A DNA stretch of 64,000 nucleotides from Falsiruegeria mediterranea M17 (GTDB lineage Bacteria; Pseudomonadota; Alphaproteobacteria; Rhodobacterales; Rhodobacteraceae): positions 124,001 to 188,000 of the forward strand of contig NZ_ONZG01000008.1 of the NCBI RefSeq assembly GCF_900302455.1, given 5' to 3'. The translations under genes and the position numbers were made by a program. How positions within the stretch are numbered: position 1 is the first letter of the stretch; every line of letters starts with the position of its first letter. The notes under the pieces were generated by a model. That model was not told the DNA's origin. It searched no databases and saw only the letters and a program-made list of their open reading frames with translations. This document shows positions 1 through 64,000 of this stretch, piece by piece.

Positions 1-297
1 AGGATTGTCGGCGCGCCAGCCTTCTTCAAAGGCAAAGCGATAGATCTGCTTGATCGCCGACAGGCGCCGCGCGCGAGTCGATTTGGCCAGGCCTTGCGCG
101 TCGCAGTCGATCAGATAGGCCTCGACCAGGTCCCGGTCGGCTGATGAAAAGTCGTGTTTACGGTGCGCGATCCAGCCTGCAAAATCCTTGAGATCGCGGC
201 CATAGGCCAGTTGTGTGTTGGTTGCAGCGCCCAGTTCGGCGGCCTGCGCTTCAAGAAAACTGGAAATCCATTGATCGGATGTGGCGGGGGCGGGCAT
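1..297 (-). CDS. xerD: Tyrosine recombinase XerD, N-terminal part (runs off window edge)
   Basis: The first 99 residues of a site-specific tyrosine recombinase are visible; the catalytic domain lies outside the window. The protein starts at the ATG at 297 (MPAPATSDQW) and shows the helical SAM-like core-binding domain of phage-type integrases, with recognisable segments TQLAYGRDLKDF, STRARRLSAIKQ and YRFAFEEGW. XerD works with XerC at dif sites to resolve chromosome dimers in the cytoplasm. The preceding gene ends only 3 bases upstream (stop at 301-303), so the two are probably co-transcribed, and aroK lies divergently nearby. XerC is the main alternative; the N-terminal wording fits XerD better. 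The catalytic Arg/His/Tyr residues cannot be checked here. Confidence 0.85.
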   Translation of the reverse strand, partial: MPAPATSDQWISSFLEAQAAELGAATNTQLAYGRDLKDFAGWIAHRKHDFSSADRDLVEAYLIDCDAQGLAKSTRARRLSAIKQIYRFAFEEGWRADNP

Positions 298-300
298 GGC

Positions 301-1824
301 TCAACCCCGTCCCAATAGCATTAGCTGCAACGCCGCGCGGCGCGCCGTGTCTTCGAGGCCCACAGAGCGGAACGTTGCCAGGGCCGCAGTCAGATCCGCC
401 GGATTGCCACGCGCGCCGCGTGTGAACAGGTCCATCGCCATCAGGATCGCCTCGCCCAATTTGCCGTCGTCGACGGTGTGCTTCACGTCCATCGGCAGCT
501 CGGGGTCGTTGGCGAACCCGTCTGATATCGCCTGCGCCTGGGTGTTGGGCGCAAAGGCGCGTCCCGGATCGCCCTGAGCCAAGGCGGCCAGGAAGGTGTG
601 CATCTGCGAGTTGCTGGGCGGCTTGCGCGCAGCATCCTCATAGGTTCCGGCCAGCAGGCGGACGCGCCACGCTAGGCTGGCAGCGTCAGGATCGCTTAGC
701 TTTTGGATGGCCAATTGGTCGGCAAACAGCTCGGCAAAGGCAACCTCGAGCTGGACGTCCTTCATTGCTTTCCAGACCGTGCTGAGCGCCTTGCCGACGG
801 CGGCCTCGTTGCCGGTGCTCAGTGCGGTTTCAAAACGCTGCACCGCGCGGACCCGGTCCCAGACCCCGCCTGAGGCGGCGGCTTGCCTGTCGGTGTAAAG
901 CCCCAGCAGGTGGTTGGGCGTCAGGGCCCCGATGCGTGTCAGACGCTCGGCGGCTTCAAGCTGTGCTTTCCAGCCTGCCACATCGCGCAGATCAGCGGTG
1001 GCAAAGGCCCGCGGCAAAGAGGCTGTCGGCAGACGCTCGCCAATTGTTTCGAACAGGCGGAACGTCAATGGATCGGGCCGCTGCGGTTGCGGCAGGGGCG
1101 GTGCGCCCTCAAAAATATCAGGGCTCAGGAACCGGTCGAGCAGCGCCAGTTGCTCGGGCGGTAGCAGTTCCAAAGCGTGGGCGGTTTCCAGCGTCAGGGC
1201 TGCCGATTGCCAATCGCCCAGACGGGCCTTGCAAAAGATCTGATCGCCGTAATCGCCGGACAGGTAGGGTGCCGCAATCAATGCCCCGCAGGCCCGATCT
1301 TCATCCCCGGTCAACAAGGTGGCATCGAACCAGCGCTGAAACCTATCCTTGGTGTCGGTGGGACCGGCCAGTTGCACCAGCGCCTGCGTCGGGTCGACAG
1401 CGCCCAGTTGCATCAATCGGTCCAGACGGGCCAGCAACATGGCCTCGCCAGCCTCGGCCTCTTGCGGCGTTCGGGTCTCGGACAGCAATAGTGTGAACAA
1501 TAGTGTTTGCATCGCCGGGCTGCCGCGCACATTGATGCGGTCGATCATCTCGGCCAGCCGCTCTGGGTCGCTGCCCGTCCACAGGTCAACCGGCAGGCCG
1601 GTGACGTTCGAGGCGACAAGCCCCAAAGGTGGCGTCAGAGCCTCGAGTGGTGTGGATACGATCTCGGGGCCCAGGCCGGTCTTGGACACGGGCGGCTCAA
1701 GCAACACAGTGCCAGGCAGATTCACGGCGGGCGTCTGGTTCAGCCAGTCGATCGCAGAAAGCGGTTGTTGGGCCAAACCGACGGCCGGAACGCAAAAAAG
1801 AAAAAGAAAAACGCTAGTCCGCAT
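301..1824 (-). CDS. Secreted protein of unknown function (507 aa)
   Basis: I do not recognise a named family. The first 18 residues form a clear Sec signal peptide (MRTSVFLFLFCVPAVGLAQ), predicting a periplasmic or exported protein. The rest is Leu/Ala-rich and looks all-helical, with repeated short helical stretches reminiscent of helical-repeat (TPR-like) solenoids, but no motif can be assigned. Its ATG at 1824 lies inside the last codons of the upstream 49-aa membrane protein gene (11-base overlap), so translation is likely coupled. xerD follows after 3 bases. The constant position between a small membrane protein and xerD suggests a small unit, but a link to recombination is not implied by the sequence. 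Confidence 0.75.
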   Translation of the reverse strand: MRTSVFLFLFCVPAVGLAQQPLSAIDWLNQTPAVNLPGTVLLEPPVSKTGLGPEIVSTPLEALTPPLGLVASNVTGLPVDLWTGSDPERLAEMIDRINVRGSPAMQTLLFTLLLSETRTPQEAEAGEAMLLARLDRLMQLGAVDPTQALVQLAGPTDTKDRFQRWFDATLLTGDEDRACGALIAAPYLSGDYGDQIFCKARLGDWQSAALTLETAHALELLPPEQLALLDRFLSPDIFEGAPPLPQPQRPDPLTFRLFETIGERLPTASLPRAFATADLRDVAGWKAQLEAAERLTRIGALTPNHLLGLYTDRQAAASGGVWDRVRAVQRFETALSTGNEAAVGKALSTVWKAMKDVQLEVAFAELFADQLAIQKLSDPDAASLAWRVRLLAGTYEDAARKPPSNSQMHTFLAALAQGDPGRAFAPNTQAQAISDGFANDPELPMDVKHTVDDGKLGEAILMAMDLFTRGARGNPADLTAALATFRSVGLEDTARRAALQLMLLGRG

Positions 1825-1963
1825 TCAGTATCACCGGTTGCGTAACCTCGGATTGAGGCGCAGAAAAGTCGACGCCAAAGAACGGGCCGACATACGCATA
1901 TCCCACCAATCCGATCACACACAGACACAGGACATACACCAGAAATTTGATCAAGCGACCCAT
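1814..1963 (-). CDS. Small single-pass membrane protein (49 aa)
   Basis: Translation from the ATG at 1963 gives 49 residues: a basic start (MGRLIKF), one hydrophobic helix of about 20 residues (LVYVLCLCVIGLVGYAYVG) and a short polar tail ending in VILNAD. The charge pattern predicts an inner-membrane protein with a short cytoplasmic N-terminus and a periplasmic tail. The stop codon overlaps the start of the secreted 507-aa protein by 11 bases, which supports the reading frame through translational coupling. It is the first gene of the minus-strand unit and is divergent from aroK, with 79 bases between the starts. Function unknown. Confidence 0.7.
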   Translation of the reverse strand: MGRLIKFLVYVLCLCVIGLVGYAYVGPFFGVDFSAPQSEVTQPVILNAD

Positions 1964-2042
1964 CACGCCTCACAGCCTCAATTTGCTCTTTTGACCAAGT
2001 TATAACTGGCCTTTTTCCCAAGATCACGTCATTCACTGAAGA

Positions 2043-2630
2043 ATGAGTGAAATTGAGCATAACACGGCCCATACCCGCGTAGGCAGCGACCTGAAAGTCA
2101 GGAAAACCATAGTCATGGTAGGCATGATGGGGGCGGGAAAGACCGCCGTGGGGCGTGCTTTGGCCGCGCGGTTGGGGGTTCCGTTCCTCGACAGCGATGC
2201 CGAGATCGAATCAGCGGCCAACATGTCCATCCCCGAGATTTTCGAACGCGATGGCGAGCCGTTCTTTCGCGCCAAGGAAAGCCAGGTGATCGGGCGGCTG
2301 TTGGACGAGGAGCGCTGTGTTCTGTCGACCGGGGGCGGGGCGTTTCTGTCGCCGGACAACCGCGCGATGATTTCGGAACGTGGCGCGTCGGTCTGGCTCA
2401 AGGCGGATCTGGACGTGCTTTGGAATCGCGTACGGCACAAGGACACGCGCCCGCTTCTGCGCACACCTGACCCTCGTGCGACGTTGCGCGCCTTGTACGA
2501 GGCCCGCGTGCCGCTTTATGCGCAGGCTGACCTGACCGCCGTCTCGGATGGCGAGGCGTCGATCGAGGAAATGGTGGATCGGGTGATCACGGTTCTGAAA
2601 ACCCGTCCCGATGTTGTCGAGCAAGGATAA
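2043..2630 (+). CDS. aroK: Shikimate kinase
   Basis: Phosphorylates shikimate at the 3-hydroxyl using ATP, the fifth step of chorismate synthesis in the cytoplasm. Visible motifs are the Walker A loop GMMGAGKT at residues 27-34, the substrate-binding LDSD at 49-52, the TGGGA segment near 96-100, and the LID arginine in DTRPLL near 140. At 195 residues it is slightly longer than the 170-175 of E. coli AroK because of a roughly 20-residue N-terminal extension before the first strand. aroB follows after 6 bases, the common proteobacterial aroK-aroB pair, so both are co-expressed. Confidence 0.97.
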   Translation: MSEIEHNTAHTRVGSDLKVRKTIVMVGMMGAGKTAVGRALAARLGVPFLDSDAEIESAANMSIPEIFERDGEPFFRAKESQVIGRLLDEERCVLSTGGGAFLSPDNRAMISERGASVWLKADLDVLWNRVRHKDTRPLLRTPDPRATLRALYEARVPLYAQADLTAVSDGEASIEEMVDRVITVLKTRPDVVEQG

Positions 2631-2636
2631 GGGCAA

Positions 2637-3749
2637 ATGCAGCAAGTGGTTCATGTCGATCTGGGTGAACGGTCCTATGATGTGCAGATCGGGCCGGGCC
2701 TGATTGATCAAGCGGGCGATTGGATCGCGCCGCTTTTGGCGCGCCCGCGTGTTGCTGTTCTGACGGACGAAACGGTGGCCGAACTGCACCTGGATGCCTT
2801 GCGCGCAGGTCTGGCCAAGGCCGGGATCGACATGGTGTCTCTGGCCTTACCTGCGGGCGAAAGCACCAAAGGGTGGCCACAGTTCACCCGCGCGGTTGAA
2901 TGGCTGTTGGAACAGAAGGTCGAGCGCAATGACATCGTTGTGGCGTTTGGCGGTGGTGTCATTGGCGATTTGGCGGGCTTTGCCGCCGCTGTTCTGCGGC
3001 GCGGGGTGCGGTTCGTGCAGATCCCGACTTCGCTGCTGGCGCAGGTCGACAGTTCGGTGGGCGGCAAGACCGGCATCAATTCCCCTGTGGGCAAGAACTT
3101 GATCGGCGCGTTTCACCAGCCGTCGCTGGTTTTGGCCGATACGGCAGTGCTTGGCACCCTGACAGCGCGCGATTTCCTGGCCGGATATGGCGAGGTCGTG
3201 AAATACGGGCTGCTTGGCGATGCCAACTTCTTTGACTGGTTGGAACAGAAAGGCCCGGTCTTGGCTGGGGGCTATATGGCGGCACGGGTCGAGGCGGTCA
3301 CGCGCTCGGTCCAGATGAAGGCCGACATCGTCTCGCGTGACGAAACAGAGCAGGGCGACCGCGCATTGCTGAACCTCGGGCACACGTTCTGTCACGCGCT
3401 TGAGGCGGCGACAGGCTATTCTGATCGGCTGCTGCACGGCGAAGGCGTTGCCATCGGCTGTGCCCTGGCGTTTGAGCTGTCGTCTCGCCTTGGGCTTTGC
3501 TCGCAAGAGGATCCGAGCCGTGTGCGTGCGCATCTGAAGGCGATGGGAATGAAGACCGATCTGGCTGACATCCCCGGAGAGTTGCCTGGCGCGCAGGCGC
3601 TGGTTGATCTGATGGGGCAGGACAAGAAAGTTGTCGACGGACAACTGCGCTTTATCCTGGCGCGCGGCATAGGTGAGGCGTTTGTGACAGGTGATGTGCC
3701 CCCCTCGACCGTGGTCGAGGTGCTTGAGGATGCGCTGGCAACCGTTTGA
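2637..3749 (+). CDS. aroB: 3-dehydroquinate synthase
   Basis: Converts DAHP to 3-dehydroquinate using catalytic NAD and a divalent metal, the second step of the shikimate pathway. Key motifs are the NAD-binding GGGVIGDLAGF (residues 105-115), the substrate loop with QVDSSVGGKTGIN (136-148), the GEVVKYG segment, and the metal-ligand HTFCHALE stretch. At 370 residues it has normal family length. It starts with ATG 6 bases after the aroK stop, behind the purine-rich AAGGATAAGGG, so translation is probably linked to aroK. A convergent protease gene ends 12 bases downstream. Confidence 0.97.
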   Translation: MQQVVHVDLGERSYDVQIGPGLIDQAGDWIAPLLARPRVAVLTDETVAELHLDALRAGLAKAGIDMVSLALPAGESTKGWPQFTRAVEWLLEQKVERNDIVVAFGGGVIGDLAGFAAAVLRRGVRFVQIPTSLLAQVDSSVGGKTGINSPVGKNLIGAFHQPSLVLADTAVLGTLTARDFLAGYGEVVKYGLLGDANFFDWLEQKGPVLAGGYMAARVEAVTRSVQMKADIVSRDETEQGDRALLNLGHTFCHALEAATGYSDRLLHGEGVAIGCALAFELSSRLGLCSQEDPSRVRAHLKAMGMKTDLADIPGELPGAQALVDLMGQDKKVVDGQLRFILARGIGEAFVTGDVPPSTVVEVLEDALATV

Positions 3750-3761
3750 TTTATAAAAGGG

Positions 3762-4832
3762 TCAACGACCTTTGATGATCATCAGTTCACCGACGTTTTC
3801 GCGGGTGATGTAACCGATCAGCTGCCCCTCAGCCGTGCAAACGGCCACGGCTGCGGCGCCTTTGTGCAGCGAATCCAGTACGGCCTCCAGCCCGGTGGTC
3901 AAGGGCACGCGCGGGATGTTGGTGTCGATGATCTCGCGTACGGACGTGCTGCGCGGGGTATCTTCGGCAAGTACTTGAAACAGCCTCTCGCGGGTGACAA
4001 ACCCCAACAGATAGCCCTGGGTATCGACAACCGGAAACTCGTGCTGCGTTGTTCGGATCACTGCTTCTGCGGTGGTGGTCAGCGTGTCGTCCGGGCTCAG
4101 CCGTTCAAAGCTGGTGATCATGGCGTCCCGTGCGAGCAAGCGGCGCGAGACGGACCGCATGGTAACATCCTGATTTTCGGCATTAGCCGCGACAAAGACA
4201 AAGACCGCGATCAGTACCAGCACCGGATTGCCGGTCATCAGCCCGCCAAACCCAAGCAGTACGGCCACCACCTGACCCGCGATCGAGGCGATGCGCGTGG
4301 CGCGCACCCGGTCCATTGTCAGGCACAAGGCAGCGCGAAACACCCGGCCGCCGTCCATCGGAAAGGCGGGGATCATGTTGAAGATTGCCAGAAACAGGTT
4401 CACGAGCGCCAGCCGCGTCATGAAATCCGCAACCGGCGTGTCGATGGTGTCCAGCGTGTCGAAATTCGGCCAGGCACCCAGCAGAACCAGAACGCCCCAG
4501 ATCACCACATTCACCGCCGGGCCTGCGAGGGCGACAGCAATCTCTTGTGCGGGTTTTTCGGGCATCCGTTCGAGCCGGGCCAGCCCGCCGATGGGCAGCA
4601 GCGTGATGTCTGGGGTCTTGATCCCATAGCGTCGCGCCATCAGGGCATGGCCGAATTCATGCGCCAGAACACATGCAAAAAGGGCCAGCACAAAAGCGAT
4701 GTTTTCAATCGCCCCTGGCCAGCCCTGATCTGAATAGGCCCTCAGGCCAACCCATGCGAGCAAAAGGAAGAAGGTGACATGGATCCTGAGGTCCGAACCG
4801 AGCAGGCGGCCGACGGAAAAGGACCATGTCAT
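3762..4832 (-). CDS. Site-2 protease family (M50) membrane metalloprotease with CBS domains
   Basis: An intramembrane zinc protease. The zinc-binding HEFGH lies in a membrane helix at residues 58-62 and the third-ligand motif NMIPAFPMDGG at 152-162. Several hydrophobic helices cover about residues 18-215. Two CBS domains (about 225-356) follow and probably sense adenine nucleotides. This is the short SpoIVFB-like architecture without a PDZ domain, distinct from RseP, which is encoded separately at 22.5 kb. Substrates cannot be predicted. It is convergent with aroB and follows ssb on the same strand by about 20 bases, so it may be partly co-transcribed with ssb. Confidence 0.9.
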   Translation of the reverse strand: MTWSFSVGRLLGSDLRIHVTFFLLLAWVGLRAYSDQGWPGAIENIAFVLALFACVLAHEFGHALMARRYGIKTPDITLLPIGGLARLERMPEKPAQEIAVALAGPAVNVVIWGVLVLLGAWPNFDTLDTIDTPVADFMTRLALVNLFLAIFNMIPAFPMDGGRVFRAALCLTMDRVRATRIASIAGQVVAVLLGFGGLMTGNPVLVLIAVFVFVAANAENQDVTMRSVSRRLLARDAMITSFERLSPDDTLTTTAEAVIRTTQHEFPVVDTQGYLLGFVTRERLFQVLAEDTPRSTSVREIIDTNIPRVPLTTGLEAVLDSLHKGAAAVAVCTAEGQLIGYITRENVGELMIIKGR

Positions 4833-4853
4833 GGTGTTCCTCCTAGAAGTTCA

Positions 4854-5390
4854 TCAGAACGGGATCTCGTCGTCGTCGATGCCACCCGATGCCGGTCCGC
4901 GACCGCCGCCGCCATCTTGGGAGCCGCCGCCGCCGTAGGGATCACCGCCGCCCGCGGGGCCGCTGTCATAGCCGCCACCATAGCCGCCGCCCTGGCCACC
5001 ACCGCCGCCATAGCCGCCGCCACCGCTGCCGCCGCCATCGCGACCGTCCAGCATGGTCAGGGTCGAGCCGAAGCCCTGCAGCACCACCTCGGTCGAATAG
5101 CGATCTTGGCCGGATTGGTCCTGCCATTTGCGGGTTTGCAGCTGCCCTTCGACATAAACCTTGGAGCCTTTGCGCAAATACTGCTCGGCGACGCGCACCA
5201 GACCTTCGTTGAAGATCGCGACCGAGTGCCACTCGGTCCGTTCACGGCGTTCGCCGGTGTTGCGGTCTTTCCAGGTTTCCGAGGTCGCGATGCGCAGGTT
5301 GCACACCTTGCCGCCGTTCTGGAACGACCGCACCTCGGGGTCGCGGCCCAGGTTGCCGATGAGAATGACTTTGTTGACTGAGCCAGCCAT
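4854..5390 (-). CDS. ssb: Single-stranded DNA-binding protein
   Basis: Binds and protects single-stranded DNA in replication, recombination and repair. The OB-fold fills about residues 1-110 ([42 protein letters not shown]). A long flexible Gly-rich linker (about 112-168) follows, ending in the acidic tip DDDEIPF that docks partner proteins. Length (178 aa) is typical. The ATG at 5390 has a purine-rich GGGGAAAACC upstream. No LexA box was seen in the 216 bases before the divergent transglycosylase gene, although ssb is SOS-controlled in some relatives. Confidence 0.97.
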
Positions 5391-5606
5391 GGTTTTCCCC
5401 GTGTTGTTTTTGTCTGGGTGAATCGAATCTGTATCCGATTGGTCAACTGACCCTATACGCCCTGCATCGTGGTTAAAACATCAGATCACCCGGCAAAAGC
5501 CGTGCAGAATCCCGCCAACGGATCACGACCCTAAAGGCAGTACTTTCAATCGCGTTAAAACAAAGTATATTCCCGGTCGAGGTTGAACGATCAGGACAAC
5601 ACAAAG

Positions 5607-6185
5607 ATGCGCAGGCTTGGCCTTGGGATAGTGATTGCTTCGATGGGACTGACTTCGGTTCCGGTCCATGCGGATATGTTCTCGAACAAGAACCGGCGCG
5701 ATATATTTCGCAACCAAGCCAAGCTTTTGGATACCCGCGGCGCCTCGCAATACGAAAACTCCACCCGGCTGAAACCGCCAAGCGCTTATGGCACCTTCGA
5801 CAAGCGCTATACCGGCAAGTATCGCGGTGAATACATGGACATGGCACGCAAGGCGGCGCGCCGTCACAATGTCCCCGAAGAGCTGTTCCTGCGTCTGGTG
5901 CAGCAGGAAAGCAACTGGAACCCCCACGCCAAATCGCACAAAGGCGCCTTGGGTCTGGCCCAGCTGATGCCCGCCACGGCGCGCTCGCTTGGGGTGAACC
6001 CCAAGGATCCTTATGAGAACTTGGACGGTGGGGCGCGGTATCTGTCGCGCCAGTATCGCAAGTTCAAATCCTGGCGTCTGGCCTTGGCTGCCTATAACGC
6101 AGGCCCCGAGGCGGTCCAACGCTATGGTGGTGTGCCACCCTATAAAGAAACCAAGAACTACGTGAAAAAGATCTGGGGCAGCTGA
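5607..6185 (+). CDS. Lytic transglycosylase, SLT domain (periplasmic)
   Basis: Predicted to cleave the MurNAc-GlcNAc bond of peptidoglycan with formation of an anhydro end. The ATG at 5607 opens a good signal peptide ([22 protein letters not shown]), so it is preferred over the in-frame TTG at 5583. The SLT fold has the catalytic Glu in [12 protein letters not shown], then [18 protein letters not shown], and the closing [15 protein letters not shown]. The mature protein is a minimal SLT domain (192 aa in all), smaller than full Slt70. It is divergent from ssb. A role in wall turnover or in a secretion machine is possible. Confidence 0.88.
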
Positions 6186-6294
6186 GGCGGCACGGGTATT
6201 TCCTGACAAAAACACATGGGAATTGCGCTGGATCAAATTCCGGCGTAGTGGCTTTGGGCTAACTGACTTGGCCTGACCCTTCGGAGCCCTTTGC

Positions 6295-7446
6295 ATGTTC
6301 TTGACCCGTTTCCGTTTTGCCACTGTTCTTACTGTGGCTGTCCTGCCATTGCAGGTGTCTGCCGCACCCCTCGATAGTGTCGAGACCTTGGGCGAGGCGC
6401 TGTTCTTCGACACCAACCTGTCGGCCAACCGCACCCTGTCTTGCGCCAGTTGTCACAACGCCGAAGCCGGGTTCGCCGATCCGCGCGAAACGGAAGCGGG
6501 CGGGGCGGTGTCGCTAGGCGATGACGGTGTGTCCTTAGGTGACCGCAACGCCCCGACGGCGAGTTACGCGGCGCTGACGCCTGCGTTCCATCTGAACGAT
6601 GAGGGCGAATGGGTCGGGGGCATGTTCTGGGACGGGCGTGAACCCGATCTGGCCGGGCAGGCGGGTGGCCCGCCGCTCAACCCGATTGAGATGGGGATGG
6701 CGGACAAGCCAGCCGTTGTAGCGCGTCTGGCCGAGGACGCGGGGTATGTCACCGCTTTCCAAACGCTGTTTGATGTGGATGTCACTACCCAACCCGATCA
6801 GGCCTACATCGCCATGACCCAAGCCATTGCCGCCTTTGAAGCAACCGAACAATTTGCGCCCTTCGATAGCAAATACGACAGGTACCTGCGCGGCGAGGTG
6901 GAACTGACGCGGGATGAAGAGCTGGGCCGTGTTCTGTACTTCTCCGAGCAATTCACCAACTGCAACCAATGTCACCAGTTGAAGACCAGCCCGCTTGACC
7001 CGACCGAGACGTTCACCGATTACACCTATCACAACATCGGCGTGCCCCCGAACCTGAAAGCGCGGGCTGTAAACGGCGTTGCGGCGGACACGCAGGACCT
7101 GGGGCTGCTCGCAAACCCATTGGTGGATGATCCCGCTCAAGGCGGCAAATTCAAGGTGCCCACGTTGCGCAACGTGGCAGTCACCAGCCCTTACATGCAC
7201 AATGGGGTGTTCAACGACCTGCGCACGGTGGTCCTGTTCTACAACAAGTACAACACCAAGGCCAAAGCGCGTCAGATCAACCCCGAGACCGGCGAAGCCT
7301 GGCGCTGGCCCGAAGTGCCACAGAACCTGGCGGTCAAGGAACTGACCCATGGACCCGCGTTGGACGACCAGCGGATTGACGCGCTGGTGGCGTTTTTGAA
7401 AACGCTGACGGATGAGAGATACGAACTGCTGCTGGAAGACGAATAG
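6295..7446 (+). CDS. Di-haem cytochrome c peroxidase (CcpA/MauG family), periplasmic
   Basis: Two c-type haem sites are visible: CASCH at residues 50-54 and CNQCH at 223-227, the arrangement of bacterial di-haem peroxidases. An N-terminal signal peptide (residues 1-23) predicts periplasmic location. Peroxide reduction by electrons from a small cytochrome is the classical role. MauG relatives instead oxidise protein side chains, and the sequence alone does not separate the two; no mau genes are nearby. At 383 residues it is somewhat longer than CcpA (about 330). It is probably a single-gene unit; the regulator at 7543 follows after about 100 bases. Confidence 0.88.
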   Translation: MFLTRFRFATVLTVAVLPLQVSAAPLDSVETLGEALFFDTNLSANRTLSCASCHNAEAGFADPRETEAGGAVSLGDDGVSLGDRNAPTASYAALTPAFHLNDEGEWVGGMFWDGREPDLAGQAGGPPLNPIEMGMADKPAVVARLAEDAGYVTAFQTLFDVDVTTQPDQAYIAMTQAIAAFEATEQFAPFDSKYDRYLRGEVELTRDEELGRVLYFSEQFTNCNQCHQLKTSPLDPTETFTDYTYHNIGVPPNLKARAVNGVAADTQDLGLLANPLVDDPAQGGKFKVPTLRNVAVTSPYMHNGVFNDLRTVVLFYNKYNTKAKARQINPETGEAWRWPEVPQNLAVKELTHGPALDDQRIDALVAFLKTLTDERYELLLEDE

Positions 7447-7542
7447 GCCATGCCGCAGAGCGGCGTAAGCCGCGCTTGATTGCTGCGTTTGCGCGGTCCT
7501 AGGCTGTTGGGGAAAGAAAACCCAACGCCCGCAGGTCCGCCA

Positions 7543-8505
7543 ATGTCCCATGATGTGCCCCATATCCCGCCCGAGACACTTAAGAACTGGCAGCGTCTGG
7601 TCGACCTGGTGGCCCGTCTGGCGGATGTCCCCGCCAGCCTGATCATGAAGACGGACGACCCCGAACACTCGGTCCTGGTCACCAGCGAACACCCCGACAA
7701 TCCCTATCCGGTGGGGATGGAGTTTCGGCTCAATCCCAAGCTCTATTGCCAGGGGGTGTTCGAAAACGATGGCGAGCTGGTGGTCGAGGATGCCACGTGT
7801 GATCCCCGCTGGCAGGACAACGAGGATCTGGAGCACGGCATGTCGTTCTACATCGGCTTGCCCTTGAAATGGCCTGATGGGGCGATTTTCGGCACCATCT
7901 GTGTGCTGGACCGCGACCGCAACCGCCGGGCGTTGCTTTTTCGCGAGGGACTGGCCCAGTTCGCACGGTTGGTCGAGCAGGATTTGGCTTTGCTGCAAGA
8001 GGTTTACCTGCGCCGCGCGCTGGAGGTGAAGCTGACCGAGACGATGGAACATCTGGAGCAACGCGTCGACGATCGCACCCGTGCCTTGCAAGAGGCAAAC
8101 ACAGCCTTGCGCGTTCTGCTGAGCAGTGTTGAGGACGAGCGCCGCGCGCGGGACGAGGAAATCCTGTCCCAGGTACGGTCGATGGTCTGGCCTTATTTCG
8201 AACGGCTGCGCGACCGGATCGGGCAGGCAGAGCCGCAGCGGTCATATCTGGATCTGGCAGAACAAAACCTGGCGCAGATCACCTCGGCCATGACCGATCA
8301 ACTGTCCGAGGCATTTGCAATAATGACTCCGACCGAGATCGAAGTGGCGCAGATGGTGATGGCAGGAAAGACAACCAAAGACATCGCCAAGACGCTGTCG
8401 CGTGAGACGTCGACCATTGATTTTCACCGCAACAACATCCGCCGGAAACTGGGGTTGGAGGGGCGAGGGTCGAACCTGCGCAGCCATCTCCTCGCGATTT
8501 CGTGA
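7543..8505 (+). CDS. GAF-domain LuxR-type transcriptional regulator
   Basis: A cytoplasmic one-component regulator. A GAF-type sensor covers about residues 15-160 (LYCQGVFEN, GMSFYIGLPLKWPDG, IFGTICVLDR). A charged coiled-coil (about 165-235) leads to a LuxR/GerE helix-turn-helix at the C-terminus with LTPTEIEVAQ-like spacing (here MTPTEIEVAQMVMAGK) and DFHRNNIRRKLGL. The ATG at 7543 is chosen because residues from an upstream in-frame TTG (7480) look non-coding. The ligand is unknown. The neighbouring peroxidase and the Tat-exported metallo-hydrolase are candidate targets by position only. Confidence 0.82.
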   Translation: MSHDVPHIPPETLKNWQRLVDLVARLADVPASLIMKTDDPEHSVLVTSEHPDNPYPVGMEFRLNPKLYCQGVFENDGELVVEDATCDPRWQDNEDLEHGMSFYIGLPLKWPDGAIFGTICVLDRDRNRRALLFREGLAQFARLVEQDLALLQEVYLRRALEVKLTETMEHLEQRVDDRTRALQEANTALRVLLSSVEDERRARDEEILSQVRSMVWPYFERLRDRIGQAEPQRSYLDLAEQNLAQITSAMTDQLSEAFAIMTPTEIEVAQMVMAGKTTKDIAKTLSRETSTIDFHRNNIRRKLGLEGRGSNLRSHLLAIS

Positions 8506-8580
8506 TCACCGAATAAGGGGATCGCCCCCACATTCCCCCGTGATTTTTCTAATCTGATCCTGTGTCTTCAGAGGGACTAG

Positions 8581-8620
8581 CCTGTTCTCAGCATCCCGCT
8601 TTGGGATGGTTGAGAACAGG
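8581..8620. promoter_or_regulatory. Long inverted repeat just upstream of the exported MBL-fold gene
   Basis: Ten-base perfect arms CCTGTTCTCA (8581-8590) and TGAGAACAGG (8611-8620) enclose a second stem CATCCC/GGGATG (8592-8597 and 8603-8608) with a five-base loop. The structure ends 11 bases before the ATG at 8632, next to the ribosome-binding GGGAGA. It could be an operator or an RNA hairpin controlling translation. There is no following T run, so it is unlikely to be a simple terminator of the upstream gene. Confidence 0.7.
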
Positions 8621-8631
8621 GAGACAAGACT

Positions 8632-9618
8632 ATGGATCGCAAGGATCTGAAACCCACCATCCTGAACGGCCAGAAAGATGAGATGGCCCCGGGCCTGTCT
8701 CGGCGCTCGTTCTTCATGGCCGCAGGGGCGGCGGGCGTGGGCGCCTCAGCCGGGCTGATTGGGGCCAAACCGGCGCAGGCGCAATCGCTGGCCTGGCAAC
8801 AACCCGGCAACAACAACCACGTGGTTGATCTGCAGGGCTCGACCGGTCAGGCCTCAACCGGAGTTGTGGGCATCGATTACTACGGGCACTGCGCGATCAA
8901 GATCACCTCACCCAATGGGGCGACAGTGCTGTTCGATCCCTGGCGTGACGATCCGTCGGGGGCTTGGGGGCTGTGGTTCAAGAACGAGTTTCCGCAGATC
9001 CCGGTCGACATCACCATGTCCACGCACGCGCATTTCGACCACGATGCCATCGAACGCCCGGTATCGACCATGGTGCTGGACCGGATGGCGGGACAGTTCG
9101 AGTTTGCCGACCTGAAGATCACCGGATTTGCCGACAAACACGCCTGCGTTGCGCCGGGCTGGTACAACTGGACCAATGCCTTGGCCGAGTTCGGGGTCGA
9201 GGCCTGTCCACCCAACAACGTGGGCCACATGGATATGGTGGTCTATCTGGTTGAGACGGGTGGCATCCGCACGCTGATCTGGGGCGACAATCGCCACAAC
9301 CCACCGCAGGAATTCTGGGACGCCATCGGCCAGGTCGATGTGCTGACTTTGCCAGTGGACGGATCACAGCACATCCTGAGCTACGGTCAGGGCGACGATA
9401 TCGTGTCCAAGCTGAAACCCAAGGTGATCATTCCAACCCATTACCTGAGCGAGACCACATCCTACACGCTCACAACCCTGCAAGACGCGGATGAATGGGT
9501 GAAGGCACAAAAGAGCTACAAGATGCTCGACAGCGCCTCACTGAAGCTGGAGGCGGGAGAGGTCGCAGGCATGAACGCGGAATTCATGTACTTTGGCAAT
9601 CACGCGCTGACGGTCTAA
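8632..9618 (+). CDS. Tat-exported metallo-beta-lactamase-fold hydrolase
   Basis: The N-terminus carries a twin-arginine signal (SRRSFF at 23-28, hydrophobic stretch, cleavage near AQA at 48-50), so the folded protein is exported to the periplasm, probably with metal bound. The MBL motif THAHFDHD (131-138) supplies metal ligands, and GHMD and PTHYL further on fit the remaining ligands. It resembles the UlaG-like/RomA group of the superfamily, whose members cleave phosphodiester, lactone or acyl bonds; substrate unknown. Length 328 aa. The ATG at 8632 is preceded by GGGAGA. A compact hairpin (CGCCCTT/AAGGGCG, 9629-9648) lies just after the stop. Confidence 0.85.
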   Translation: MDRKDLKPTILNGQKDEMAPGLSRRSFFMAAGAAGVGASAGLIGAKPAQAQSLAWQQPGNNNHVVDLQGSTGQASTGVVGIDYYGHCAIKITSPNGATVLFDPWRDDPSGAWGLWFKNEFPQIPVDITMSTHAHFDHDAIERPVSTMVLDRMAGQFEFADLKITGFADKHACVAPGWYNWTNALAEFGVEACPPNNVGHMDMVVYLVETGGIRTLIWGDNRHNPPQEFWDAIGQVDVLTLPVDGSQHILSYGQGDDIVSKLKPKVIIPTHYLSETTSYTLTTLQDADEWVKAQKSYKMLDSASLKLEAGEVAGMNAEFMYFGNHALTV

Positions 9619-9749
9619 CCACGAGAAAAACGCGCCCTTTATGCAAGGGCGTGCTTTCCTAAGCTTCCAACGGACCTGTCTACTATGCCAGTCAGTGGAA
9701 GGGGCGCTCCCGCCCGTCGTCGACTTTTCTGACGAAAAACCTCCTCCCG

Positions 9750-9847
9750 TTGGGCCGGGCCTCGCTTCGCTCGGCAGTCGGCGCTTGCGGCGAACCAGGT
9801 GCCGCAAGCGGGACCGCGCCGAGCGGCGAGCGAGGCGCTCGGCCCAA
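9750..9847. repeat. Large imperfect palindrome in a gene-free stretch (9619-9992)
   Basis: The 374 bases between the convergent MBL gene and the ABC operon hold no credible gene. They contain two long arms that pair: TTGGGCC...GCGCTTGCGGC on the left (9750-9791) and GCCGCAAGCG...GGCCCAA on the right (9801-9847), joined by a nine-base loop. A weaker outer pairing (GGGGCGCTCCCG near 9701 with CGGGAGCCCCC near 9890) extends the dyad to about 200 bases. Its GC-rich CTCGCTTCGCTCGGC wording looks like a dispersed palindromic repeat rather than a coding remnant; copy number elsewhere cannot be checked here. Confidence 0.6.
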
Positions 9848-9935
9848 GGCCGCCAGCGATGCCGACGAAGTCGGGATCGTGCGGGCGCGGGAGCCCCCGT
9901 TCTATGTCGAGATTTCTTTTGGCCAACGGTGCGAC

Positions 9936-9966
9936 AAAAAACGGCCCGTCTGGAACAGACGGGCCG
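9936..9966 (-). terminator. Rho-independent terminator of the ABC importer operon
   Basis: Read on the minus strand, an 11-base perfect stem (CGGCCCGTCTG/CAGACGGGCCG, 9942-9952 with 9956-9966) with a three-base loop is followed by six T (A run at 9936-9941). It lies 27 bases after the stop of the ATPase gene. Confidence 0.92.
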
Positions 9967-9992
9967 CATGTTATTGGGATGTCACGAGGGCG

Positions 9993-12080
9993 TCACTCGG
10001 CCGCGATCTTGATCACCGGTTGCATCTTCTCGAGCGTTTCGTCGCTAAGGTGGCATTTGACCTGATGCCCTTCGGCCAGTGTCCGTACCGGTGGCACCTC
10101 TTTCTCGCACAGGCCACTGCCCACTTCGGACTTCCAGCGGCAGCGCGTCTGGAACGGGCAACCCGGCGGCGGGTTCATGGCCGATGGGATATCGCCTTCG
10201 AGAACGATGTGTTCCTTTTCGACGGATGTATCGGCGATCGGAACCGCGGAAAGCAGCGCCTCGGTATAGGGGTGATAGGGCGGGCTGAACACCTGATCGG
10301 TGGTGCCCAGCTCGACCACATGGCCCAGGTACATCACCATGACCCTGTCCGACAGGTAGCGGACGATCGACAGGTCATGAGAGATAAACAGCAGCGTCGT
10401 TTTCTGCTCGCGCTGGATCTCCATCAACAGGTCGGTCACCGCGGCCTGCACGGACACATCCAGCGCCGAGACGGGTTCATCCGCCACAACGATGCGCGCG
10501 TCACCTGCAAAGGCACGGGCGATACCAACGCGCTGTTTCTGACCACCTGACAGCTGCCGCGGCATCCGCTCTGCAAAGGCGCGCGGCAGTTTCACGAGAT
10601 CCAGCAGTTCCAGCATCCGCTTCCTGCGCTCGGCCTCGGAATTGCCGATGCCAAAGATTTCCAGCGCACGAATGATCTGCCGCCCCACAGTCATCGACGG
10701 GTTCAGCGTGTCAAACGGGTTCTGGAACACCATCTGAACCTCACCCACCGTCTTGGCGTCACGTTCTTCGATGGGCAGGTCTTCAATGTTGCGATTGTCC
10801 AGCAGGATTTGGCCATCGGTGGCCGTCTCTAGCCCCATCAGAACCTTGGCAAAGGTCGACTTGCCGCAACCGGATTCGCCCACGATGGCCAACGTCTCGG
10901 ATTCGCGCGCCTCGAAGGACAAGGTCTCGTTGGCCTTGACCACCTTCTTCTCGCCGCCCCCAAAGAGCGCGTTGGCCGCGACCTCATAGTATTTCTTGAG
11001 GTTGTCCATCTTCAGGACGACCTTGCCGATCTCGCCCTTTTCTTTCTGATCGGCCAGCTCAAGCGGCGCGTTCCAATCGATCTCCTTGAACTTCAGACAG
11101 CGCGTGTGGTGTCGGTCGTTGCCGGGCACCGGCTCCATCAGGATGTCCGTTGCGTCACAGCGACCTTCTTCGAAGTAATCGCAGCGTGGGCCAAAGTTAC
11201 AGCCGGGCGGGCGCTCGTGGGGCAGGGGGAAGTTGCCCGGAATAGCGATCAGCGGGCGCGCGTTCTTGTCAGCCCCGGGCAGCGGGATCGAGCGGAACAG
11301 GGCCTGTGTATAAGGATGCTGCATCTCGTCAAAGACATCCTTGATCGAGCCGCGCTCGACCGCTTCGCCCGAATACATCACGCACAGCCGGTCACAGGTC
11401 TCCAGAACCAGACCAAGGTTGTGCGAAATGAACAGCATCGAGGTGCCGTATTTCTTGCCCAGATCCTTGACCAGCTCGACCACGGCGGCTTCAACCGTCA
11501 CGTCGAGCGCGGTTGTGGGTTCGTCCAGGATCAACAACGCTGGTTTAGACATCAGCGCCATGGCGATGACGATCCGCTGCTGTTGGCCACCCGACAGCTG
11601 GTGTGGAAAGGAATTCAGCATCCGCTCGGGATCAGGAAGACGCACATCCGTGACCACTTCCAAGGCGCGGGCATAGGCTTCTTCCTTGCTTACGCCCTCG
11701 TGGATCATCGGCACTTCCATCAGCTGTCTGCCGATCTTCATCGCCGGGTTCAGCGAGGCCATCGGCTCCTGATAGATCATTGCGATCTCGTTGCCGCGAA
11801 TGTCGCGCAGCTCTTCAGCGCTCATCTCGGCCAGATCACGACCCTTGAACTTGATCGAGCCACCAACGACACGACCATTCTTGCCAAGGTCCTGCATGAC
11901 ACCCAGGGCCACGGTGGATTTGCCGCAACCGGATTCGCCCACAAGACCAACGGCCTCGCCGGGTTGCACCGCGACCGAGAAATCCATCACGGCGGGGATC
12001 TCCCGCAGGCGGGTAAAGAATGAAATGGACAGCTTGTCGATCTCAAGGATCGGGCCGTCATAGTCCGCCATTTTGTTCAT
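9993..12080 (-). CDS. Peptide-type ABC importer, fused double ATP-binding protein
   Basis: One polypeptide with two complete nucleotide-binding domains, equivalent to DppD plus DppF fused. Domain 1 has GESGCGKST, LSGGQQQRI and the Walker B segment LLILDEPTTALD. Domain 2 has a second GESGCGKST, LSGGQKQRV and VVADEPVSALD. Each domain ends with the oligopeptide-family C-terminal region containing CxF..RC clusters (CNFGPRCDYF; CPFQTRCRWK), which often hold an iron-sulfur cluster. The start is set at the ATG at 12080 because GGGAGAAG lies six bases upstream; an in-frame TTG at 12098 is less likely. It energises import by the two permeases at 12174-14450. Confidence 0.93.
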   Translation of the reverse strand: MNKMADYDGPILEIDKLSISFFTRLREIPAVMDFSVAVQPGEAVGLVGESGCGKSTVALGVMQDLGKNGRVVGGSIKFKGRDLAEMSAEELRDIRGNEIAMIYQEPMASLNPAMKIGRQLMEVPMIHEGVSKEEAYARALEVVTDVRLPDPERMLNSFPHQLSGGQQQRIVIAMALMSKPALLILDEPTTALDVTVEAAVVELVKDLGKKYGTSMLFISHNLGLVLETCDRLCVMYSGEAVERGSIKDVFDEMQHPYTQALFRSIPLPGADKNARPLIAIPGNFPLPHERPPGCNFGPRCDYFEEGRCDATDILMEPVPGNDRHHTRCLKFKEIDWNAPLELADQKEKGEIGKVVLKMDNLKKYYEVAANALFGGGEKKVVKANETLSFEARESETLAIVGESGCGKSTFAKVLMGLETATDGQILLDNRNIEDLPIEERDAKTVGEVQMVFQNPFDTLNPSMTVGRQIIRALEIFGIGNSEAERRKRMLELLDLVKLPRAFAERMPRQLSGGQKQRVGIARAFAGDARIVVADEPVSALDVSVQAAVTDLLMEIQREQKTTLLFISHDLSIVRYLSDRVMVMYLGHVVELGTTDQVFSPPYHPYTEALLSAVPIADTSVEKEHIVLEGDIPSAMNPPPGCPFQTRCRWKSEVGSGLCEKEVPPVRTLAEGHQVKCHLSDETLEKMQPVIKIAAE

Positions 12081-12143
12081 TTTGCTTCTCCCAGACAAAG
12101 GTGGACCAACCCATCTTCGTCTTTTCGAAAATATTCCGGGGGT

Positions 12144-12162
12144 CCGGGGGCAGTGCCCCCGG
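12144..12162. repeat. GC-rich stem-loop between permease and ATPase genes
   Basis: CCGGGGGC (12144-12151) pairs with GCCCCCGG (12155-12162) around an AGT loop, within a purine-rich context (ATATTCCGGGGG just before it). It sits in the 93-base gap between the permease stop and the ATPase start. It may tune downstream expression or stabilise the 3' end of the upstream message. A dispersed REP-like element is also possible. Confidence 0.6.
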
Positions 12163-12173
12163 CCTCGATCACA

Positions 12174-13388
12174 TCAGTCCTTCAGACTTTCTTCGCGCAG
12201 ACCATCGGCCAGCAGGTTCAGACCCAGCACCAGGCTGAGCAGCGCCAATGCAGGCGGCAGAGCGGGGTGCAGATAGATCGACAAGAGCTTGCGGCCCTCG
12301 TTGATGGTCGATCCCCAGTCCGGGCTTTCCGGCGGCAGGCCGAGGCCAAAGAAGCCCAAGGTCCCCAGAAGGATGGTGGTATAGCCGATACGCAGGCAGA
12401 AATCGACGATCAACGGGCCACGTGCGTTGGGCAGGATCTCCCACAACATGATGTACCACGGACCTTCGCCCCGGGTTTGGGCTGCCGCTACGTAGTCGCG
12501 GGTTTTGATGTCCAGCGCCAGGCCGCGCACGATGCGGAACACCGTGGGCGAGTTCACGAAGACCACCGACACGAACACCACCAGGATGCCACCCGGAATG
12601 TCGAACGGGTCGAGCACCGAAGGCAGGCCCGGTATCGCCACGTCGCCATTGTTGACCACGTAACCGCTGGTCGAGATCAGCGCCAGGTACAGCCAGATCG
12701 CAACACCCAGCACACCGATCAGCAACGGTGTGCGGAAGTTGGGGCGGGTGTAGTAGCGCGAGTTCAGCAGGACGCCGATGAACACGATCGGGAAGATGAA
12801 CAAGACGGCGGCCATATAGTTCGGCACACCGGTTGCCACGATCTCGGGCGTGACCAGCAGGTAGAACAGCAAGATCACCGGGAAGGCCAGGATCAGGTTC
12901 GCCAGGAACGACAAGAAGGTGTCCAGACGCCCACCGTAATACCCCGCAGGTAGGCCCAAGGTGATCCCAACCATGAAGGCAAAGAGCGTCGCCAGCGGTG
13001 CAATCTGCACCACGATCCAGGCCCCACTGACCATGCGGCTGAACACATCGCGCGCCAGGTTGTCACCACCCAGCAGATACCAGGCATATTCGCCTTCTTC
13101 AGCGCCGCGAACCGGGGTGCCGGGTACTTTGTTCTTCATGCCCGAGACCTGGCTGAGCGGGTCATGGGTCACGATCAGATCCATCGCGCCAAAGATGCCG
13201 ACAAAGACCCAGAACATGACAAGACCAAAGCCGATCATGCCGATGGGGCTGTCAAACAGTTTGCCATAAAGACCCAGTCGACGCTTGAACGCGACGGACA
13301 AGGAGAAGAGCAGGATCAGTGCGACCCATACGGACGAGAACTGATACAGTACGCGCCCGATGATTTCCCAAGTTGTAAGGGGTTCCAT
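12174..13388 (-). CDS. Peptide-type ABC importer permease (DppC-like)
   Basis: A membrane-spanning subunit of the importer, with the ATPase-coupling EAA loop (VAAAQTRGEGPWYIMLWEILPN, shown in part) and the family ending GLNLLADGLRE. At 404 residues it is about 100 longer than usual DppC proteins. The extra length lies between the third and fourth core helices, in additional hydrophobic segments around residues 195-275 (including GVLGVAIWLYLALIS). It probably pairs with the permease at 13404, 15 bases away, to form the channel. Confidence 0.92.
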   Translation of the reverse strand: MEPLTTWEIIGRVLYQFSSVWVALILLFSLSVAFKRRLGLYGKLFDSPIGMIGFGLVMFWVFVGIFGAMDLIVTHDPLSQVSGMKNKVPGTPVRGAEEGEYAWYLLGGDNLARDVFSRMVSGAWIVVQIAPLATLFAFMVGITLGLPAGYYGGRLDTFLSFLANLILAFPVILLFYLLVTPEIVATGVPNYMAAVLFIFPIVFIGVLLNSRYYTRPNFRTPLLIGVLGVAIWLYLALISTSGYVVNNGDVAIPGLPSVLDPFDIPGGILVVFVSVVFVNSPTVFRIVRGLALDIKTRDYVAAAQTRGEGPWYIMLWEILPNARGPLIVDFCLRIGYTTILLGTLGFFGLGLPPESPDWGSTINEGRKLLSIYLHPALPPALALLSLVLGLNLLADGLREESLKD

Positions 13389-13403
13389 AATTCTTATCCT
13401 CCC

Positions 13404-14450
13404 TTACGAAATGCGGATGCGCGGGTTGAGGTAGACATAGCCGATGTCCGAGATGAGCTGTGTGAACAGCACCACAAAGACCGACACGACCGAAATCGCC
13501 AGCAACAGCTGGATGTCGTTGTTGCCCGCGGCCTGAACCAGAGCCCAGCCGAAGCCCTTGTAGTTGAACAGGGTCTCGACGATCACCACGCCGTTCAGCA
13601 GCCATGGGAACTGCAGCATGATGACGGTAAAGGGCGCGATCAGCGCGTTGCGCAGGGCGTGTTTCATCACGATGTTGGGGAAGGAAACACCCTTGAGCCG
13701 CGCGGTCCGGATGTATTGCGCCGTCATGACCTCGGTCATCGACGCGCGCGTCATCCGGGCGATGTAGCCCATGCCATAAAGCGAGATGGTCAGCACCGGC
13801 AGGAAGAAGTTTTCAAACGTTGGATTGTCCATCGCCGAAGTCGCCGTGCCCTTGAACCATTTCAGGCCCACGGTGGACGAGGTGAAGATTGCAATGAAGA
13901 TAACGCCTGACACATATTCCGGCGTTGCCGTTGTGATGATCGAGAAGGTCGACAGCGACCTGTCCAGGAATGAGCCTTCTTTCATCCCGGCCAAGACGCC
14001 AACAATCAGCGCCGAAGGGATCATCAGCACCAGAACCCAGAACATCAGGTAGCCAGTGTTGCCCAAACGTTTCGAAACAATGGCGCCCACATCGTCCTTG
14101 AAGACAGTGGATTGGCCCCATTCGCCTTGTAACACACCACAGAAGGTTGGGATGTTTTCGGGATCGACCCCGGGGCGGATACAGCTACCGACCACTTGGC
14201 CGTCACTCAACGTGTTGGTAAATCCAGGTGCAACACCCAGCCACTGGCCATATTTTACCAGCAAGGGCTGCGAATAGCCGCGATTTTCCAGCCAGTTGGC
14301 GACTTGCTCGTCGCTCATGCGCTGGTTGCCCTGGGTTTTGGCGAGTTTTTCTAGGTTTGGGTAGAGGTTGGTCAAAAAGAAGACCACGAAAGTAAGGCAA
14401 AGCGCTGTTAACAGCATAACGCCAAACCGTCGGAGAATGAACAGTCCCAT
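13404..14450 (-). CDS. Peptide-type ABC importer permease (DppB-like)
   Basis: The second channel subunit. The N-terminus has the typical first helix and motif (LFILRRFGVMLLTALCLTFVV, shown in part) and the core holds the EAA loop YIRTARLKGVSFPNIVMKHALR. Six membrane helices are expected; 348 residues is normal once the large periplasmic loop (about residues 35-120) is counted. It follows the binding-protein gene after a gap containing a strong stem-loop and precedes the DppC-like permease by 15 bases. Confidence 0.93.
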   Translation of the reverse strand: MGLFILRRFGVMLLTALCLTFVVFFLTNLYPNLEKLAKTQGNQRMSDEQVANWLENRGYSQPLLVKYGQWLGVAPGFTNTLSDGQVVGSCIRPGVDPENIPTFCGVLQGEWGQSTVFKDDVGAIVSKRLGNTGYLMFWVLVLMIPSALIVGVLAGMKEGSFLDRSLSTFSIITTATPEYVSGVIFIAIFTSSTVGLKWFKGTATSAMDNPTFENFFLPVLTISLYGMGYIARMTRASMTEVMTAQYIRTARLKGVSFPNIVMKHALRNALIAPFTVIMLQFPWLLNGVVIVETLFNYKGFGWALVQAAGNNDIQLLLAISVVSVFVVLFTQLISDIGYVYLNPRIRIS

Positions 14451-14548
14451 GATGGCCCCTGTCGGTCAGGTCTATCCGCAGCACATTTTTGGACCATTGT
14501 CTGGCCTCTGACACCGGCGCTTAGCGCTCGGCTGTCTGCGGCTGGATA

Positions 14549-14570
14549 GGGGGGCCGAAACCGGCCCCCC
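14549..14570 (-). terminator. Intra-operon stem-loop after the binding-protein gene
   Basis: GGGGGGCCG (14549-14557) pairs with CGGCCCCCC (14562-14570) around a four-base loop, 28 bases after the binding-protein stop. There is no T run on the minus strand, so full termination is unlikely. Such hairpins commonly stabilise binding-protein mRNA or reduce read-through, giving more binding protein than permease. Confidence 0.65.
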
Positions 14571-14597
14571 AATTGGGGGATTTTTCAGGCGGTCAGC

Positions 14598-16259
14598 TTA
14601 GGCTGCCCATCCATATTTATAGAGGTGCATCTCGAACGAGACGTGCATTTCGGTGTTCACCAGACCCTCTTTCATGTGACGATAGAGCGAACGCCAGTAC
14701 GGCTGAACGGTCACGCCCTCTTCCTGGATCAGCGCCTCGCCGCGCGCGGCAACTTCGCGGCGCTTGTCCGCGTCGGCAATGGCCAGAGCTTCGGTCAGGA
14801 TGCCGTCGAACTCTTCGTTGGCCCAGCCAAACTCGTTCCAGGCTTCGCCAGACTTATAGGCCAGCGCCCAGATCTGCACGCCAAGCGGACGGTGGTTCCA
14901 GTTGGTCGAGCTGTAGGGGTATTTGGCCCAGTCGTTCCAGAAGGTGTTGCCCGGCAGAACGGTCCGCTTGACCTTGATGCCTGCATCCCGCAGCTGTGCG
15001 GCGACGGCGTCGGTGGTGTTGCGGCGCCAGTCGTCGTCGATCGACAGCAGCTCGTGCTCGAAATCGGCCATTCCGGCCTCTTCCATCAGCTTGCGTGCGC
15101 CTTCGGGGTCGACCTTTTGCGGCGGCAGTTCTGCGTATTCGGGGTGAATCGGACCGACGTGGTGGTTTTCGGCGGGTTCGCCACGTCCACCAAAGCCCAG
15201 CTCCAGACAGATCGCGTTGTCGACGGCCATCTGCAGCGCCTGGCGAACGCGCTTGTCCGCATAAGGCTTCATACCGTCCACTTCGGCCAGCTGGTTCGGG
15301 CGGATCACGATCGAGTTCATGGTGACAACTTCGGACTTCACATAGCCAAGGCCGTCCATCACGTCGACAAATTCACCGACCGATTCGTACAGCATGTCCA
15401 CTTCGTCGGATTCCAGCGCCGCCAGCCATGCCGACGGGTCGGTGCCGTAGTCGATGAATTCGATCCGGTCGAGCGGGGGCGTGCCAAAGACATCGTTGCC
15501 CCACCAGGTGTGGCCTTCGTTGCGCACGAGAATCGACTTCACGCCAACTTCGAGCGATTCCATCGTGTAGGGGCCGGTGCCCACATTGTTCAGCAGATCG
15601 TTTTCGCTGAAGCTTTTGTGAACGATGGCAGCGGGATAGTCGGCCATGCCTGGGATCAACGAGATGTCGGATGCGGGCAGGTTCAGCTTGACGGTGTGGC
15701 TGTCGACAACTTCGATGCCGCCTTCGATGGCCTGACCAGTCTCGGTGTCGACCAGGGTGGCGAAACGGCCCGCCATCGAGTTGGTTTCCGAACTCTTGTC
15801 ACACCAGCGGGCCACGTTGAAGGCCACGTCTTCGGCGGTAAAGTCGTCGCCGTTGTTCCACTTGACGCCTTTGCGGATGTTCAGAGTGTAGACGGTGGCG
15901 TCTTCGTTGACTTCCCAGCTTTCCAGCAGCATGCCGTTGAACGTACCGTCCGAGTTGTACTGGACGAGATATTCCAGCGAACCACGGCTGAAGTTGGCGA
16001 TCTGCGACCAGTCATAGGTGCGCGGATCCTTGAGCGCGCGCACTTCCATCTGGATGCGCATGGTGCCGCCCTGCTTGGCCTCTGCCGCTGCAACCGGTGT
16101 TGACAGGCCGATCATGCCATAGGCAGCGGCGGCGGTCACACCGAGGCCGGTTGCACGGGTGAGAAACTCACGACGGTTCAGTTTGCCGTCGCGGAACTCC
16201 TGCGCGTGCATTTCGGCGGCCCAATGTACGGGTGCACCTGTGAGTGTTTTATGTGTCAT
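14598..16259 (-). CDS. Peptide-type ABC importer solute-binding protein, Tat-exported (family 5)
   Basis: The ligand-capturing component (SBP_bac_5 family). It has a twin-arginine signal: NRREFL at residues 28-33, a hydrophobic stretch and cleavage near AAAEA (57-61). Tat export is unusual for this family, but occurs in alphaproteobacteria. Family landmarks include the segment [23 protein letters not shown] (in part) and [16 protein letters not shown]. The ligand cannot be told from sequence: family members take up oligopeptides, nickel-chelates, opines or oligosaccharides. It is the first gene of the operon, and an AraC gene with putative operators lies just upstream. Confidence 0.93.
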
Positions 16260-16430
16260 CTAATTCTCCCTGTGACGCATTTTTGTTATTGGAAGTTCAC
16301 GCGACGCGGACCGGCAGACGGCGCTGTTCTGCGTCGCGGATGTATCTGTTGTGGAAGTGACAATTCCCCATGCGCATCATTCCGCACCAGATTTTGGAAT
16401 ACGTCAATGTTCTCTTTCGTCATTCCAGAA

Positions 16431-16464
16431 TAAAAAAACGACATTTCGCCGGTAAAAAAACGAC
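16431..16464. promoter_or_regulatory. Tandem 12-base direct repeats, candidate AraC operator
   Basis: TAAAAAAACGAC occurs twice exactly, at 16431-16442 and 16453-16464, 22 bases apart (two helical turns). It lies between the AraC regulator gene and the start of the importer operon. AraC-family proteins carry two helix-turn-helix motifs and typically bind direct half-sites about 21-22 bases apart, so this is a plausible activator site. It ends 20 bases after the AraC stop and about 170 bases before the binding-protein start. Confidence 0.55.
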
Positions 16465-16484
16465 TTGTATCGCGTTGCGATTCT

Positions 16485-17333
16485 TCAACCGGACGCCGGG
16501 TCAATTTGGATCGTACGTCGCAGTGCAGTGGGGGACTGTCCCGTGTGCTGTTGGACAAAGCGGGTGAAATAGGCCGCACTGCCAAATCCCAGATGACGCG
16601 CAATGTCCTGTATAGGAACCTCTGTCGCTCCCAATAGCTGATGTGCCGCGTGCAGAATGCGCCCCGTCAGCAGAGATGCGGCGGTTTCACCTGTTTCCAA
16701 CTTGCAGACGCGGGTCAGATGGGTGGGGGTCACACCCAAGGCAGCCGCGTGATCGGCCATGGTGCCGCCGTTACCGAAGGTCTTTGTGAGCTGTGCGAAA
16801 TACGCCCGCGTCAACCGCCGCGATGCAGGCTCGCGGCGGGGTGGTGGCGTGGTTTCGATGTTGCGGCGCAGCCAGATGCCAACCAGATCGCAAAACGCCT
16901 GCAACGCACTTTGCGACAAAGGCCTTTGCGATGTTTGCTCGCGTGAAATCGCCTCGAACAGGCCGGTCAGCTCTGCTTGAGCCGCACCGTCGCGGACCCG
17001 TAGAAGCAGTGGTGTTTCCGGCAGTGTGAGCGAGGTGCCGGGCGGGATCAGCAGGACGTGGCCAAGCGCCTGACGTCCAGTTGTGACAGCCATCAGATTG
17101 CGCGATGGAACAAACAGAGCATTGTGCGCGCCCAGGCCAACCTTGGCCCCATCCAAGACCGCGGTGCCCTGGCCACGGGTGATCCAGACAAGCGTGTTTT
17201 CGGACCGGTCGTGCGGCAGCTCAAGCTGCCAACGCCCGGCTTGGGTCATCTGCGCCAAAGACCGCAAACGGATCAAAGGCGACTCGATCGGATCAAATGT
17301 TTTCACTCGGGATGTTCTAAAATTCTGCCCCAC
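16485..17333 (-). CDS. AraC-family transcriptional regulator
   Basis: The C-terminal about 100 residues form the double helix-turn-helix (first helix pair TMADHAAALGVTPTHLTRVC, second IQDIARHLGFGSAAYFTRFV). The N-terminal about 150 residues look like a cupin-type ligand domain. Length 282 aa is usual. The start is uncertain: the frame opens with GTG at 17333, and another GTG at 17306 is possible. It is transcribed toward the ABC importer operon and probably controls it in response to the imported solute. Confidence 0.85.
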   Translation of the reverse strand: MGQNFRTSRVKTFDPIESPLIRLRSLAQMTQAGRWQLELPHDRSENTLVWITRGQGTAVLDGAKVGLGAHNALFVPSRNLMAVTTGRQALGHVLLIPPGTSLTLPETPLLLRVRDGAAQAELTGLFEAISREQTSQRPLSQSALQAFCDLVGIWLRRNIETTPPPRREPASRRLTRAYFAQLTKTFGNGGTMADHAAALGVTPTHLTRVCKLETGETAASLLTGRILHAAHQLLGATEVPIQDIARHLGFGSAAYFTRFVQQHTGQSPTALRRTIQIDPASG

Positions 17334-17430
17334 TCATTAACCATGAACTACATCACGGAAAATGTGGGGAATCAATGATTTCCGGCCATTGATTGACAGG
17401 ATCACAACCGCGTGATCTTGGGGCCGGACC

Positions 17431-18300
17431 CTAAGGCGAAATGCGAATCCAATCCCTCATCCGTGCCCGAAACCAGGTGCGCTGACGTTTGGCGAACTGC
17501 CGCGTGGCGATGGTTGCACGCTCGCGGGCTTCGTCCAGCGTCATGTCTCCTGTCAGATAGGCCATCAATTCTGGGACGCCGATCGCCTTGCAGGATGGCA
17601 GCGTCGGATCATATCGGTCGCGCATCGCCTCGACCTCGTCCAGTGCGCCCATGTCCAGCATCAGATCAAAGCGTCGGGCAATGCGTTCATTCAGCCACGC
17701 CTTGTCGACGTCAAACACGACCGGAACGGTCTGTTCCAGCGGCAACAGGGGTGGTGGCGTTTCGTCCTGCCACGCAGCGAGCGAGCGCCCGGTCGCAGTC
17801 AGCACCTCCCATGCGCGCTGAACCCGCGCCCTGTTAAGCGTGTCGATGCGCGTGGTCGTTTCCGGGTCAAGTTCGGCCAAGAGCGCCTCGCGGGTCATTT
17901 GGTCTGCACGTTGGCGCACCTCAGGCGGGGTCGCCGGGATCTGAGCCATGCCCTGGATCAGTGTGTTGAAGTAAAGACCGGTGCCGCCCACGATGATCGG
18001 CCGCTCGGGACCGGTAAGATAGGGTGTGACCTCGCGCAGCCAATGTCCGGCTGAATAGCGTGCATCGTAAGGGATGTGGCGATACAGGCGGTGGGGCGCC
18101 TGCGCTTCTTCCTCGGCCGAGGGACAGGCGGTGATAATGCGCCAGCAATCATAGATTTGACTGGCATCGGCGTTGATGATGACGCCGCCGTGTCGCACGG
18201 CGATCTCCAACGCCAGTGCCGACTTGCCGGACGCGGTTGGACCCGCAATCAGGATGGGCCGATTGTCCGGGATCGGGGGCAGTTGACCTAGCAGCGACAT
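17431..18300 (-). CDS. miaA: tRNA dimethylallyltransferase
   Basis: Transfers a dimethylallyl group to N6 of A37 in tRNAs reading UNN codons. It has the P-loop GPTASGKS at residues 20-27, the DASQIYDCW region matching the family D-x-x-Q-x-Y, GGTGLYF for substrate binding, and the tRNA-contacting Arg/Gln-rich C-terminus ([13 protein letters not shown]). Length 289 aa is slightly short compared with E. coli (316), as is common in alphaproteobacteria. It is divergent from pyrH. Its dimethylallyl-diphosphate substrate comes from the pathway that includes dxr at 21.3 kb. Confidence 0.95.
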
Positions 18301-18419
18301 GTGTTTTTCCGATGACCCATGAATTTCCTGCTCCGTCCTGTGTCATGCCGCATTGAACCTGACGGCCTTTTCCTTCATTTTGCGCGGGAAATTAACCCCG
18401 TGTGAGCCCGGAGCGCAAC

Positions 18420-19169
18420 ATGACCTCATCCTCCTCTTCCGAGATCGAGCAGACCGAAACAACTTATAATCGCGTTATGCTGAAAATATCGGGGGAGGCA
18501 TTGATGGGAGACCAGGGCTTTGGCCTGCACCCGCCCACCGTTCAACGCATCGCCGAAGAGGTCAAGACTGTTCACGAGCTGGGGGTCGAGATCTGCATGG
18601 TCATCGGTGGCGGCAACATTTTCCGTGGCCTCAGCGGCTCGGCTCAGGGGATGGAACGAACGACCGCTGACTACATGGGCATGCTTGCCACGGTGATGAA
18701 CGCGCTGGCGATGCAGTCCGCGCTTGAAGGCTTGGGCGTCTTTACCCGTGTCATAAGCGCGATCCGAATGGATGAGGTGGCCGAGCCCTACATCCGCCGC
18801 CGCGCAGTGCGGCACCTTGAAAAGAAGCGGGTCTGTATCTTTGCCGCCGGTACCGGCAACCCGTATTTCACCACAGACACGGCAGCGACCCTGCGTGCCA
18901 ATGAAATGGCCTGCGAGGCAATCTTCATGGGCAAGAACGGTGTCGACGGTGTTTATGACAAGGACCCGGCGACCAATGACGACGCAGTGCGCTATGATGC
19001 AGTGAGCTATGATGACGTTCTGGCCAAGCGCCTCAAGGTCATGGATGCCTCGGCGATTGCCCTGGCGCGGGACAACAATCTGCCCCTTATCGTCTTTGGG
19101 CTGGACGAACCGGGTGGGTTCCGTGGCATTCTGGCGGGCAAGGGCACCTATACAAAGGTATCCGGCTAG
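18420..19169 (+). CDS. pyrH: Uridylate kinase
   Basis: Phosphorylates UMP to UDP with ATP; an amino-acid-kinase fold hexamer, usually GTP-activated and UTP-inhibited. Visible landmarks are [37 protein letters not shown] and [14 protein letters not shown] choose the ATG at 18420, with GGAG six bases upstream, over the in-frame GTG at 18402. The 15-residue Ser/Glu/Thr-rich N-terminal tail is longer than in E. coli. frr follows after 48 bases; the pyrH-frr-uppS-cdsA-dxr order is widely conserved. Confidence 0.96.
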
Positions 19170-19217
19170 GGCTATAGGCTTTGGCAACCGATAATCCTGT
19201 TAAGGGGAGTGGGCAGC

Positions 19218-19784
19218 ATGTCTGACGAATTTATGCTTGATACAGACGACCTTGAGCGCCGCATGGAAGGCGCGATGGCCAATCTGAGAACCGAATTTGC
19301 ATCACTGCGGACGGGCCGCGCGTCCGGCTCGATGCTGGAACCGGTGATGGTTGACGCCTATGGCTCGATGACGCCGATCAACCAGGTGGGCACCGTGAAC
19401 GTGCCCGAGCCGCGCATGGTGACCATCAACGTCTGGGACAAGTCGCTGGTGGGCAAGGTGGAAAAGGCCATCCGCGAAAGCGGGTTGGGCATCAACCCGC
19501 AGCTCAATGGCACCATTATCATGCTGCCCATCCCCGAGCTGAACGAAGAGCGCCGTCGCGAGCTGACCAAGGTGGCCGGGCATTACGCCGAGCACGCGCG
19601 CGTCTCGATCCGCAACGTGCGCCGCGACGGCATGGATCAGATCAAGAAGGCCAAATCCGACGGTGACGTGTCCGAGGACGACCAGAAGTTCTGGGAGGCC
19701 GAGGTTCAAGAGCTGACCGACAAGATGATCAAGGTCGTCGACGAGGCACTGGAAAACAAACAATCCGAAATCATGCAGGTCTGA
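19218..19784 (+). CDS. frr: Ribosome recycling factor
   Basis: Splits post-termination ribosomes together with EF-G. The 188-residue length and motifs ([38 protein letters not shown]) match the family. The ATG at 19218 has AAGGGGAG ending about eight bases upstream; the GTG at 19209 would sit directly on that ribosome-binding site and is rejected. uppS follows after 11 bases. Confidence 0.97.
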
Positions 19785-19795
19785 GCGGACAGTCG

Positions 19796-20527
19796 ATGCC
19801 GAAAGACCCACATTCCGACCTTCCCGCAGGTCCGCGTCACGTTGCCATCATCATGGACGGCAACGGACGTTGGGCGCAGGCGCGGGGGCGTCCGCGTCTG
19901 TTCGGCCACCACGCCGGTGCCAAACGCGTTCGCGAAGTGGTCGAGGCATGCCCCGACTACGGCGTGAAATATTTGACCATTTTTGCCTTTTCGACAGAAA
20001 ATTGGAAACGAACACAGGTCGAAGTTGCAGGTCTCATGAGCCTGTTTCGCCGCTACATTTCGAAAGAGGCGCGGGCGTTGGACGAAGAGGGCGTGCGCGT
20101 CCGTTTCATTGGTGATCGAGTGCGTTTGGACCCGAAGCTGATCAAATTGATGGACAACCTGGAAGAGTTGACCAAGACCAACGAAAAGGTTCACCTGACA
20201 ATCGCGTTGAATTATGGCGGCCGGGACGAGGTTGCCCGCGCCACCAAGCGGCTGGCGCAGGATGTGGCTGACGGCAAATTGCGACCCGAAGACGTGGACG
20301 AAGAAACGCTGCCCAAATACCTGGACACACAGGTGCTGCCTGACCCTGATCTGGTTATTCGTACCAGCGGCGAAGCCCGCATTTCCAACTTTCTTCTCTG
20401 GCAATCGGCATATTCCGAGTACGAATTCATCGATACATTGTGGCCGGATTTCACCGCCGAGGAATTGGGCCGCCTGTGCCAGGGATTTGGCAATCGCGAC
20501 CGCAGGTTCGGAGCCGTGAAGATATGA
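19796..20527 (+). CDS. uppS: Undecaprenyl diphosphate synthase
   Basis: Condenses eight isopentenyl diphosphates onto farnesyl diphosphate to make the C55 carrier lipid for peptidoglycan and O-antigen. The catalytic IIMDGNGRWAQ, GHHAGAKRVRE, FAFSTENWKR and the C-terminal RTSGEARISNFLLWQSAYSE (in part) are all present. Length 243 aa is typical. The stop overlaps the cdsA start (ATGA), giving translational coupling to the next lipid-pathway gene. Confidence 0.97.
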   Translation: MPKDPHSDLPAGPRHVAIIMDGNGRWAQARGRPRLFGHHAGAKRVREVVEACPDYGVKYLTIFAFSTENWKRTQVEVAGLMSLFRRYISKEARALDEEGVRVRFIGDRVRLDPKLIKLMDNLEELTKTNEKVHLTIALNYGGRDEVARATKRLAQDVADGKLRPEDVDEETLPKYLDTQVLPDPDLVIRTSGEARISNFLLWQSAYSEYEFIDTLWPDFTAEELGRLCQGFGNRDRRFGAVKI

Positions 20528-21306
20528 AAGACGGAAGGTGGGCCGACCTTACGGCACGTGTTGGATCGGCCATCGTGCTGGTCGCCATTGGCGCAATCGA
20601 GGTCTGGCTGGGCGGTTTGTGGTTCGAAGCCTTCATCGCCGTGGCCTGCGGAATCATGATCTGGGAACTGACCCGGATGGTTGATCCTGACAAACCGCAG
20701 GTGGCCATTCAACTGGCGATTCTGACAGCGGCGGCCGTGGTGCTCAGCTTCCACATTCCGCCACTCTTTGTGTTGCCGGTGTTGTTGGCGCCCGCTCTGG
20801 TCGGTGTCGGGCAAGTCGGGGCGCGCAAGGGGCTTTTCGCCCTTTTTGCCATCTGGATCACCTGTGCCGGCCTTGGCTTCATCTCTATCCGCGAGAACAT
20901 GGGCTTTGAATGGATGCTCTGGCTGATCGTGGTGGTCGTGGCTACAGACGTGGCCGGGTATTTTGTTGGCAAAGCAATCGGTGGCCCCAAGTTCTGGCCT
21001 GCGATTAGCCCGAAAAAGACCTGGTCAGGCACTGCAGGCGGCTGGATTGCCGCTGCTTTGGTCGGCGTGGCCTTTGCGCTTTATGGCGGCTACGGCATCC
21101 GCCTTGTGATCATCTCGGTCTTGGCATCGATGTTTTCGCAAGCTGGCGATATTGCCGAAAGCGCGCTGAAGCGCCGGGTGGGGATCAAGGACAGCTCGAA
21201 CCTGATCCCTGGGCATGGTGGTTTCCTGGATCGCTTTGACGGCATGATGGGGGCCGCCTTGTTTGTCCTGCTGGCCGGTCTAGTTTACGCACCCGGAGAT
21301 TTGTGA
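20524..21306 (+). CDS. cdsA: Phosphatidate cytidylyltransferase
   Basis: Makes CDP-diacylglycerol from phosphatidic acid and CTP at the inner membrane. The signature SALKRRVGIKDSSNLIPGHG (with the KDS..PGHGG..DRFD core) lies near the C-terminus, and about seven to eight hydrophobic helices precede it. Start at the ATG at 20524, overlapping the uppS stop by four bases. Length 260 aa. dxr begins on the last base of its stop codon. Confidence 0.95.
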   Translation: MKDGRWADLTARVGSAIVLVAIGAIEVWLGGLWFEAFIAVACGIMIWELTRMVDPDKPQVAIQLAILTAAAVVLSFHIPPLFVLPVLLAPALVGVGQVGARKGLFALFAIWITCAGLGFISIRENMGFEWMLWLIVVVVATDVAGYFVGKAIGGPKFWPAISPKKTWSGTAGGWIAAALVGVAFALYGGYGIRLVIISVLASMFSQAGDIAESALKRRVGIKDSSNLIPGHGGFLDRFDGMMGAALFVLLAGLVYAPGDL

Positions 21307-22481
21307 TGCGGAAAGTCTCGATTTTCGGGGCGACCGGATCTGTCGGACAAAACACCGTCGATCTGATCGCCCGCGATCCAGACAGCTATGACGTCGTGGC
21401 GCTTACGGGTGGGGCCAACATCGCGCTGCTGGCGCAGGACGCCAAGCGTATGAACGCCGACATTGCGATCACTGCCTATGATTCTCGACTTGAAGAGCTG
21501 CGCGCCGCTTTGGCCGGAACCGGGATCGAGGCTGCCGCGGGGCAGGCGGCCCTGGTCGAGGCAGGTGCCCGGCCTGTCAATTGGGTCATGTCGGCGATTG
21601 TGGGTGCGGCGGGGCTGGCCCCGGGGCTGGAAGCGTTGAAACAAGGTGCAACTCTGGCACTTGCCAACAAGGAAACATTGGTCTGTGCGGGCAAACTGGT
21701 GCTGGACACCGCCCGTCAGCACAACGCGCGGCTGCTCCCGGTGGACAGCGAGCATTCGGCAATCTTTCAGGCGCTCGTGGGCGAGGATATGGCGGCTGTC
21801 GAACGGATCATCATCACCGCCAGCGGCGGTGCGTTCCGCGACTGGCCGTTGGATGCGCTGGAACATGCAAGCCTGGCCGAGGCCTCGAGCCACCCCAACT
21901 GGGATATGGGGCAGCGGATCACCATCGACAGTGCGTCCATGTTCAACAAGGCGCTCGAAGTCATTGAAACGCGAGAGTTCTTTGGCGTCGACCCGTCACA
22001 GATCGAGGTCATCATTCACCCCGAATCCATGGTGCATTCGCTGGTGGGTTTCCGGGATGGTGCTCTGATGGCCCACCTGGGCGCGCCCGACATGCGCCAT
22101 GCAATCGGCTATGCACTGCATTGGCCCGACCGGCGCGATCTGCCGGTTGCGCGGTTGGATCTGGCGCAGCTGGGGCAGCTCAATTTCAAGGCGCCAGAGG
22201 ATGCCCGGTACCCGGCGCTGCGTCTGGCGTATGACGTGATGGACCGTGGAGGGCTGTCGGGTGCGGTTTTCAACGCGGCCAAGGAACGTGCGCTGGACGC
22301 TTTCATCGCGGAGCGTATCGGATTTCTGGACATGGCGCGGGTGGTTGAGCAGGTATTGGACCGATTTGAGGCCAATCCGGGTCTTATTGATGCCCAAATG
22401 ACCCTTGATAACGTGACCCAAACAGACCATCTGGCTCGTCAATGGGCCGACGAGGCAATGGCACAGCGAGCAGGTAGGTAA
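21306..22481 (+). CDS. dxr: 1-deoxy-D-xylulose 5-phosphate reductoisomerase
   Basis: Rearranges and reduces DXP to MEP with NADPH, the committed step of the non-mevalonate isoprenoid pathway. The NADPH-binding IFGATGSVGQNT opens the protein. The metal- and substrate-binding region shows VDSEHSAIFQ, ITASGGAFRD, and NWDMGQRITIDSASMFNKALE (in part). Start at the ATG at 21306 (TGATG overlap with cdsA); a GTG one codon earlier is possible. Length 391 aa is normal. Confidence 0.97.
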   Translation: MRKVSIFGATGSVGQNTVDLIARDPDSYDVVALTGGANIALLAQDAKRMNADIAITAYDSRLEELRAALAGTGIEAAAGQAALVEAGARPVNWVMSAIVGAAGLAPGLEALKQGATLALANKETLVCAGKLVLDTARQHNARLLPVDSEHSAIFQALVGEDMAAVERIIITASGGAFRDWPLDALEHASLAEASSHPNWDMGQRITIDSASMFNKALEVIETREFFGVDPSQIEVIIHPESMVHSLVGFRDGALMAHLGAPDMRHAIGYALHWPDRRDLPVARLDLAQLGQLNFKAPEDARYPALRLAYDVMDRGGLSGAVFNAAKERALDAFIAERIGFLDMARVVEQVLDRFEANPGLIDAQMTLDNVTQTDHLARQWADEAMAQRAGR

Positions 22482-22482
22482 C

Positions 22483-23829
22483 GTGGATATTCTTGGTTTG
22501 ATTCCCCAATTCGGCGGCGCAGTTTATACCGTTGCGGCCTTCGTGCTGGCGCTGTCGGTCATCGTTTTTGTGCACGAATACGGGCATTATATCGTAGGCC
22601 GCTGGTCGGGAATTCACCCCGAGGTCTTCTCGCTTGGCTTTGGGCCGGTGATCTGGAGCCGCGTGGACAAGCGTGGCACCCGCTGGCAGGTGGCACTGCT
22701 GCCGCTTGGCGGCTACGTCAAGTTCATGGGCGACGCCAACGCCGCGTCCGGCAAGGATGCCGACGCGATGGAGGCAATCGAAGACCCCGAAACCCTGCGC
22801 CGTACCATGCACGGCGCACCCCTGTGGGCCCGCTCGGCCACTGTGGCTGCGGGACCGGTATTCAACTTCATCATGTCGATCCTAGTCTTTGCCGCGATTT
22901 TCATGTTCCGGGGTGAGGCGACGGATCCGCTGACCGTTGGTGAGCTCAAGTCGCTGCCCAATACGGTGCAGGAACTGCGCATTGGGGATGAGATCACGTC
23001 GATCAATGGGGTGAACACACCCAGTTTTGACGCGCCCGACGAATGGGATGCTTTTGTTGACGCACTCGAGCCACAGCCGCAGTTGAGCTATGGGATCGTG
23101 CGCGATGGTCAGGCAATGACCGTGACCGGGCCTTGGTTGTTTCCCCCCTACATTCAGCAGGTGGCGCCGCGCAGTGCGGCCTATGACATCGAGCTGAAGT
23201 CCGGCGATGTAATCACCGCGGTGGAAGGCGAGCCGATTTACGCCTTCTCACAGCTGAAGGATCATGTGGAAACCTCTGACGGCCGTGTGCTGCTGCTGGA
23301 TGTATGGCGTGATGGTGCGATGTTGGAGTTCGCCCTGGCCCCGCGTCGCACGGACGAACCACAGGCCGCAGGCGGATTCAAAACCCATTGGCGCATCGGC
23401 ATCGTGGGCGGCATGGCTCTGGAGCCCGCCACCCAGGCCGCCGGTCCCATCGACGCCCTGACAGGTGGAGTCTCACAGACCCTGCGGATCATCGAAGGGT
23501 CGCTTTCGGGCGTCTGGCACATGATCACGGGCGCGATCAGCACTTGCAACATTTCGGGACCCATCGGAATTGCCGAAACTTCGGGCGCATTGGCCAGCCA
23601 AGGCGCACAAAGCTTTATCTGGTTCATTGCCGTGCTGTCGACTGCGGTGGGGTTGATCAACCTCTTCCCGGTGCCGGTGCTGGATGGTGGCCATCTGGTG
23701 TTCTATGCCTACGAAGCCGTATCGGGAAAACCCCCAAGCGATCGGGCGTTGCGTATCCTGATGACCATCGGAATCACGCTGGTGCTGTCCTTGATGGTGT
23801 TTTCGGTGGGCAACGACCTGTTTTGCTGA
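22483..23829 (+). CDS. rseP: Inner-membrane zinc protease RseP (site-2 protease)
   Basis: Cleaves membrane-bound anti-sigma factors and leftover signal peptides within the inner membrane. HEYGH at residues 31-35 supplies two zinc ligands, and NLFPVPVLDGGHL near the C-terminus supplies the third. At least one PDZ domain is evident (about 205-275), with another region about 130-200. Length 448 aa matches E. coli RseP (450). Start is GTG at 22483, one base after the dxr stop. Its place before bamA is the classical envelope-biogenesis order. Confidence 0.95.
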   Translation: MDILGLIPQFGGAVYTVAAFVLALSVIVFVHEYGHYIVGRWSGIHPEVFSLGFGPVIWSRVDKRGTRWQVALLPLGGYVKFMGDANAASGKDADAMEAIEDPETLRRTMHGAPLWARSATVAAGPVFNFIMSILVFAAIFMFRGEATDPLTVGELKSLPNTVQELRIGDEITSINGVNTPSFDAPDEWDAFVDALEPQPQLSYGIVRDGQAMTVTGPWLFPPYIQQVAPRSAAYDIELKSGDVITAVEGEPIYAFSQLKDHVETSDGRVLLLDVWRDGAMLEFALAPRRTDEPQAAGGFKTHWRIGIVGGMALEPATQAAGPIDALTGGVSQTLRIIEGSLSGVWHMITGAISTCNISGPIGIAETSGALASQGAQSFIWFIAVLSTAVGLINLFPVPVLDGGHLVFYAYEAVSGKPPSDRALRILMTIGITLVLSLMVFSVGNDLFC

Positions 23830-23926
23830 TGCAGGCGCAGGCACAGTTCTGCCCCGCAGCTGCCCAAGTCTCGACACATTTGCGGGGTAACCTCATGGTT
23901 AAGATGAACACCAGAGGATCGGGACC

Positions 23927-24052
23927 ATGCAAACCCTGCAGCATTCGTATCGCGGATTGAGCCTATTGTTCGAATTGAACTGGGACAGGTTGCTCTATCT
24001 CGGCACAATCGGATTCGCCCTCATGCTCGGGGCGTATCTCGGAAGCCTTTGA
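23927..24052 (+). CDS. Small membrane protein between rseP and bamA (41 aa)
   Basis: The ATG at 23927, seven bases after a good AGAGGA ribosome-binding site, opens 41 residues: an amphipathic start (MQTLQHSYRGLSLLFELNWD), then one hydrophobic helix (LLYLGTIGFALMLGAYLGSL) running to the stop. It is predicted to be a single-pass inner-membrane protein. A strong terminator follows 24 bases after the stop, so it closes the upstream transcription unit or has its own promoter in the 97-base gap after rseP. No function is known to me; similar short proteins would need a search. Confidence 0.75.
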   Translation: MQTLQHSYRGLSLLFELNWDRLLYLGTIGFALMLGAYLGSL

Positions 24053-24076
24053 TTCTCAAAATTTTGGTATGACAAC

Positions 24077-24108
24077 GACACGCGGTCCTCTGGGCCGCGT
24101 GTCTTTTT
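24077..24108 (+). terminator. Rho-independent terminator between the 41-aa gene and bamA
   Basis: A nine-base perfect stem GACACGCGG/CCGCGTGTC (24077-24085 with 24095-24103) is followed by five T. It separates the pyrH-to-rseP unit from bamA, implying that bamA has its own promoter in the AT-rich stretch 24109-24182. Confidence 0.92.
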
Positions 24109-24182
24109 GTGCTTTTGACATCGTGCTTCAATCCGGCTAGTGAACTTGCCAAGTCTGCTAAAAAATTCGGGTTGATAATAAG

Positions 24183-26543
24183 ATGAATAACGGGAGAGAC
24201 GTAGGAACATCCTGCGGTTGTCAGATTACAGGCTCCTACATGTTGTATCGAGCACTGTTTGCATTTTTCTTTGTTTTTGCAGCGGCCTTCACGGTTTTTC
24301 CGTCTCAGGCATTGGCCCAGAATTACACCTTCAATTCGGTTCAGGTTGAGGGCAATCAACGCATCGAAACCTCGACGATTGTCACACGTGCGGGAATCGC
24401 TCGGGGGCAAACGGTCTCGGCTGGTCAATTGAACGACGCCTACAAGCGCATTCTTGACAGTGGCGTTTTTGAGACAGTCGAGATCATCCCGCGCGGCAGC
24501 ACACTTGTGATCAAGGTTGTCGAATATCCGACGATCAACAAAATCAACTTTGAAGGCAATCGCCGGATCAAGGATGAAAACCTGGCTGACGCCGTCACCT
24601 CGGAATCGCGGCGCGTGTTCACGCCCGAGCAGGCCGAGCGGGATGCGCAGCTGATTGCCGAGATCTACTCGTCCCAAGGCCGCGTTGCCGCGACAGTCGT
24701 GCCGCGCATCATCCGGCGCGATGGCAACCGCGTCGATCTGGTGTTCGAAATCAGTGAAGGTGACACCATCGAGATCGAGCGGGTCAGCTTTGTTGGCAAC
24801 CGTGCATACTCCGACCGCCGTCTGCGCCGGGTTCTGGAAACCAAGCAGGCAGGCTTCTTGCGCGCGTTCATTCGCTCGGACACGTTCATCGCGGACCGGA
24901 TCGAATTTGACAAACAGGTGCTGCGCGATTTCTACCTGTCTCGCGGGTATGTTGATTTCCGCGTCAACAGTGCAAACGTCGAATTCACCCGTGAGCGCGA
25001 CGCCTTCTTCCTGGTCATGGACCTGCAGGAAGGACAGCAGTTCTCGTTTGGCAACATTACGACAGTCAGCGAGATCCCTGGCGTTGATGCCGCCGAGTAT
25101 CAAGGTGCGCTGAAGGTCAAACCCGGTGTGATCTATTCGCCTTCGTTGGTGGAAAACTCCATTGCCCGCCAAGAGCGTCTGGGTTTGCGAAACGGCGTTG
25201 ATTTCCTGCGGGTGGAACCGCGCATCACGCGCAACAATCGCGATTTGACGCTGGATGTGGAATTCGCCCTGGTCAAAGGCCCTCGCATTTTTGTTGAACG
25301 TATCGACATCGAAGGCAACACGACGACATTGGACCGCGTGATCCGTCAGCAGTTCCGCTCGGTCGAGGGCGATCCGTTCAACCCGCGTGAAATCCGCGAA
25401 AGCGCGGAACGCATCCGCGCTTTGGGGTTCTTTGCGGAATCAAACGTAGAGACCCGCGAGGGAACGTCGCCAGATCGCGTGTTTGTCGACGTTGATGTCG
25501 AAGAACAACCCACCGGCTCGCTGAGCTTGGGTGGTAGCTACTCGGTCAACGACGGTTTTGGTGTCGCCATTGGACTGAGCGAAAGCAATTTTCTGGGACG
25601 TGGCCAGACATTGGGGATTACGCTTTCAACAGCGCAGGACGCGGAACAGTATGTCCTTGGATTCTCCGAGCCACATCTACTGGGTCGCGATCTGAGGTTT
25701 GACCTAGATCTTGGGATCTCCGAGAGAAACTCAAGCTTCGCCAACTACGATACATCTCGCAAGTTCTTCAATCCTGGGCTGACGTTCAGAACCGGCGAGT
25801 TGTCGACCCTTCAGTTGCGTTACCGCTGGGAGGCCAGCGAGATGCTTGCCAGAACAAATGCGGCGACGGGTGCTGTAATCACCTCGGAAATTGCACAGGG
25901 TGAACGTTCGTCCAGTCTTCTGGGGGTTTCCTATGTCTATGACAGCCGGTTGGGGGGGCTTAATCCCAATGCCGGCGTTCGTTTCGAAGTTGGCCTGGAC
26001 GCTGCAGGTTTGGGTGGCGACAACGAGTACTTCAAGACCACGGCCAAAACCATCGCTCAAACGCGGGTTTGGCACGAAGAGGTTACGCTGCGCGCGACCC
26101 TCGAAGCTGGCGCGTTCAGCTGGCGCGGGGCAGGCTCAAGCCGGACCATTGATCGCTTTATCTTTGGACCGGATGTGTTCCGTGGTTTCGAACCAGCGGG
26201 CATCGGTCCGCGCGACTTGTCGGGTGGGCAGGATGATGCCTTGGGCGGCAACTACTACGCTGTAGCGCGGTTTGAGGCGGAGTTCCCGCTGGGTCTGCCC
26301 GAGGAATTGGGCATTCGGGGCGGTTTGTTCTATGACGTTGGCAACCTTTGGGATCTGTCGAATGTGAACACCGCGGGTGGCACGATTGTTGGCGCAGGTG
26401 GTTCGTTCCGTCACGTTGTCGGCTTCTCCGTGCTCTGGACCACCGCTTTTGGTCCGTTGCGGTTCAACTTTACCAAAGCGTTGAAGAAGGAAACTTTCGA
26501 CAAGGAACAGAGCTTTGATCTGACCATTCAGGCCCGGTTCTGA
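24183..26543 (+). CDS. bamA: Outer membrane protein assembly factor BamA
   Basis: The central component that inserts beta-barrel proteins into the outer membrane. After a signal sequence (hydrophobic stretch ending FPSQALAQ) come five POTRA repeats, roughly residues 48-440 (VEGNQRIETSTI, INFEGNRRIKDENL, VSFVGNRAYSDRRL, ERIDIEGNTTTLDRV), then the 16-stranded barrel ending in aromatic F (LTIQARF). Total 786 aa is typical. The ATG at 24183 gives a 20-residue extension before the signal core; the ATG at 24240 is an alternative start with an AGG upstream. skp follows after 7 bases. Confidence 0.96.
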   Translation: MNNGRDVGTSCGCQITGSYMLYRALFAFFFVFAAAFTVFPSQALAQNYTFNSVQVEGNQRIETSTIVTRAGIARGQTVSAGQLNDAYKRILDSGVFETVEIIPRGSTLVIKVVEYPTINKINFEGNRRIKDENLADAVTSESRRVFTPEQAERDAQLIAEIYSSQGRVAATVVPRIIRRDGNRVDLVFEISEGDTIEIERVSFVGNRAYSDRRLRRVLETKQAGFLRAFIRSDTFIADRIEFDKQVLRDFYLSRGYVDFRVNSANVEFTRERDAFFLVMDLQEGQQFSFGNITTVSEIPGVDAAEYQGALKVKPGVIYSPSLVENSIARQERLGLRNGVDFLRVEPRITRNNRDLTLDVEFALVKGPRIFVERIDIEGNTTTLDRVIRQQFRSVEGDPFNPREIRESAERIRALGFFAESNVETREGTSPDRVFVDVDVEEQPTGSLSLGGSYSVNDGFGVAIGLSESNFLGRGQTLGITLSTAQDAEQYVLGFSEPHLLGRDLRFDLDLGISERNSSFANYDTSRKFFNPGLTFRTGELSTLQLRYRWEASEMLARTNAATGAVITSEIAQGERSSSLLGVSYVYDSRLGGLNPNAGVRFEVGLDAAGLGGDNEYFKTTAKTIAQTRVWHEEVTLRATLEAGAFSWRGAGSSRTIDRFIFGPDVFRGFEPAGIGPRDLSGGQDDALGGNYYAVARFEAEFPLGLPEELGIRGGLFYDVGNLWDLSNVNTAGGTIVGAGGSFRHVVGFSVLWTTAFGPLRFNFTKALKKETFDKEQSFDLTIQARF

Positions 26544-26550
26544 ACTCAGG

Positions 26551-27141
26551 ATGCTATCGAAATCCAACTTTTCAAAAACACGGGGCCAACTGTTGGCCCT
26601 GTGTTTTCTTTTTTCTGCTTCATTGATGATTCCGGCAGCGCAAGCTCAGCAATTGGGCGTCACGCAAAGTCAGATTCTGACCATCTCGATCGAGCGCCTG
26701 TTTGCGGAATCTGAGTTTGGTCAGCGCATCGCAAACGAGATCGACGCGGAAAGCGCCGTCCTCGCTGCAGAAAACCGTCGGATCGAGGGGGAACTGGAGC
26801 AGGAAGAACGCGATCTGACCGAGCGGCGCAAGTCGCTTGATGCCAATGCGTTTCGGGTTTTGGCCGATGCCTTTGATCAAAAGGTTCAGTCGCACCGCAC
26901 AACACAGAAGAGCAAGTACGAAGCGCTCAATCAAAAGGGTGATATTGCGCGCGCAGAGTTTCTGCAGGTCATCGTGCCCATTCTCGAAGACTTGAGACGC
27001 GAGGCAGGAGCCGCCGTGCTGATCGAAAAGTCGACTGTCATATTGGCAGATCCAACGTTTGACATCACGGCCATCGCGATCTCGCGCGTCAACGTGGCAT
27101 TGGGCGACGGGGCGCGGATCACAACCGACCCGCAGCAATAG
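26551..27141 (+). CDS. OmpH/Skp-family periplasmic chaperone
   Basis: Predicted holdase for unfolded outer-membrane proteins. A signal peptide (residues 1-32, ending IPAAQAQ) is followed by the family start (TVDIxRLF-like ISIERLFAESEFGQ) and a long charged coiled-coil region (about 70-135), the tentacle part of Skp. The C-terminal strand region resembles AGAAVLIEKSTVILADP. Length 196 aa is slightly more than E. coli Skp. Position between bamA and fabZ is the conserved one. Confidence 0.88.
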   Translation: MLSKSNFSKTRGQLLALCFLFSASLMIPAAQAQQLGVTQSQILTISIERLFAESEFGQRIANEIDAESAVLAAENRRIEGELEQEERDLTERRKSLDANAFRVLADAFDQKVQSHRTTQKSKYEALNQKGDIARAEFLQVIVPILEDLRREAGAAVLIEKSTVILADPTFDITAIAISRVNVALGDGARITTDPQQ

Positions 27142-27213
27142 CAAAGCTTGCTCTGGCTGGCCGGGGTTGTTAGTCAAACATCAACAAAAAAGCCAAGACA
27201 GGACACCTGCGTC

Positions 27214-27678
27214 ATGACCACAGAAACTCAGAGCGCCGACATCCAACTGATCCAGCGCATTCTTCCGCACCGCTATCCGTTTCTGCTGGTTGACCGGGTC
27301 GAGGACATCGACGGCATTACCTCGGCGCGCGGCATCAAGAATGTGACAATGAACGAGCCGCATTTTCAAGGTCACTTCCCGGGAACCCCGATCATGCCGG
27401 GGGTCACCATCGTCGAGGCTATGGCGCAGACCGCTGGCGTGATGTTGGGTGTGGGCATGGATATGATCGACACTGAGTTGCTGATCTATTTCATGAACAT
27501 CGACAAGTGCAAATTCCGCCGCAAGGTGGTGCCCGGTGACGTGCTGGAAATGCATGTGACAAAGGTTCGCGGCAAGCCCGGTGGCAAGATCTTCAAGTTT
27601 CATGGCAAAGCGGTTGTGGGGGACGAGGTTGCGGCCGAGGCCGAGTTTACCGCAATGGTCGACCGGCAAGAGGGCTGA
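27214..27678 (+). CDS. fabZ: 3-hydroxyacyl-[acyl-carrier-protein] dehydratase FabZ
   Basis: Removes water from 3-hydroxyacyl-ACP in fatty-acid elongation and helps set the 3-hydroxyacyl supply for lipid A. A hotdog fold with catalytic His54 in the [14 protein letters not shown] loop and Glu68 in the following helix ([10 protein letters not shown]). The ATG at 27214 gives 154 residues, the usual length; the longer frame from a TTG at 27148 is not family-like. lpxA starts 3 bases after the stop. Confidence 0.96.
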
Positions 27679-27681
27679 GGC

Positions 27682-28467
27682 ATGGCCCAAATTCACCCAA
27701 CCGCGCTGATCGAAGAGGGCGCTCAGCTGGGGGCCGACTGCGTCATTGGTCCGTTCTGTGTAATTGGTCCCAACGTGCGTCTTGGCGACCGGGTCGAGCT
27801 TAAATCGCATGTCGTGGTCACCGGAGACACCGAGATCGGCGACGAAACGGTGATTTTTTCTTTTGCAGTTATCGGTGAGATCCCGCAGGACCTGAAATTC
27901 AAGGGTGAGAAATGCGCGCTGGTGATCGGCAAGCGCAATCGCATCCGCGAACATGTCACGATGAATGCCGGCACCGAAGGCGGTGGCGGGCTGACACGCA
28001 TCGGCGATGACGGCTTGTTCATGGCGGGCTGCCATATTGCCCATGACGCCCAGATTGGAAACCGGGTCATCGTGGTGAATTCAGCCGCTGTCGCGGGACA
28101 TTGCGTGCTCGAGGATGACGTGATCATCGGCGGCCTGTCGGGCATCCACCAATGGGTTCGCATCGGCAAAGGCGCCATCATCGGTGCTGTGACCATGGTC
28201 ACCAACGACGTGATTCCTTATGGCCTGGTTCAAGCCCCGCGCGGCGAGCTGCACGGGTTGAACCTGGTGGGACTGAAACGGCGGGGCGTGCCGCGGGCTG
28301 ACATCACCGCGCTCCGCGCTGCGTTCCAGATGATGGCACAGGGCGAGGGCACGTTCCAGAATCGCATTCAGCGCATGGGCGACGAGTTCGACAGCGACTA
28401 TGTGAAGGAAATCGTCGATTTTGTTGTTGGCGACACGGATCGGTCCTTTCTGACACCTGGAGGGTGA
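27682..28467 (+). CDS. lpxA: UDP-N-acetylglucosamine acyltransferase
   Basis: Transfers a 3-hydroxyacyl chain from ACP to the 3-position of UDP-GlcNAc, the first step of lipid A synthesis. The left-handed beta-helix is visible as hexapeptide repeats from residue 1 to about 190, with the catalytic His in MAGCHIAHDA and a helical C-terminal domain. Length 261 aa matches E. coli (262). The stop overlaps the lpxI start region (GTGA), so the lipid A genes are translated together. Confidence 0.97.
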   Translation: MAQIHPTALIEEGAQLGADCVIGPFCVIGPNVRLGDRVELKSHVVVTGDTEIGDETVIFSFAVIGEIPQDLKFKGEKCALVIGKRNRIREHVTMNAGTEGGGGLTRIGDDGLFMAGCHIAHDAQIGNRVIVVNSAAVAGHCVLEDDVIIGGLSGIHQWVRIGKGAIIGAVTMVTNDVIPYGLVQAPRGELHGLNLVGLKRRGVPRADITALRAAFQMMAQGEGTFQNRIQRMGDEFDSDYVKEIVDFVVGDTDRSFLTPGG

Positions 28468-28469
28468 AC

Positions 28470-29264
28470 ATGTTGGCATTGATTGCAGGCGGCGGGAACC
28501 TCCCGTCGGAACTGGTCGCGCGGCTGTCGGATCGCCCGGTGATCTGCGCGCTCGAAGAGTTCGGGCCGGACACGCTCGACGTGGATCTTCCCTTTCGATT
28601 GGAAACCCTTGGTACTTTGCTTGCGGCATTGTCCGAGCGTGGCGTGACCCAAATTTGCATGGCTGGCTCAGTTGGTCGCCCAGCCGTTGATCCGGCGCGG
28701 ATCGACGCGGCCACGATGCCTTTGGTGCCGATCTTGCAACAGGCTTTGGTGTCCGGAGATGACGGGGCCCTGCGCGCCGTGATCGGCATTTTCGAACAAG
28801 CGGGGTTGGACGTTCTGGCCGCGCATGAGCTTGCGCCGGACCTGTTGCCCCAGGTGGGTGTTCTGACCGAGGCGAGCCCATCCGAAAGCGATGAAAAAGA
28901 CGCTGATCGCGGCGTTGGCATCGTGCGCGCCATGGCTGCCGCCGACATCGGCCAGGCCTGTGTCGTGCTCAGGGGACAGGCATTGGCGATCGAGGGTGTC
29001 TATGGCACCAACTGGATGCTGCAATCTCTCACACAGCGCCCTGATGCGGGCGGAGGTGTGATGATCAAGCTGCCCAAACCGGGCCAGGATCGTCGTGTTG
29101 ACCTGCCCACCATCGGGCCGGACACGGTTACTGCTGCGGTGGCAGCGGGACTGTCTGGCCTCGTGATCGAAAAGGGCGGTGTCATGGTTCTGGACCGCGA
29201 CGCCGTAGTGGCGGAGTGCAACCGTCTGGGCCTGTTCCTGTGGGTGCGGGAGCGCGCGTCCTGA
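28470..29264 (+). CDS. lpxI: UDP-2,3-diacylglucosamine pyrophosphatase LpxI
   Basis: Hydrolyses UDP-2,3-diacylglucosamine to lipid X plus UMP, the alternative to LpxH in alphaproteobacteria. The N-terminal LALIAGGGNLPSELV and C-terminal region with GVMVLDRDAVV match the LpxI (DUF1009) family. Start at the ATG at 28470, with GGAGGG five bases upstream; the GTG at 28464 falls within that site. Length 264 aa. The stop overlaps the lpxB start by one base (TGATG). Confidence 0.94.
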   Translation: MLALIAGGGNLPSELVARLSDRPVICALEEFGPDTLDVDLPFRLETLGTLLAALSERGVTQICMAGSVGRPAVDPARIDAATMPLVPILQQALVSGDDGALRAVIGIFEQAGLDVLAAHELAPDLLPQVGVLTEASPSESDEKDADRGVGIVRAMAAADIGQACVVLRGQALAIEGVYGTNWMLQSLTQRPDAGGGVMIKLPKPGQDRRVDLPTIGPDTVTAAVAAGLSGLVIEKGGVMVLDRDAVVAECNRLGLFLWVRERAS

Positions 29265-30418
29265 TGCGCGTCTTTGTCCTTGCCGGTGAACCCTCGGGTG
29301 ACCGGCTGGGCGGTGCTCTGATGGCGGGGTTGCGGGAATTGCAACCAGAAGTGCAGTTCGACGGCATCGGCGGCCCTCTGATGGAGGCGCAAGGCCTGAG
29401 CAGCCAGTTCCCGATGCAGGAGCTTAGCGTCATGGGCCTGACCGAGGTTCTGCCCAAGTATTTTCACCTCAAACGTCGCATTGCCGAGACGGCCCAGGCC
29501 ATTCTGGATCTGCGCCCGGATGTGGTGATCACCATCGACAGCCCCGATTTCAGCCTGCGGGTCGCGAAACTGGTGAAAGAGGCCAGTGATATCCGCACCG
29601 TGCATTACGTGGCCCCCAGTGTCTGGGCCTGGCGCCCCAAGCGCGCCGACAAGATGGCAAAGGTCATTGACCATGTGCTGGCGCTGTTGCCGTTCGAGCC
29701 GCCCTATATGGAACGCGCCGGGATGGAGTGCGATTTTGTCGGTCACCCGGTCGTGGGAGAGCCCAAGGCAACGGAGGTCGAGATTGTACAGCTGCGCGCG
29801 GAACACGATATGGGCGATGCGCCGGTGCTGCTGGCCTTGCCGGGTTCGCGCCGCAGCGAGGTTGAGCGGCTCTCGGACGTCTTTGGCGCGGCTTTGCAGG
29901 ATTTCCTGATCAAACACCCCGATATGCGTGTCGTCATTCCAACCGCGCCGCATGTTGCGGATCTGGTGCGCGAAAAGACTGCATCTTGGCCGGGAAATCC
30001 GGTGGTTCTGGCGCATGAAGACGCGGAGACAGCGGCTTCCCACAAACGCGCGGCTTTTGCCACGGCGGAATTGGCACTGGCGGCTTCGGGCACCGTGTCG
30101 TTGGAACTGGCCGCAAGCGAGACGCCCATGGTGATCGCCTACAAGTTCAGCTGGCTCACCTACAAGATCATGGAAAGCATGGCGCTGATCGACACTGCCA
30201 CACTGGTCAATCTGGTCAGCGAGACGCGCGTGATCCCCGAATGCCTGGGCCCCGCCTGCCTGCCGGGCAACATCGCGCAGGCGCTGTCGGATGTGCGCGC
30301 CAACCCAGAAGCTCAGGCAGACGCCATGCGCGTCACCATGGAGCGACTGGGGCAGGGCGGAGAGGCGCCGGGCCTGCGCGCAGCGCGTGCGGTGCTGAGC
30401 CGACTGACCGCGGGCTAG
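29264..30418 (+). CDS. lpxB: Lipid-A-disaccharide synthase
   Basis: Condenses lipid X with UDP-2,3-diacylglucosamine to form the disaccharide of lipid A on the inner face of the membrane. The GT19 signature GEPSGDRLGG begins at residue 8, and the C-terminal donor-binding part has LPGSRRSEVERL and AASGTVSLELA. Start at the ATG at 29264; 384 aa is normal. A CadD-like membrane protein gene begins 4 bases after the stop. Confidence 0.97.
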   Translation: MRVFVLAGEPSGDRLGGALMAGLRELQPEVQFDGIGGPLMEAQGLSSQFPMQELSVMGLTEVLPKYFHLKRRIAETAQAILDLRPDVVITIDSPDFSLRVAKLVKEASDIRTVHYVAPSVWAWRPKRADKMAKVIDHVLALLPFEPPYMERAGMECDFVGHPVVGEPKATEVEIVQLRAEHDMGDAPVLLALPGSRRSEVERLSDVFGAALQDFLIKHPDMRVVIPTAPHVADLVREKTASWPGNPVVLAHEDAETAASHKRAAFATAELALAASGTVSLELAASETPMVIAYKFSWLTYKIMESMALIDTATLVNLVSETRVIPECLGPACLPGNIAQALSDVRANPEAQADAMRVTMERLGQGGEAPGLRAARAVLSRLTAG

Positions 30419-30422
30419 GGCG

Positions 30423-31001
30423 ATGGACTTGATCGCCTTTGGCCTGTCGGCTGCTGTGGCCCAGGTCCTGACCAACATCGATAATCTGGCCGCGCTTCTG
30501 GCCTTGTCGCTGGTCGTAGGCAAATGGCGCGCCATCGCGGGCTATGTTGCCGCCCAAGCGGTGATCCTGACCCTCGCCCTGGCGGTTGCCGTCGGGGCCG
30601 AGCAGCTAGCGCCGAGCAATGTGGGCTTGCTTGGGTTTATCCCGATCGGGTTGGGGGTCCGCGGGGTTTGGCAGCAGTTTCGCAATGCGGACGAAGAGCA
30701 AGCCGAGGCCTTTTCACGCAGCAGTTCGTTGCTGATGACAAGCCTGTTGTTCCTCAGCTTGTCGATGGACAGCTTTGCGGTCATGGCACCACTCTTGGCC
30801 GACTCCGGGCCTCTCTACAGGTTTGCCGCCCTTGTGGGGGCTGTGGTGGCGGTACTGGCGCTTGGAGCTGTCGGTCTGGCTTTTGCCCTGACCGCGTGCG
30901 CCACGGGGCCTTGGACCCGCCGGTTCGAACGCCTTGCGCCTTTTGTGATGATTGCCGCCGGGATTTACGTTCTGCTCGACAGCGGCACCGACCTGCTGTG
31001 A
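30423..31001 (+). CDS. CadD-like (cadmium resistance transporter family) membrane protein
   Basis: A 192-residue membrane protein with about five to six hydrophobic helices. The first helix region reads TNIDNLAALLALS, matching the T-x-x-D-x-L motif of the CadD/LysE-related family, and the second half begins SMDSFAVMAPLL. Family members are linked to cadmium or other export, but the substrate here is not predictable. It follows lpxB by only 4 bases, so it is likely the last gene of the lipid A operon; a metal role is not indicated by its neighbours. Confidence 0.65.
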   Translation: MDLIAFGLSAAVAQVLTNIDNLAALLALSLVVGKWRAIAGYVAAQAVILTLALAVAVGAEQLAPSNVGLLGFIPIGLGVRGVWQQFRNADEEQAEAFSRSSSLLMTSLLFLSLSMDSFAVMAPLLADSGPLYRFAALVGAVVAVLALGAVGLAFALTACATGPWTRRFERLAPFVMIAAGIYVLLDSGTDLL

Positions 31002-31100
31002 TCAAATTCCCGGCGGTCAAGCGCGCGAAAGCGTGATTTCAACCTCAGGCTTCGGTCGCCTAAACCCATCGGCGCAAATCTCGAACAACGTGAGCCCCTG

Positions 31101-31643
31101 ATGAGCCGCATTCCTCCCACCCCTATAGATGCCATGAGTTCCCGGACCCGGGCAGACTGCGCCGCCTTGGCTGCCTATGGTCCGTTTCAGAATTGGGCGG
31201 GGATCGCCGCGCAAAGCCCGGTGGTTCTGCACCATGTGACCGAGATGCTGGTGAACATGCGCGCCGAAACCGCGCTGCCACGCCGGGTGATCGAGCTGGC
31301 CATGGTCACGGTTTCACAGCTTAACGCCTGTGACTATTGTTTGTCTCATCACGTGCCGTCGCTGAAAGTGACCGGTCTCAGCCCCGAAGGCGTCGAAAGA
31401 CTGCTTGAGGCGGAAAACACAGAGCTGGAAGCACGTGACAAGTCGGTGGTGCGCTATGCACGCGCCGTGACCGAGCGGTCAGGCCGTATGCGCGATGCCG
31501 AGGTGTCGGATCTGCGCCAGTGGTTCGACGAAGGTCAAATCGTCGAGCTGACCTGGCGCATCGCCTTGGGCGGTGCGTTCAACCGGTTCAACGATGCGCT
31601 TCAGATCGAAGCGGAAGAGCCGCTTGCAACGGACGTCGCTTAG
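31101..31643 (+). CDS. Carboxymuconolactone decarboxylase / AhpD-like family protein
   Basis: A small helical protein of 180 residues with the AhpD-type redox motif C77-DY-C80 followed by LSHH (83-84), in the context [17 protein letters not shown]. Such CxxC-x-x-H proteins reduce disulphides or peroxides; decarboxylase activity proper usually lacks the cysteines, so a peroxidase-related role is more likely. Its last four bases overlap the convergent mnmA gene, and its start is 99 bases after the CadD-like gene. Confidence 0.82.
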
Positions 31644-32785
31644 TACCCGCGCCAGATCCAGCCACCGCCAAAGATGCGGCTGCCGCCAGTTTCATAGAAC
31701 ACGCAAGCCTGCCCCGGTGAGACGCCTTCTTCGGGGCTCAGCAGCTCGACCTCGGCGGTGGTGTCACTGAGCGGTCGGATGATCGCCTCGCGCGGGGGGC
31801 GGGTTGAGCGCACCTTGACCGAGACGTGCCATTCCTTTTGCGAGGTAAACGGCTCATCCCCCAGCCAGTTGATCTCGCGCACGGGGATGGTTCGGGTCGA
31901 CAGCAGCTCTTTGGGGCCGACAACGACCTGTTTGTTGTCGACGTCCAGTTTCACCACATAAAGCGGCTCGCTGAGGCCGCCGATGCCCAGACCCCGGCGC
32001 TGGCCGATGGTGTAATGGATGACGCCGTTGTGCTCGCCCAGGACCCGCCCGTCGGCATGGACGATTTGGCCGGGTTCGGCCGCGCCGGGGCGCAGTTTTT
32101 CGATCACGCTGGCGTAGTTGCCGTTCGGCACAAAGCAGATGTCCTGGCTGTCGGGCTTGTCGGCCACCGACAGGCCATATTCGGCCGCCATTTCGCGGGT
32201 GGCATCCTTGGAGGGCAGGTGGCCCAGTGGGAAGCGCAGGTAATCAAGCTGTTCCGGCGTGGTTGAGAACAGGAAATACGACTGATCGCGGTTGGCATCC
32301 TCGGCCGAATGCAGCTCGGGCCCGTTTTCACCCATCATGCGCTGGATGTAATGACCGGTCGCCATGCAATCAGCCTCAAGATCCTTGGCGGTTTCCAAGA
32401 GGTCCTTGAACTTGACCCGCTCGTTGCAGCGAATGCACGGCACCGGCGTGGCGCCCGCCAGATAGCTGTCGGCGAACTCGTCGATCACGGCGTCTTTGAA
32501 GATGTTTTCGTAATCCAGCACATAATGCGGAAAGCCGCGCTCTTCGGCCACGCGGCGCGCATCATGGATGTCGATGCCCGCGCAGCAGGCGCCTTTCTTG
32601 GCCAGCGCAGCGCCATGGTCGTAAAGCTGAAGCGTCACGCCCACCACGTCATAGCCCTGATCGGACAGGTAAGCGGCCACGACCGAGCTGTCGACACCCC
32701 CTGACATGGCAACAACGACCCGCGTTTCCGACGGGGGTTTCGCAAATCCAAGCGAGTTCAGCGGTGTGTCTGTGTCCAGCGCCAT
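31640..32785 (-). CDS. mnmA: tRNA-specific 2-thiouridylase MnmA
   Basis: Adds sulphur to U34 of tRNA-Lys, -Glu and -Gln. The PP-loop [10 protein letters not shown] activates the uridine with ATP. The two catalytic cysteines lie in [12 protein letters not shown] and SQDICFVP. I place the start at the ATG at 32785 ([10 protein letters not shown]), giving 381 residues; the frame stays open to 32848 but the extra 21 residues are not family-like. It is divergent from sciP and overlaps the convergent AhpD-like gene by four bases. Confidence 0.95.
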
Positions 32786-32914
32786 TGGGCGGCTCCTGTG
32801 CGATCGGGAAAGACCAGCGGAATATAAGAAAATCCTACACACTCTCAAGGGGCGGTTTCACACCCCATTAAGTAGGCTGGGTCAAGGTTGGTGTACCAGT
32901 AGAAGGGACAGGTG

Positions 32915-33193
32915 ATGTTTTTGCGAAAAGTGGAAGGGCCCAGATCAGTGACTTTACCGGATGGCTCCATCATGACACGGGCCGATCTTCCGCCTCCGGA
33001 CACTCAACGATGGGTTGCTTCCCGCAAGATTGCGGTGGTGCGGGGCGTGCTCTACGGGCTGATCACATTGCCCGACGCGATGAAGCTTTATGGACTCAGT
33101 GAAGAGGAATTTAACGGGTGGGTGTCAGCAGTTGCCGACCATGGCACCGATGCGTTGAAGGTGACTGCGCTAAAAAAATATAGACAACTTTAG
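32915..33193 (+). CDS. sciP: CtrA inhibitor SciP (DUF1153)
   Basis: A small helix-turn-helix protein (92 aa) that binds CtrA and/or CtrA-dependent promoters and blocks activation, limiting CtrA output in parts of the cell cycle. The family wording is clear: RSVTLPDGSIMTRADLPPPD, TQRWVASRKIAVVRGVLYGL and the AMKLYGLSEEEF recognition region. Start at the ATG at 32915 behind AGAAGGGACAGG. It lies directly upstream of ctrA on the same strand (98-base gap), which supports a shared cell-cycle module. Confidence 0.93.
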   Translation: MFLRKVEGPRSVTLPDGSIMTRADLPPPDTQRWVASRKIAVVRGVLYGLITLPDAMKLYGLSEEEFNGWVSAVADHGTDALKVTALKKYRQL

Positions 33194-33213
33194 GTTGATC
33201 TTTCATAACTGCA

Positions 33214-33236
33214 TTAACGGTAACGGGAGGTTAACC
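33214..33236. promoter_or_regulatory. Two CtrA-type half-sites in the ctrA promoter region
   Basis: TTAACG (33214-33219) and TTAACC (33231-33236) lie 17 bases apart start to start, 56-78 bases before the ctrA ATG. TTAACC-type half-sites are the known CtrA recognition element; the full TTAA-N7-TTAA spacing is not present, so binding is a proposal. They suit autoregulation or control through SciP. Confidence 0.4.
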
Positions 33237-33291
33237 TTTATTCGTCACGGTTGATCACAATCACGGGACCTGACTTAGGCGGAGACATTCA

Positions 33292-34008
33292 ATGCGCGTA
33301 CTTCTTGTTGAAGACGATCCAACGACATCCAAGAGCATCGAGTTGATGCTGACGCATGCCAACTTGAACGTATATGCAACGGACCTGGGCGAAGAGGGGA
33401 TCGATCTGGCCAAGTTGTATGACTATGACCTGATCCTTTTGGACCTGAATCTGCCGGATATGAACGGACATGAGGTGCTGCGCCAGCTGCGTATGGCGCG
33501 AATCGAAACGCCGATTCTGATCCTGTCGGGCGCCGATGACACCGAAAGCAAGATCAAGGGGTTCGGCTTTGGGGCGGATGATTACCTGACCAAACCCTTC
33601 CATCGCGAAGAACTGGTGGCCCGCATTCACGCGATCATCCGCCGCTCTAAGGGGCATTCGCAATCGATCATCAAGACCGGCAAGATCTCGGTTAACCTGG
33701 ATGCCAAGACGGTCGAGGTGGGCGGGCAAACCGTGCATCTGACCGGCAAGGAATACCAGATGCTCGAGCTGCTGAGCCTGCGTAAGGGGACAACGCTCAC
33801 CAAAGAGATGTTCCTTAACCATCTCTACGGGGGCATGGATGAACCGGAGCTCAAGATCATCGACGTGTTTATCTGCAAGCTGCGCAAAAAGCTCAGCAAT
33901 GCAACCGACGGCGAAAACTATATCGAGACAGTCTGGGGCCGCGGTTATGTGCTGCGGGACCCGCAACCCAATGAAATGAGTGATCCGCGCCTCGCCGTTG
34001 GTGCGTGA
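33292..34008 (+). CDS. ctrA: Cell-cycle response regulator CtrA
   Basis: An OmpR-type response regulator: receiver domain (about 1-120) with phospho-acceptor D51 in [12 protein letters not shown], acidic pocket VEDD, and conserved Lys in TKPF. The winged-helix DNA-binding domain (about 125-230) contains [12 protein letters not shown] and [15 protein letters not shown]. The wording is characteristic of CtrA. In Rhodobacterales it is non-essential and controls motility and gene transfer agents rather than replication. Length 238 aa. The C-terminus ends VGA, not the Ala-Ala degron of Caulobacter CtrA. A hairpin (GGCTGC/GCAGCC) lies at 34027-34046. Confidence 0.96.
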
Positions 34009-34079
34009 TCGGCACAGGCAAGTCCAGGCTGCTGGTCCAGGCAGCCACCACCACTCACGATGAAGACATCTGGACCTGA

Positions 34080-38470
<4,391 letters not shown>

Positions 38471-38545
38471 GTCACTGTTATCCGGTGTCTTTGTGGAACG
38501 TTGCGCCCTCATGTTCTCCTTGTGAAAACAAGAAAGTTCACAAAT

Positions 38546-38560
38546 GTTCTCAAAAAGTTC
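38546..38560. promoter_or_regulatory. Candidate LexA (SOS) box
   Basis: GTTCTCAAAAAGTTC is an exact GTTC-N7-GTTC direct repeat, the recognition site of alphaproteobacterial LexA. It lies 82 bases before the ATG of a 39-aa membrane protein gene and in the intergenic region after recG. A weaker copy with one mismatch (GTTC-N7-GAAA) starts at 38511. No other exact match was noticed in the gene-free regions I read. Confidence 0.65.
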
Positions 38561-38641
38561 TTTACACGCGCACCGGAAAATGAGAACAAAAGGTCAACAA
38601 AGACTTAACGCTGACATTGACCATTAACCCGGAGACGCCAG

Positions 38642-38761
38642 ATGCTGAGCCAGATCAAAACCGCCCTGACCCGATCCCAGAACACGTTGCTGCAAGATGC
38701 GGCGGGGGCTGCGTCTCTGGTGGTGATGCTTGTGGTGGCGTTGCATCTTCCCAACCTCTGA
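38642..38761 (+). CDS. Small membrane protein behind a LexA box (39 aa)
   Basis: The ATG at 38642, with CGGAGA upstream at normal spacing, opens 39 residues: a polar start (MLSQIKTALTRSQNTLLQDA) then a hydrophobic helix (AGAASLVVMLVVALHLPNL) to the stop. Predicted single-pass inner-membrane protein. The upstream 170 bases carry a LexA box (38546-38560) and two TTAACC-type half-sites (38605, 38624). A strong terminator follows at 38911. It resembles in size and regulation the SOS-induced division inhibitors and membrane peptides (SidA, TisB) but shows no obvious sequence kinship. The 150 bases between its stop and the terminator hold no further gene I can support. Confidence 0.65.
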   Translation: MLSQIKTALTRSQNTLLQDAAGAASLVVMLVVALHLPNL

Positions 38762-38910
38762 TACCCGAATTTCTGCCTGCGATCTCATGCCCGGACCCAT
38801 TCGCATCCTGTCCCATTGATGAAAGGGTGACCTGCCTATCCTTACCCTGAACGGGCCCTGCCTCGGCCCCTGAATGGCCCCCGGACCCCACATGAGACCC
38901 GCAATACCTG

Positions 38911-38948
38911 CCGCCGCTCTTTCCCGCCCGAAAGAGCGGCGGATTTTT
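38911..38948 (+). terminator. Rho-independent terminator
   Basis: A 13-base perfect stem, CCGCCGCTCTTTC (38911-38923) with GAAAGAGCGGCGG (38930-38942), is followed by ATTTTTCTTT. It ends the plus-strand unit containing the 39-aa gene and abuts the end of the convergent MarC gene. Confidence 0.93.
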
Positions 38949-38950
38949 CT

Positions 38951-39589
38951 TTAGAGTTGGCCGGTTTTAACGATTTCCAAGATCGCTGACAGCACAGCGT
39001 TGGCGGCGACCGAGGCCAAGATCATTCCCATCACACGGCTGACAATTGCGGATCCTGCGTGACCGATCAGACGAATGATCGGATCAGCAAACAGCATGAA
39101 CAAAAAGGCAGCGGCAATGACCACCAGCATGACACCTGCTGTCAAAGCCTGATCCGCAATTCCCACCTGATTGTTGTCCGTGAGCATAACGATTGCCAGC
39201 ATGGCGCCGGGTGACGCAAGCGATGGCACAGCCAGCGGAAAGATGGCCGGATTGGGTTTCTCAGTGTCTGCGGCGTTGTATTGTTCGGACTGTTTTTGAT
39301 CTGTTTCCGGTTTGCTTTCGCCGAAAATCATTGTCAGGGCAAACAGAAACAAAACGATGCCGCCCGCGACCTGAAAGGAGTTCAGACCGATATCCAGCGC
39401 GTCAATGAGCAATTGACCGAACACCAGAAAGAACAGCAGGACACCGGCACTGACCAGCGCGGCCTGAAAAGCCGTCTTGCGCCGCGCTGCTGCGTCCAGT
39501 CCGGCGGTGACGGCAATGAAAACCGGAACAGTCCCAATCGGATCAATGACAACCCAAAGGGTCACAAAACTATCAATCACTTCCTGCAA
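38951..39589 (-). CDS. MarC-family integral membrane protein
   Basis: A 212-residue inner-membrane protein with six predicted helices. The family start LWVVIDPIGTVPVFIAVT is clear, as are the second repeat AVPSLASPGAMLAIVML and the closing RVMGMILASVAANAVL. MarC proteins were once tied to multidrug resistance, but no transport function is established. It is convergent with the small SOS gene, and nothing nearby suggests a substrate. Confidence 0.9.
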   Translation of the reverse strand: MQEVIDSFVTLWVVIDPIGTVPVFIAVTAGLDAAARRKTAFQAALVSAGVLLFFLVFGQLLIDALDIGLNSFQVAGGIVLFLFALTMIFGESKPETDQKQSEQYNAADTEKPNPAIFPLAVPSLASPGAMLAIVMLTDNNQVGIADQALTAGVMLVVIAAAFLFMLFADPIIRLIGHAGSAIVSRVMGMILASVAANAVLSAILEIVKTGQL

Positions 39590-39648
39590 CTCAACTCTCC
39601 CCTGAAAACAGGGGGGAGCCTAGCGGCATGAGTGCACGTTGGCCAGCG

Positions 39649-40101
39649 TCAGGCGCAGTTGGCCTGTTCTGCCTGATCCATCGCTTCGAGTGTTGCTTCT
39701 AGCGCAAGAAGGATCGAGGCATGGCGGTTCTTGTAGTCGCGCGCGGGGATCAACACTTCGAGCCCGTCAAAGGGCGCATCGGGAACAGGACCGTCGGTCT
39801 TGAGCATGGCTTTGAGCTGATCGCGTGCGGTTTCTACTTGCGCTCGCGTGGCGCCGATGATGGCACTGCCGACGACCGAAGCCGAGGCCTGGCCAAGCGC
39901 GCAGGCCTTTACGTCCTGCCCGTATTCGGCGATCTTGCCGTCCTTCATGGTCACGTCCACGGTCACGGTTGAACCACACAGCGGCGAACGTCGTTTGACG
40001 GTAGCGCCGGGGTTCTCCAGCCGGTCTAGATGCGGAATATCAGCTGCCAGCGCTAGAATTTTCGCCGAATAAAGCTTGATCAGATCGGTTTCGCCGGACA
40101 T
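39649..40101 (-). CDS. IscU/NifU-like iron-sulfur cluster scaffold protein
   Basis: Assembles Fe-S clusters for transfer to apoproteins. The scaffold cysteines are visible: C42 in SPLCGSTV, C67 in KACALGQASAS, and C149 in the final NCA; the third lies unusually near the C-terminus. Start at the ATG at 40101 behind CGAGGGAAAG, giving 150 aa; an earlier ATG at 40155 would overlap the hisI region. It is of the SufU/IscU-related type often found in Rhodobacterales beside hisI, with which it is divergent. Confidence 0.85.
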   Translation of the reverse strand: MSGETDLIKLYSAKILALAADIPHLDRLENPGATVKRRSPLCGSTVTVDVTMKDGKIAEYGQDVKACALGQASASVVGSAIIGATRAQVETARDQLKAMLKTDGPVPDAPFDGLEVLIPARDYKNRHASILLALEATLEAMDQAEQANCA

Positions 40102-40167
40102 GGCTTTCCCTCGTTGTTCGTTCCCCATACATAGTGGGCCAACGCTCCGATGCAAAAGGTTTTTGCC

Positions 40168-40527
40168 ATGACTTTCGATCCTTCGACACTGACCTATAAT
40201 GACGCCGGCCTGATCCCGGCAATTGCACAGGACGCGACCTCGGGTGAGGTGCTGATGATGGCCTGGATGAACGCCGAAGCCGTGGCAAAGACGCTTGAGA
40301 CGGGGCGGGTCACCTATTGGTCGCGCTCACGGCAGTCGTTCTGGATCAAGGGCGAAAGCTCGGGCCACGTTCAGGAACTGGTGGATTTTCGGGTTGATTG
40401 CGACCGAGATTGCCTGCTGGTGACCGTGAACCAGACGGGGGCTGCGTGCCACACCAATCGCCGGACGTGTTTCTATACTGCGGTGCGTCAGGGCGACGAG
40501 GTCGAGTTGATGAAGCCGATGGAGTAA
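40168..40527 (+). CDS. hisI: Phosphoribosyl-AMP cyclohydrolase
   Basis: Opens the adenine ring of phosphoribosyl-AMP, the third step of histidine synthesis. The zinc- and magnesium-binding parts are DFRVDCDRDCLLV and GAACHTNRRTCFY. The ATG at 40168 has AAAAGG eight bases upstream and gives 119 residues, the monofunctional HisI length; an in-frame ATG at 40150 is possible. HisE is not fused or adjacent. It converges on gluQ with 13 bases between stops. Confidence 0.95.
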   Translation: MTFDPSTLTYNDAGLIPAIAQDATSGEVLMMAWMNAEAVAKTLETGRVTYWSRSRQSFWIKGESSGHVQELVDFRVDCDRDCLLVTVNQTGAACHTNRRTCFYTAVRQGDEVELMKPME

Positions 40528-40540
40528 TGGCGCAGATGCG

Positions 40541-41425
40541 TCATGGCCTCCGGCGGTCGTGTTTTTGATAAGAAGAAGCAAGGGGTTGCGGTAAACCCAC
40601 AAGAACGCGCAGGTCCGAAGGTGTGGCACCCTCTTTGCGGTATCTGGCGATCGCCTTGGAATCGTCGCGTTTGGCCAGGCGTTTGCCCGCGTCGTCGCGG
40701 ATCAGCCGGTGGTGGTGGTAGATGGGGGTGGGCAGGTCTAGCAGGTGTTGCAGCAACACTTGCAGAAATGATGTCTGATACAGGTCTTCACCGCGCACCA
40801 CATGGGTGATCTCTTGTACTGCGTCGTCGATGACGGCGGCCAGCACGTAGGATGGGGTTTCGATTTCTTTGCGGCCCAAAACCGGATCGCCGATTTCGTT
40901 GATCAGTTGCGCAGGGTTCACCATATGGGTGCCCGCGTGTTTCAGCCCGGTTTCGATCAGGCGCATCTCAGGCACCTGCTGCAAAGCCTTGGCCATGTCC
41001 AGGCGCAGCGCATCGCCGGGTTGGCGGCTGTCCATACCCCGCCCACGACAGGTGCCGGGATAGACGCCAGGGGCCAGTGGCGCGCCTTCTTGCGGGGCCG
41101 ACAGGGCGGTGCGGATGTCGCTGCGGCGGCACGAACAAGGGTAGATCAACCCGCGATCCGCCATCTGCATCAGGGACGCGTTGTAACGCTCTAAATGCTC
41201 GGATTGGCGCAGGACGGGTGTTTCCCAGCTCAGTCCAAGCCAGTACAGGTCATCGTAGATCTGCGCCTCCCAATGGTCGCGGGCGCGGGCCGTATCCGTG
41301 TCTTCGATCCTGAGCAGGAACTGGCCGTGCTCGGCCTGTGCCATATCATAGGCCAGCAAAGCCGAATAGGAATGCCCAAGGTGCAGCGGTCCCGTCGGGG
41401 ACGGGGCAAAGCGAGTTCTGAACAT
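40541..41425 (-). CDS. gluQ: Glutamyl-Q tRNA(Asp) synthetase
   Basis: Attaches glutamate to the queuosine base in the anticodon of tRNA-Asp, rather than to the 3' end. It has the synthetase core only: TRFAPSPTGPLHLGHSYSAL (HIGH site HLGH), zinc-ligand cysteines in YPCSCRRSD and YPGTCRGRG, and a KMSKS-equivalent KRLAKRDDSKAI. It lacks an anticodon-binding domain, and its 294 residues match the GluQRS family rather than GltX. It overlaps the upstream methyltransferase by one base (TAATG). Confidence 0.94.
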   Translation of the reverse strand: MFRTRFAPSPTGPLHLGHSYSALLAYDMAQAEHGQFLLRIEDTDTARARDHWEAQIYDDLYWLGLSWETPVLRQSEHLERYNASLMQMADRGLIYPCSCRRSDIRTALSAPQEGAPLAPGVYPGTCRGRGMDSRQPGDALRLDMAKALQQVPEMRLIETGLKHAGTHMVNPAQLINEIGDPVLGRKEIETPSYVLAAVIDDAVQEITHVVRGEDLYQTSFLQVLLQHLLDLPTPIYHHHRLIRDDAGKRLAKRDDSKAIARYRKEGATPSDLRVLVGLPQPLASSYQKHDRRRP

Positions 41426-42039
41426 TACGCTTTTTCAACAACGTAGACGTTGGATTTCATGTCCATGCCCGGGAGGTGATCGCCGTAGTCTTTGCTCAAC
41501 AGGTGTGCGGCCCCCATGTCCAGCCATTCCATAAGGCGCCCCTCGAATTGAGGATCGCTTAGCGCGTGATCGTTGAATGAAAAGGCCAGCAAGCCGCGCC
41601 GCGGCAGCGCATTCATCAGCAGGTCAAAGGTTTCGGGCGGCGCCGCCCCGATGCCGATGACACCCGTCGCGGTGATGGCGGAATATGCCCCTTGGGTCAC
41701 CGGGGCGGGGTCCGCGATGTCGAACCCCGTCAGGGTGCGATAGGCGGCTTTGGTGCGCGCACCGTCCAGCATTTCGGACGATGGGTCCATCCCGTCCACG
41801 GTCGTGAACCCCGCTCGTCGCAGCGCCAGACCGGACAGCCCGGTGCCACATCCAAAATCCAAAACGGGCGTGTCCAGATCCGCGATATGTGCCTTCAACG
41901 CCTCGGCCACACGACCAGGCGTGGCATAGCCGTTCTCGGCGATCTCGGCATCGTATGAGGCGGCCCATTTGTCGTAGTGATCACGGGTCGCTTCGGGGGT
42001 GTCTAGGCTATAGGCGTCGGCCAGGAATTTCTCACTCAT
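41425..42039 (-). CDS. Class I SAM-dependent methyltransferase
   Basis: Rossmann-type methyltransferase with the SAM-binding motif PVLDFGCGTGLSGLALRRAG and acidic loop DGMDPS. It has 204 residues and resembles the METTL27-like group (YDKWAASYDAEIAENGY start). The acceptor is unknown. It sits in a minus-strand unit with trmFO upstream (23-base gap) and gluQ downstream (one-base overlap), both tRNA-modification genes, so an RNA or protein-synthesis substrate is an option but not shown. Confidence 0.82.
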   Translation of the reverse strand: MSEKFLADAYSLDTPEATRDHYDKWAASYDAEIAENGYATPGRVAEALKAHIADLDTPVLDFGCGTGLSGLALRRAGFTTVDGMDPSSEMLDGARTKAAYRTLTGFDIADPAPVTQGAYSAITATGVIGIGAAPPETFDLLMNALPRRGLLAFSFNDHALSDPQFEGRLMEWLDMGAAHLLSKDYGDHLPGMDMKSNVYVVEKA

Positions 42040-42062
42040 GGCCTGTATGTTAAGCGCGGGTT

Positions 42063-43418
42063 TCAGGCCGCGTCCAGAGTGGAATGCCCCAGCCAGTCGC
42101 TCCAGGCGGCCTTGGCGCGATCGGTATAGGCCTTGTAGCGGTCCTTGCGCCCGCGGCGTCCGCCTTTCAGGCCATCGACAGGACGGAACAAGCCAAAGTT
42201 GACGTTCATCGGCTGAAACGTCTTGGCTTCGGCCCCGCCGGTAATGTGGTGGATCAGGGCGCCCATGGCGCTGTCCTGCGGTACCTGTGGCAGTGTGATC
42301 CCCAGAATCTCGGCGGCGGCCATCCGCCCCGCGAGAAGGCCCATGGCCGCGCTTTCGACATAACCTTCAACGCCAGTGATCTGACCGGCAAACCGCAGAT
42401 TGGGCCGTGATTTCAACCGCATCTGATCGTCGAGCAGGGTGGGTGAATTCAAGAACGTGTTGCGGTGAATGCCGCCCAGGCGTGCAAAGCTGGCGTTTTC
42501 CAGGCCGGGGATCATGCGCAGCACTTCGGTCTGGGCGCCGTATTTCATCTTGGTTTGGAAGCCCACGATGTTGAACAGCGTGCCAAGCGCGTTGTCGCGG
42601 CGCAGCTGCACCACCGCATGGGCCTTGACGTCTGGCTGATGCGGATTGGTCAGACCAACGGGTTTCATCGGCCCATGGCGCAAGGTTTCACGACCGCGCT
42701 CGGCCATCACCTCGATCGGCAGGCAGCCGTCGAAATAGCCAGCGGTTTCGCCTTCGTGGAACTCGGTCTTGTCAGCAGCCAGCAGCGCGTCGATGAACGC
42801 CTCGTATTGGTCCTTGTCCATCGGGCAGTTCAGATAAGCGGTGCGTTCTTCTTCGGTCTCGCCCTTGTCATATCGTGACTGCATCCATGCTTTGGACATG
42901 TCGATGCTCTCGGCATAGATGATCGGCGCAATGGCGTCGAAAAAGGCCAGCGCTTCGGCACCAGTTTCCGCCTGAATCGCCGCGCCCAGATCAGGCGAGG
43001 TCAGCGGGCCGGTGGCAAAGATCCAATGGCCGTCGTCTGGCAGCGTAGTGATCTCATCATAGGACACGGTCACACGGGGATGCGCCTTGAGTTTGGCCGT
43101 GACGGTCTCGGCAAAAGGCTCGCGGTCGACGGCAAGTGCGCCACCCGCGGGGAGCTTGTGCTTGTCGGCGGTTGTCATGATCAGGCCATTGGCGGCGCGC
43201 ATTTCCCAATGCAGCAGGCCAACGGCGTTTTGTTCGTCATCGTCCGAACGGAAGGAGTTCGAACACACCATCTCGCCCAAGTTGCCGGTCTGGTGGGCAA
43301 AGGTTTCGACCTTGGGGCGCATTTCGTGCAGCACCACGTCTACGCCCATTTCCGCCGCCTGCCAGGCGGCCTCGGACCCGGCCATGCCGCCGCCCACGAT
43401 ATGCAAAACTTGTGTCAT
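42063..43418 (-). CDS. trmFO: Methylenetetrahydrofolate-tRNA-(uracil-5-)-methyltransferase TrmFO
   Basis: Uses methylene-tetrahydrofolate and FAD to form 5-methyluridine at position 54 of tRNA. The FAD-binding [14 protein letters not shown] begins at residue 6, followed by [14 protein letters not shown]. Later come the GFQTKMKYG and [15 protein letters not shown] motifs and NVNFGLF. The ATG at 43418 gives 451 aa, the family length; the open frame upstream to 43643 overlaps a structured leader and is not protein-like. The ECHDC3-like gene lies upstream across a 299-base gap. Confidence 0.95.
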
Positions 43419-43471
43419 GGGGTGCCATTTAGGGCAGGGCGCGCGTGCACGCAACGCCCGACAACACCGGT

Positions 43472-43638
43472 CAAGGGGTAAACCGACCCTGAGTGCCCTG
43501 TTGTCCAATTGTGACGGGGGTTGTTTTTGGGGTCGCCGCTGCGGGAATGTCGGTGTCAGAGAGAGGCTGACAAGGAGGGACCTTCCGCCCACGGCGACCC
43601 AAAAATCGCTTAAGTGCCCAGCCTTTACCGGGCCCTTG
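43472..43638 (-). ncRNA. Structured RNA candidate: leader of trmFO or 6S-like small RNA
   Basis: The gap between the crotonase gene and trmFO (43419-43717) contains nested pairings. An outer stem is CAAGG-GGTAAA (43472-43482) with TTTACC-CCCTTG (43624-43638). A very strong stem is TTTTTGGGGTCGCCG (43524-43538) with CGGCGACCCAAAAA (43592-43605). An apical stem is TGTCAG/CTGACA (43554-43559 with 43567-43572) closing a seven-base loop. A large asymmetric bubble lies between the outer and middle stems. Orientation is set to minus because AT-rich promoter-like sequence lies at 43640-43717 and trmFO starts 54 bases beyond; the fold would be similar on the plus strand. There is no T run, so it may be a leader. 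Confidence 0.45.
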
Positions 43639-43717
43639 CCCAATGTTTGCCACAGTGTTGCCCAGATTGAAAGTTCAAATTTGGAAACAATTTTACCAGT
43701 TTCGGGAAACGATCAAA

Positions 43718-44503
43718 TTACTGGGTCCAATCGGGGTCCCGTTTTTCGATGAAGGCGGCGATTCCCTCTTCGGTGTCTCGGTAAAGCATGTTTTCGACCA
43801 TGACATCGCCGGTATAGGCATAGGCCTGATCCAGCGGCATCTGCATCTGCTGATAAAACGCTTGTTTGCCGACTTTGACGGCAGCACCAAGTTTGCCTGC
43901 AAGTGTTTCGGCCAAGGCGGCGGTTTGTGTTACCAGATCTTCGGCTGGAACGGCCCGATTGATCAGGCCCAACTCTTCAGCGCGTGCCGCGTCGATGAAC
44001 TGCCCGGTGGTCAGCATTTCGAACGCCTGCTTGCGCGGAATGTTACGCGACAGGGCCACCATCGGGGTCGAGCAGAAAAGGCCGATGTTCACCCCGTTGA
44101 CCCCGAACTTTGTGCCTTCGGCGGCGATGGCCAGATCGCAGGTGGCAACCAGTTGACAGCCCGCAGCGGTGGCAATGCCATGCACCTGGGCAATCACAGG
44201 CTGCGGCAGTTGCTGCACGGTCATCATCATCCGGGCGCAGCGATCAAACAGATCCTTAAAATAGGCCTTGCCGCCATCTTCGGCCTGACGCCCGGCTGTC
44301 ATCTGTTTCAGATCGTGACCGGCGCAGAATGCCTTGCCCGAACCTGACAGAATCACGGCGCGGACGGATTGGTCATTTTTCAGTTGGTCGAACTCATCCT
44401 GCAACGCCGCCAGCATTTCGTCGCTCAGCGCATTCAGCCGCTCGGGCGCATTCATGTGCAGATGCGCCACTGCACCTTTGTCGTTACGTTCCAGAATTGC
44501 CAT
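43718..44503 (-). CDS. Enoyl-CoA hydratase/isomerase family protein, ECHDC3-like
   Basis: A crotonase-fold protein of 261 residues with the CoA-binding AFCAGHDLKQM and AAGCQLVATCD. The wording VNIGLFCSTPMVALSR matches the ECHDC3 subgroup. Both catalytic glutamates of true enoyl-CoA hydratases are replaced: the first by Gln (AGCQL) and the second is absent from the GVNIG loop. Hydratase activity is therefore doubtful; hydrolase, isomerase or a scaffolding role may apply. The ATG at 44503, with GGAGAG upstream, is preferred to the GTG at 44515. It is divergent from the PaaI thioesterase gene. Confidence 0.85.
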   Translation of the reverse strand: MAILERNDKGAVAHLHMNAPERLNALSDEMLAALQDEFDQLKNDQSVRAVILSGSGKAFCAGHDLKQMTAGRQAEDGGKAYFKDLFDRCARMMMTVQQLPQPVIAQVHGIATAAGCQLVATCDLAIAAEGTKFGVNGVNIGLFCSTPMVALSRNIPRKQAFEMLTTGQFIDAARAEELGLINRAVPAEDLVTQTAALAETLAGKLGAAVKVGKQAFYQQMQMPLDQAYAYTGDVMVENMLYRDTEEGIAAFIEKRDPDWTQ

Positions 44504-44564
44504 CTTGCTCTCCACCCAAATCTGCGGGCAACTCTAGGGGCAACACGGGAAGAGGGAAAGCCGC

Positions 44565-45008
44565 ATGTCACTGGCACTGAATATCGAAGAACTGATGGGG
44601 TACATGGCCAGTGTGTTTCCACAGGTTTCCGACGATTTCGCCATCGAAGAGCTTAGCGAAGATCGCCTGATCATGCGCCTGAAGGTGGCGCATCGGCACC
44701 TGCGTCCGGGCGGCACCGTTTCGGGGCCGTCGATGTTTGCCCTGGCCGACTGCGGCGTTTATGCGATGGTTTTGGCGCGGGTCGGGCGGCAGGGGCTGGC
44801 TGTGACCACAAGCTGTTCGATGGATTTCATGCGCAAACCCGAGGGTGGCGTCGACATGCTGGCCGAAGTGCGGTTGCTGAAGCTGGGTAAGCTGCTGGCC
44901 GTGGGTGACGTGTTGATGCGGTCCGAAGGGTCGGACAAGATCGTGGCGCGGGCGACGATGACCTATTCCATTCCGCCTGCGGGCTCGGTCGCTGCCAAGG
45001 CCGGATAA
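44565..45008 (+). CDS. PaaI-family hotdog thioesterase
   Basis: A 147-residue single hotdog domain with HRHLRPGGTVSGPSMFALADCG, the PaaI-type nucleophile/helix region, and the trailing TTSCSMDFMRKP strand. It probably hydrolyses an acyl- or aryl-CoA. It is divergent from the ECHDC3-like gene with 61 bases between the starts, so the two may share control and act on related CoA esters; this is inference from position. Confidence 0.85.
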   Translation: MSLALNIEELMGYMASVFPQVSDDFAIEELSEDRLIMRLKVAHRHLRPGGTVSGPSMFALADCGVYAMVLARVGRQGLAVTTSCSMDFMRKPEGGVDMLAEVRLLKLGKLLAVGDVLMRSEGSDKIVARATMTYSIPPAGSVAAKAG

Positions 45009-45009
45009 C

Positions 45010-45035
45010 AAAAAAGGCCGGAGCAAGCTCCGGCC
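45010..45035 (-). terminator. Rho-independent terminator of the DUF1127 gene
   Basis: On the minus strand GGCCGGAGC and GCTCCGGCC (45016-45024 with 45027-45035) form a nine-base stem around a two-base centre, followed by six T (A run 45010-45015). It lies about 40 bases after the DUF1127 stop, directly beyond the convergent PaaI stop. Confidence 0.88.
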
Positions 45036-45076
45036 AGTGAAGAGGTCCCAAATGAAAGATGGGACGGGGATCTCAG

Positions 45077-45304
45077 TCAAATTTGCCAGAACCGGCGTTT
45101 GACCTCGCGTGTGCGCTGTTTTGGGGTCAATCCCACATCAGCCAGTAGATGATCATCCAGATAGCTCAGATTGACGCGGGTTCGGCGCCGTTGCTCCCAT
45201 GTCGTGACGATCGCCGCAAAGCGTACGGCCAAATCCGCGATCAGCGGCAGCCGGGGGCTGGCGTTCAGCAGGGTCAGGGCGGGGCTATGCATCAGACGTG
45301 TCAT
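45077..45304 (-). CDS. DUF1127 (YjiS-like) small protein
   Basis: A 75-residue basic protein. The C-terminal half carries the DUF1127 signature: WEQRRRTRVNLSYLDDHLLADVGLTPKQRTREVKRRFW (in part). The Arg-rich segment is a likely RNA or nucleic-acid binding surface. In alphaproteobacteria, some members influence sRNA or mRNA turnover and phosphate or stress responses. The ATG at 45304 behind AAAGGA is chosen over one at 45334. It is divergent from the MocR regulator, with dyad sequences between them. Confidence 0.85.
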   Translation of the reverse strand: MTRLMHSPALTLLNASPRLPLIADLAVRFAAIVTTWEQRRRTRVNLSYLDDHLLADVGLTPKQRTREVKRRFWQI

Positions 45305-45327
45305 GACAGGGTCCTTTCCAAATTGTA

Positions 45328-45384
45328 TTGACACAATAGTACGCTACTTGGTACATTGACTTGATACATTCTGCATTGTGTCAA
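45328..45384. promoter_or_regulatory. Inverted repeat operator between DUF1127 and MocR genes
   Basis: TTGACACAAT (45328-45337) and ATTGTGTCAA (45375-45384) are exact inverted copies 37 bases apart. Between them are related pieces (GGTACATTGAC, TTGATACATTC). They fall in the 98-base divergent promoter region and are candidate binding sites for the MocR protein, which typically regulates itself and its divergent neighbour. Confidence 0.55.
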
Positions 45385-45402
45385 TTAAAAGGAAGAATTG
45401 TA

Positions 45403-46815
45403 ATGGGTACAATTTGGCCGAGCGCTTTACCTGACGCAAAAGGTCCGAAATACAAGATGGTGGCGGCGACGATCCGAAAAGCCATCGAAAACAAGGATCT
45501 GGAGGTTGGCGCGAAGCTGCCGCCCGTGCGTGAGCTGGCCTATACATTGTCCATTACACCGGGCACCGTGGCGCGGGCCTATACCATCCTGACCGACGAA
45601 GGGCTGCTCGAAGCGGGGGTTGGACGGGGTACATTTGTTGCGGATCCGCAGACTCAGAACGATGGTTTCGCCCCGATCGAGGTGGACGTGATCGCGCACA
45701 ACAGCAATGCCAATAACGGCTATGCGGTCAATATGTTCTCACCCCATCTGCCCAGTGTCGGGCAGGCACAGCTGATCCGACGGCTTTTGGCTCAAATCGC
45801 CCAGGATCCGCCCTCGGGTCTGATGCATTACCCAAGTCGGGCAGGGGCGTTGCCCGCGCGACAGGCCGCTCTCAAATGGTTGTCGCAGGCGCCTTTAGGG
45901 CGCGTGAGCGAAGAAGAAATCGTGCTGACCAACGGTGGCCAGAACGCGATCTCGATGATCTTGCAGGCCATTTTGCGCGGCCGTCGCCCCGTGGTTCTGG
46001 TCGAGGAACTGTCATACCCCGGTTTCCGCCGCGCAGCCGAACTGCTGCGGGCCGAGGTTGTGCCGGTACCCATGGACGATCACGGTGTGATCCCCGAAGC
46101 CTTGGACGCATTGGCCCGTCAACACGAGGCGCAGGTGTTCTGTACCTCACCCGAGGTGCACAACCCGACCACGTTGTTCACTCCGCTGGACCGGCGCGAA
46201 GCCGTGGTCGCCATTGCACGTAAGCGTGGTTTTTTCCTGCTCGAGGATGATTGCTATCGCCACATGCCTGCGCAGGCTCCGGGTTATCGGATGCTGGCAC
46301 CGGATCGGACGTGGTTCGTGACCTCGATCTCCAAGTCCATCACACCCGCATTGCGCATCGGTATCGCCGTCGCGCCCGAAGGGCAGGTGGCTGATTTGCG
46401 CCGCGCCGTTGAACACGGGTTCTTTGGTCTGGCGACGCCACTGCTGGATTTGAGCGCCGTGTTGCTGGGACATCCTCAATTGCCGCAAATGCTGGATGCG
46501 TTACAGCAAGTGACAGGTGACTATATCAAGGCCGCGGTGAACATCCTTGGCTCATATTCACTCAACTGGCGCCATCCGGTGCCATTTCTGTGGCTGACCC
46601 TGCCACCCGGTTGGCGTGCGGCATCATTCTGTCAGGCGGCCGAGGCGCAGGGCATCCAGATCCGTTCGGCCGAGGAATACGCCTGCCGCACCTCGCGCAC
46701 GCCCCATGCGGTACGATTGGCGGTGAACGCGGGTGTGACCTTGGCGACGTATGAGGCGGCGCTGATGCGCCTTCGTCATCTGCTGGACAACCCGCCAGAG
46801 CGTCTTAGCGTTTGA
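45403..46815 (+). CDS. MocR-family regulator (GntR HTH fused to aminotransferase domain)
   Basis: A PLP-dependent transcription factor. The N-terminal winged helix (about 10-80) contains LPPVRELAYTLSITPGTVAR. The class I aminotransferase-like domain (about 100-465) has the PLP lysine in TSISKSITPALRIG and the EDDCYRHM aspartate region. Length 470 aa fits GabR/PdxR relatives. The ATG at 45403 has AGGAAG at good spacing; an in-frame TTG at 45361 is rejected. The target is unknown: neither pyridoxine nor GABA genes are adjacent, but the divergent DUF1127 gene is a candidate. Confidence 0.9.
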   Translation: MGTIWPSALPDAKGPKYKMVAATIRKAIENKDLEVGAKLPPVRELAYTLSITPGTVARAYTILTDEGLLEAGVGRGTFVADPQTQNDGFAPIEVDVIAHNSNANNGYAVNMFSPHLPSVGQAQLIRRLLAQIAQDPPSGLMHYPSRAGALPARQAALKWLSQAPLGRVSEEEIVLTNGGQNAISMILQAILRGRRPVVLVEELSYPGFRRAAELLRAEVVPVPMDDHGVIPEALDALARQHEAQVFCTSPEVHNPTTLFTPLDRREAVVAIARKRGFFLLEDDCYRHMPAQAPGYRMLAPDRTWFVTSISKSITPALRIGIAVAPEGQVADLRRAVEHGFFGLATPLLDLSAVLLGHPQLPQMLDALQQVTGDYIKAAVNILGSYSLNWRHPVPFLWLTLPPGWRAASFCQAAEAQGIQIRSAEEYACRTSRTPHAVRLAVNAGVTLATYEAALMRLRHLLDNPPERLSV

Positions 46816-47209
46816 ACAAACCAAAAAGGCTCTTTTTGCCGCCAATTGGTTCCGGGTCTCCAAAAAAGCCCACCAACTGTTTGATGCGGCCATCGGCGTC
46901 CAGCGTGGCAAAATCATGCCCCTTGAGAAGGGGGATGCCGCCGACAGCCTTCATCGCCCAGGTGAAATGCACCATCTCGTGATGGTGCACTGCGGCACTG
47001 GTCACCACGATCTGTGATCCCTTTGCTTGAGCATGAAAGGCGTCCATGTAGTCCGCCAGCCCGTCGCGCCCGGTAACATCACCATTGGGATCGACATAGC
47101 GCCCATCCTCGGCCCAGGCGATGTTCAGATGTTCCAATCGCTTGGCCGGGTCTTTTTCGACCCACAATGCGCCGTAGGCAGCGACAACGTCGTCCAATGG
47201 TGCCACCAT
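46805..47209 (-). CDS. NTF2-like / SnoaL-like protein
   Basis: A single cone-shaped alpha+beta domain of about 134 residues. The first helix region reads VVAAYGALWVEKDPAKRLEHL, then WAEDGRYVDPNGDVTGRDGL, then VHFTWAMKAVGGIPLLKGHDF. Such proteins are binding folds or small isomerases; no catalytic dyad can be asserted. Start at the ATG at 47209; an in-frame ATG at 47284 has no ribosome-binding site. It overlaps the convergent MocR gene by 11 bases. Confidence 0.75.
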   Translation of the reverse strand: MVAPLDDVVAAYGALWVEKDPAKRLEHLNIAWAEDGRYVDPNGDVTGRDGLADYMDAFHAQAKGSQIVVTSAAVHHHEMVHFTWAMKAVGGIPLLKGHDFATLDADGRIKQLVGFFGDPEPIGGKKSLFGLFKR

Positions 47210-47384
47210 GTCGTCTGATCCCCATGTTGTTTCGTCGGTACACTGGCATAGTCCAACCGGTTCGATCCACAAGTTTATTGTCATAGGTGATTGAAAATAC
47301 GTTTCTGGGTCGAGATTTGTGGGGTAAAATAATACCTATTTTTTATGCTATTGAAATTGCTGTATAAAATAAGGTTTCCGGTTC

Positions 47385-47413
47385 TTGACGTGATCATCGG
47401 GTGCACATAGAAC
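47385..47413 (+). promoter_or_regulatory. Sigma-70-type promoter of rplM-rpsI
   Basis: TTGACG (47385-47390) and TAGAAC (47408-47413) are separated by exactly 17 bases, 65 bases before the rplM ATG. The upstream A/T-rich segment (47330-47380) could act as an UP element, as expected for a strongly expressed ribosomal operon. Confidence 0.65.
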
Positions 47414-47477
47414 CCATCCATCGAATTCGGGGCGGTCATTTGGGCCGCTCTTTCACATCAAACAGGACTATCCTGCC

Positions 47478-47936
47478 ATGAAAACCTTTTCTGCAACACC
47501 TGCAGACATCGACAAGAAGTGGATCCTGATCGACGCCGAGGGCGTTGTTCTGGGCCGTCTTGCTTCGATCGTCGCCATGCGCCTGCGTGGCAAGCACAAA
47601 GCGTCGTTCACCCCGAACATGGACATGGGCGACAATGTCATCGTGATCAACGCTGACAAGATCCAGATGACCGGCAAGAAGCGCGAAGAGAACTTCTACT
47701 GGCACACTGGTCACCCGGGCGGCATCAAGTCGCGCACCAAGCAGCAGATCCTCGAGGGTGCACATCCCGAGCGCGTCGTGACCCAGGCGGTCAAGCGCAT
47801 GCTGCCGGGCAACCGTCTGGCCCGTACCCAGATGACCAACCTGCGCGTTTATGCCGGTGCCGAGCACCCGCATGAAGCCCAGTCGCCCGAAGTTCTGGAT
47901 GTTGCATCCATGAACAAGAAAAACACCCGGAGCTAA
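47478..47936 (+). CDS. rplM: 50S ribosomal protein L13
   Basis: An early-assembling large-subunit protein (152 aa). Motifs [33 protein letters not shown], and the C-terminal [14 protein letters not shown] are typical. It is followed by rpsI after 6 bases, the universal L13-S9 pair. Confidence 0.98.
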
Positions 47937-47942
47937 TGACCG

Positions 47943-48428
47943 ATGGCTGATCAGATCAATACTCTCGAAGAGCTGAGCGCCGTTGCAGGCGTTGAAACCG
48001 TGGCCGAAGAAATCGTCCTGCGCGAACCCGTGCGTGACGACCTGGGCCGCTCGTACGCCACCGGCAAGCGTAAAGACGCTGTTGCTCGCGTTTGGATCAA
48101 GCCGGGTTCCGGCAAGGTCACCGTGAACGGCAAGGACCAGGACATCTATTTTGCACGTCCCGTTCTGCAGCTGATCCTGCGCCAGCCGTTCCAGGTTGCT
48201 GGTGTCGAAGGCGAATTCGACGTTGTCGCAACCGTCAAGGGCGGTGGCCTGACCGGTCAGGCCGGTGCGGTCAAGCACGGCATCTCGAAGGCGCTGCAGC
48301 TTTATGATCCCGCTCTGCGTGGTGCACTGAAAGCCGCCGGCTTCCTGACCCGCGACAGCCGCGTTGTGGAACGTAAGAAATACGGTAAGCGCAAAGCGCG
48401 TCGTTCGTTCCAGTTCTCCAAGCGTTAA
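47943..48428 (+). CDS. rpsI: 30S ribosomal protein S9
   Basis: A small-subunit head protein whose C-terminal tail reaches the P-site tRNA. The C-terminus ends RRSFQFSKR, the conserved basic tail, and [16 protein letters not shown] marks the start of the domain. It has 161 residues with an alphaproteobacterial 30-residue acidic N-terminal extension ([19 protein letters not shown]). It is co-transcribed with rplM, with a strong terminator 25 bases downstream. Confidence 0.98.
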
Positions 48429-48452
48429 GCTCTGGAATTTTCGAACAGATTG

Positions 48453-48479
48453 GGGCCACGCAAGCGCGTGGCCCTTTTT
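48453..48479 (+). terminator. Rho-independent terminator of rplM-rpsI
   Basis: GGGCCACGC (48453-48461) pairs with GCGTGGCCC (48466-48474) around AAGC and is followed by five T (48475-48479). Confidence 0.92.
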
Positions 48480-48570
48480 CGTTTCAGTGCCCGGTTGGGT
48501 CTCAATTTGATTTGAGGGCCCGTTCGGCCTAATGTGCATGCATATTGCATGAATATTGGCGGAATTTGTT

Positions 48571-48939
48571 ATGGGCACAACGGTGTACGAGAAGTACGGC
48601 GGTTTCAAAACCATCAGCCGCATCGTCATGAGCTTTTACGAGATGGCGCTCGATTCAGATGAGATCGGCGATTATTTCGCCGACGTCGACATGCCGCGCC
48701 TGATGGATCATCAGACCAAGTTCATTTCCTCTTTGGTGGGGGGGCCGGTGTCCTTTTCCGATGACCGGCTGCGGGCGGTTCATGCACAACTGAATATCTC
48801 GCACTCGGATTTTGACGAGATGGGGCGGCTGTTGTCCGAGGCGCTTAGCGATCACGGCATGAAGCCTGCGGATGTGGATTATGTGTTGCACGAGATCGAA
48901 AGCAAACGCGCGATCATTGTCACGGCAGATGCCGGATGA
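48571..48939 (+). CDS. Truncated haemoglobin (group I-like)
   Basis: A 122-residue two-over-two globin. The opening VYEKYGGFKTISRIVMSFYE is the A/B helix region of group I truncated haemoglobins. The E-helix contains MDHQTKFISSLVGGP and the proximal haem-ligand histidine is H71 in LRAVHAQLNIS. Such proteins bind O2, NO or CO. The ATG at 48571 is chosen with GGCGGA upstream. The stop overlaps the start of the PAS-cyclase gene (ATGA), which suggests a shared signalling role. An AT-rich dyad (ATATT-GCATG-AATAT, 48542-48556) lies just upstream. Confidence 0.85.
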   Translation: MGTTVYEKYGGFKTISRIVMSFYEMALDSDEIGDYFADVDMPRLMDHQTKFISSLVGGPVSFSDDRLRAVHAQLNISHSDFDEMGRLLSEALSDHGMKPADVDYVLHEIESKRAIIVTADAG

Positions 48940-49985
48940 CCATTGCCGCCATCAATGAAAAACTGTTGCGGTCCATCGGGGTCGGTGTGGCCATCCTGGA
49001 TGGTGTCAGTCACGAGATCATCTTTGCAAACAAGCCGTTCTGCGATTGGTTTGGGACACCGGATCAAATGACCAGGATGAGCGAACTGGTCGAGGAACTC
49101 TCGCCCGAAGACCTGGGTGAAGACGAAGCCGAGGGTCGTGTGTTTACCGGAGAGGTCGAACTCAAGCGCAAACGCAGGACGTTGGTCATTGCGGTGTCCA
49201 TCTCGGCCACGCGATCGGGGGATCAGCGTCTTCTGGTGGTGGAATGTCAGAACATCACCCGTATCCGCGAGTTGGAATCGATGATCGACAGCTATTCCAC
49301 AATGGTCGAGCGGAACACGCGCGAGTTGGAGCGCGAAAAGGAGCGGGTGGAAAAGCTGCTCCTGAACCTGATGCCGCGTTCCGTCTATGAGGAATTCAAG
49401 ACCTTTGGCGTGGTCACACCGCAGCTGTACACGCAGGTTTCGGTGGTGATGCTGGATTTTGTCGACTTCACCGAGTTTGCCACCAAGACGGACCCGACGG
49501 TGACTCTGGCCGAACTCAACGACATCTTCACCGCCTTTGACCGCATCGTCGAGCAATACGGCTGCGAGCGGATCAAGACCATCGGTGACGCCTATCTGGC
49601 CGTTAGTGGTATGCCCGATCCCGCCCCCGAGCATGCTTCGGCTGTGGCACATTGCGCGGTCCGGTTTCTGCGCTATCTCGAGCGGCGCAATGAAAGCCAT
49701 CAGCACACGTGGCGCGCACGGATCGGGCTTGGAACGGGGGCCGCTGTGGGGTCTGTCGTGGGGATACAGAAGTACGTCTATGACGTCTTTGGCCCGGCGG
49801 TGAACATGGCCTCACGGTTGCAGATGATGGCAGATCCGATGGGTATCGTGGCACCCGAAGAGATGAAATTCGACCTGATCGACGAGTTCCAGATCAGCGA
49901 TTTTGGCGAACATCAGATCAAGGGCCTGGGCGAAATGGACCTGATCACGGTCGAGGCAAATCTCAGACCTGCCCATATCCGCTAG
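48936..49985 (+). CDS. PAS-domain class III adenylyl cyclase
   Basis: Predicted to make cAMP in the cytoplasm. A PAS sensor (about 5-108: SIGVGVAILDG, FANKPFCDWFG) is joined by a coiled-coil (about 110-145) to the catalytic domain (about 160-345). Metal ligands D174 (VVMLDFVDF) and D218 (TIGDAY) are present. The purine-selecting pair is K214 (ERIKTIGD) and D283 (YDVFG), the adenylyl-type combination. Transition-state residues N290 and R294 lie in VNMASR. No membrane segment is seen. It is translationally coupled to the truncated haemoglobin gene. Confidence 0.88.
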   Translation: MTIAAINEKLLRSIGVGVAILDGVSHEIIFANKPFCDWFGTPDQMTRMSELVEELSPEDLGEDEAEGRVFTGEVELKRKRRTLVIAVSISATRSGDQRLLVVECQNITRIRELESMIDSYSTMVERNTRELEREKERVEKLLLNLMPRSVYEEFKTFGVVTPQLYTQVSVVMLDFVDFTEFATKTDPTVTLAELNDIFTAFDRIVEQYGCERIKTIGDAYLAVSGMPDPAPEHASAVAHCAVRFLRYLERRNESHQHTWRARIGLGTGAAVGSVVGIQKYVYDVFGPAVNMASRLQMMADPMGIVAPEEMKFDLIDEFQISDFGEHQIKGLGEMDLITVEANLRPAHIR

Positions 49986-50088
49986 GGGGTTTCCGCCACT
50001 TTTGTCAGGAATGGTTGTTGCCCTGGTGCGTTCCGTGTAACGCCTTGATACAAGAGGTTTGATAATCGCAGGCAGCGGGAGAGACATT

Positions 50089-50868
50089 TTGAAGGCAGTC
50101 ATTCTTGCAGGGGGACTGGGGACACGCATCAGTGAAGAATCCCACCTGCGGCCCAAACCGATGATCGAAATCGGTGGCCGTCCGATCCTGTGGCACATCA
50201 TGAAACTGTACGGGCACCACGGCATCAATGAGTTCGTGATCTGCTGTGGTTACAAGGGCTACATGATCAAGGAGTATTTTGCGAACTACTTCCTGCATAT
50301 GTCGGATGTGACCATAGATTTGTCGGACAACTCGATGGAGGTTCATAACCAGACGGCTGAACCGTGGAAAATCACGCTCATCGATACCGGAGAGTTGACC
50401 CAGACCGGGGGACGGATCAAGCGAGTGGCGCCCTATCTGGACGGAACCTTTTGCCTGACATATGGCGACGGCGTGTCGAATGTGGATGTGTCCGCTCTGG
50501 TTGATTTCCACCGCGCTCAGGGGACCGAAGCTACCGTGACCGCAATTCAGCCAGCGGGGCGGTTCGGCGCGCTTGGGATCGATGGCGACCGTGTGACCTC
50601 GTTCCAGGAAAAACCGCAAGGCGACAACCGCTGGATCAACGGCGGCTTTATGGTTTGCGAACCTTCTATCTTGAATCGACTGGATGGGGACGAGATGGTT
50701 TTCGAAAAAGAACCTCTTGAAGGGTTGGCTAAAGATCGGCAGTTAAGCCTTTGGAAGCATTCTGGATTTTGGATGGCAATGGATACGTTGCGCGATAAGA
50801 ACCAGCTCGAAGAACTCTGGGCGTCCGGCAAAGCGCCCTGGAAGATCTGGGAGCCGTTGCGCTCATGA
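50089..50868 (+). CDS. rfbF: Glucose-1-phosphate cytidylyltransferase
   Basis: Makes CDP-glucose from CTP and glucose-1-phosphate, the entry step to CDP-activated 6-deoxysugars. The nucleotide-binding [16 protein letters not shown] and the segment [14 protein letters not shown] are characteristic of RfbF/DdhA. I place the start at the TTG at 50089, with GGGAGAG six bases upstream; this gives 259 aa against 257 in the family, whereas a TTG at 50059 adds ten unmatched residues. It opens a run of seven genes whose stops and starts overlap as ATGA. Confidence 0.94.
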
Positions 50869-51905
50869 GTTTCTGGGCCGGAAAACGGGTTTTAGTCACG
50901 GGGCACACCGGGTTCAAAGGCTCGTGGCTGTCGCTGTGGCTGCATGATCTGGGAGCGCAGGTTTTCGGACTGGCGCTCGAGCCTGACACCACGCCCGCGC
51001 TGTTTGAGCAACTGAGTTTGGCCGACAAACTCGATCACCGGATCGGGGACATCCGCGACGCGAAATTGGTGCGCGACCGAGTGGCCGAGGCGCGCCCGGA
51101 CGTGGTGTTTCACCTGGCGGCTCAACCGCTGGTACTCGCGTCTTATGACGATCCGGTGGCCAATTGGGATAGCAACGTGATGGGCACGGTGCATGTGCTG
51201 GACGCTTTGCGTCAGTTGGATGACCCTTGCGCGGCTGTGATGATCACCACCGACAAGGTGTATGAAAACCGCGAATGGCTGCACCCCTACCGCGAAGGTG
51301 ACCGGTTGGGCGGCCATGATCCGTATTCCGCATCGAAATCGGCATGTGAAATCGCAATTGCCAGCTACCGCAAGTCGTTCTTTATGGATCATCCTGTTCA
51401 AGTGGTTTCTGCGCGCGCCGGAAATGTTATTGGCGGCGGTGATTGGGCCGCGGACCGCATTCTGCCGGATATTGTCCGCGCGCTGTCAGCAGGCCAGCCG
51501 ATCCCGGTGCGCAACCCATATGCACGGCGCCCCTGGCAGCATGTGCTGGAGCCGCTCGCAGGGTATATGCGGCTGGCCGAACGCATGTCCGCCGCCGAAC
51601 AAGTGGCCGATGCTTACAATTTTGGGCCCGAAACACATGATGTCAAAGCGGTGGGTGATCTTGTGCAAGGAGCCTTGGCGCTCTGGCCCGGGGAATGGCT
51701 GGATCAATCCGATCCAAATGCGCGCCATGAGGCCTCGTTGCTTAGCCTGGGCATCGAACAGGCGCGGGTCGATCTTGCGTATGCCCCGCGATGGGATTTT
51801 GCCTGTGGCTTGGCCAAATCGGTGGAATGGTATCATGCTGTGCACGAGGGAGCTGATCCTCTGTCCGTGACGCGCGCCCAGATTGCAGAGTTTGGTGCAC
51901 CATGA
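50865..51905 (+). CDS. rfbG: CDP-glucose 4,6-dehydratase
   Basis: Converts CDP-glucose to CDP-4-keto-6-deoxyglucose using tightly bound NAD. An extended SDR fold: the dinucleotide loop [18 protein letters not shown] near residue 9, the Thr/Tyr/Lys catalytic set with [14 protein letters not shown], and [17 protein letters not shown]. Length 346 aa is normal (about 357). It overlaps rfbF by four bases and the epimerase by four bases. Confidence 0.94.
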
Positions 51906-52444
51906 AGTTCGAACCTCTTCCCCTGAAAGGGGCCTATGAAATTCATTTGGAGCGCCGCGAGGACGACCGCGGGTTCTTTGCCCGGATGTATTGTGATGAC
52001 GAATTCGCGGCCCAGGGTCTGAACACCACTTGGGTGCAGATGAATGTCTCACTCAGCCGCGAGGCCGGAACCCTTCGGGGCATGCACTTTCAGCGCGAAC
52101 CGGCCGCCGAGATCAAGCTGGTGCGTTGCCTGCGCGGGGAGGCCTTTGACGTGATCGTGGATTTGCGCGCCGGATCGGACACCTATGGCCAACACTGCCA
52201 TGTGTTGCTGGATCAGGACGCGCTAAACGCAATCTATGTGCCCAAAGGGTTTGCACATGGGTTTCAGACTCTGAGTGACGACACCGAATTGCAATACTGC
52301 CATTCGACAGCCTATGCGCCAGGGCACGAAGGCGGGGTGAACCCGCTGGATCCCGATTTGGGCATCGCTTGGCGCCGTCCGGTGACGGTCTTGTCGGACC
52401 GTGACCAAAACCTACCACCACTGGCGGAGTGCACAGCGCTATGA
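51902..52444 (+). CDS. NDP-4-keto-6-deoxysugar 3,5-epimerase (RmlC-like)
   Basis: A cupin-fold epimerase of 180 residues. The catalytic His lies in LRGMHFQREP, and VPKGFAHGFQTLSDDTELQY is the family's closing signature with the active-site Tyr. The substrate is expected to be the CDP-4-keto-6-deoxysugar from rfbG rather than the dTDP sugar of the rhamnose pathway, because rmlA, rmlB and rmlD are absent here. Epimerisation at C3, C5 or both cannot be decided from sequence. Confidence 0.85.
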   Translation: MKFEPLPLKGAYEIHLERREDDRGFFARMYCDDEFAAQGLNTTWVQMNVSLSREAGTLRGMHFQREPAAEIKLVRCLRGEAFDVIVDLRAGSDTYGQHCHVLLDQDALNAIYVPKGFAHGFQTLSDDTELQYCHSTAYAPGHEGGVNPLDPDLGIAWRRPVTVLSDRDQNLPPLAECTAL

Positions 52445-53661
52445 CCCAAACCTGCCGACATTGTAACACCCCGCTGACGCTGGAATTTCTGGACCTGGGC
52501 CATGCGCCGCCGTCCAACGCCTATGTCTCGTCCGAAGGGTTGTCGCAGCCTGAGCTGACCTTTCCCCTGCGGATCAAGGCCTGTCCCAAGTGCCGTTTGG
52601 TTCAGACCGAGGATTTTGCCGAGGCCGATCAGCTTTTCACCCACGATTACGCCTATTTCTCGTCCACGTCGCGCAGCTGGTTGGATCATGCCGCGCTCTA
52701 TGTGGACATGATCACCAAGCGGTTGGGATTGAATGCGGATAGTCACGTGATCGAGGTTGCCTCGAACGATGGTTATCTACTCAAGAACTTTGTCGCGGCT
52801 GGCATTCCGTGTCTGGGGGTCGAGCCCACGGAAAGCACCGCCAAGGCCGCCGAAGAGTTGGGCGTGCCGGTGTTGCAGGCCTTTTTTGGGGAAGATATGG
52901 CGCGGGATCTGCCCAAGGCCGATTTGGTTCTGGGCAACAATGTCTATGCCCATGTCCCTGATATCAATGACTTTACCCGTGGTCTGCGCGAGGTTCTGAA
53001 ACCACAGGGCGTGATCACCCTGGAATTTCCGCACCTCATGCGTCTGGTCGAATTCAATCAGTTCGACACAGTGTATCACGAGCATTTCTCGTACCTGTCG
53101 CTGCTGGCGGTCGAACGCATAATGACCGCTGCGGGCTGCCGGGTCTTTGACGTCGAAGAGTTGCCGACCCATGGGGGCAGCTTGCGCATCTATGCCTGCC
53201 GGGCCGAGGCGGATCATCAAGATACCCCGGCCGTCGCCGCGCTGCGGGCCGAGGAAGAAGCGCGAGGCATGGACACCGATGCCTATTACTCCGCGTTTCA
53301 GGCCAAGGCCGAACAGGTCAAGAACGACTTTTTGCGGTTCCTGTTGCAGGCCAGGGCCGAGGGCAAATCCGTGGCCGCTTATGGTGCTGCGGCCAAGGGC
53401 AACACGTTGATGAACTTTGGCGGGGTAAAGCCCGATCTGGTGCCGTTTGTCTGTGACGCTGCGCCGTCGAAACAGGGCATGTTGATGCCGGGCAGTCATG
53501 TCCCGATCCTGGCCCCCGATGCGCTAAGGGCGAACCGTCCCGATTACCTGGTGATCTTTCCATGGAACATCGGGCCCGAGATCATGGCGCAAAACCAGGC
53601 GCTGGCTGATGCGGGCACCAAGTTTGTAACCGCCGTACCCGAGCTTAGGGTACTGGGATGA
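52441..53661 (+). CDS. NDP-sugar C-methyltransferase (TylCIII/EvaC-like)
   Basis: A 406-residue SAM-dependent enzyme with three parts: an N-terminal zinc site (CRHCNTPL and CPKCRLVQ), a Rossmann SAM domain (VIEVASNDGYLLK), and a C-terminal domain (KSVAAYGAAAKGNTLM, FVCDAAPSKQGMLMPGSHVPI, in part) characteristic of sugar 3-C-methyltransferases. The HEHFSYLSL segment carries catalytic His residues. It should add a methyl branch at C3 of a 4-keto-6-deoxysugar. Start at the ATG at 52441, overlapping the epimerase stop; a GTG at 52429 is less likely. Confidence 0.85.
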   Translation: MTQTCRHCNTPLTLEFLDLGHAPPSNAYVSSEGLSQPELTFPLRIKACPKCRLVQTEDFAEADQLFTHDYAYFSSTSRSWLDHAALYVDMITKRLGLNADSHVIEVASNDGYLLKNFVAAGIPCLGVEPTESTAKAAEELGVPVLQAFFGEDMARDLPKADLVLGNNVYAHVPDINDFTRGLREVLKPQGVITLEFPHLMRLVEFNQFDTVYHEHFSYLSLLAVERIMTAAGCRVFDVEELPTHGGSLRIYACRAEADHQDTPAVAALRAEEEARGMDTDAYYSAFQAKAEQVKNDFLRFLLQARAEGKSVAAYGAAAKGNTLMNFGGVKPDLVPFVCDAAPSKQGMLMPGSHVPILAPDALRANRPDYLVIFPWNIGPEIMAQNQALADAGTKFVTAVPELRVLG

Positions 53662-54485
53662 GCTGCGTTCTGCTGACCGGCGCCACCGGCTTTGTCGGGC
53701 AGGCGGTGATGCGGGGGCTGGGGGCGCGTGGCATCGCACCGATCTGTGTGATCCGCCCGGGACGGATGGTGAAGGGTGCTTCGCAAGTTGTTGAAATAGA
53801 AGACATCTTTTCTCAATCCGCCGACTGGTGGGCAGAAGTCTGTCAAGATGTCGACATGGTGCTGCACGTGGCGTGGTATGCCGAGCCTGGCAAGTATCTG
53901 ACCTCGGACAAGAACCTGGATTGCCTTGCGGGGACCTTGGCCCTGGCCAAAGGTGCGGCACGGGCCGGTGTGCGGCGCTTTGTGGGCGTGGGCACCTGTT
54001 TCGAATATGACCTGACAGGCGGAGAGCTGAGTACCGACACGGCGCTTGACCCGCTCACACCTTATGCGGCTGCCAAGGCCGCTGTCTTTGTCGCCTTGAA
54101 CAAGCTGGCGCCGCAGATGGGGATGGACTTCCTTTGGGCGCGGCTTTTCTACCTGTATGGACAGGGCGAAGACCCGCGCCGGTTGGTGCCCTATCTGCAT
54201 CAGCAGATGCAGGCGAGCGAACGGGCCGATCTGACCAGCGGGACCCAGCTGCGCGATTTCATGGATGTGGATGCCGCCGCCGCGCTCTTGCTCGACGATG
54301 CATTCAGCGACCGGACCGGTGCCAGCAATATCGCCAGCGGACAAGGGATCACCGTGCGCGCTCTGGCGGAACAGATCGCGGATCAGTATGGTCGGCGTGA
54401 TCTCTTGAACTTCGGCGCACGGCCCGACAACCTGACCGATCCACCGGTCGTGATTGGCGTGCGTCAGCCAAAGGACCCCGTATGA
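53658..54485 (+). CDS. NAD-dependent epimerase/dehydratase (likely 4-ketoreductase)
   Basis: An extended SDR protein of 275 residues with the Rossmann loop LLTGATGFVGQAVMRG and the YxxxK pair in TPYAAAKAAVFVAL. The catalytic Thr/Ser position is in VGVGTCFEYD. In this cluster the most economical role is reduction of the 4-keto group after C-methylation. Epimerase activity cannot be excluded. It overlaps both neighbours by four bases. Confidence 0.8.
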   Translation: MSCVLLTGATGFVGQAVMRGLGARGIAPICVIRPGRMVKGASQVVEIEDIFSQSADWWAEVCQDVDMVLHVAWYAEPGKYLTSDKNLDCLAGTLALAKGAARAGVRRFVGVGTCFEYDLTGGELSTDTALDPLTPYAAAKAAVFVALNKLAPQMGMDFLWARLFYLYGQGEDPRRLVPYLHQQMQASERADLTSGTQLRDFMDVDAAAALLLDDAFSDRTGASNIASGQGITVRALAEQIADQYGRRDLLNFGARPDNLTDPPVVIGVRQPKDPV

Positions 54486-55525
54486 CCCAGCGTGTATTAT
54501 ATGAAGCAGCGGATTTTCCGATCTTTCAGAACCGCATGTACGACACGGCCCAGGATGCGCTGGCCTGTCCGCGTGGGCAAATACGAATTGTCGAGGATCT
54601 GAACACAGGGCTGGTCTACAACGCTGCCTTTGACCCGGATTTGATGGAATACGACGCGGCCTATCAGAACGAGCAGGCCAATTCGGCCCCGTTCAAATCA
54701 CATCTTGATTGGGCCGCTGATCTGATCCGATCGGAAATGGGTGATCGACTGATCGAGGTGGGGTGCGGCAAGGGCACGTTCCTCGAGATGCTCGCAGATC
54801 GCGGGGCTGAAATTACTGGTTTTGACCCGACCTATGAAGGTGACGACCCACGTATCGAAAAGGTTTATTTCGGGCCCGAGGTCGGCATGAACGGCGACGG
54901 ACTGGTGTTGCGCCATGTGCTCGAACACATACAGGACCCGGTCGATTTTCTGATGCAGTTGGCCGAGGCCAATGGTGGGCAGGGGCTGATCTATATCGAG
55001 GTGCCGTGCCTCGACTGGATTGGTGAAAACAAGGCCTGGTTCGACTTCTTTTATGAGCACGTCAACTATTTCCGGCTCAGCGACTTTCACAAGATCTTTG
55101 GCCGGGTCGTGGCCGCCGGGAATTGCTTTGGCGGTCAGTACCTGTATGTGATCGGCGATCTTGCCAGCCTGCGTTACCCATCTTACGACCCGGATGCTCC
55201 GGTGCGCTTTCCGGCTGATTTCACCGACAGCCTTGAGGCCGGAAATACCACCGACCGCGATGTCGTCTGGGGCGGCGCGTCCAAGGGGCTGATTTATTCC
55301 ATGTTGCGGGCGCGGGCAGGGCGCCCCGTGGCAGGTATCATCGACATCAACCCGGCCAAACAGGGCAAACATCTGGCTGGCACCGGCTTGCGGGTCAGTG
55401 CCCCGGACGAGTTGCTGCCGCAGCTCTCTGGTGATGCCCGTATCCTGGTCATGAACCCGAACTACACCGAGGAAATCAAATCCATGTCCAACAACGCTTA
55501 TACATATGTTGAGGTGGGCGCATGA
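54482..55525 (+). CDS. Class I SAM methyltransferase, C-methyltransferase-related
   Basis: A 347-residue protein with a SAM domain (RLIEVGCGKGTFLEML) and a C-terminal domain (RDVVWGGASKGLIYS, GIIDINPAKQGKHLAGTGLR, in part) of the same type as the C-methyltransferase at 52441, but lacking its N-terminal zinc-cysteine part. It may be a second sugar methyltransferase acting on a different carbon or oxygen, or a partner. Two related methyltransferases in one cluster suggest a doubly modified sugar. Overlaps both neighbours by four bases. Confidence 0.8.
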   Translation: MTQRVLYEAADFPIFQNRMYDTAQDALACPRGQIRIVEDLNTGLVYNAAFDPDLMEYDAAYQNEQANSAPFKSHLDWAADLIRSEMGDRLIEVGCGKGTFLEMLADRGAEITGFDPTYEGDDPRIEKVYFGPEVGMNGDGLVLRHVLEHIQDPVDFLMQLAEANGGQGLIYIEVPCLDWIGENKAWFDFFYEHVNYFRLSDFHKIFGRVVAAGNCFGGQYLYVIGDLASLRYPSYDPDAPVRFPADFTDSLEAGNTTDRDVVWGGASKGLIYSMLRARAGRPVAGIIDINPAKQGKHLAGTGLRVSAPDELLPQLSGDARILVMNPNYTEEIKSMSNNAYTYVEVGA

Positions 55526-56292
55526 GCGACTTCAAATCTGACATTCCCGAACGCATCGCCGTGATGCGCCAGAACGAGGCCTTGACCAAACCGGGTCTCG
55601 ATTTCTTGCGAGCGTCGGCGGTTGCCGAATACTCCTATAACTATCATTGGATGGATCGTCCGATCATTCAGTACCCGCAAGACATCGTGGCGATGCAGGA
55701 GCTGATCTGGGAGATCAAACCGGACCTGATTGTCGAGATGGGGATCGCGCATGGCGGGTCGCTGATTTTCTCAGCCTCGATGCTTGCGCTGATGGACATG
55801 GAAGAAGCGATCCAAGAGGGGAAAACCCTGGATCCGGCCAAATCGAAACGAAAGGTTTTGGGGGTCGATGTCGATATTCGCGCCCATAACCGGGCGGCGA
55901 TCGATGCGCACTCGATGCGATCCCGCATCGAGATGATCGAGGGGTCGTCGATCGACCCTGAAATCATTGCCCGCGTTCAGGAATTTGCCAAGGATTACAG
56001 CCGTATTCTGGTCTGTCTGGATAGCAATCACACCCATGATCACGTCCGTGCCGAGCTGGAAGCCTATGCACCACTGACGTCCGTGGGCAGCTATTGCGTG
56101 GTCTTTGACACGTTGATCGAGGATATGGCCGAAGATACCTATCCCGACCGTCCTTGGGGCAAAGGTGACAATCCCAAAACCGCCGTCTGGGACTACCTCA
56201 AATCCCACCCTGAATTCGAGATCGACAAAGACATCCCCGACAAGTTGCAGATTACCGTCGCGCACGATGGGTTCCTCAAGCGGGTATCATAG
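55522..56292 (+). CDS. CmcI-family O-methyltransferase (cephalosporin hydroxylase family)
   Basis: A 256-residue protein matching the CmcI/rhamnosyl O-methyltransferase family. The SAM/metal region reads IVEMGIAHGGSLIFSASML and GVDVDIRAHNR, with a conserved CLDSNHTHDHV. Family members methylate sugar hydroxyls, and the hydroxylase name is historical. It is the last of seven coupled genes, fitting a late O-methylation. Its stop overlaps the convergent glycosyltransferase gene by six bases. Confidence 0.82.
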   Translation: MSDFKSDIPERIAVMRQNEALTKPGLDFLRASAVAEYSYNYHWMDRPIIQYPQDIVAMQELIWEIKPDLIVEMGIAHGGSLIFSASMLALMDMEEAIQEGKTLDPAKSKRKVLGVDVDIRAHNRAAIDAHSMRSRIEMIEGSSIDPEIIARVQEFAKDYSRILVCLDSNHTHDHVRAELEAYAPLTSVGSYCVVFDTLIEDMAEDTYPDRPWGKGDNPKTAVWDYLKSHPEFEIDKDIPDKLQITVAHDGFLKRVS

Positions 56293-57525
56293 CTGTCGTT
56301 TGAAGTTCTTGGAACGGCGCTTGGCTTTGGCCCAGGCGCCGTTTTTCGTTTCACCGCCATCAAGAATTGTGCCGTAGTCATCGCTTAGAACTGCATCCAT
56401 CACGCGGGTTGCGGAATGCACGGTGTTCACACCGTCCATCTCGGCGGACAAGCGAAAGGACTGGAACTGTGATTGCACGCGTGCCCATCGTTCCGCCAAC
56501 GTGCGTTTCGAACGAACCGGCATGGCGCGTGCAGTCAACAACTGTGCCTGGGTGCCGGTTTGGTCGGCATAGTCCGCAAGGATCTTGTCGATCCGTTCGG
56601 CCTCGGCAGGTTTCGAACGTGCTGCGTTCAGAGCGTAATTGTACCAACGTGCGTAATCAGGGGCAGGCGTGTCGTACCCGCCGCGCGTTCGCAAGGTCTC
56701 CAATGTTGAAAAGAACACCAACTGGATTGTAAGCGCGTGGTCGATGATGTCGTCGTAGGGGTCGGCCTTGTTTTCCGCCGCAAAGCTTTTGCCGATCTTG
56801 TCACCTTCGCTGCCTTCCTTGGGGTTGGAATGCGCGGTGCCGGTCGAGGCCGGGCTGTATCCGTTAATCGTAAACGGGTGGCGCAAGTGCAAAAAGTGTC
56901 CCCCATTGTAGATACTGCGATATTGAAAATTCACATCCGGGATTGTGCTGTCGAACAAGACCCCGTCTGACGGTTTGTGTGCCTCAAAATAAGCTCGAGA
57001 GACACAGCCGTGGTAGGTGTTTGGTGTTGGATTCAACTGTGCAAGTTCGCAGCGCAGCAGATTGTTCAGATAATCCTTTGGATCATAGGGTTGGGGGGCG
57101 CCAAAACAGTCGTCTCGATAAAAACGGATGCCGCCTGTCTTGTCTCCGAACCCTTCGATCGGCCAGCCATAGGTGGCCTTGAACCAACTCACTCCATCTG
57201 GACGGTGTTCTTCAAGCAGTCGGCGCAGGTAGGGAAACTGCCGAGGCAGGATCGCGTCGTCGTCACCAAAAACGATGACATAGTCGCCGGTACTGGCCAG
57301 AACGGATCGGTTGAAATTTTCACGCATGGAAACGCGCGCGTTTGACGGCAGATAGATCAAACGCGGGTCATCAAAGCCCGCAACAACCTGATCGGTGCCG
57401 TCGACAGAGGCGTTGTCTGCGACGATCAACTCGATGTTGGGGTCATCTATGTCCAGCACGGTCTGGATCGACGCTCCCAGATAGCGTGCCCGTTCTCGGG
57501 ACGGAATAATGATGCTGATCTTCAT
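56287..57525 (-). CDS. Family 2 glycosyltransferase
   Basis: A GT-A fold enzyme of 412 residues. The N-terminal domain opens KISIIIPSRERARYLGASI, with the donor-binding VADNASVDGTD and metal motif FGDDDAILP. No membrane segment is seen, so it acts in the cytoplasm at the membrane face. The C-terminal third (about 270-412) has no recognisable family. It faces the CDP-sugar cluster across a shared 3' end and could transfer that sugar, but this is inferred from position. Confidence 0.85.
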   Translation of the reverse strand: MKISIIIPSRERARYLGASIQTVLDIDDPNIELIVADNASVDGTDQVVAGFDDPRLIYLPSNARVSMRENFNRSVLASTGDYVIVFGDDDAILPRQFPYLRRLLEEHRPDGVSWFKATYGWPIEGFGDKTGGIRFYRDDCFGAPQPYDPKDYLNNLLRCELAQLNPTPNTYHGCVSRAYFEAHKPSDGVLFDSTIPDVNFQYRSIYNGGHFLHLRHPFTINGYSPASTGTAHSNPKEGSEGDKIGKSFAAENKADPYDDIIDHALTIQLVFFSTLETLRTRGGYDTPAPDYARWYNYALNAARSKPAEAERIDKILADYADQTGTQAQLLTARAMPVRSKRTLAERWARVQSQFQSFRLSAEMDGVNTVHSATRVMDAVLSDDYGTILDGGETKNGAWAKAKRRSKNFKRQL

Positions 57526-57584
57526 GTCATTGCCTGCCGTGGCTTGTTTGCGCGGCTTTTACCCGGTTTCTGGTCAAAGGAAAA

Positions 57585-58328
57585 TCAGTTGGCTAGGATA
57601 TACCAATCGTCAAACATCGACAGCTCGGTCAACACACGCCTGTATCCCTTGGCGCTAAGCAAGGCGTGGATGTCGTCCTGCTGTGGCAGATGGGCATGTT
57701 CGACCGTCAGCACCCCAAACGACCAGCGGTCGAAATCCAGCGCCTGCAGGATGTCGAACTCGCTGCCTTCGGTATCGACCGACATATAGTCGATGTGTTC
57801 GGGCGCGCCATGTTCACTCAGCAGATCGTTGAGCGAAATCGTGTCCACCTCATAGCTCGACCCGCGCAGCTTGTCTTTGGCCGAGGCAAATTCACTAATT
57901 GCCGAGTTCACTTCACGTCGCGCTTGGGTGAATTGAACAGTCGAACCGGTTTCCTTCCAGACACAGCGGGTGTCGATGGTGGCAGTGCGGTTTTGGCGGA
58001 GCTCTTCATGCCAGCCCCGGCTGGGTTCGGCCAGGATGCCGGTCCAGCCAAATTCCCGCTCCATAAGGCAGGTGTTGCTTAGGGAAACTCCATTAGTTGC
58101 CCCAAATTCAACGAAGTATCCGTCCATCTTAAAGTCAAGTTGCGCCAGTGCGAACAAGTCTTGGCGGATCTGGGAATGGCCATGATCCAGCAGGTCGATG
58201 CAACGGCTTCGGTGTTTTGGGGCGATGGCCTTGATGAATTGCAGATCATGCCACCCGCTTTCCCTTTCCTTCAATTGACGAAGACGATCGCGTCGTATCA
58301 GAGTGGTATTGGTAATCAGTCGGCTCAC
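57585..58328 (-). CDS. FkbM-family SAM methyltransferase
   Basis: A 247-residue methyltransferase of the FkbM family, which O-methylates sugars or polyketides. Motifs: YFVEFGATNGVSLSNT near residue 70-85 (SAM site), IDYMSVDTEGSEFDILQALD, and a trailing VLTVEHAH. Start is GTG at 58328 with GAGAGGAAG upstream. It precedes the glycosyltransferase gene by 59 bases on the same strand, so the pair probably modifies and transfers glycans. Confidence 0.85.
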   Translation of the reverse strand: MSRLITNTTLIRRDRLRQLKERESGWHDLQFIKAIAPKHRSRCIDLLDHGHSQIRQDLFALAQLDFKMDGYFVEFGATNGVSLSNTCLMEREFGWTGILAEPSRGWHEELRQNRTATIDTRCVWKETGSTVQFTQARREVNSAISEFASAKDKLRGSSYEVDTISLNDLLSEHGAPEHIDYMSVDTEGSEFDILQALDFDRWSFGVLTVEHAHLPQQDDIHALLSAKGYRRVLTELSMFDDWYILAN

Positions 58329-58402
58329 GATCTGGCTTCCTCTCCCATGAGTCAGTTCACAAACACGTTAGAAGGTCAAAGGAGTGGCCACAAGCGCAGG
58401 TC

Positions 58403-59014
58403 TCAATCATGAGGGATCAAACCAAGCCCGCGCAAATAGATGCCAATGCCGGTTTCCAACAGGTCCTCGGGGGGAAAGGGCGAAGCCGTCCCAGTGTTGC
58501 GGGCATAGAGCTCAACCACGCCGTGGCTCATCGCCCAGATATGGGCACTGAACATCGATGCGGGCGGGCGTTTCTCGGCCGGGATGTGCTCCGACAGTTC
58601 CCCGGCCGCGCGTTCCAGAACCGCTTTGGCCCGGTTGGCAGCGGCGGCCAGTTCGGGCGTGCGGTTTACCGAAATGCCACTTTCGAACATGGAAATGTAA
58701 TGCCCTGGATGGCGCCGGGCAAAGGCCAGGTATGCGCGACCCGTCGCCTCGAAGGCGGCCAGGGCAGAGGGTTGCCCTTTATCGTAAGCGTATTGCATCA
58801 GCTCCGCGAACATATCGAACCCCTGACGCGCAGCTTCGGCGATCAGGTCCTCTCGGCCTTCGAAATGACGATAGACGGCAGCCGGGGTCACGCCCGCGGT
58901 CTTGGCGGCCTCGGACAGGGTGAAGCCGGTGGGCCCTTTTTCTTCGATCAGCTTCAACGCCGCCTCGATCAGGGCCTGGCGCAGATTGCCGTGATGATAA
59001 CCGCGTTTAGGCAT
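58403..59014 (-). CDS. TetR-family transcriptional regulator
   Basis: A 203-residue repressor. The N-terminal helix-turn-helix is clear: [39 protein letters not shown]. The C-terminal ligand domain (about 70-200) fits the TetR_C/WHG group. The start at the ATG at 59014 overlaps the ppk2 stop by eight bases, so the regulator is probably expressed with ppk2; an ATG at 59056 would overlap ppk2 further. Target unknown; ppk2 itself is a candidate. Confidence 0.88.
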
Positions 59015-59876
59015 CCCAGATGTCCGGCCCGCCGCAGATGGTCTTATCGGGTTCACCTACGGCGTCCAAGTCCTTGCCGTCATAATCCAGCTGGCTCAGC
59101 ACCGTCTGGATCGCCGCAATGCGCGCGCGCTTTTTGTCGTCCGAGCGCACGATGGTCCAGGGGTTGCTGTCGGAATGCGATCGCAGCAGGGTTTCCTGGA
59201 TTGCGCTGGTGTAGTCGTCCCATTTGTGCAGGCCTTGCACGTCAATCGAGCTGAGCTTCCATTGTTTGAGTGGATCGCCCTCGCGATCCCGGAACCGGCG
59301 CAATTGCTCGGCGCGGCCCACGTTGAGCCAGAATTTGAACATCCTTATCCCGTCGTTCGCCAGCCCATGTTCGATAGGCAATACCTGACGGAAAAAACGC
59401 TCGCGCTCTTCGTCGGTGCAAAAGCCAAACACCTTTTCCACCACGCCGCGATTGTACCAGCTGCGATCATAGAACACGATTTCCCCGGCCGAGGGCAGGT
59501 GTTCGACATAGCGCTGAAAATACCACTGGCTGCGTTCCGCATCCGACGGTTTGGCCAGGGCCACGACACGCGCGCCGCGCGGGTTCAGGTTTTCGCGAAA
59601 CCGTTTGATCGTGCCGCCTTTGCCAGCCGCATCGCGCCCTTCGAACAAGATGGCGATGCGCTCGCCGGTCTGTTTGGTCCAGGCCTGTAGCTTGACCAGT
59701 TCGATCTGCAGCGCATCCATCCGCTTCTGATAGTCCTTGCGGTCCATCCGGTCGTCGTAGGGATAACTTGTGGTCAGGATGTCACCTTTGCCCGCGTCCA
59801 GCACAAGCTTGCGGATATCCTGCGGAGCGTCATCGTTGAGGTAGCTGGTGATCTCACCGTGGGTTGGGCGGGCCAT
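59007..59876 (-). CDS. ppk2: Polyphosphate kinase 2 (class I type)
   Basis: Transfers phosphate between polyphosphate and nucleoside diphosphates, usually favouring GTP/ATP formation. Single PPK2 domain of 289 residues with Walker [11 protein letters not shown] (80-89), Walker B DRSWYNR (137-143) and the lid region [17 protein letters not shown]. No second domain, so it is not the fused class. The ATG at 59876 has GGAGG upstream. tetR overlaps its end by eight bases. Confidence 0.93.
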
Positions 59877-59934
59877 CGGGGGTGCCTCCGGGATTATTGC
59901 TTTTGTTTCCGCCCACTATGTAATGTTAATCGAC

Positions 59935-60888
59935 TTAACGCAAACCCGCACGCGCGGCGGCGCGGTCGATCGCGGCGACGACGTCGGGTACGGCGACATG
60001 TTGCGGCATATGGCCCAGGCCCGGCAGCAGGGTTAATACCGCTCCGGGTATCTGCGTAACCAGGTTTTCTGAATGCAGCGAGGGACTTACGATGTCATCC
60101 GCATCCCCGTGCAGGATTTCGGTTGGCACCGAGATGTCAGGATATCGGGGGTAGAGCGCCGTCACTTCATCCAACAAGTTCGCCCTTTGCCGCGCATTGG
60201 CGCGGGTGGCGCTGCGGCGCAGGCTCAGGCGTGGATTGAAGTGATCCAGATACCCTTCGGGCACGGCTTGGGGGGCAAAGACCTCGGTCATTGTCGCCTC
60301 GACCCGGGTATCGGGGACAAAGGCGGTGATCAGCGGCACCGCCAAAAGGTTGCCAAAGGTCGAGGTGACGAGTTGATAATAGGGGTCCAAGGGCGTCGTC
60401 CAAGGGGTGGACGGGGTCGAAACCGGAACCAACGCCGAAAGCCGGTCAGGGAATTGCACCGCCCAGGCCAAAGCAACCGCGCCGCCATAACTTTGGCCCA
60501 TCACGATTGGCTGCTTGGCGCCCAACTGCGCTGCCGCAGCACTTAGGAAACGGGCCTGATCGTTGATCGTTTCACGCCCCCTGGGCAGCGGGTCAGAGAA
60601 CCCGTGCCCCGGCCGGTCGAACAGGATCACGCGGTAGCGCTCGGTCAAGGCGGGCGCCAGGGCAAAGCTCATGTCGCGGGTGGATCCGCTAGACCCGTGG
60701 ATCATCACCAGATCAGGGCCGTTGCCGGTCACCAAGGCGTGTATCTTGATCCCGTCGACGTCGATGAACTGCCCCGGCGGCGGATGGCTGGCCTCGGCCC
60801 TGGCTTCGTTCCGGGCCGCCTTCCATTGGGTGATCGCGACGCCCGCGACCACCAGGATCAGAAGGGATATCAGTGCCTTAAGAACCAA
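59935..60888 (-). CDS. Alpha/beta hydrolase with N-terminal membrane anchor
   Basis: An alpha/beta-hydrolase fold with the nucleophile elbow [10 protein letters not shown] (Ser near residue 133), the oxyanion region [11 protein letters not shown], acid in [11 protein letters not shown] and His in [10 protein letters not shown]. An N-terminal hydrophobic helix ([17 protein letters not shown]) anchors it to the inner membrane. The start is uncertain: TTG at 60888 overlaps the metA stop by 11 bases, and an ATG at 60942 lies deeper in metA. Substrate unknown; related proteins are haloalkane-dehalogenase- or esterase-like. Confidence 0.8.
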
Positions 60889-61795
60889 TTTGATCCATGT
60901 CGAACGGTGTCGACTGGTAAATCTCGTTGATCCAGTTGCCATAGAGCAGATGCGCGTGGCTGCGCCAACGGTTCTGCGGGGCGCGGCTGGGATCGTCATC
61001 GGGGTAATAGTTGATCGGCACGTTGATCGACGTGCCATTGGCCACGTCGCGGTCGTATTCCTGCTTCAGCGTGTCACTGTCATATTCGAAATGGTTGAAA
61101 ATATAGAGCGCCCGGTGATCCGGGTCTTCGACCAGACAAGGGCCGACCTCGTCACTGCCCAACAGCGTCTTCAGGCCCGGAGCCGCGTCGATTTCTGCCT
61201 GTTTCATTTCAGTCCAGCGGCTGACCGGGATGACGCAATCATCGGAAAACCCGCGTAGGAAAGGAGAGGCCTGATCAAGGTTCTGATGCCGGAAACAGCC
61301 AAACGCCTTGGCATCCAGCATGTGTTTCTTGACGCCGTGGAAATGGTTGATCATCGCCATCCCACCCCAACAGACGCCAAAGGTGGACTGAACGTTGGTC
61401 TGCGTCCAATCCATCACCTCACGCAGCTCGTCCCAATAGGTGACGGCGTCGAACTCCAGATGTTCGATTGGCGCGCCGGTGATGATCAGCCCGTCGAACT
61501 TCTGATCCTTGATCTCCTGGAAGGGATGATAGAATTCGACCATATGCTCCGCAGCCGTGTTGCGGGTGCGGTGCTCCGACATGCGGATCAAGCTCAGGTC
61601 GATCTGCAAGGGCGTGGCGCCGATCAGACGCGCGAACTGGTTTTCGGTCTGGATCTTCTTGGGCATCAGGTTGAGCAGGCCGATGCGCAGCGGGCGAATG
61701 TCCTGACGCGCCGCCTGATCCGGCGACATGACCATGACACCCTCTTTGGTGAGGACATCATAGGCGGGCAGGTCGGAAGGGATCTTGATGGGCAT
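60878..61795 (-). CDS. metA: Homoserine O-acetyltransferase, MetA type
   Basis: Acylates homoserine in methionine synthesis. The ATG at 61795 gives 305 residues, the MetA length, with catalytic C142 in FGVCWGG and the His235/Glu237 pair in FNHFEYD. Residue 111 is glutamate (GAPIEHLEF), where E. coli MetA has glycine. In the MetA family Glu111 specifies acetyl-CoA and Gly111 succinyl-CoA, so acetylation is predicted despite the fold name. It lies between an orphan P-loop ATPase gene and the alpha/beta hydrolase gene. Confidence 0.93.
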
Positions 61796-61832
61796 CGTTT
61801 CAGCTTTTTTCGTTGCGGATGAATGGGGGAAC

Positions 61833-62705
61833 CTAGGGGGTCTGGTCTTTGGCCTCAAGTGCTTGCGCAATCACATCCTCGAAATCGGATGCATCGCGCA
61901 CTGCGCTGATCTGGTCGGCGGTTACCGTGACGCCCCAGTTGCGGGCCATGGCCTCGTACCTGGGTTGGCGATGCGCCAGCGCCTGAGCGTAGGTCCAGCG
62001 GATGAAGGCATCGGGATCAACCTCGTCGGGGCCACAGTCCTGCTCGACCAGGTATTGATCCCAGACGCGGGTCAAAAAGGCGGGCTGATACGACATGGGC
62101 TTGGGCGCCTTGTCGAACCGGCGGATCAATTCCTCGGTGTGGGCCTCGTCGCCCTTGATCCAGATCATCAGTGTGTGTCTCGACAGTTCGGACAGCAGCG
62201 GGTCGTCGGGGTTATCGGCATCCACCCATTCACAGATCGACCCGCCGGTGTCGCAGATGAAATGCGGATAGCCATAGAGACGCTCGGCCCTGTCGCTGAA
62301 GTATTCGGTGTCCAACAGGGCATGGGTTTCGGCCAGGCGGAACTGCTCTTGGCGTCGGTGATATTCACTGATCTCCAACCCGCCCTTCGCGGGGTCACCG
62401 GGTTTTCCCAGATAGGTCGCCACAGGCGTCAGGTTCTCGAAAGAGATGTTTGACCCGATATAGATCGAATCGGACAGAAGCAGGTCGCGCAAAAATGGCA
62501 CCTTCATCGCCTCGGCCTTGGCGTTGTCGGTGATGTATTCACCCATGTAGCGGGTGCCGATGCGGTAATCGATCGAGTAGTGGAACCAGTCGCCCGTATC
62601 GCGCAGGATGTTCGAGACATAGGTCTTGCCCAGCCCCGACATGCCAAAAAACAGCACCTTTTTGCGCGCCGCCGCGCGCCAGTCCTGAGCCGAGCCGTAA
62701 ATCAT
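61833..62705 (-). CDS. P-loop ATPase of unknown function
   Basis: A 290-residue protein with a Walker A loop GMSGLGKT at residues 21-28 and a shikimate-kinase-like opening ([20 protein letters not shown]). An aspartate-rich region ([20 protein letters not shown]) could act as Walker B. I do not recognise a named family. The 37-base gap to metA on the same strand suggests co-transcription, but no functional link can be claimed. Kinase or dephospho-CoA-kinase-like folds are options. Confidence 0.7.
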
Positions 62706-62764
62706 GTCCCGCCGTCCATCGTCCTAAGTCGTTGCGCCCTTGCTAGAGTGCAGGGCAGGCGGGG

Positions 62765-63667
62765 TCAATTGCGTGGGCGTCCAATCGTGCCATTCAGGAT
62801 CAACAGACCCACCGCCAGCAGGGCAAACCCCACATAGGCCTGTGGCATCAGCGTCTCGCCCCGCACATATGCGCCCAGAACGATGGCCACGGGCGGGATT
62901 ACGAGTGTAACCAGCATCAGGTTGCCGCTGCCCGCCATCGCCAACACACGGTAATAGAGCAGATAGGCCCCGGCTGTGGCGATGATCGCGTAGTATCCGA
63001 TGGCGGCCCAAGTGTCGGCTTGCAGCGACATGGAAACCGGGCCGTCTATCAGCAACGCGGCTGGCAGCAAGACGATGGTTGATCCGGTTAACATACCTGC
63101 TGCGGCCACCTGTGGGGGCAGATCGCCCAATTTGGCGCGGGCCCATGCGCTGGCCAATGCGTAAGAAAAAGTGCCTGCGATAATAGCGATTTGCGCGATG
63201 CTTTGAATGTTGAAGGTGGTAAAGTTCTGCAAGCCGATGGCCACGGCGACCCCCAGAAAACCCAACCCCACACCGATGATCTTGCGCGCGGTCAACCGCT
63301 CGTCGGCAAAGATCGCAGCCGCCACCAGAACGCCAAAAATCGCCGTGGCCGCATTCAGGATCGAGGTCAGCCCGGTTTCGATGTAAAGCTGCCCCCAGGC
63401 CATCAGGCCAAAGGGTATGACGTTGTTCAAAAGCCCCATCACCAGAAACGCACCCCAGATGCGCGGCGCGCGCGGGATGGGCAGCCGCATGGCAAAAATC
63501 ACACCCCACAGCACCAGCATTGCCCACCCTGTGCGATGCAGCACCGAGGTGATCACAGGCACCTCGTCCAGAGCAACGCGGATGGCTAAAAAGGAGCCGC
63601 CCCAGATCAGGGCCAGCAGGAACAACTCGGCCCAGGCGCGGGCGGACATGGATTTTTGCTCGGTCAT
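62765..63667 (-). CDS. EamA/DMT-superfamily transporter
   Basis: An inner-membrane transporter with two five-helix EamA repeats: ALIWGGSFLAIRVALDEVP begins the first, and FSYALASAWARAKL the second. About ten helices are predicted in 300 residues. Members export amino acids or other metabolites, or import nucleotide sugars; the substrate here is unknown. The ATG at 63667 is preceded by weak ribosome-binding sequence, and GTG at 63676 is an alternative. The frame upstream stays open into a FadL-type outer-membrane protein (see that entry). Confidence 0.85.
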   Translation of the reverse strand: MTEQKSMSARAWAELFLLALIWGGSFLAIRVALDEVPVITSVLHRTGWAMLVLWGVIFAMRLPIPRAPRIWGAFLVMGLLNNVIPFGLMAWGQLYIETGLTSILNAATAIFGVLVAAAIFADERLTARKIIGVGLGFLGVAVAIGLQNFTTFNIQSIAQIAIIAGTFSYALASAWARAKLGDLPPQVAAAGMLTGSTIVLLPAALLIDGPVSMSLQADTWAAIGYYAIIATAGAYLLYYRVLAMAGSGNLMLVTLVIPPVAIVLGAYVRGETLMPQAYVGFALLAVGLLILNGTIGRPRN

Positions 63668-64000
63668 ATCCGGCACATTGACCTTTCGCAAGCTCCGGTG
63701 CGACCCGAAACTTGCGCTTTTGGATGGCGACGTTGAGATTAACGCATAAGTCATTTGCAACCCGACACACCACGCGCTGTTGCCAGTGAAGCGCGCGCCG
63801 TTGTTGGTGATTGCGTCGCCCAGATCGGTGTAGCACACGCCGCCCGTGATTTTGGCCTTCTCCAGCGAATAGGTGCCGCCCAGGCCCACGCTCCAGAACC
63901 CGTCCGTCGTACCCAGATCCGATTGGGTCGACCCGGTCGAGGATTCATATCCAAGGGTCAAGGCACCGGAAAATGCCTCGCTGAATTTGCGCCCAATGCC
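63668..64000 (-). CDS. FadL/OmpP1-family outer membrane protein, C-terminal part (no stop before the next gene)
   Basis: At least 111 residues are visible up to the window edge. Segments IGRKFSEAFSGALTLGYES, GFWSVGLGGTYSL and ARFTGNSAWCVGLQMTYAL look like the closing beta-strands of a FadL-type barrel. Expected stops after the final aromatic strand are absent: the frame runs on (ISTSPSKSASFGSH...) directly into the EamA start at 63667. A true fusion of an outer-membrane barrel with an inner-membrane exporter is topologically implausible, so a frameshift, lost stop or assembly error is likely. The N-terminus lies outside the window. Confidence 0.6.

Follow-up and report, generated by a model that had tools for sequence, protein, structure and literature searches.

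Organization of the locus behind recG

The window, that is, the whole 64-kb stretch of DNA that was analyzed (64,000 nucleotides), comes from Falsiruegeria mediterranea M17, a member of the Rhodobacteraceae. It carries a 39-aa open reading frame (ORF) positioned after recG, and an exact LexA box, here called box A, lies upstream with 81 bases separating it from the ATG at 38642. The features of the locus are as follows.

36380 to 38470, forward strand: recG, the conserved upstream neighbor (Pfam RecG wedge, DEAD, Helicase_C and RecG domain 3)
38536 to 38539, forward strand: third GTTC half-site, 10 bases 5′ of box A, giving GTTC-N6-GTTC-N7-GTTC (promoter alignment)
38546 to 38560, forward strand: LexA box A, GTTCTCAAAAAGTTC (exact in 109 of 110 relatives; same box type in lexA and recA promoters)
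38561 to 38566, forward strand: putative −35-like element TTTACA, adjoining the 3′ side of box A
38584 to 38598, forward strand: LexA-like box B, GAACAAAAGGTCAAC, with one mismatch, over the extended −10 and probable start (conserved GAAC spacing)
38597, forward strand: probable transcription start, from the −35/−10 spacing
38631 to 38634, forward strand: Shine-Dalgarno sequence GGAG (by sequence)
38642 to 38761, forward strand: ORF of the predicted 39-aa single-pass membrane peptide (conservation, pN/pS and AlphaFold2)
38773 to 38910, forward strand: structured RNA in the 3′ untranslated region (UTR) (covariance model, fold z-score and covariation)
38778 to 38794, forward strand: 5′ strand of the closing stem, interrupted and covarying (fold and covariation)
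38881 to 38903, forward strand: 3′ strand of the closing stem, interrupted (fold and covariation)
38911 to 38952, forward strand: intrinsic terminator with a 13-bp stem and a T-rich tail (terminator scan)

The initial annotation of this locus had described an exact LexA box upstream of a short gene with a ribosome-binding site after recG, and each of these was recovered at the positions listed. It had also credited the gene with its own strong terminator, which is real and strong but is located at 38911 to 38942, 150 nt past the stop codon of the peptide rather than immediately behind the gene, indicating a long 3′ UTR. Two features had been overlooked: the structured RNA that separates the stop codon from the terminator, and the second LexA-like site over the probable −10 and start. 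The transcription unit would span ∼355 nt. A consensus scan identified no σ70 promoter at the peptide locus on either strand, and the proposed −10 is therefore poor or misplaced.

The peptide and its distribution

Searching with the 39-aa peptide gave a match at an E value of ≤1 in 252 of 295 Rhodobacteraceae genomes, with a second match listed in a minority of them. A total of 110 loci were opened, comprising the 30 best and 80 other listed places spread down to an E value of about 2e−5. Every one of the 110 ORFs began with ATG, and 109 encoded 36 to 42 amino acids, the remaining frame (L082) extending to 75. The C terminus of recG was found 5′ of the peptide in 107 loci (exceptions, L011, L040, and L094). 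For selection analysis, the 108 rows showing D19, G22, and L34 were aligned, one of 109 being dropped by that rule; P37 was present in 107 of these, T15 in 100, and R11 in 91. The pN/pS ratio was 0.335 across 99 close pairs, with pN below pS in 99 of 99 (uncorrected proportions, from pairs that are not independent), and the entropies of the three codon positions were 1.06, 0.71, and 1.56. The peptide frame is under purifying selection, and a spurious ORF is ruled out by this codon-level signal.

Conservation of both the peptide and its LexA box across relatives had been named in the initial annotation as supporting evidence, and both were observed: the frame shows protein-type conservation, and the LexA box is conserved along with it. 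The window peptide has one hydrophobic stretch, with a best 17-aa Kyte-Doolittle mean of 2.26, and the best 17-residue mean was ≥1.75 in all 109 peptides, against a threshold of ≥1.6. Lysine and arginine are absent after residue 22 in 109 of 109 peptides, and the first 19 residues carry a positive net charge in just 43 of 109. AlphaFold2 predicted helices at residues 2 to 11 and 13 to 35 with a mean pLDDT of 90.5. The peptide is thus predicted to be a single-pass membrane protein whose N terminus would lie inside.

The suggestion that this is an undescribed Rhodobacterales family was also supported within the databases and literature covered. No Pfam family matched any of 55 members, NCBIfam gave no match to the window peptide, and the peptide profile matched nothing in the PDB; a single weak PHROGs match (E value, 0.26) was dropped. 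In the openly accessible text of the literature on Rhodobacter LexA, SidA-type inhibitors, small RNAs, and dual-function RNAs, no description of the peptide or the RNA was found. The accessible text of a Dinoroseobacter study with in silico LexA sites does not mention recG and names no such target, and neither recG nor SOS appears in that of a Rhodobacter sphaeroides stress study (PMC3688512).

The 43 family genomes that gave no match yielded 14 more candidates through a profile search together with inspection of the sequence behind recG. Of 30 weak loci returned, 25 were examined; seven were discarded as they lacked recG, and 18 had recG, four of these coming from genomes already counted. The weakest candidates (G083, G101, and G206) are supported by position and box more than by sequence. 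When GTDB contigs were scanned for the motif GTTCTYWWAAAGTTCTTTAC, at least 118 stretches were identified, and 114 of those listed carry the peptide, 113 with recG upstream. Four listed stretches had no peptide: L360 and L393 are interrupted by the end of the stretch, and those from Muribaculaceae and Butyrivibrio genomes are chance matches. Named holders include Ruegeria, Roseovarius, Sulfitobacter, Rhodovulum, Paracoccus, Celeribacter, Gemmobacter, and Planktomarina.

A class-wide profile search of 385 genomes gave seven with a match at an E value of ≤0.01, five of them in the window's own family. The other two matches (G443 and G614) fall within longer reading frames, of 290 and 770 aa, and were taken as chance, leaving no convincing peptide match outside the family among the 385 genomes. 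No LexA-type box was found within 400 bases after recG in any of 30 recG loci outside the family, 25 of which are safe controls; L405, L409, L414, and L416 have a misplaced recG end or a contig end, and L415 has only ∼260 bases left. An ancient, class-wide link to recG was rejected on these loci. The unit is present in most Rhodobacteraceae genomes examined, usually right behind recG, and no genome tested from another family gave either the peptide or the RNA. Searches of 72,556 plasmid and 50,697 phage records also gave no peptide match, and a mobile toxin was rejected on this basis; synteny and this absence are as expected for a checkpoint gene of the chromosome and not for a toxin on a mobile element.

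The promoter block and LexA

Three exact GTTCN7GTTC sites occur in the 64-kb window, where shuffles yield 2.24 and 2.42, and box A by itself is no more than chance expectation. The other two (GAACN7GAAC; positions 10725 to 10739 and 53311 to 53325) make up about the number expected by chance. The significance of box A comes from its conservation across relatives and not from its rarity in the window: an exact GTTCN7GTTC was present in 109 of the 110 opened loci, 54 to 100 bases 5′ of the start codon (median, 65), which rules out a chance occurrence. The sole boxless locus, L082, is from an 80%-complete genome without a LexA-domain match. Among the 18 weak or divergent loci linked to recG, 17 had an exact box, L262 being the one without.

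When 109 promoters were anchored on box A, the consensus read GTTCnCAAATGTTCTYAAAAAGTTCTTTACA, followed by 11 unconserved bases and AWATGAGAACAAAGnGGCAACAAA; the box columns are fixed by the anchoring and the other columns are free. The flanks of the block and the 11-base spacer are unconserved, and the block itself is conserved. The G, T, T, and C of the third half-site were retained in 101, 107, 103, and 106 of the 109 promoters, respectively, and the TTTAC columns in 99 to 109 of them. An extended motif with ≤1 mismatch was present in 11 of 13 family genomes, in one copy each and always 5′ of the peptide; G004 and G008 had none, and three other places in family genomes show 3 mismatches.

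Measured from the start of box A, the distance to the GAAC of box B is 38 bases in 103 of 109 promoters, 39 in three, and 37 in two. Box B (GAACAAAGnGGCAAC) retains one mismatch (CAAC) in most members and may for this reason be part of the start region instead of a site for LexA. An exact GAACN7GAAC lies at or near the box B position in five divergent members (L258, L260, L261, L264, and L272), and in L261 (genome G125) it is the sole box.

The lexA and recA genes served as yardsticks. In all 31 family lexA loci, the 300 bases preceding the domain match contain an exact GAACN7GAAC. The same holds for 25 of 30 recA loci, and two of the five recA loci without it are on short contigs with possibly wrong coordinates. 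The spacers of these boxes are free, and the lexA promoters include GAACTTTTGTAGAAC, which differs at two positions from box A read as its reverse complement. The lexA and recA genes of the window's own genome also carry boxes, as do two further ORFs that we take to be uvrA and imuB. Given that lexA and recA promoters have the same box type, and with an exact upstream box conserved in relatives as in members of the LexA regulon, the peptide gene is very likely under LexA control, judging from promoter sequence. As a separate observation, tandem GAAC half-sites (three or more, with an 11-base period) occur in the lexA promoters L192, L195, L197, L199, L200, L201, L204, and L205, and LexA may therefore bind there as more than one dimer.

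The GTTC direct repeats could instead serve another DNA-binding protein, such as a response regulator activating from upstream of the −35. Box A adjoins the 5′ side of the −35-like element, a typical place for an activator, no consensus promoter was found, the spacer of box A contains AAAAA where several SOS-type boxes of the same genome have TTT, and there are three half-sites with N6 and N7 spacing. However, lexA promoters have the same tetramers, similarly free spacers, and tandem triples, and LexA is also indicated by the divergent members whose start region is covered by an exact LexA-type box, in one case as the only box. A different regulator is accordingly considered quite improbable.

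The presence of the peptide was also compared with that of LexA. No peptide was found in 7 of the 15 genomes lacking a LexA-domain match, compared with 22 of the 280 that have one (Fisher P value, 1.6e−4; genomes not independent). With good-quality genomes only, the counts were 4 of 6 and 20 of 254, respectively (P value, 7.5e−4; again from genomes that are not independent); the 20 are good-quality genomes that have LexA and yield no peptide match. Genome G150 (locus L257) is 100% complete and has no match to the LexA DNA-binding domain, yet the peptide, two exact boxes, and recG are present; its LexA may be divergent. A clean co-loss of LexA and peptide was therefore dropped as proof, being contradicted by G150 and affected by shared ancestry among the genomes.

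Elsewhere in the window's own genome (locus L154, contig C11), a LexA-type box, GTTCTATATTTGTTC, at 353207 to 353221 stands at the start of a 125-aa ORF, which could be a further SOS gene.

The 3′ UTR and a proposed SOS unit

UTRs with a terminator could be delimited by pattern in 95 of the 110 loci, and the other 15 were dropped. With the terminator removed (last 42 bases), each of the 91 UTRs that were long enough gave a better fold than its 60 dinucleotide shuffles did on average (median z-score, −2.27; 54 of 91 below −2), and the window UTR together with its terminator had a fold z-score of −5.7. In minimum-energy folds, a long closing stem encloses several hairpins, three or four of them in 71 of 95 UTRs, and ≥10 long-range pairs were found in 85 of 95 UTRs compared with 34 in shuffles.

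A covariance model, R1, was built from 16 UTRs, including that of the window, chosen by eye for a visible closing stem. R1 gave a single match in the window, at 38773 to 38910 (128.8 bits, for a sequence that is part of the model). Of 59 family loci, two of them in the model, 51 were found at an E value of ≤1 and 42 at ≤0.001, always 3′ of the peptide, with eight missed; the 25 recG loci outside the family, run alongside, gave no match. Matches at an E value of ≤0.1 were obtained in 44 of 80 named stretches. Rfam gave no match up to an E value of 1 in positions 38400 to 39100.

In 61 matches from 75 loci, the closing stem showed double changes in 12 of 13 pairs. Compensatory cells numbered 112, where shuffles gave 22.6, and not one shuffle out of 500 attained any of the observed covariation values; the stem was 95.7% paired compared with 27 to 41% when the partners were slid. 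This alignment was fitted to the stem and so favors it. A structure-blind MAFFT alignment of the 16 UTRs, which was not so fitted, still contained compensatory changes in 6 of 13 closing pairs, although one of five measures (further pair types) did not exceed shuffles. A first broad alignment of 34 UTRs was excluded from the counts. RNAalifold recovered the closing stem alone, and the inner hairpins had weaker covariation and were supported mainly by single folds. The 3′ UTR is a conserved structured RNA, its closing stem established by covariation and its inner hairpins mainly by folding.

The RNA itself could be the main product, an SOS-induced regulatory RNA to which the peptide is secondary or supporting. 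The strong covariation of the closing stem favors this, as do several divergent members in which the peptide is hardly recognizable and a CTGCCTGCG-like RNA start, read by eye, is legible behind it. The clear purifying selection on the peptide argues in the other direction, and R1 is weak in the divergent loci, yielding just nine places in 8 of 18, three with an E value below 1e−4. We consider a leading role for the RNA unlikely.

Short C-rich motifs recur in the UTR. UGYCY occurs at 4.4 copies per UTR compared with 1.5 in shuffles and is unpaired more often than the rest of the UTR (0.69 versus 0.43), although just 163 of 422 copies fall in hairpin loops of the minimum-energy folds. TGCCTG was present in 87 of 95 UTRs (5 when reversed) and TGTCCC in 85 of 95 (26 when reversed). 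Structured 3′ ends often stabilize mRNAs, and the UTR may likewise merely shield the message from 3′-to-5′ decay or aid termination, with no activity in trans. A terminator hairpin is already there, however, and stabilization would leave the repeated conserved motifs unexplained; a purely protective UTR is given a low probability.

Pairing of the UTR with its own Shine-Dalgarno region gave −21.5 kcal/mol, compared with −21.7 kcal/mol for the regions of other species. Self-repression through such pairing was not supported, and pairing in trans is the favored reading. The UTR fold also keeps ≥80% of its pairs within the fold of the full transcript in 82 of 95 cases. Both results bear on a comparison with TisB/IstR-1 of E. 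coli, a type I system in which an SOS-induced hydrophobic peptide is made from a structured mRNA. The conserved LexA box, the small hydrophobic helix, and the long structured mRNA would suit a TisB-like, membrane-depolarizing growth-arrest peptide, with the 3′ UTR as a cis element limiting translation or stability, and both an SOS-type hydrophobic peptide and a structured mRNA are predicted here. In contrast to that system, no self-pairing with the ribosome site was found, and the gene has a single chromosomal place in most family genomes; the persistence of the UTR fold in the full transcript and the lack of a match in the plasmid and phage collections also speak against this reading. Neither the promoter scan of both strands, which also missed the proposed peptide promoter, nor Rfam identified an antisense RNA. 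A TisB-like function seems doubtful, and we rate it as of small probability.

The reading preferred here, to which about an even chance is given, is a LexA-repressed SOS unit in which the membrane peptide delays septation and the 3′ RNA regulates mRNAs. The unit would be a member of the SOS regulon in most Rhodobacteraceae, repressed by LexA. RecA-triggered cleavage would remove LexA from box A, and probably from box B, allowing the promoter between the boxes to fire. Translation would give a peptide of ∼40 aa made up of a short N-terminal helix and a single membrane helix. Its most likely role would be to associate with late division proteins at the membrane, in the way that SidA binds FtsW/FtsN in Caulobacter, so that septation would be delayed until the DNA is repaired. 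The 3′ half of the transcript would fold into a closed multihairpin RNA with repeated C-rich UGYCY motifs, and this RNA would most likely be regulatory and pair with G-rich sites of target mRNAs, either as the whole transcript or after processing. The tie between the peptide and the divisome is drawn solely from size, topology, and SOS control. Both checkpoint and toxin functions had been suggested for the peptide; a checkpoint is preferred because the gene stands at one place in most family genomes without plasmid or phage matches, and because a small LexA-controlled membrane peptide, SidA, inhibits division in Caulobacter. A conserved peptide and a conserved RNA structure occur together on what promoter block and terminator suggest is a single transcript, the arrangement of a dual-function RNA. 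That it acts family-wide as such, its peptide half stopping septation and its RNA half repressing translation of target mRNAs through the C-rich motifs, is offered tentatively, as a possibility we hold to be somewhat doubtful. If true, the dual-function unit would serve the Rhodobacteraceae as their SOS checkpoint and would also represent a structured RNA of a new class. Members of this family are abundant in the sea and include laboratory models. As a brake that DNA damage may apply to their cell division, the gene is a good candidate. The locus offers a testable SOS division-inhibitor candidate present in most of the family genomes that were searched, and behind its LexA box there is also a covarying RNA to which no Rfam family matched.

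SOS-induced division inhibitors are known from a few groups of bacteria and are mutually unrelated, according to the accessible text of PMC4211646, and none was found described for the Rhodobacteraceae in the accessible parts of the literature searched. SidA of Caulobacter is described there as an SOS-induced, 29-aa inner-membrane division inhibitor (accessible text of PMC4211646 and PMC12700426). It resembles the present peptide as a tiny membrane protein under LexA control via GTTCN7GTTC, the box here being recognized by sequence; as with SidA, a predicted single-pass peptide (hydropathy; helix 13 to 35) is combined with a LexA box. The peptide here differs, by comparison of descriptions, in its usual length of 39 to 42 aa and its conserved D..G and LxLP motifs, and its gene adjoins recG and carries a structured RNA in the 3′ UTR. 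YneA and SosA are SOS-induced division inhibitors of Gram-positive bacteria, YneA having a single transmembrane segment, as far as the accessible descriptions go. They share with the peptide its proposed role as a damage-induced division inhibitor and differ, again by description, in size and host.

For the RNA part, Staphylococcus RNAIII and SgrS/SgrT each combine a small peptide and a multihairpin RNA on one transcript, and RNAIII has C-rich pairing motifs. A small peptide, a multihairpin RNA, and C-rich motifs as in RNAIII also appear to share one transcript here, but the RNA is 3′ of the ORF and under a LexA box, and its pairing with mRNAs is putative. DinR of Klebsiella is a 3′-end RNA of the LexA-controlled dinI mRNA that represses ftsZ, described as Klebsiella specific and Hfq dependent in the accessible text of PMC10907235. 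Like DinR, the RNA here would come from the 3′ portion of a message that LexA controls and that encodes a small protein of the damage response, but it is conserved and covarying across the family.

One locus, L039, is unlike the other members: the end of recG lies 620 bases 5′ of the peptide start, and its 3′ UTR, delimited by the terminator pattern, is 363 nt long.
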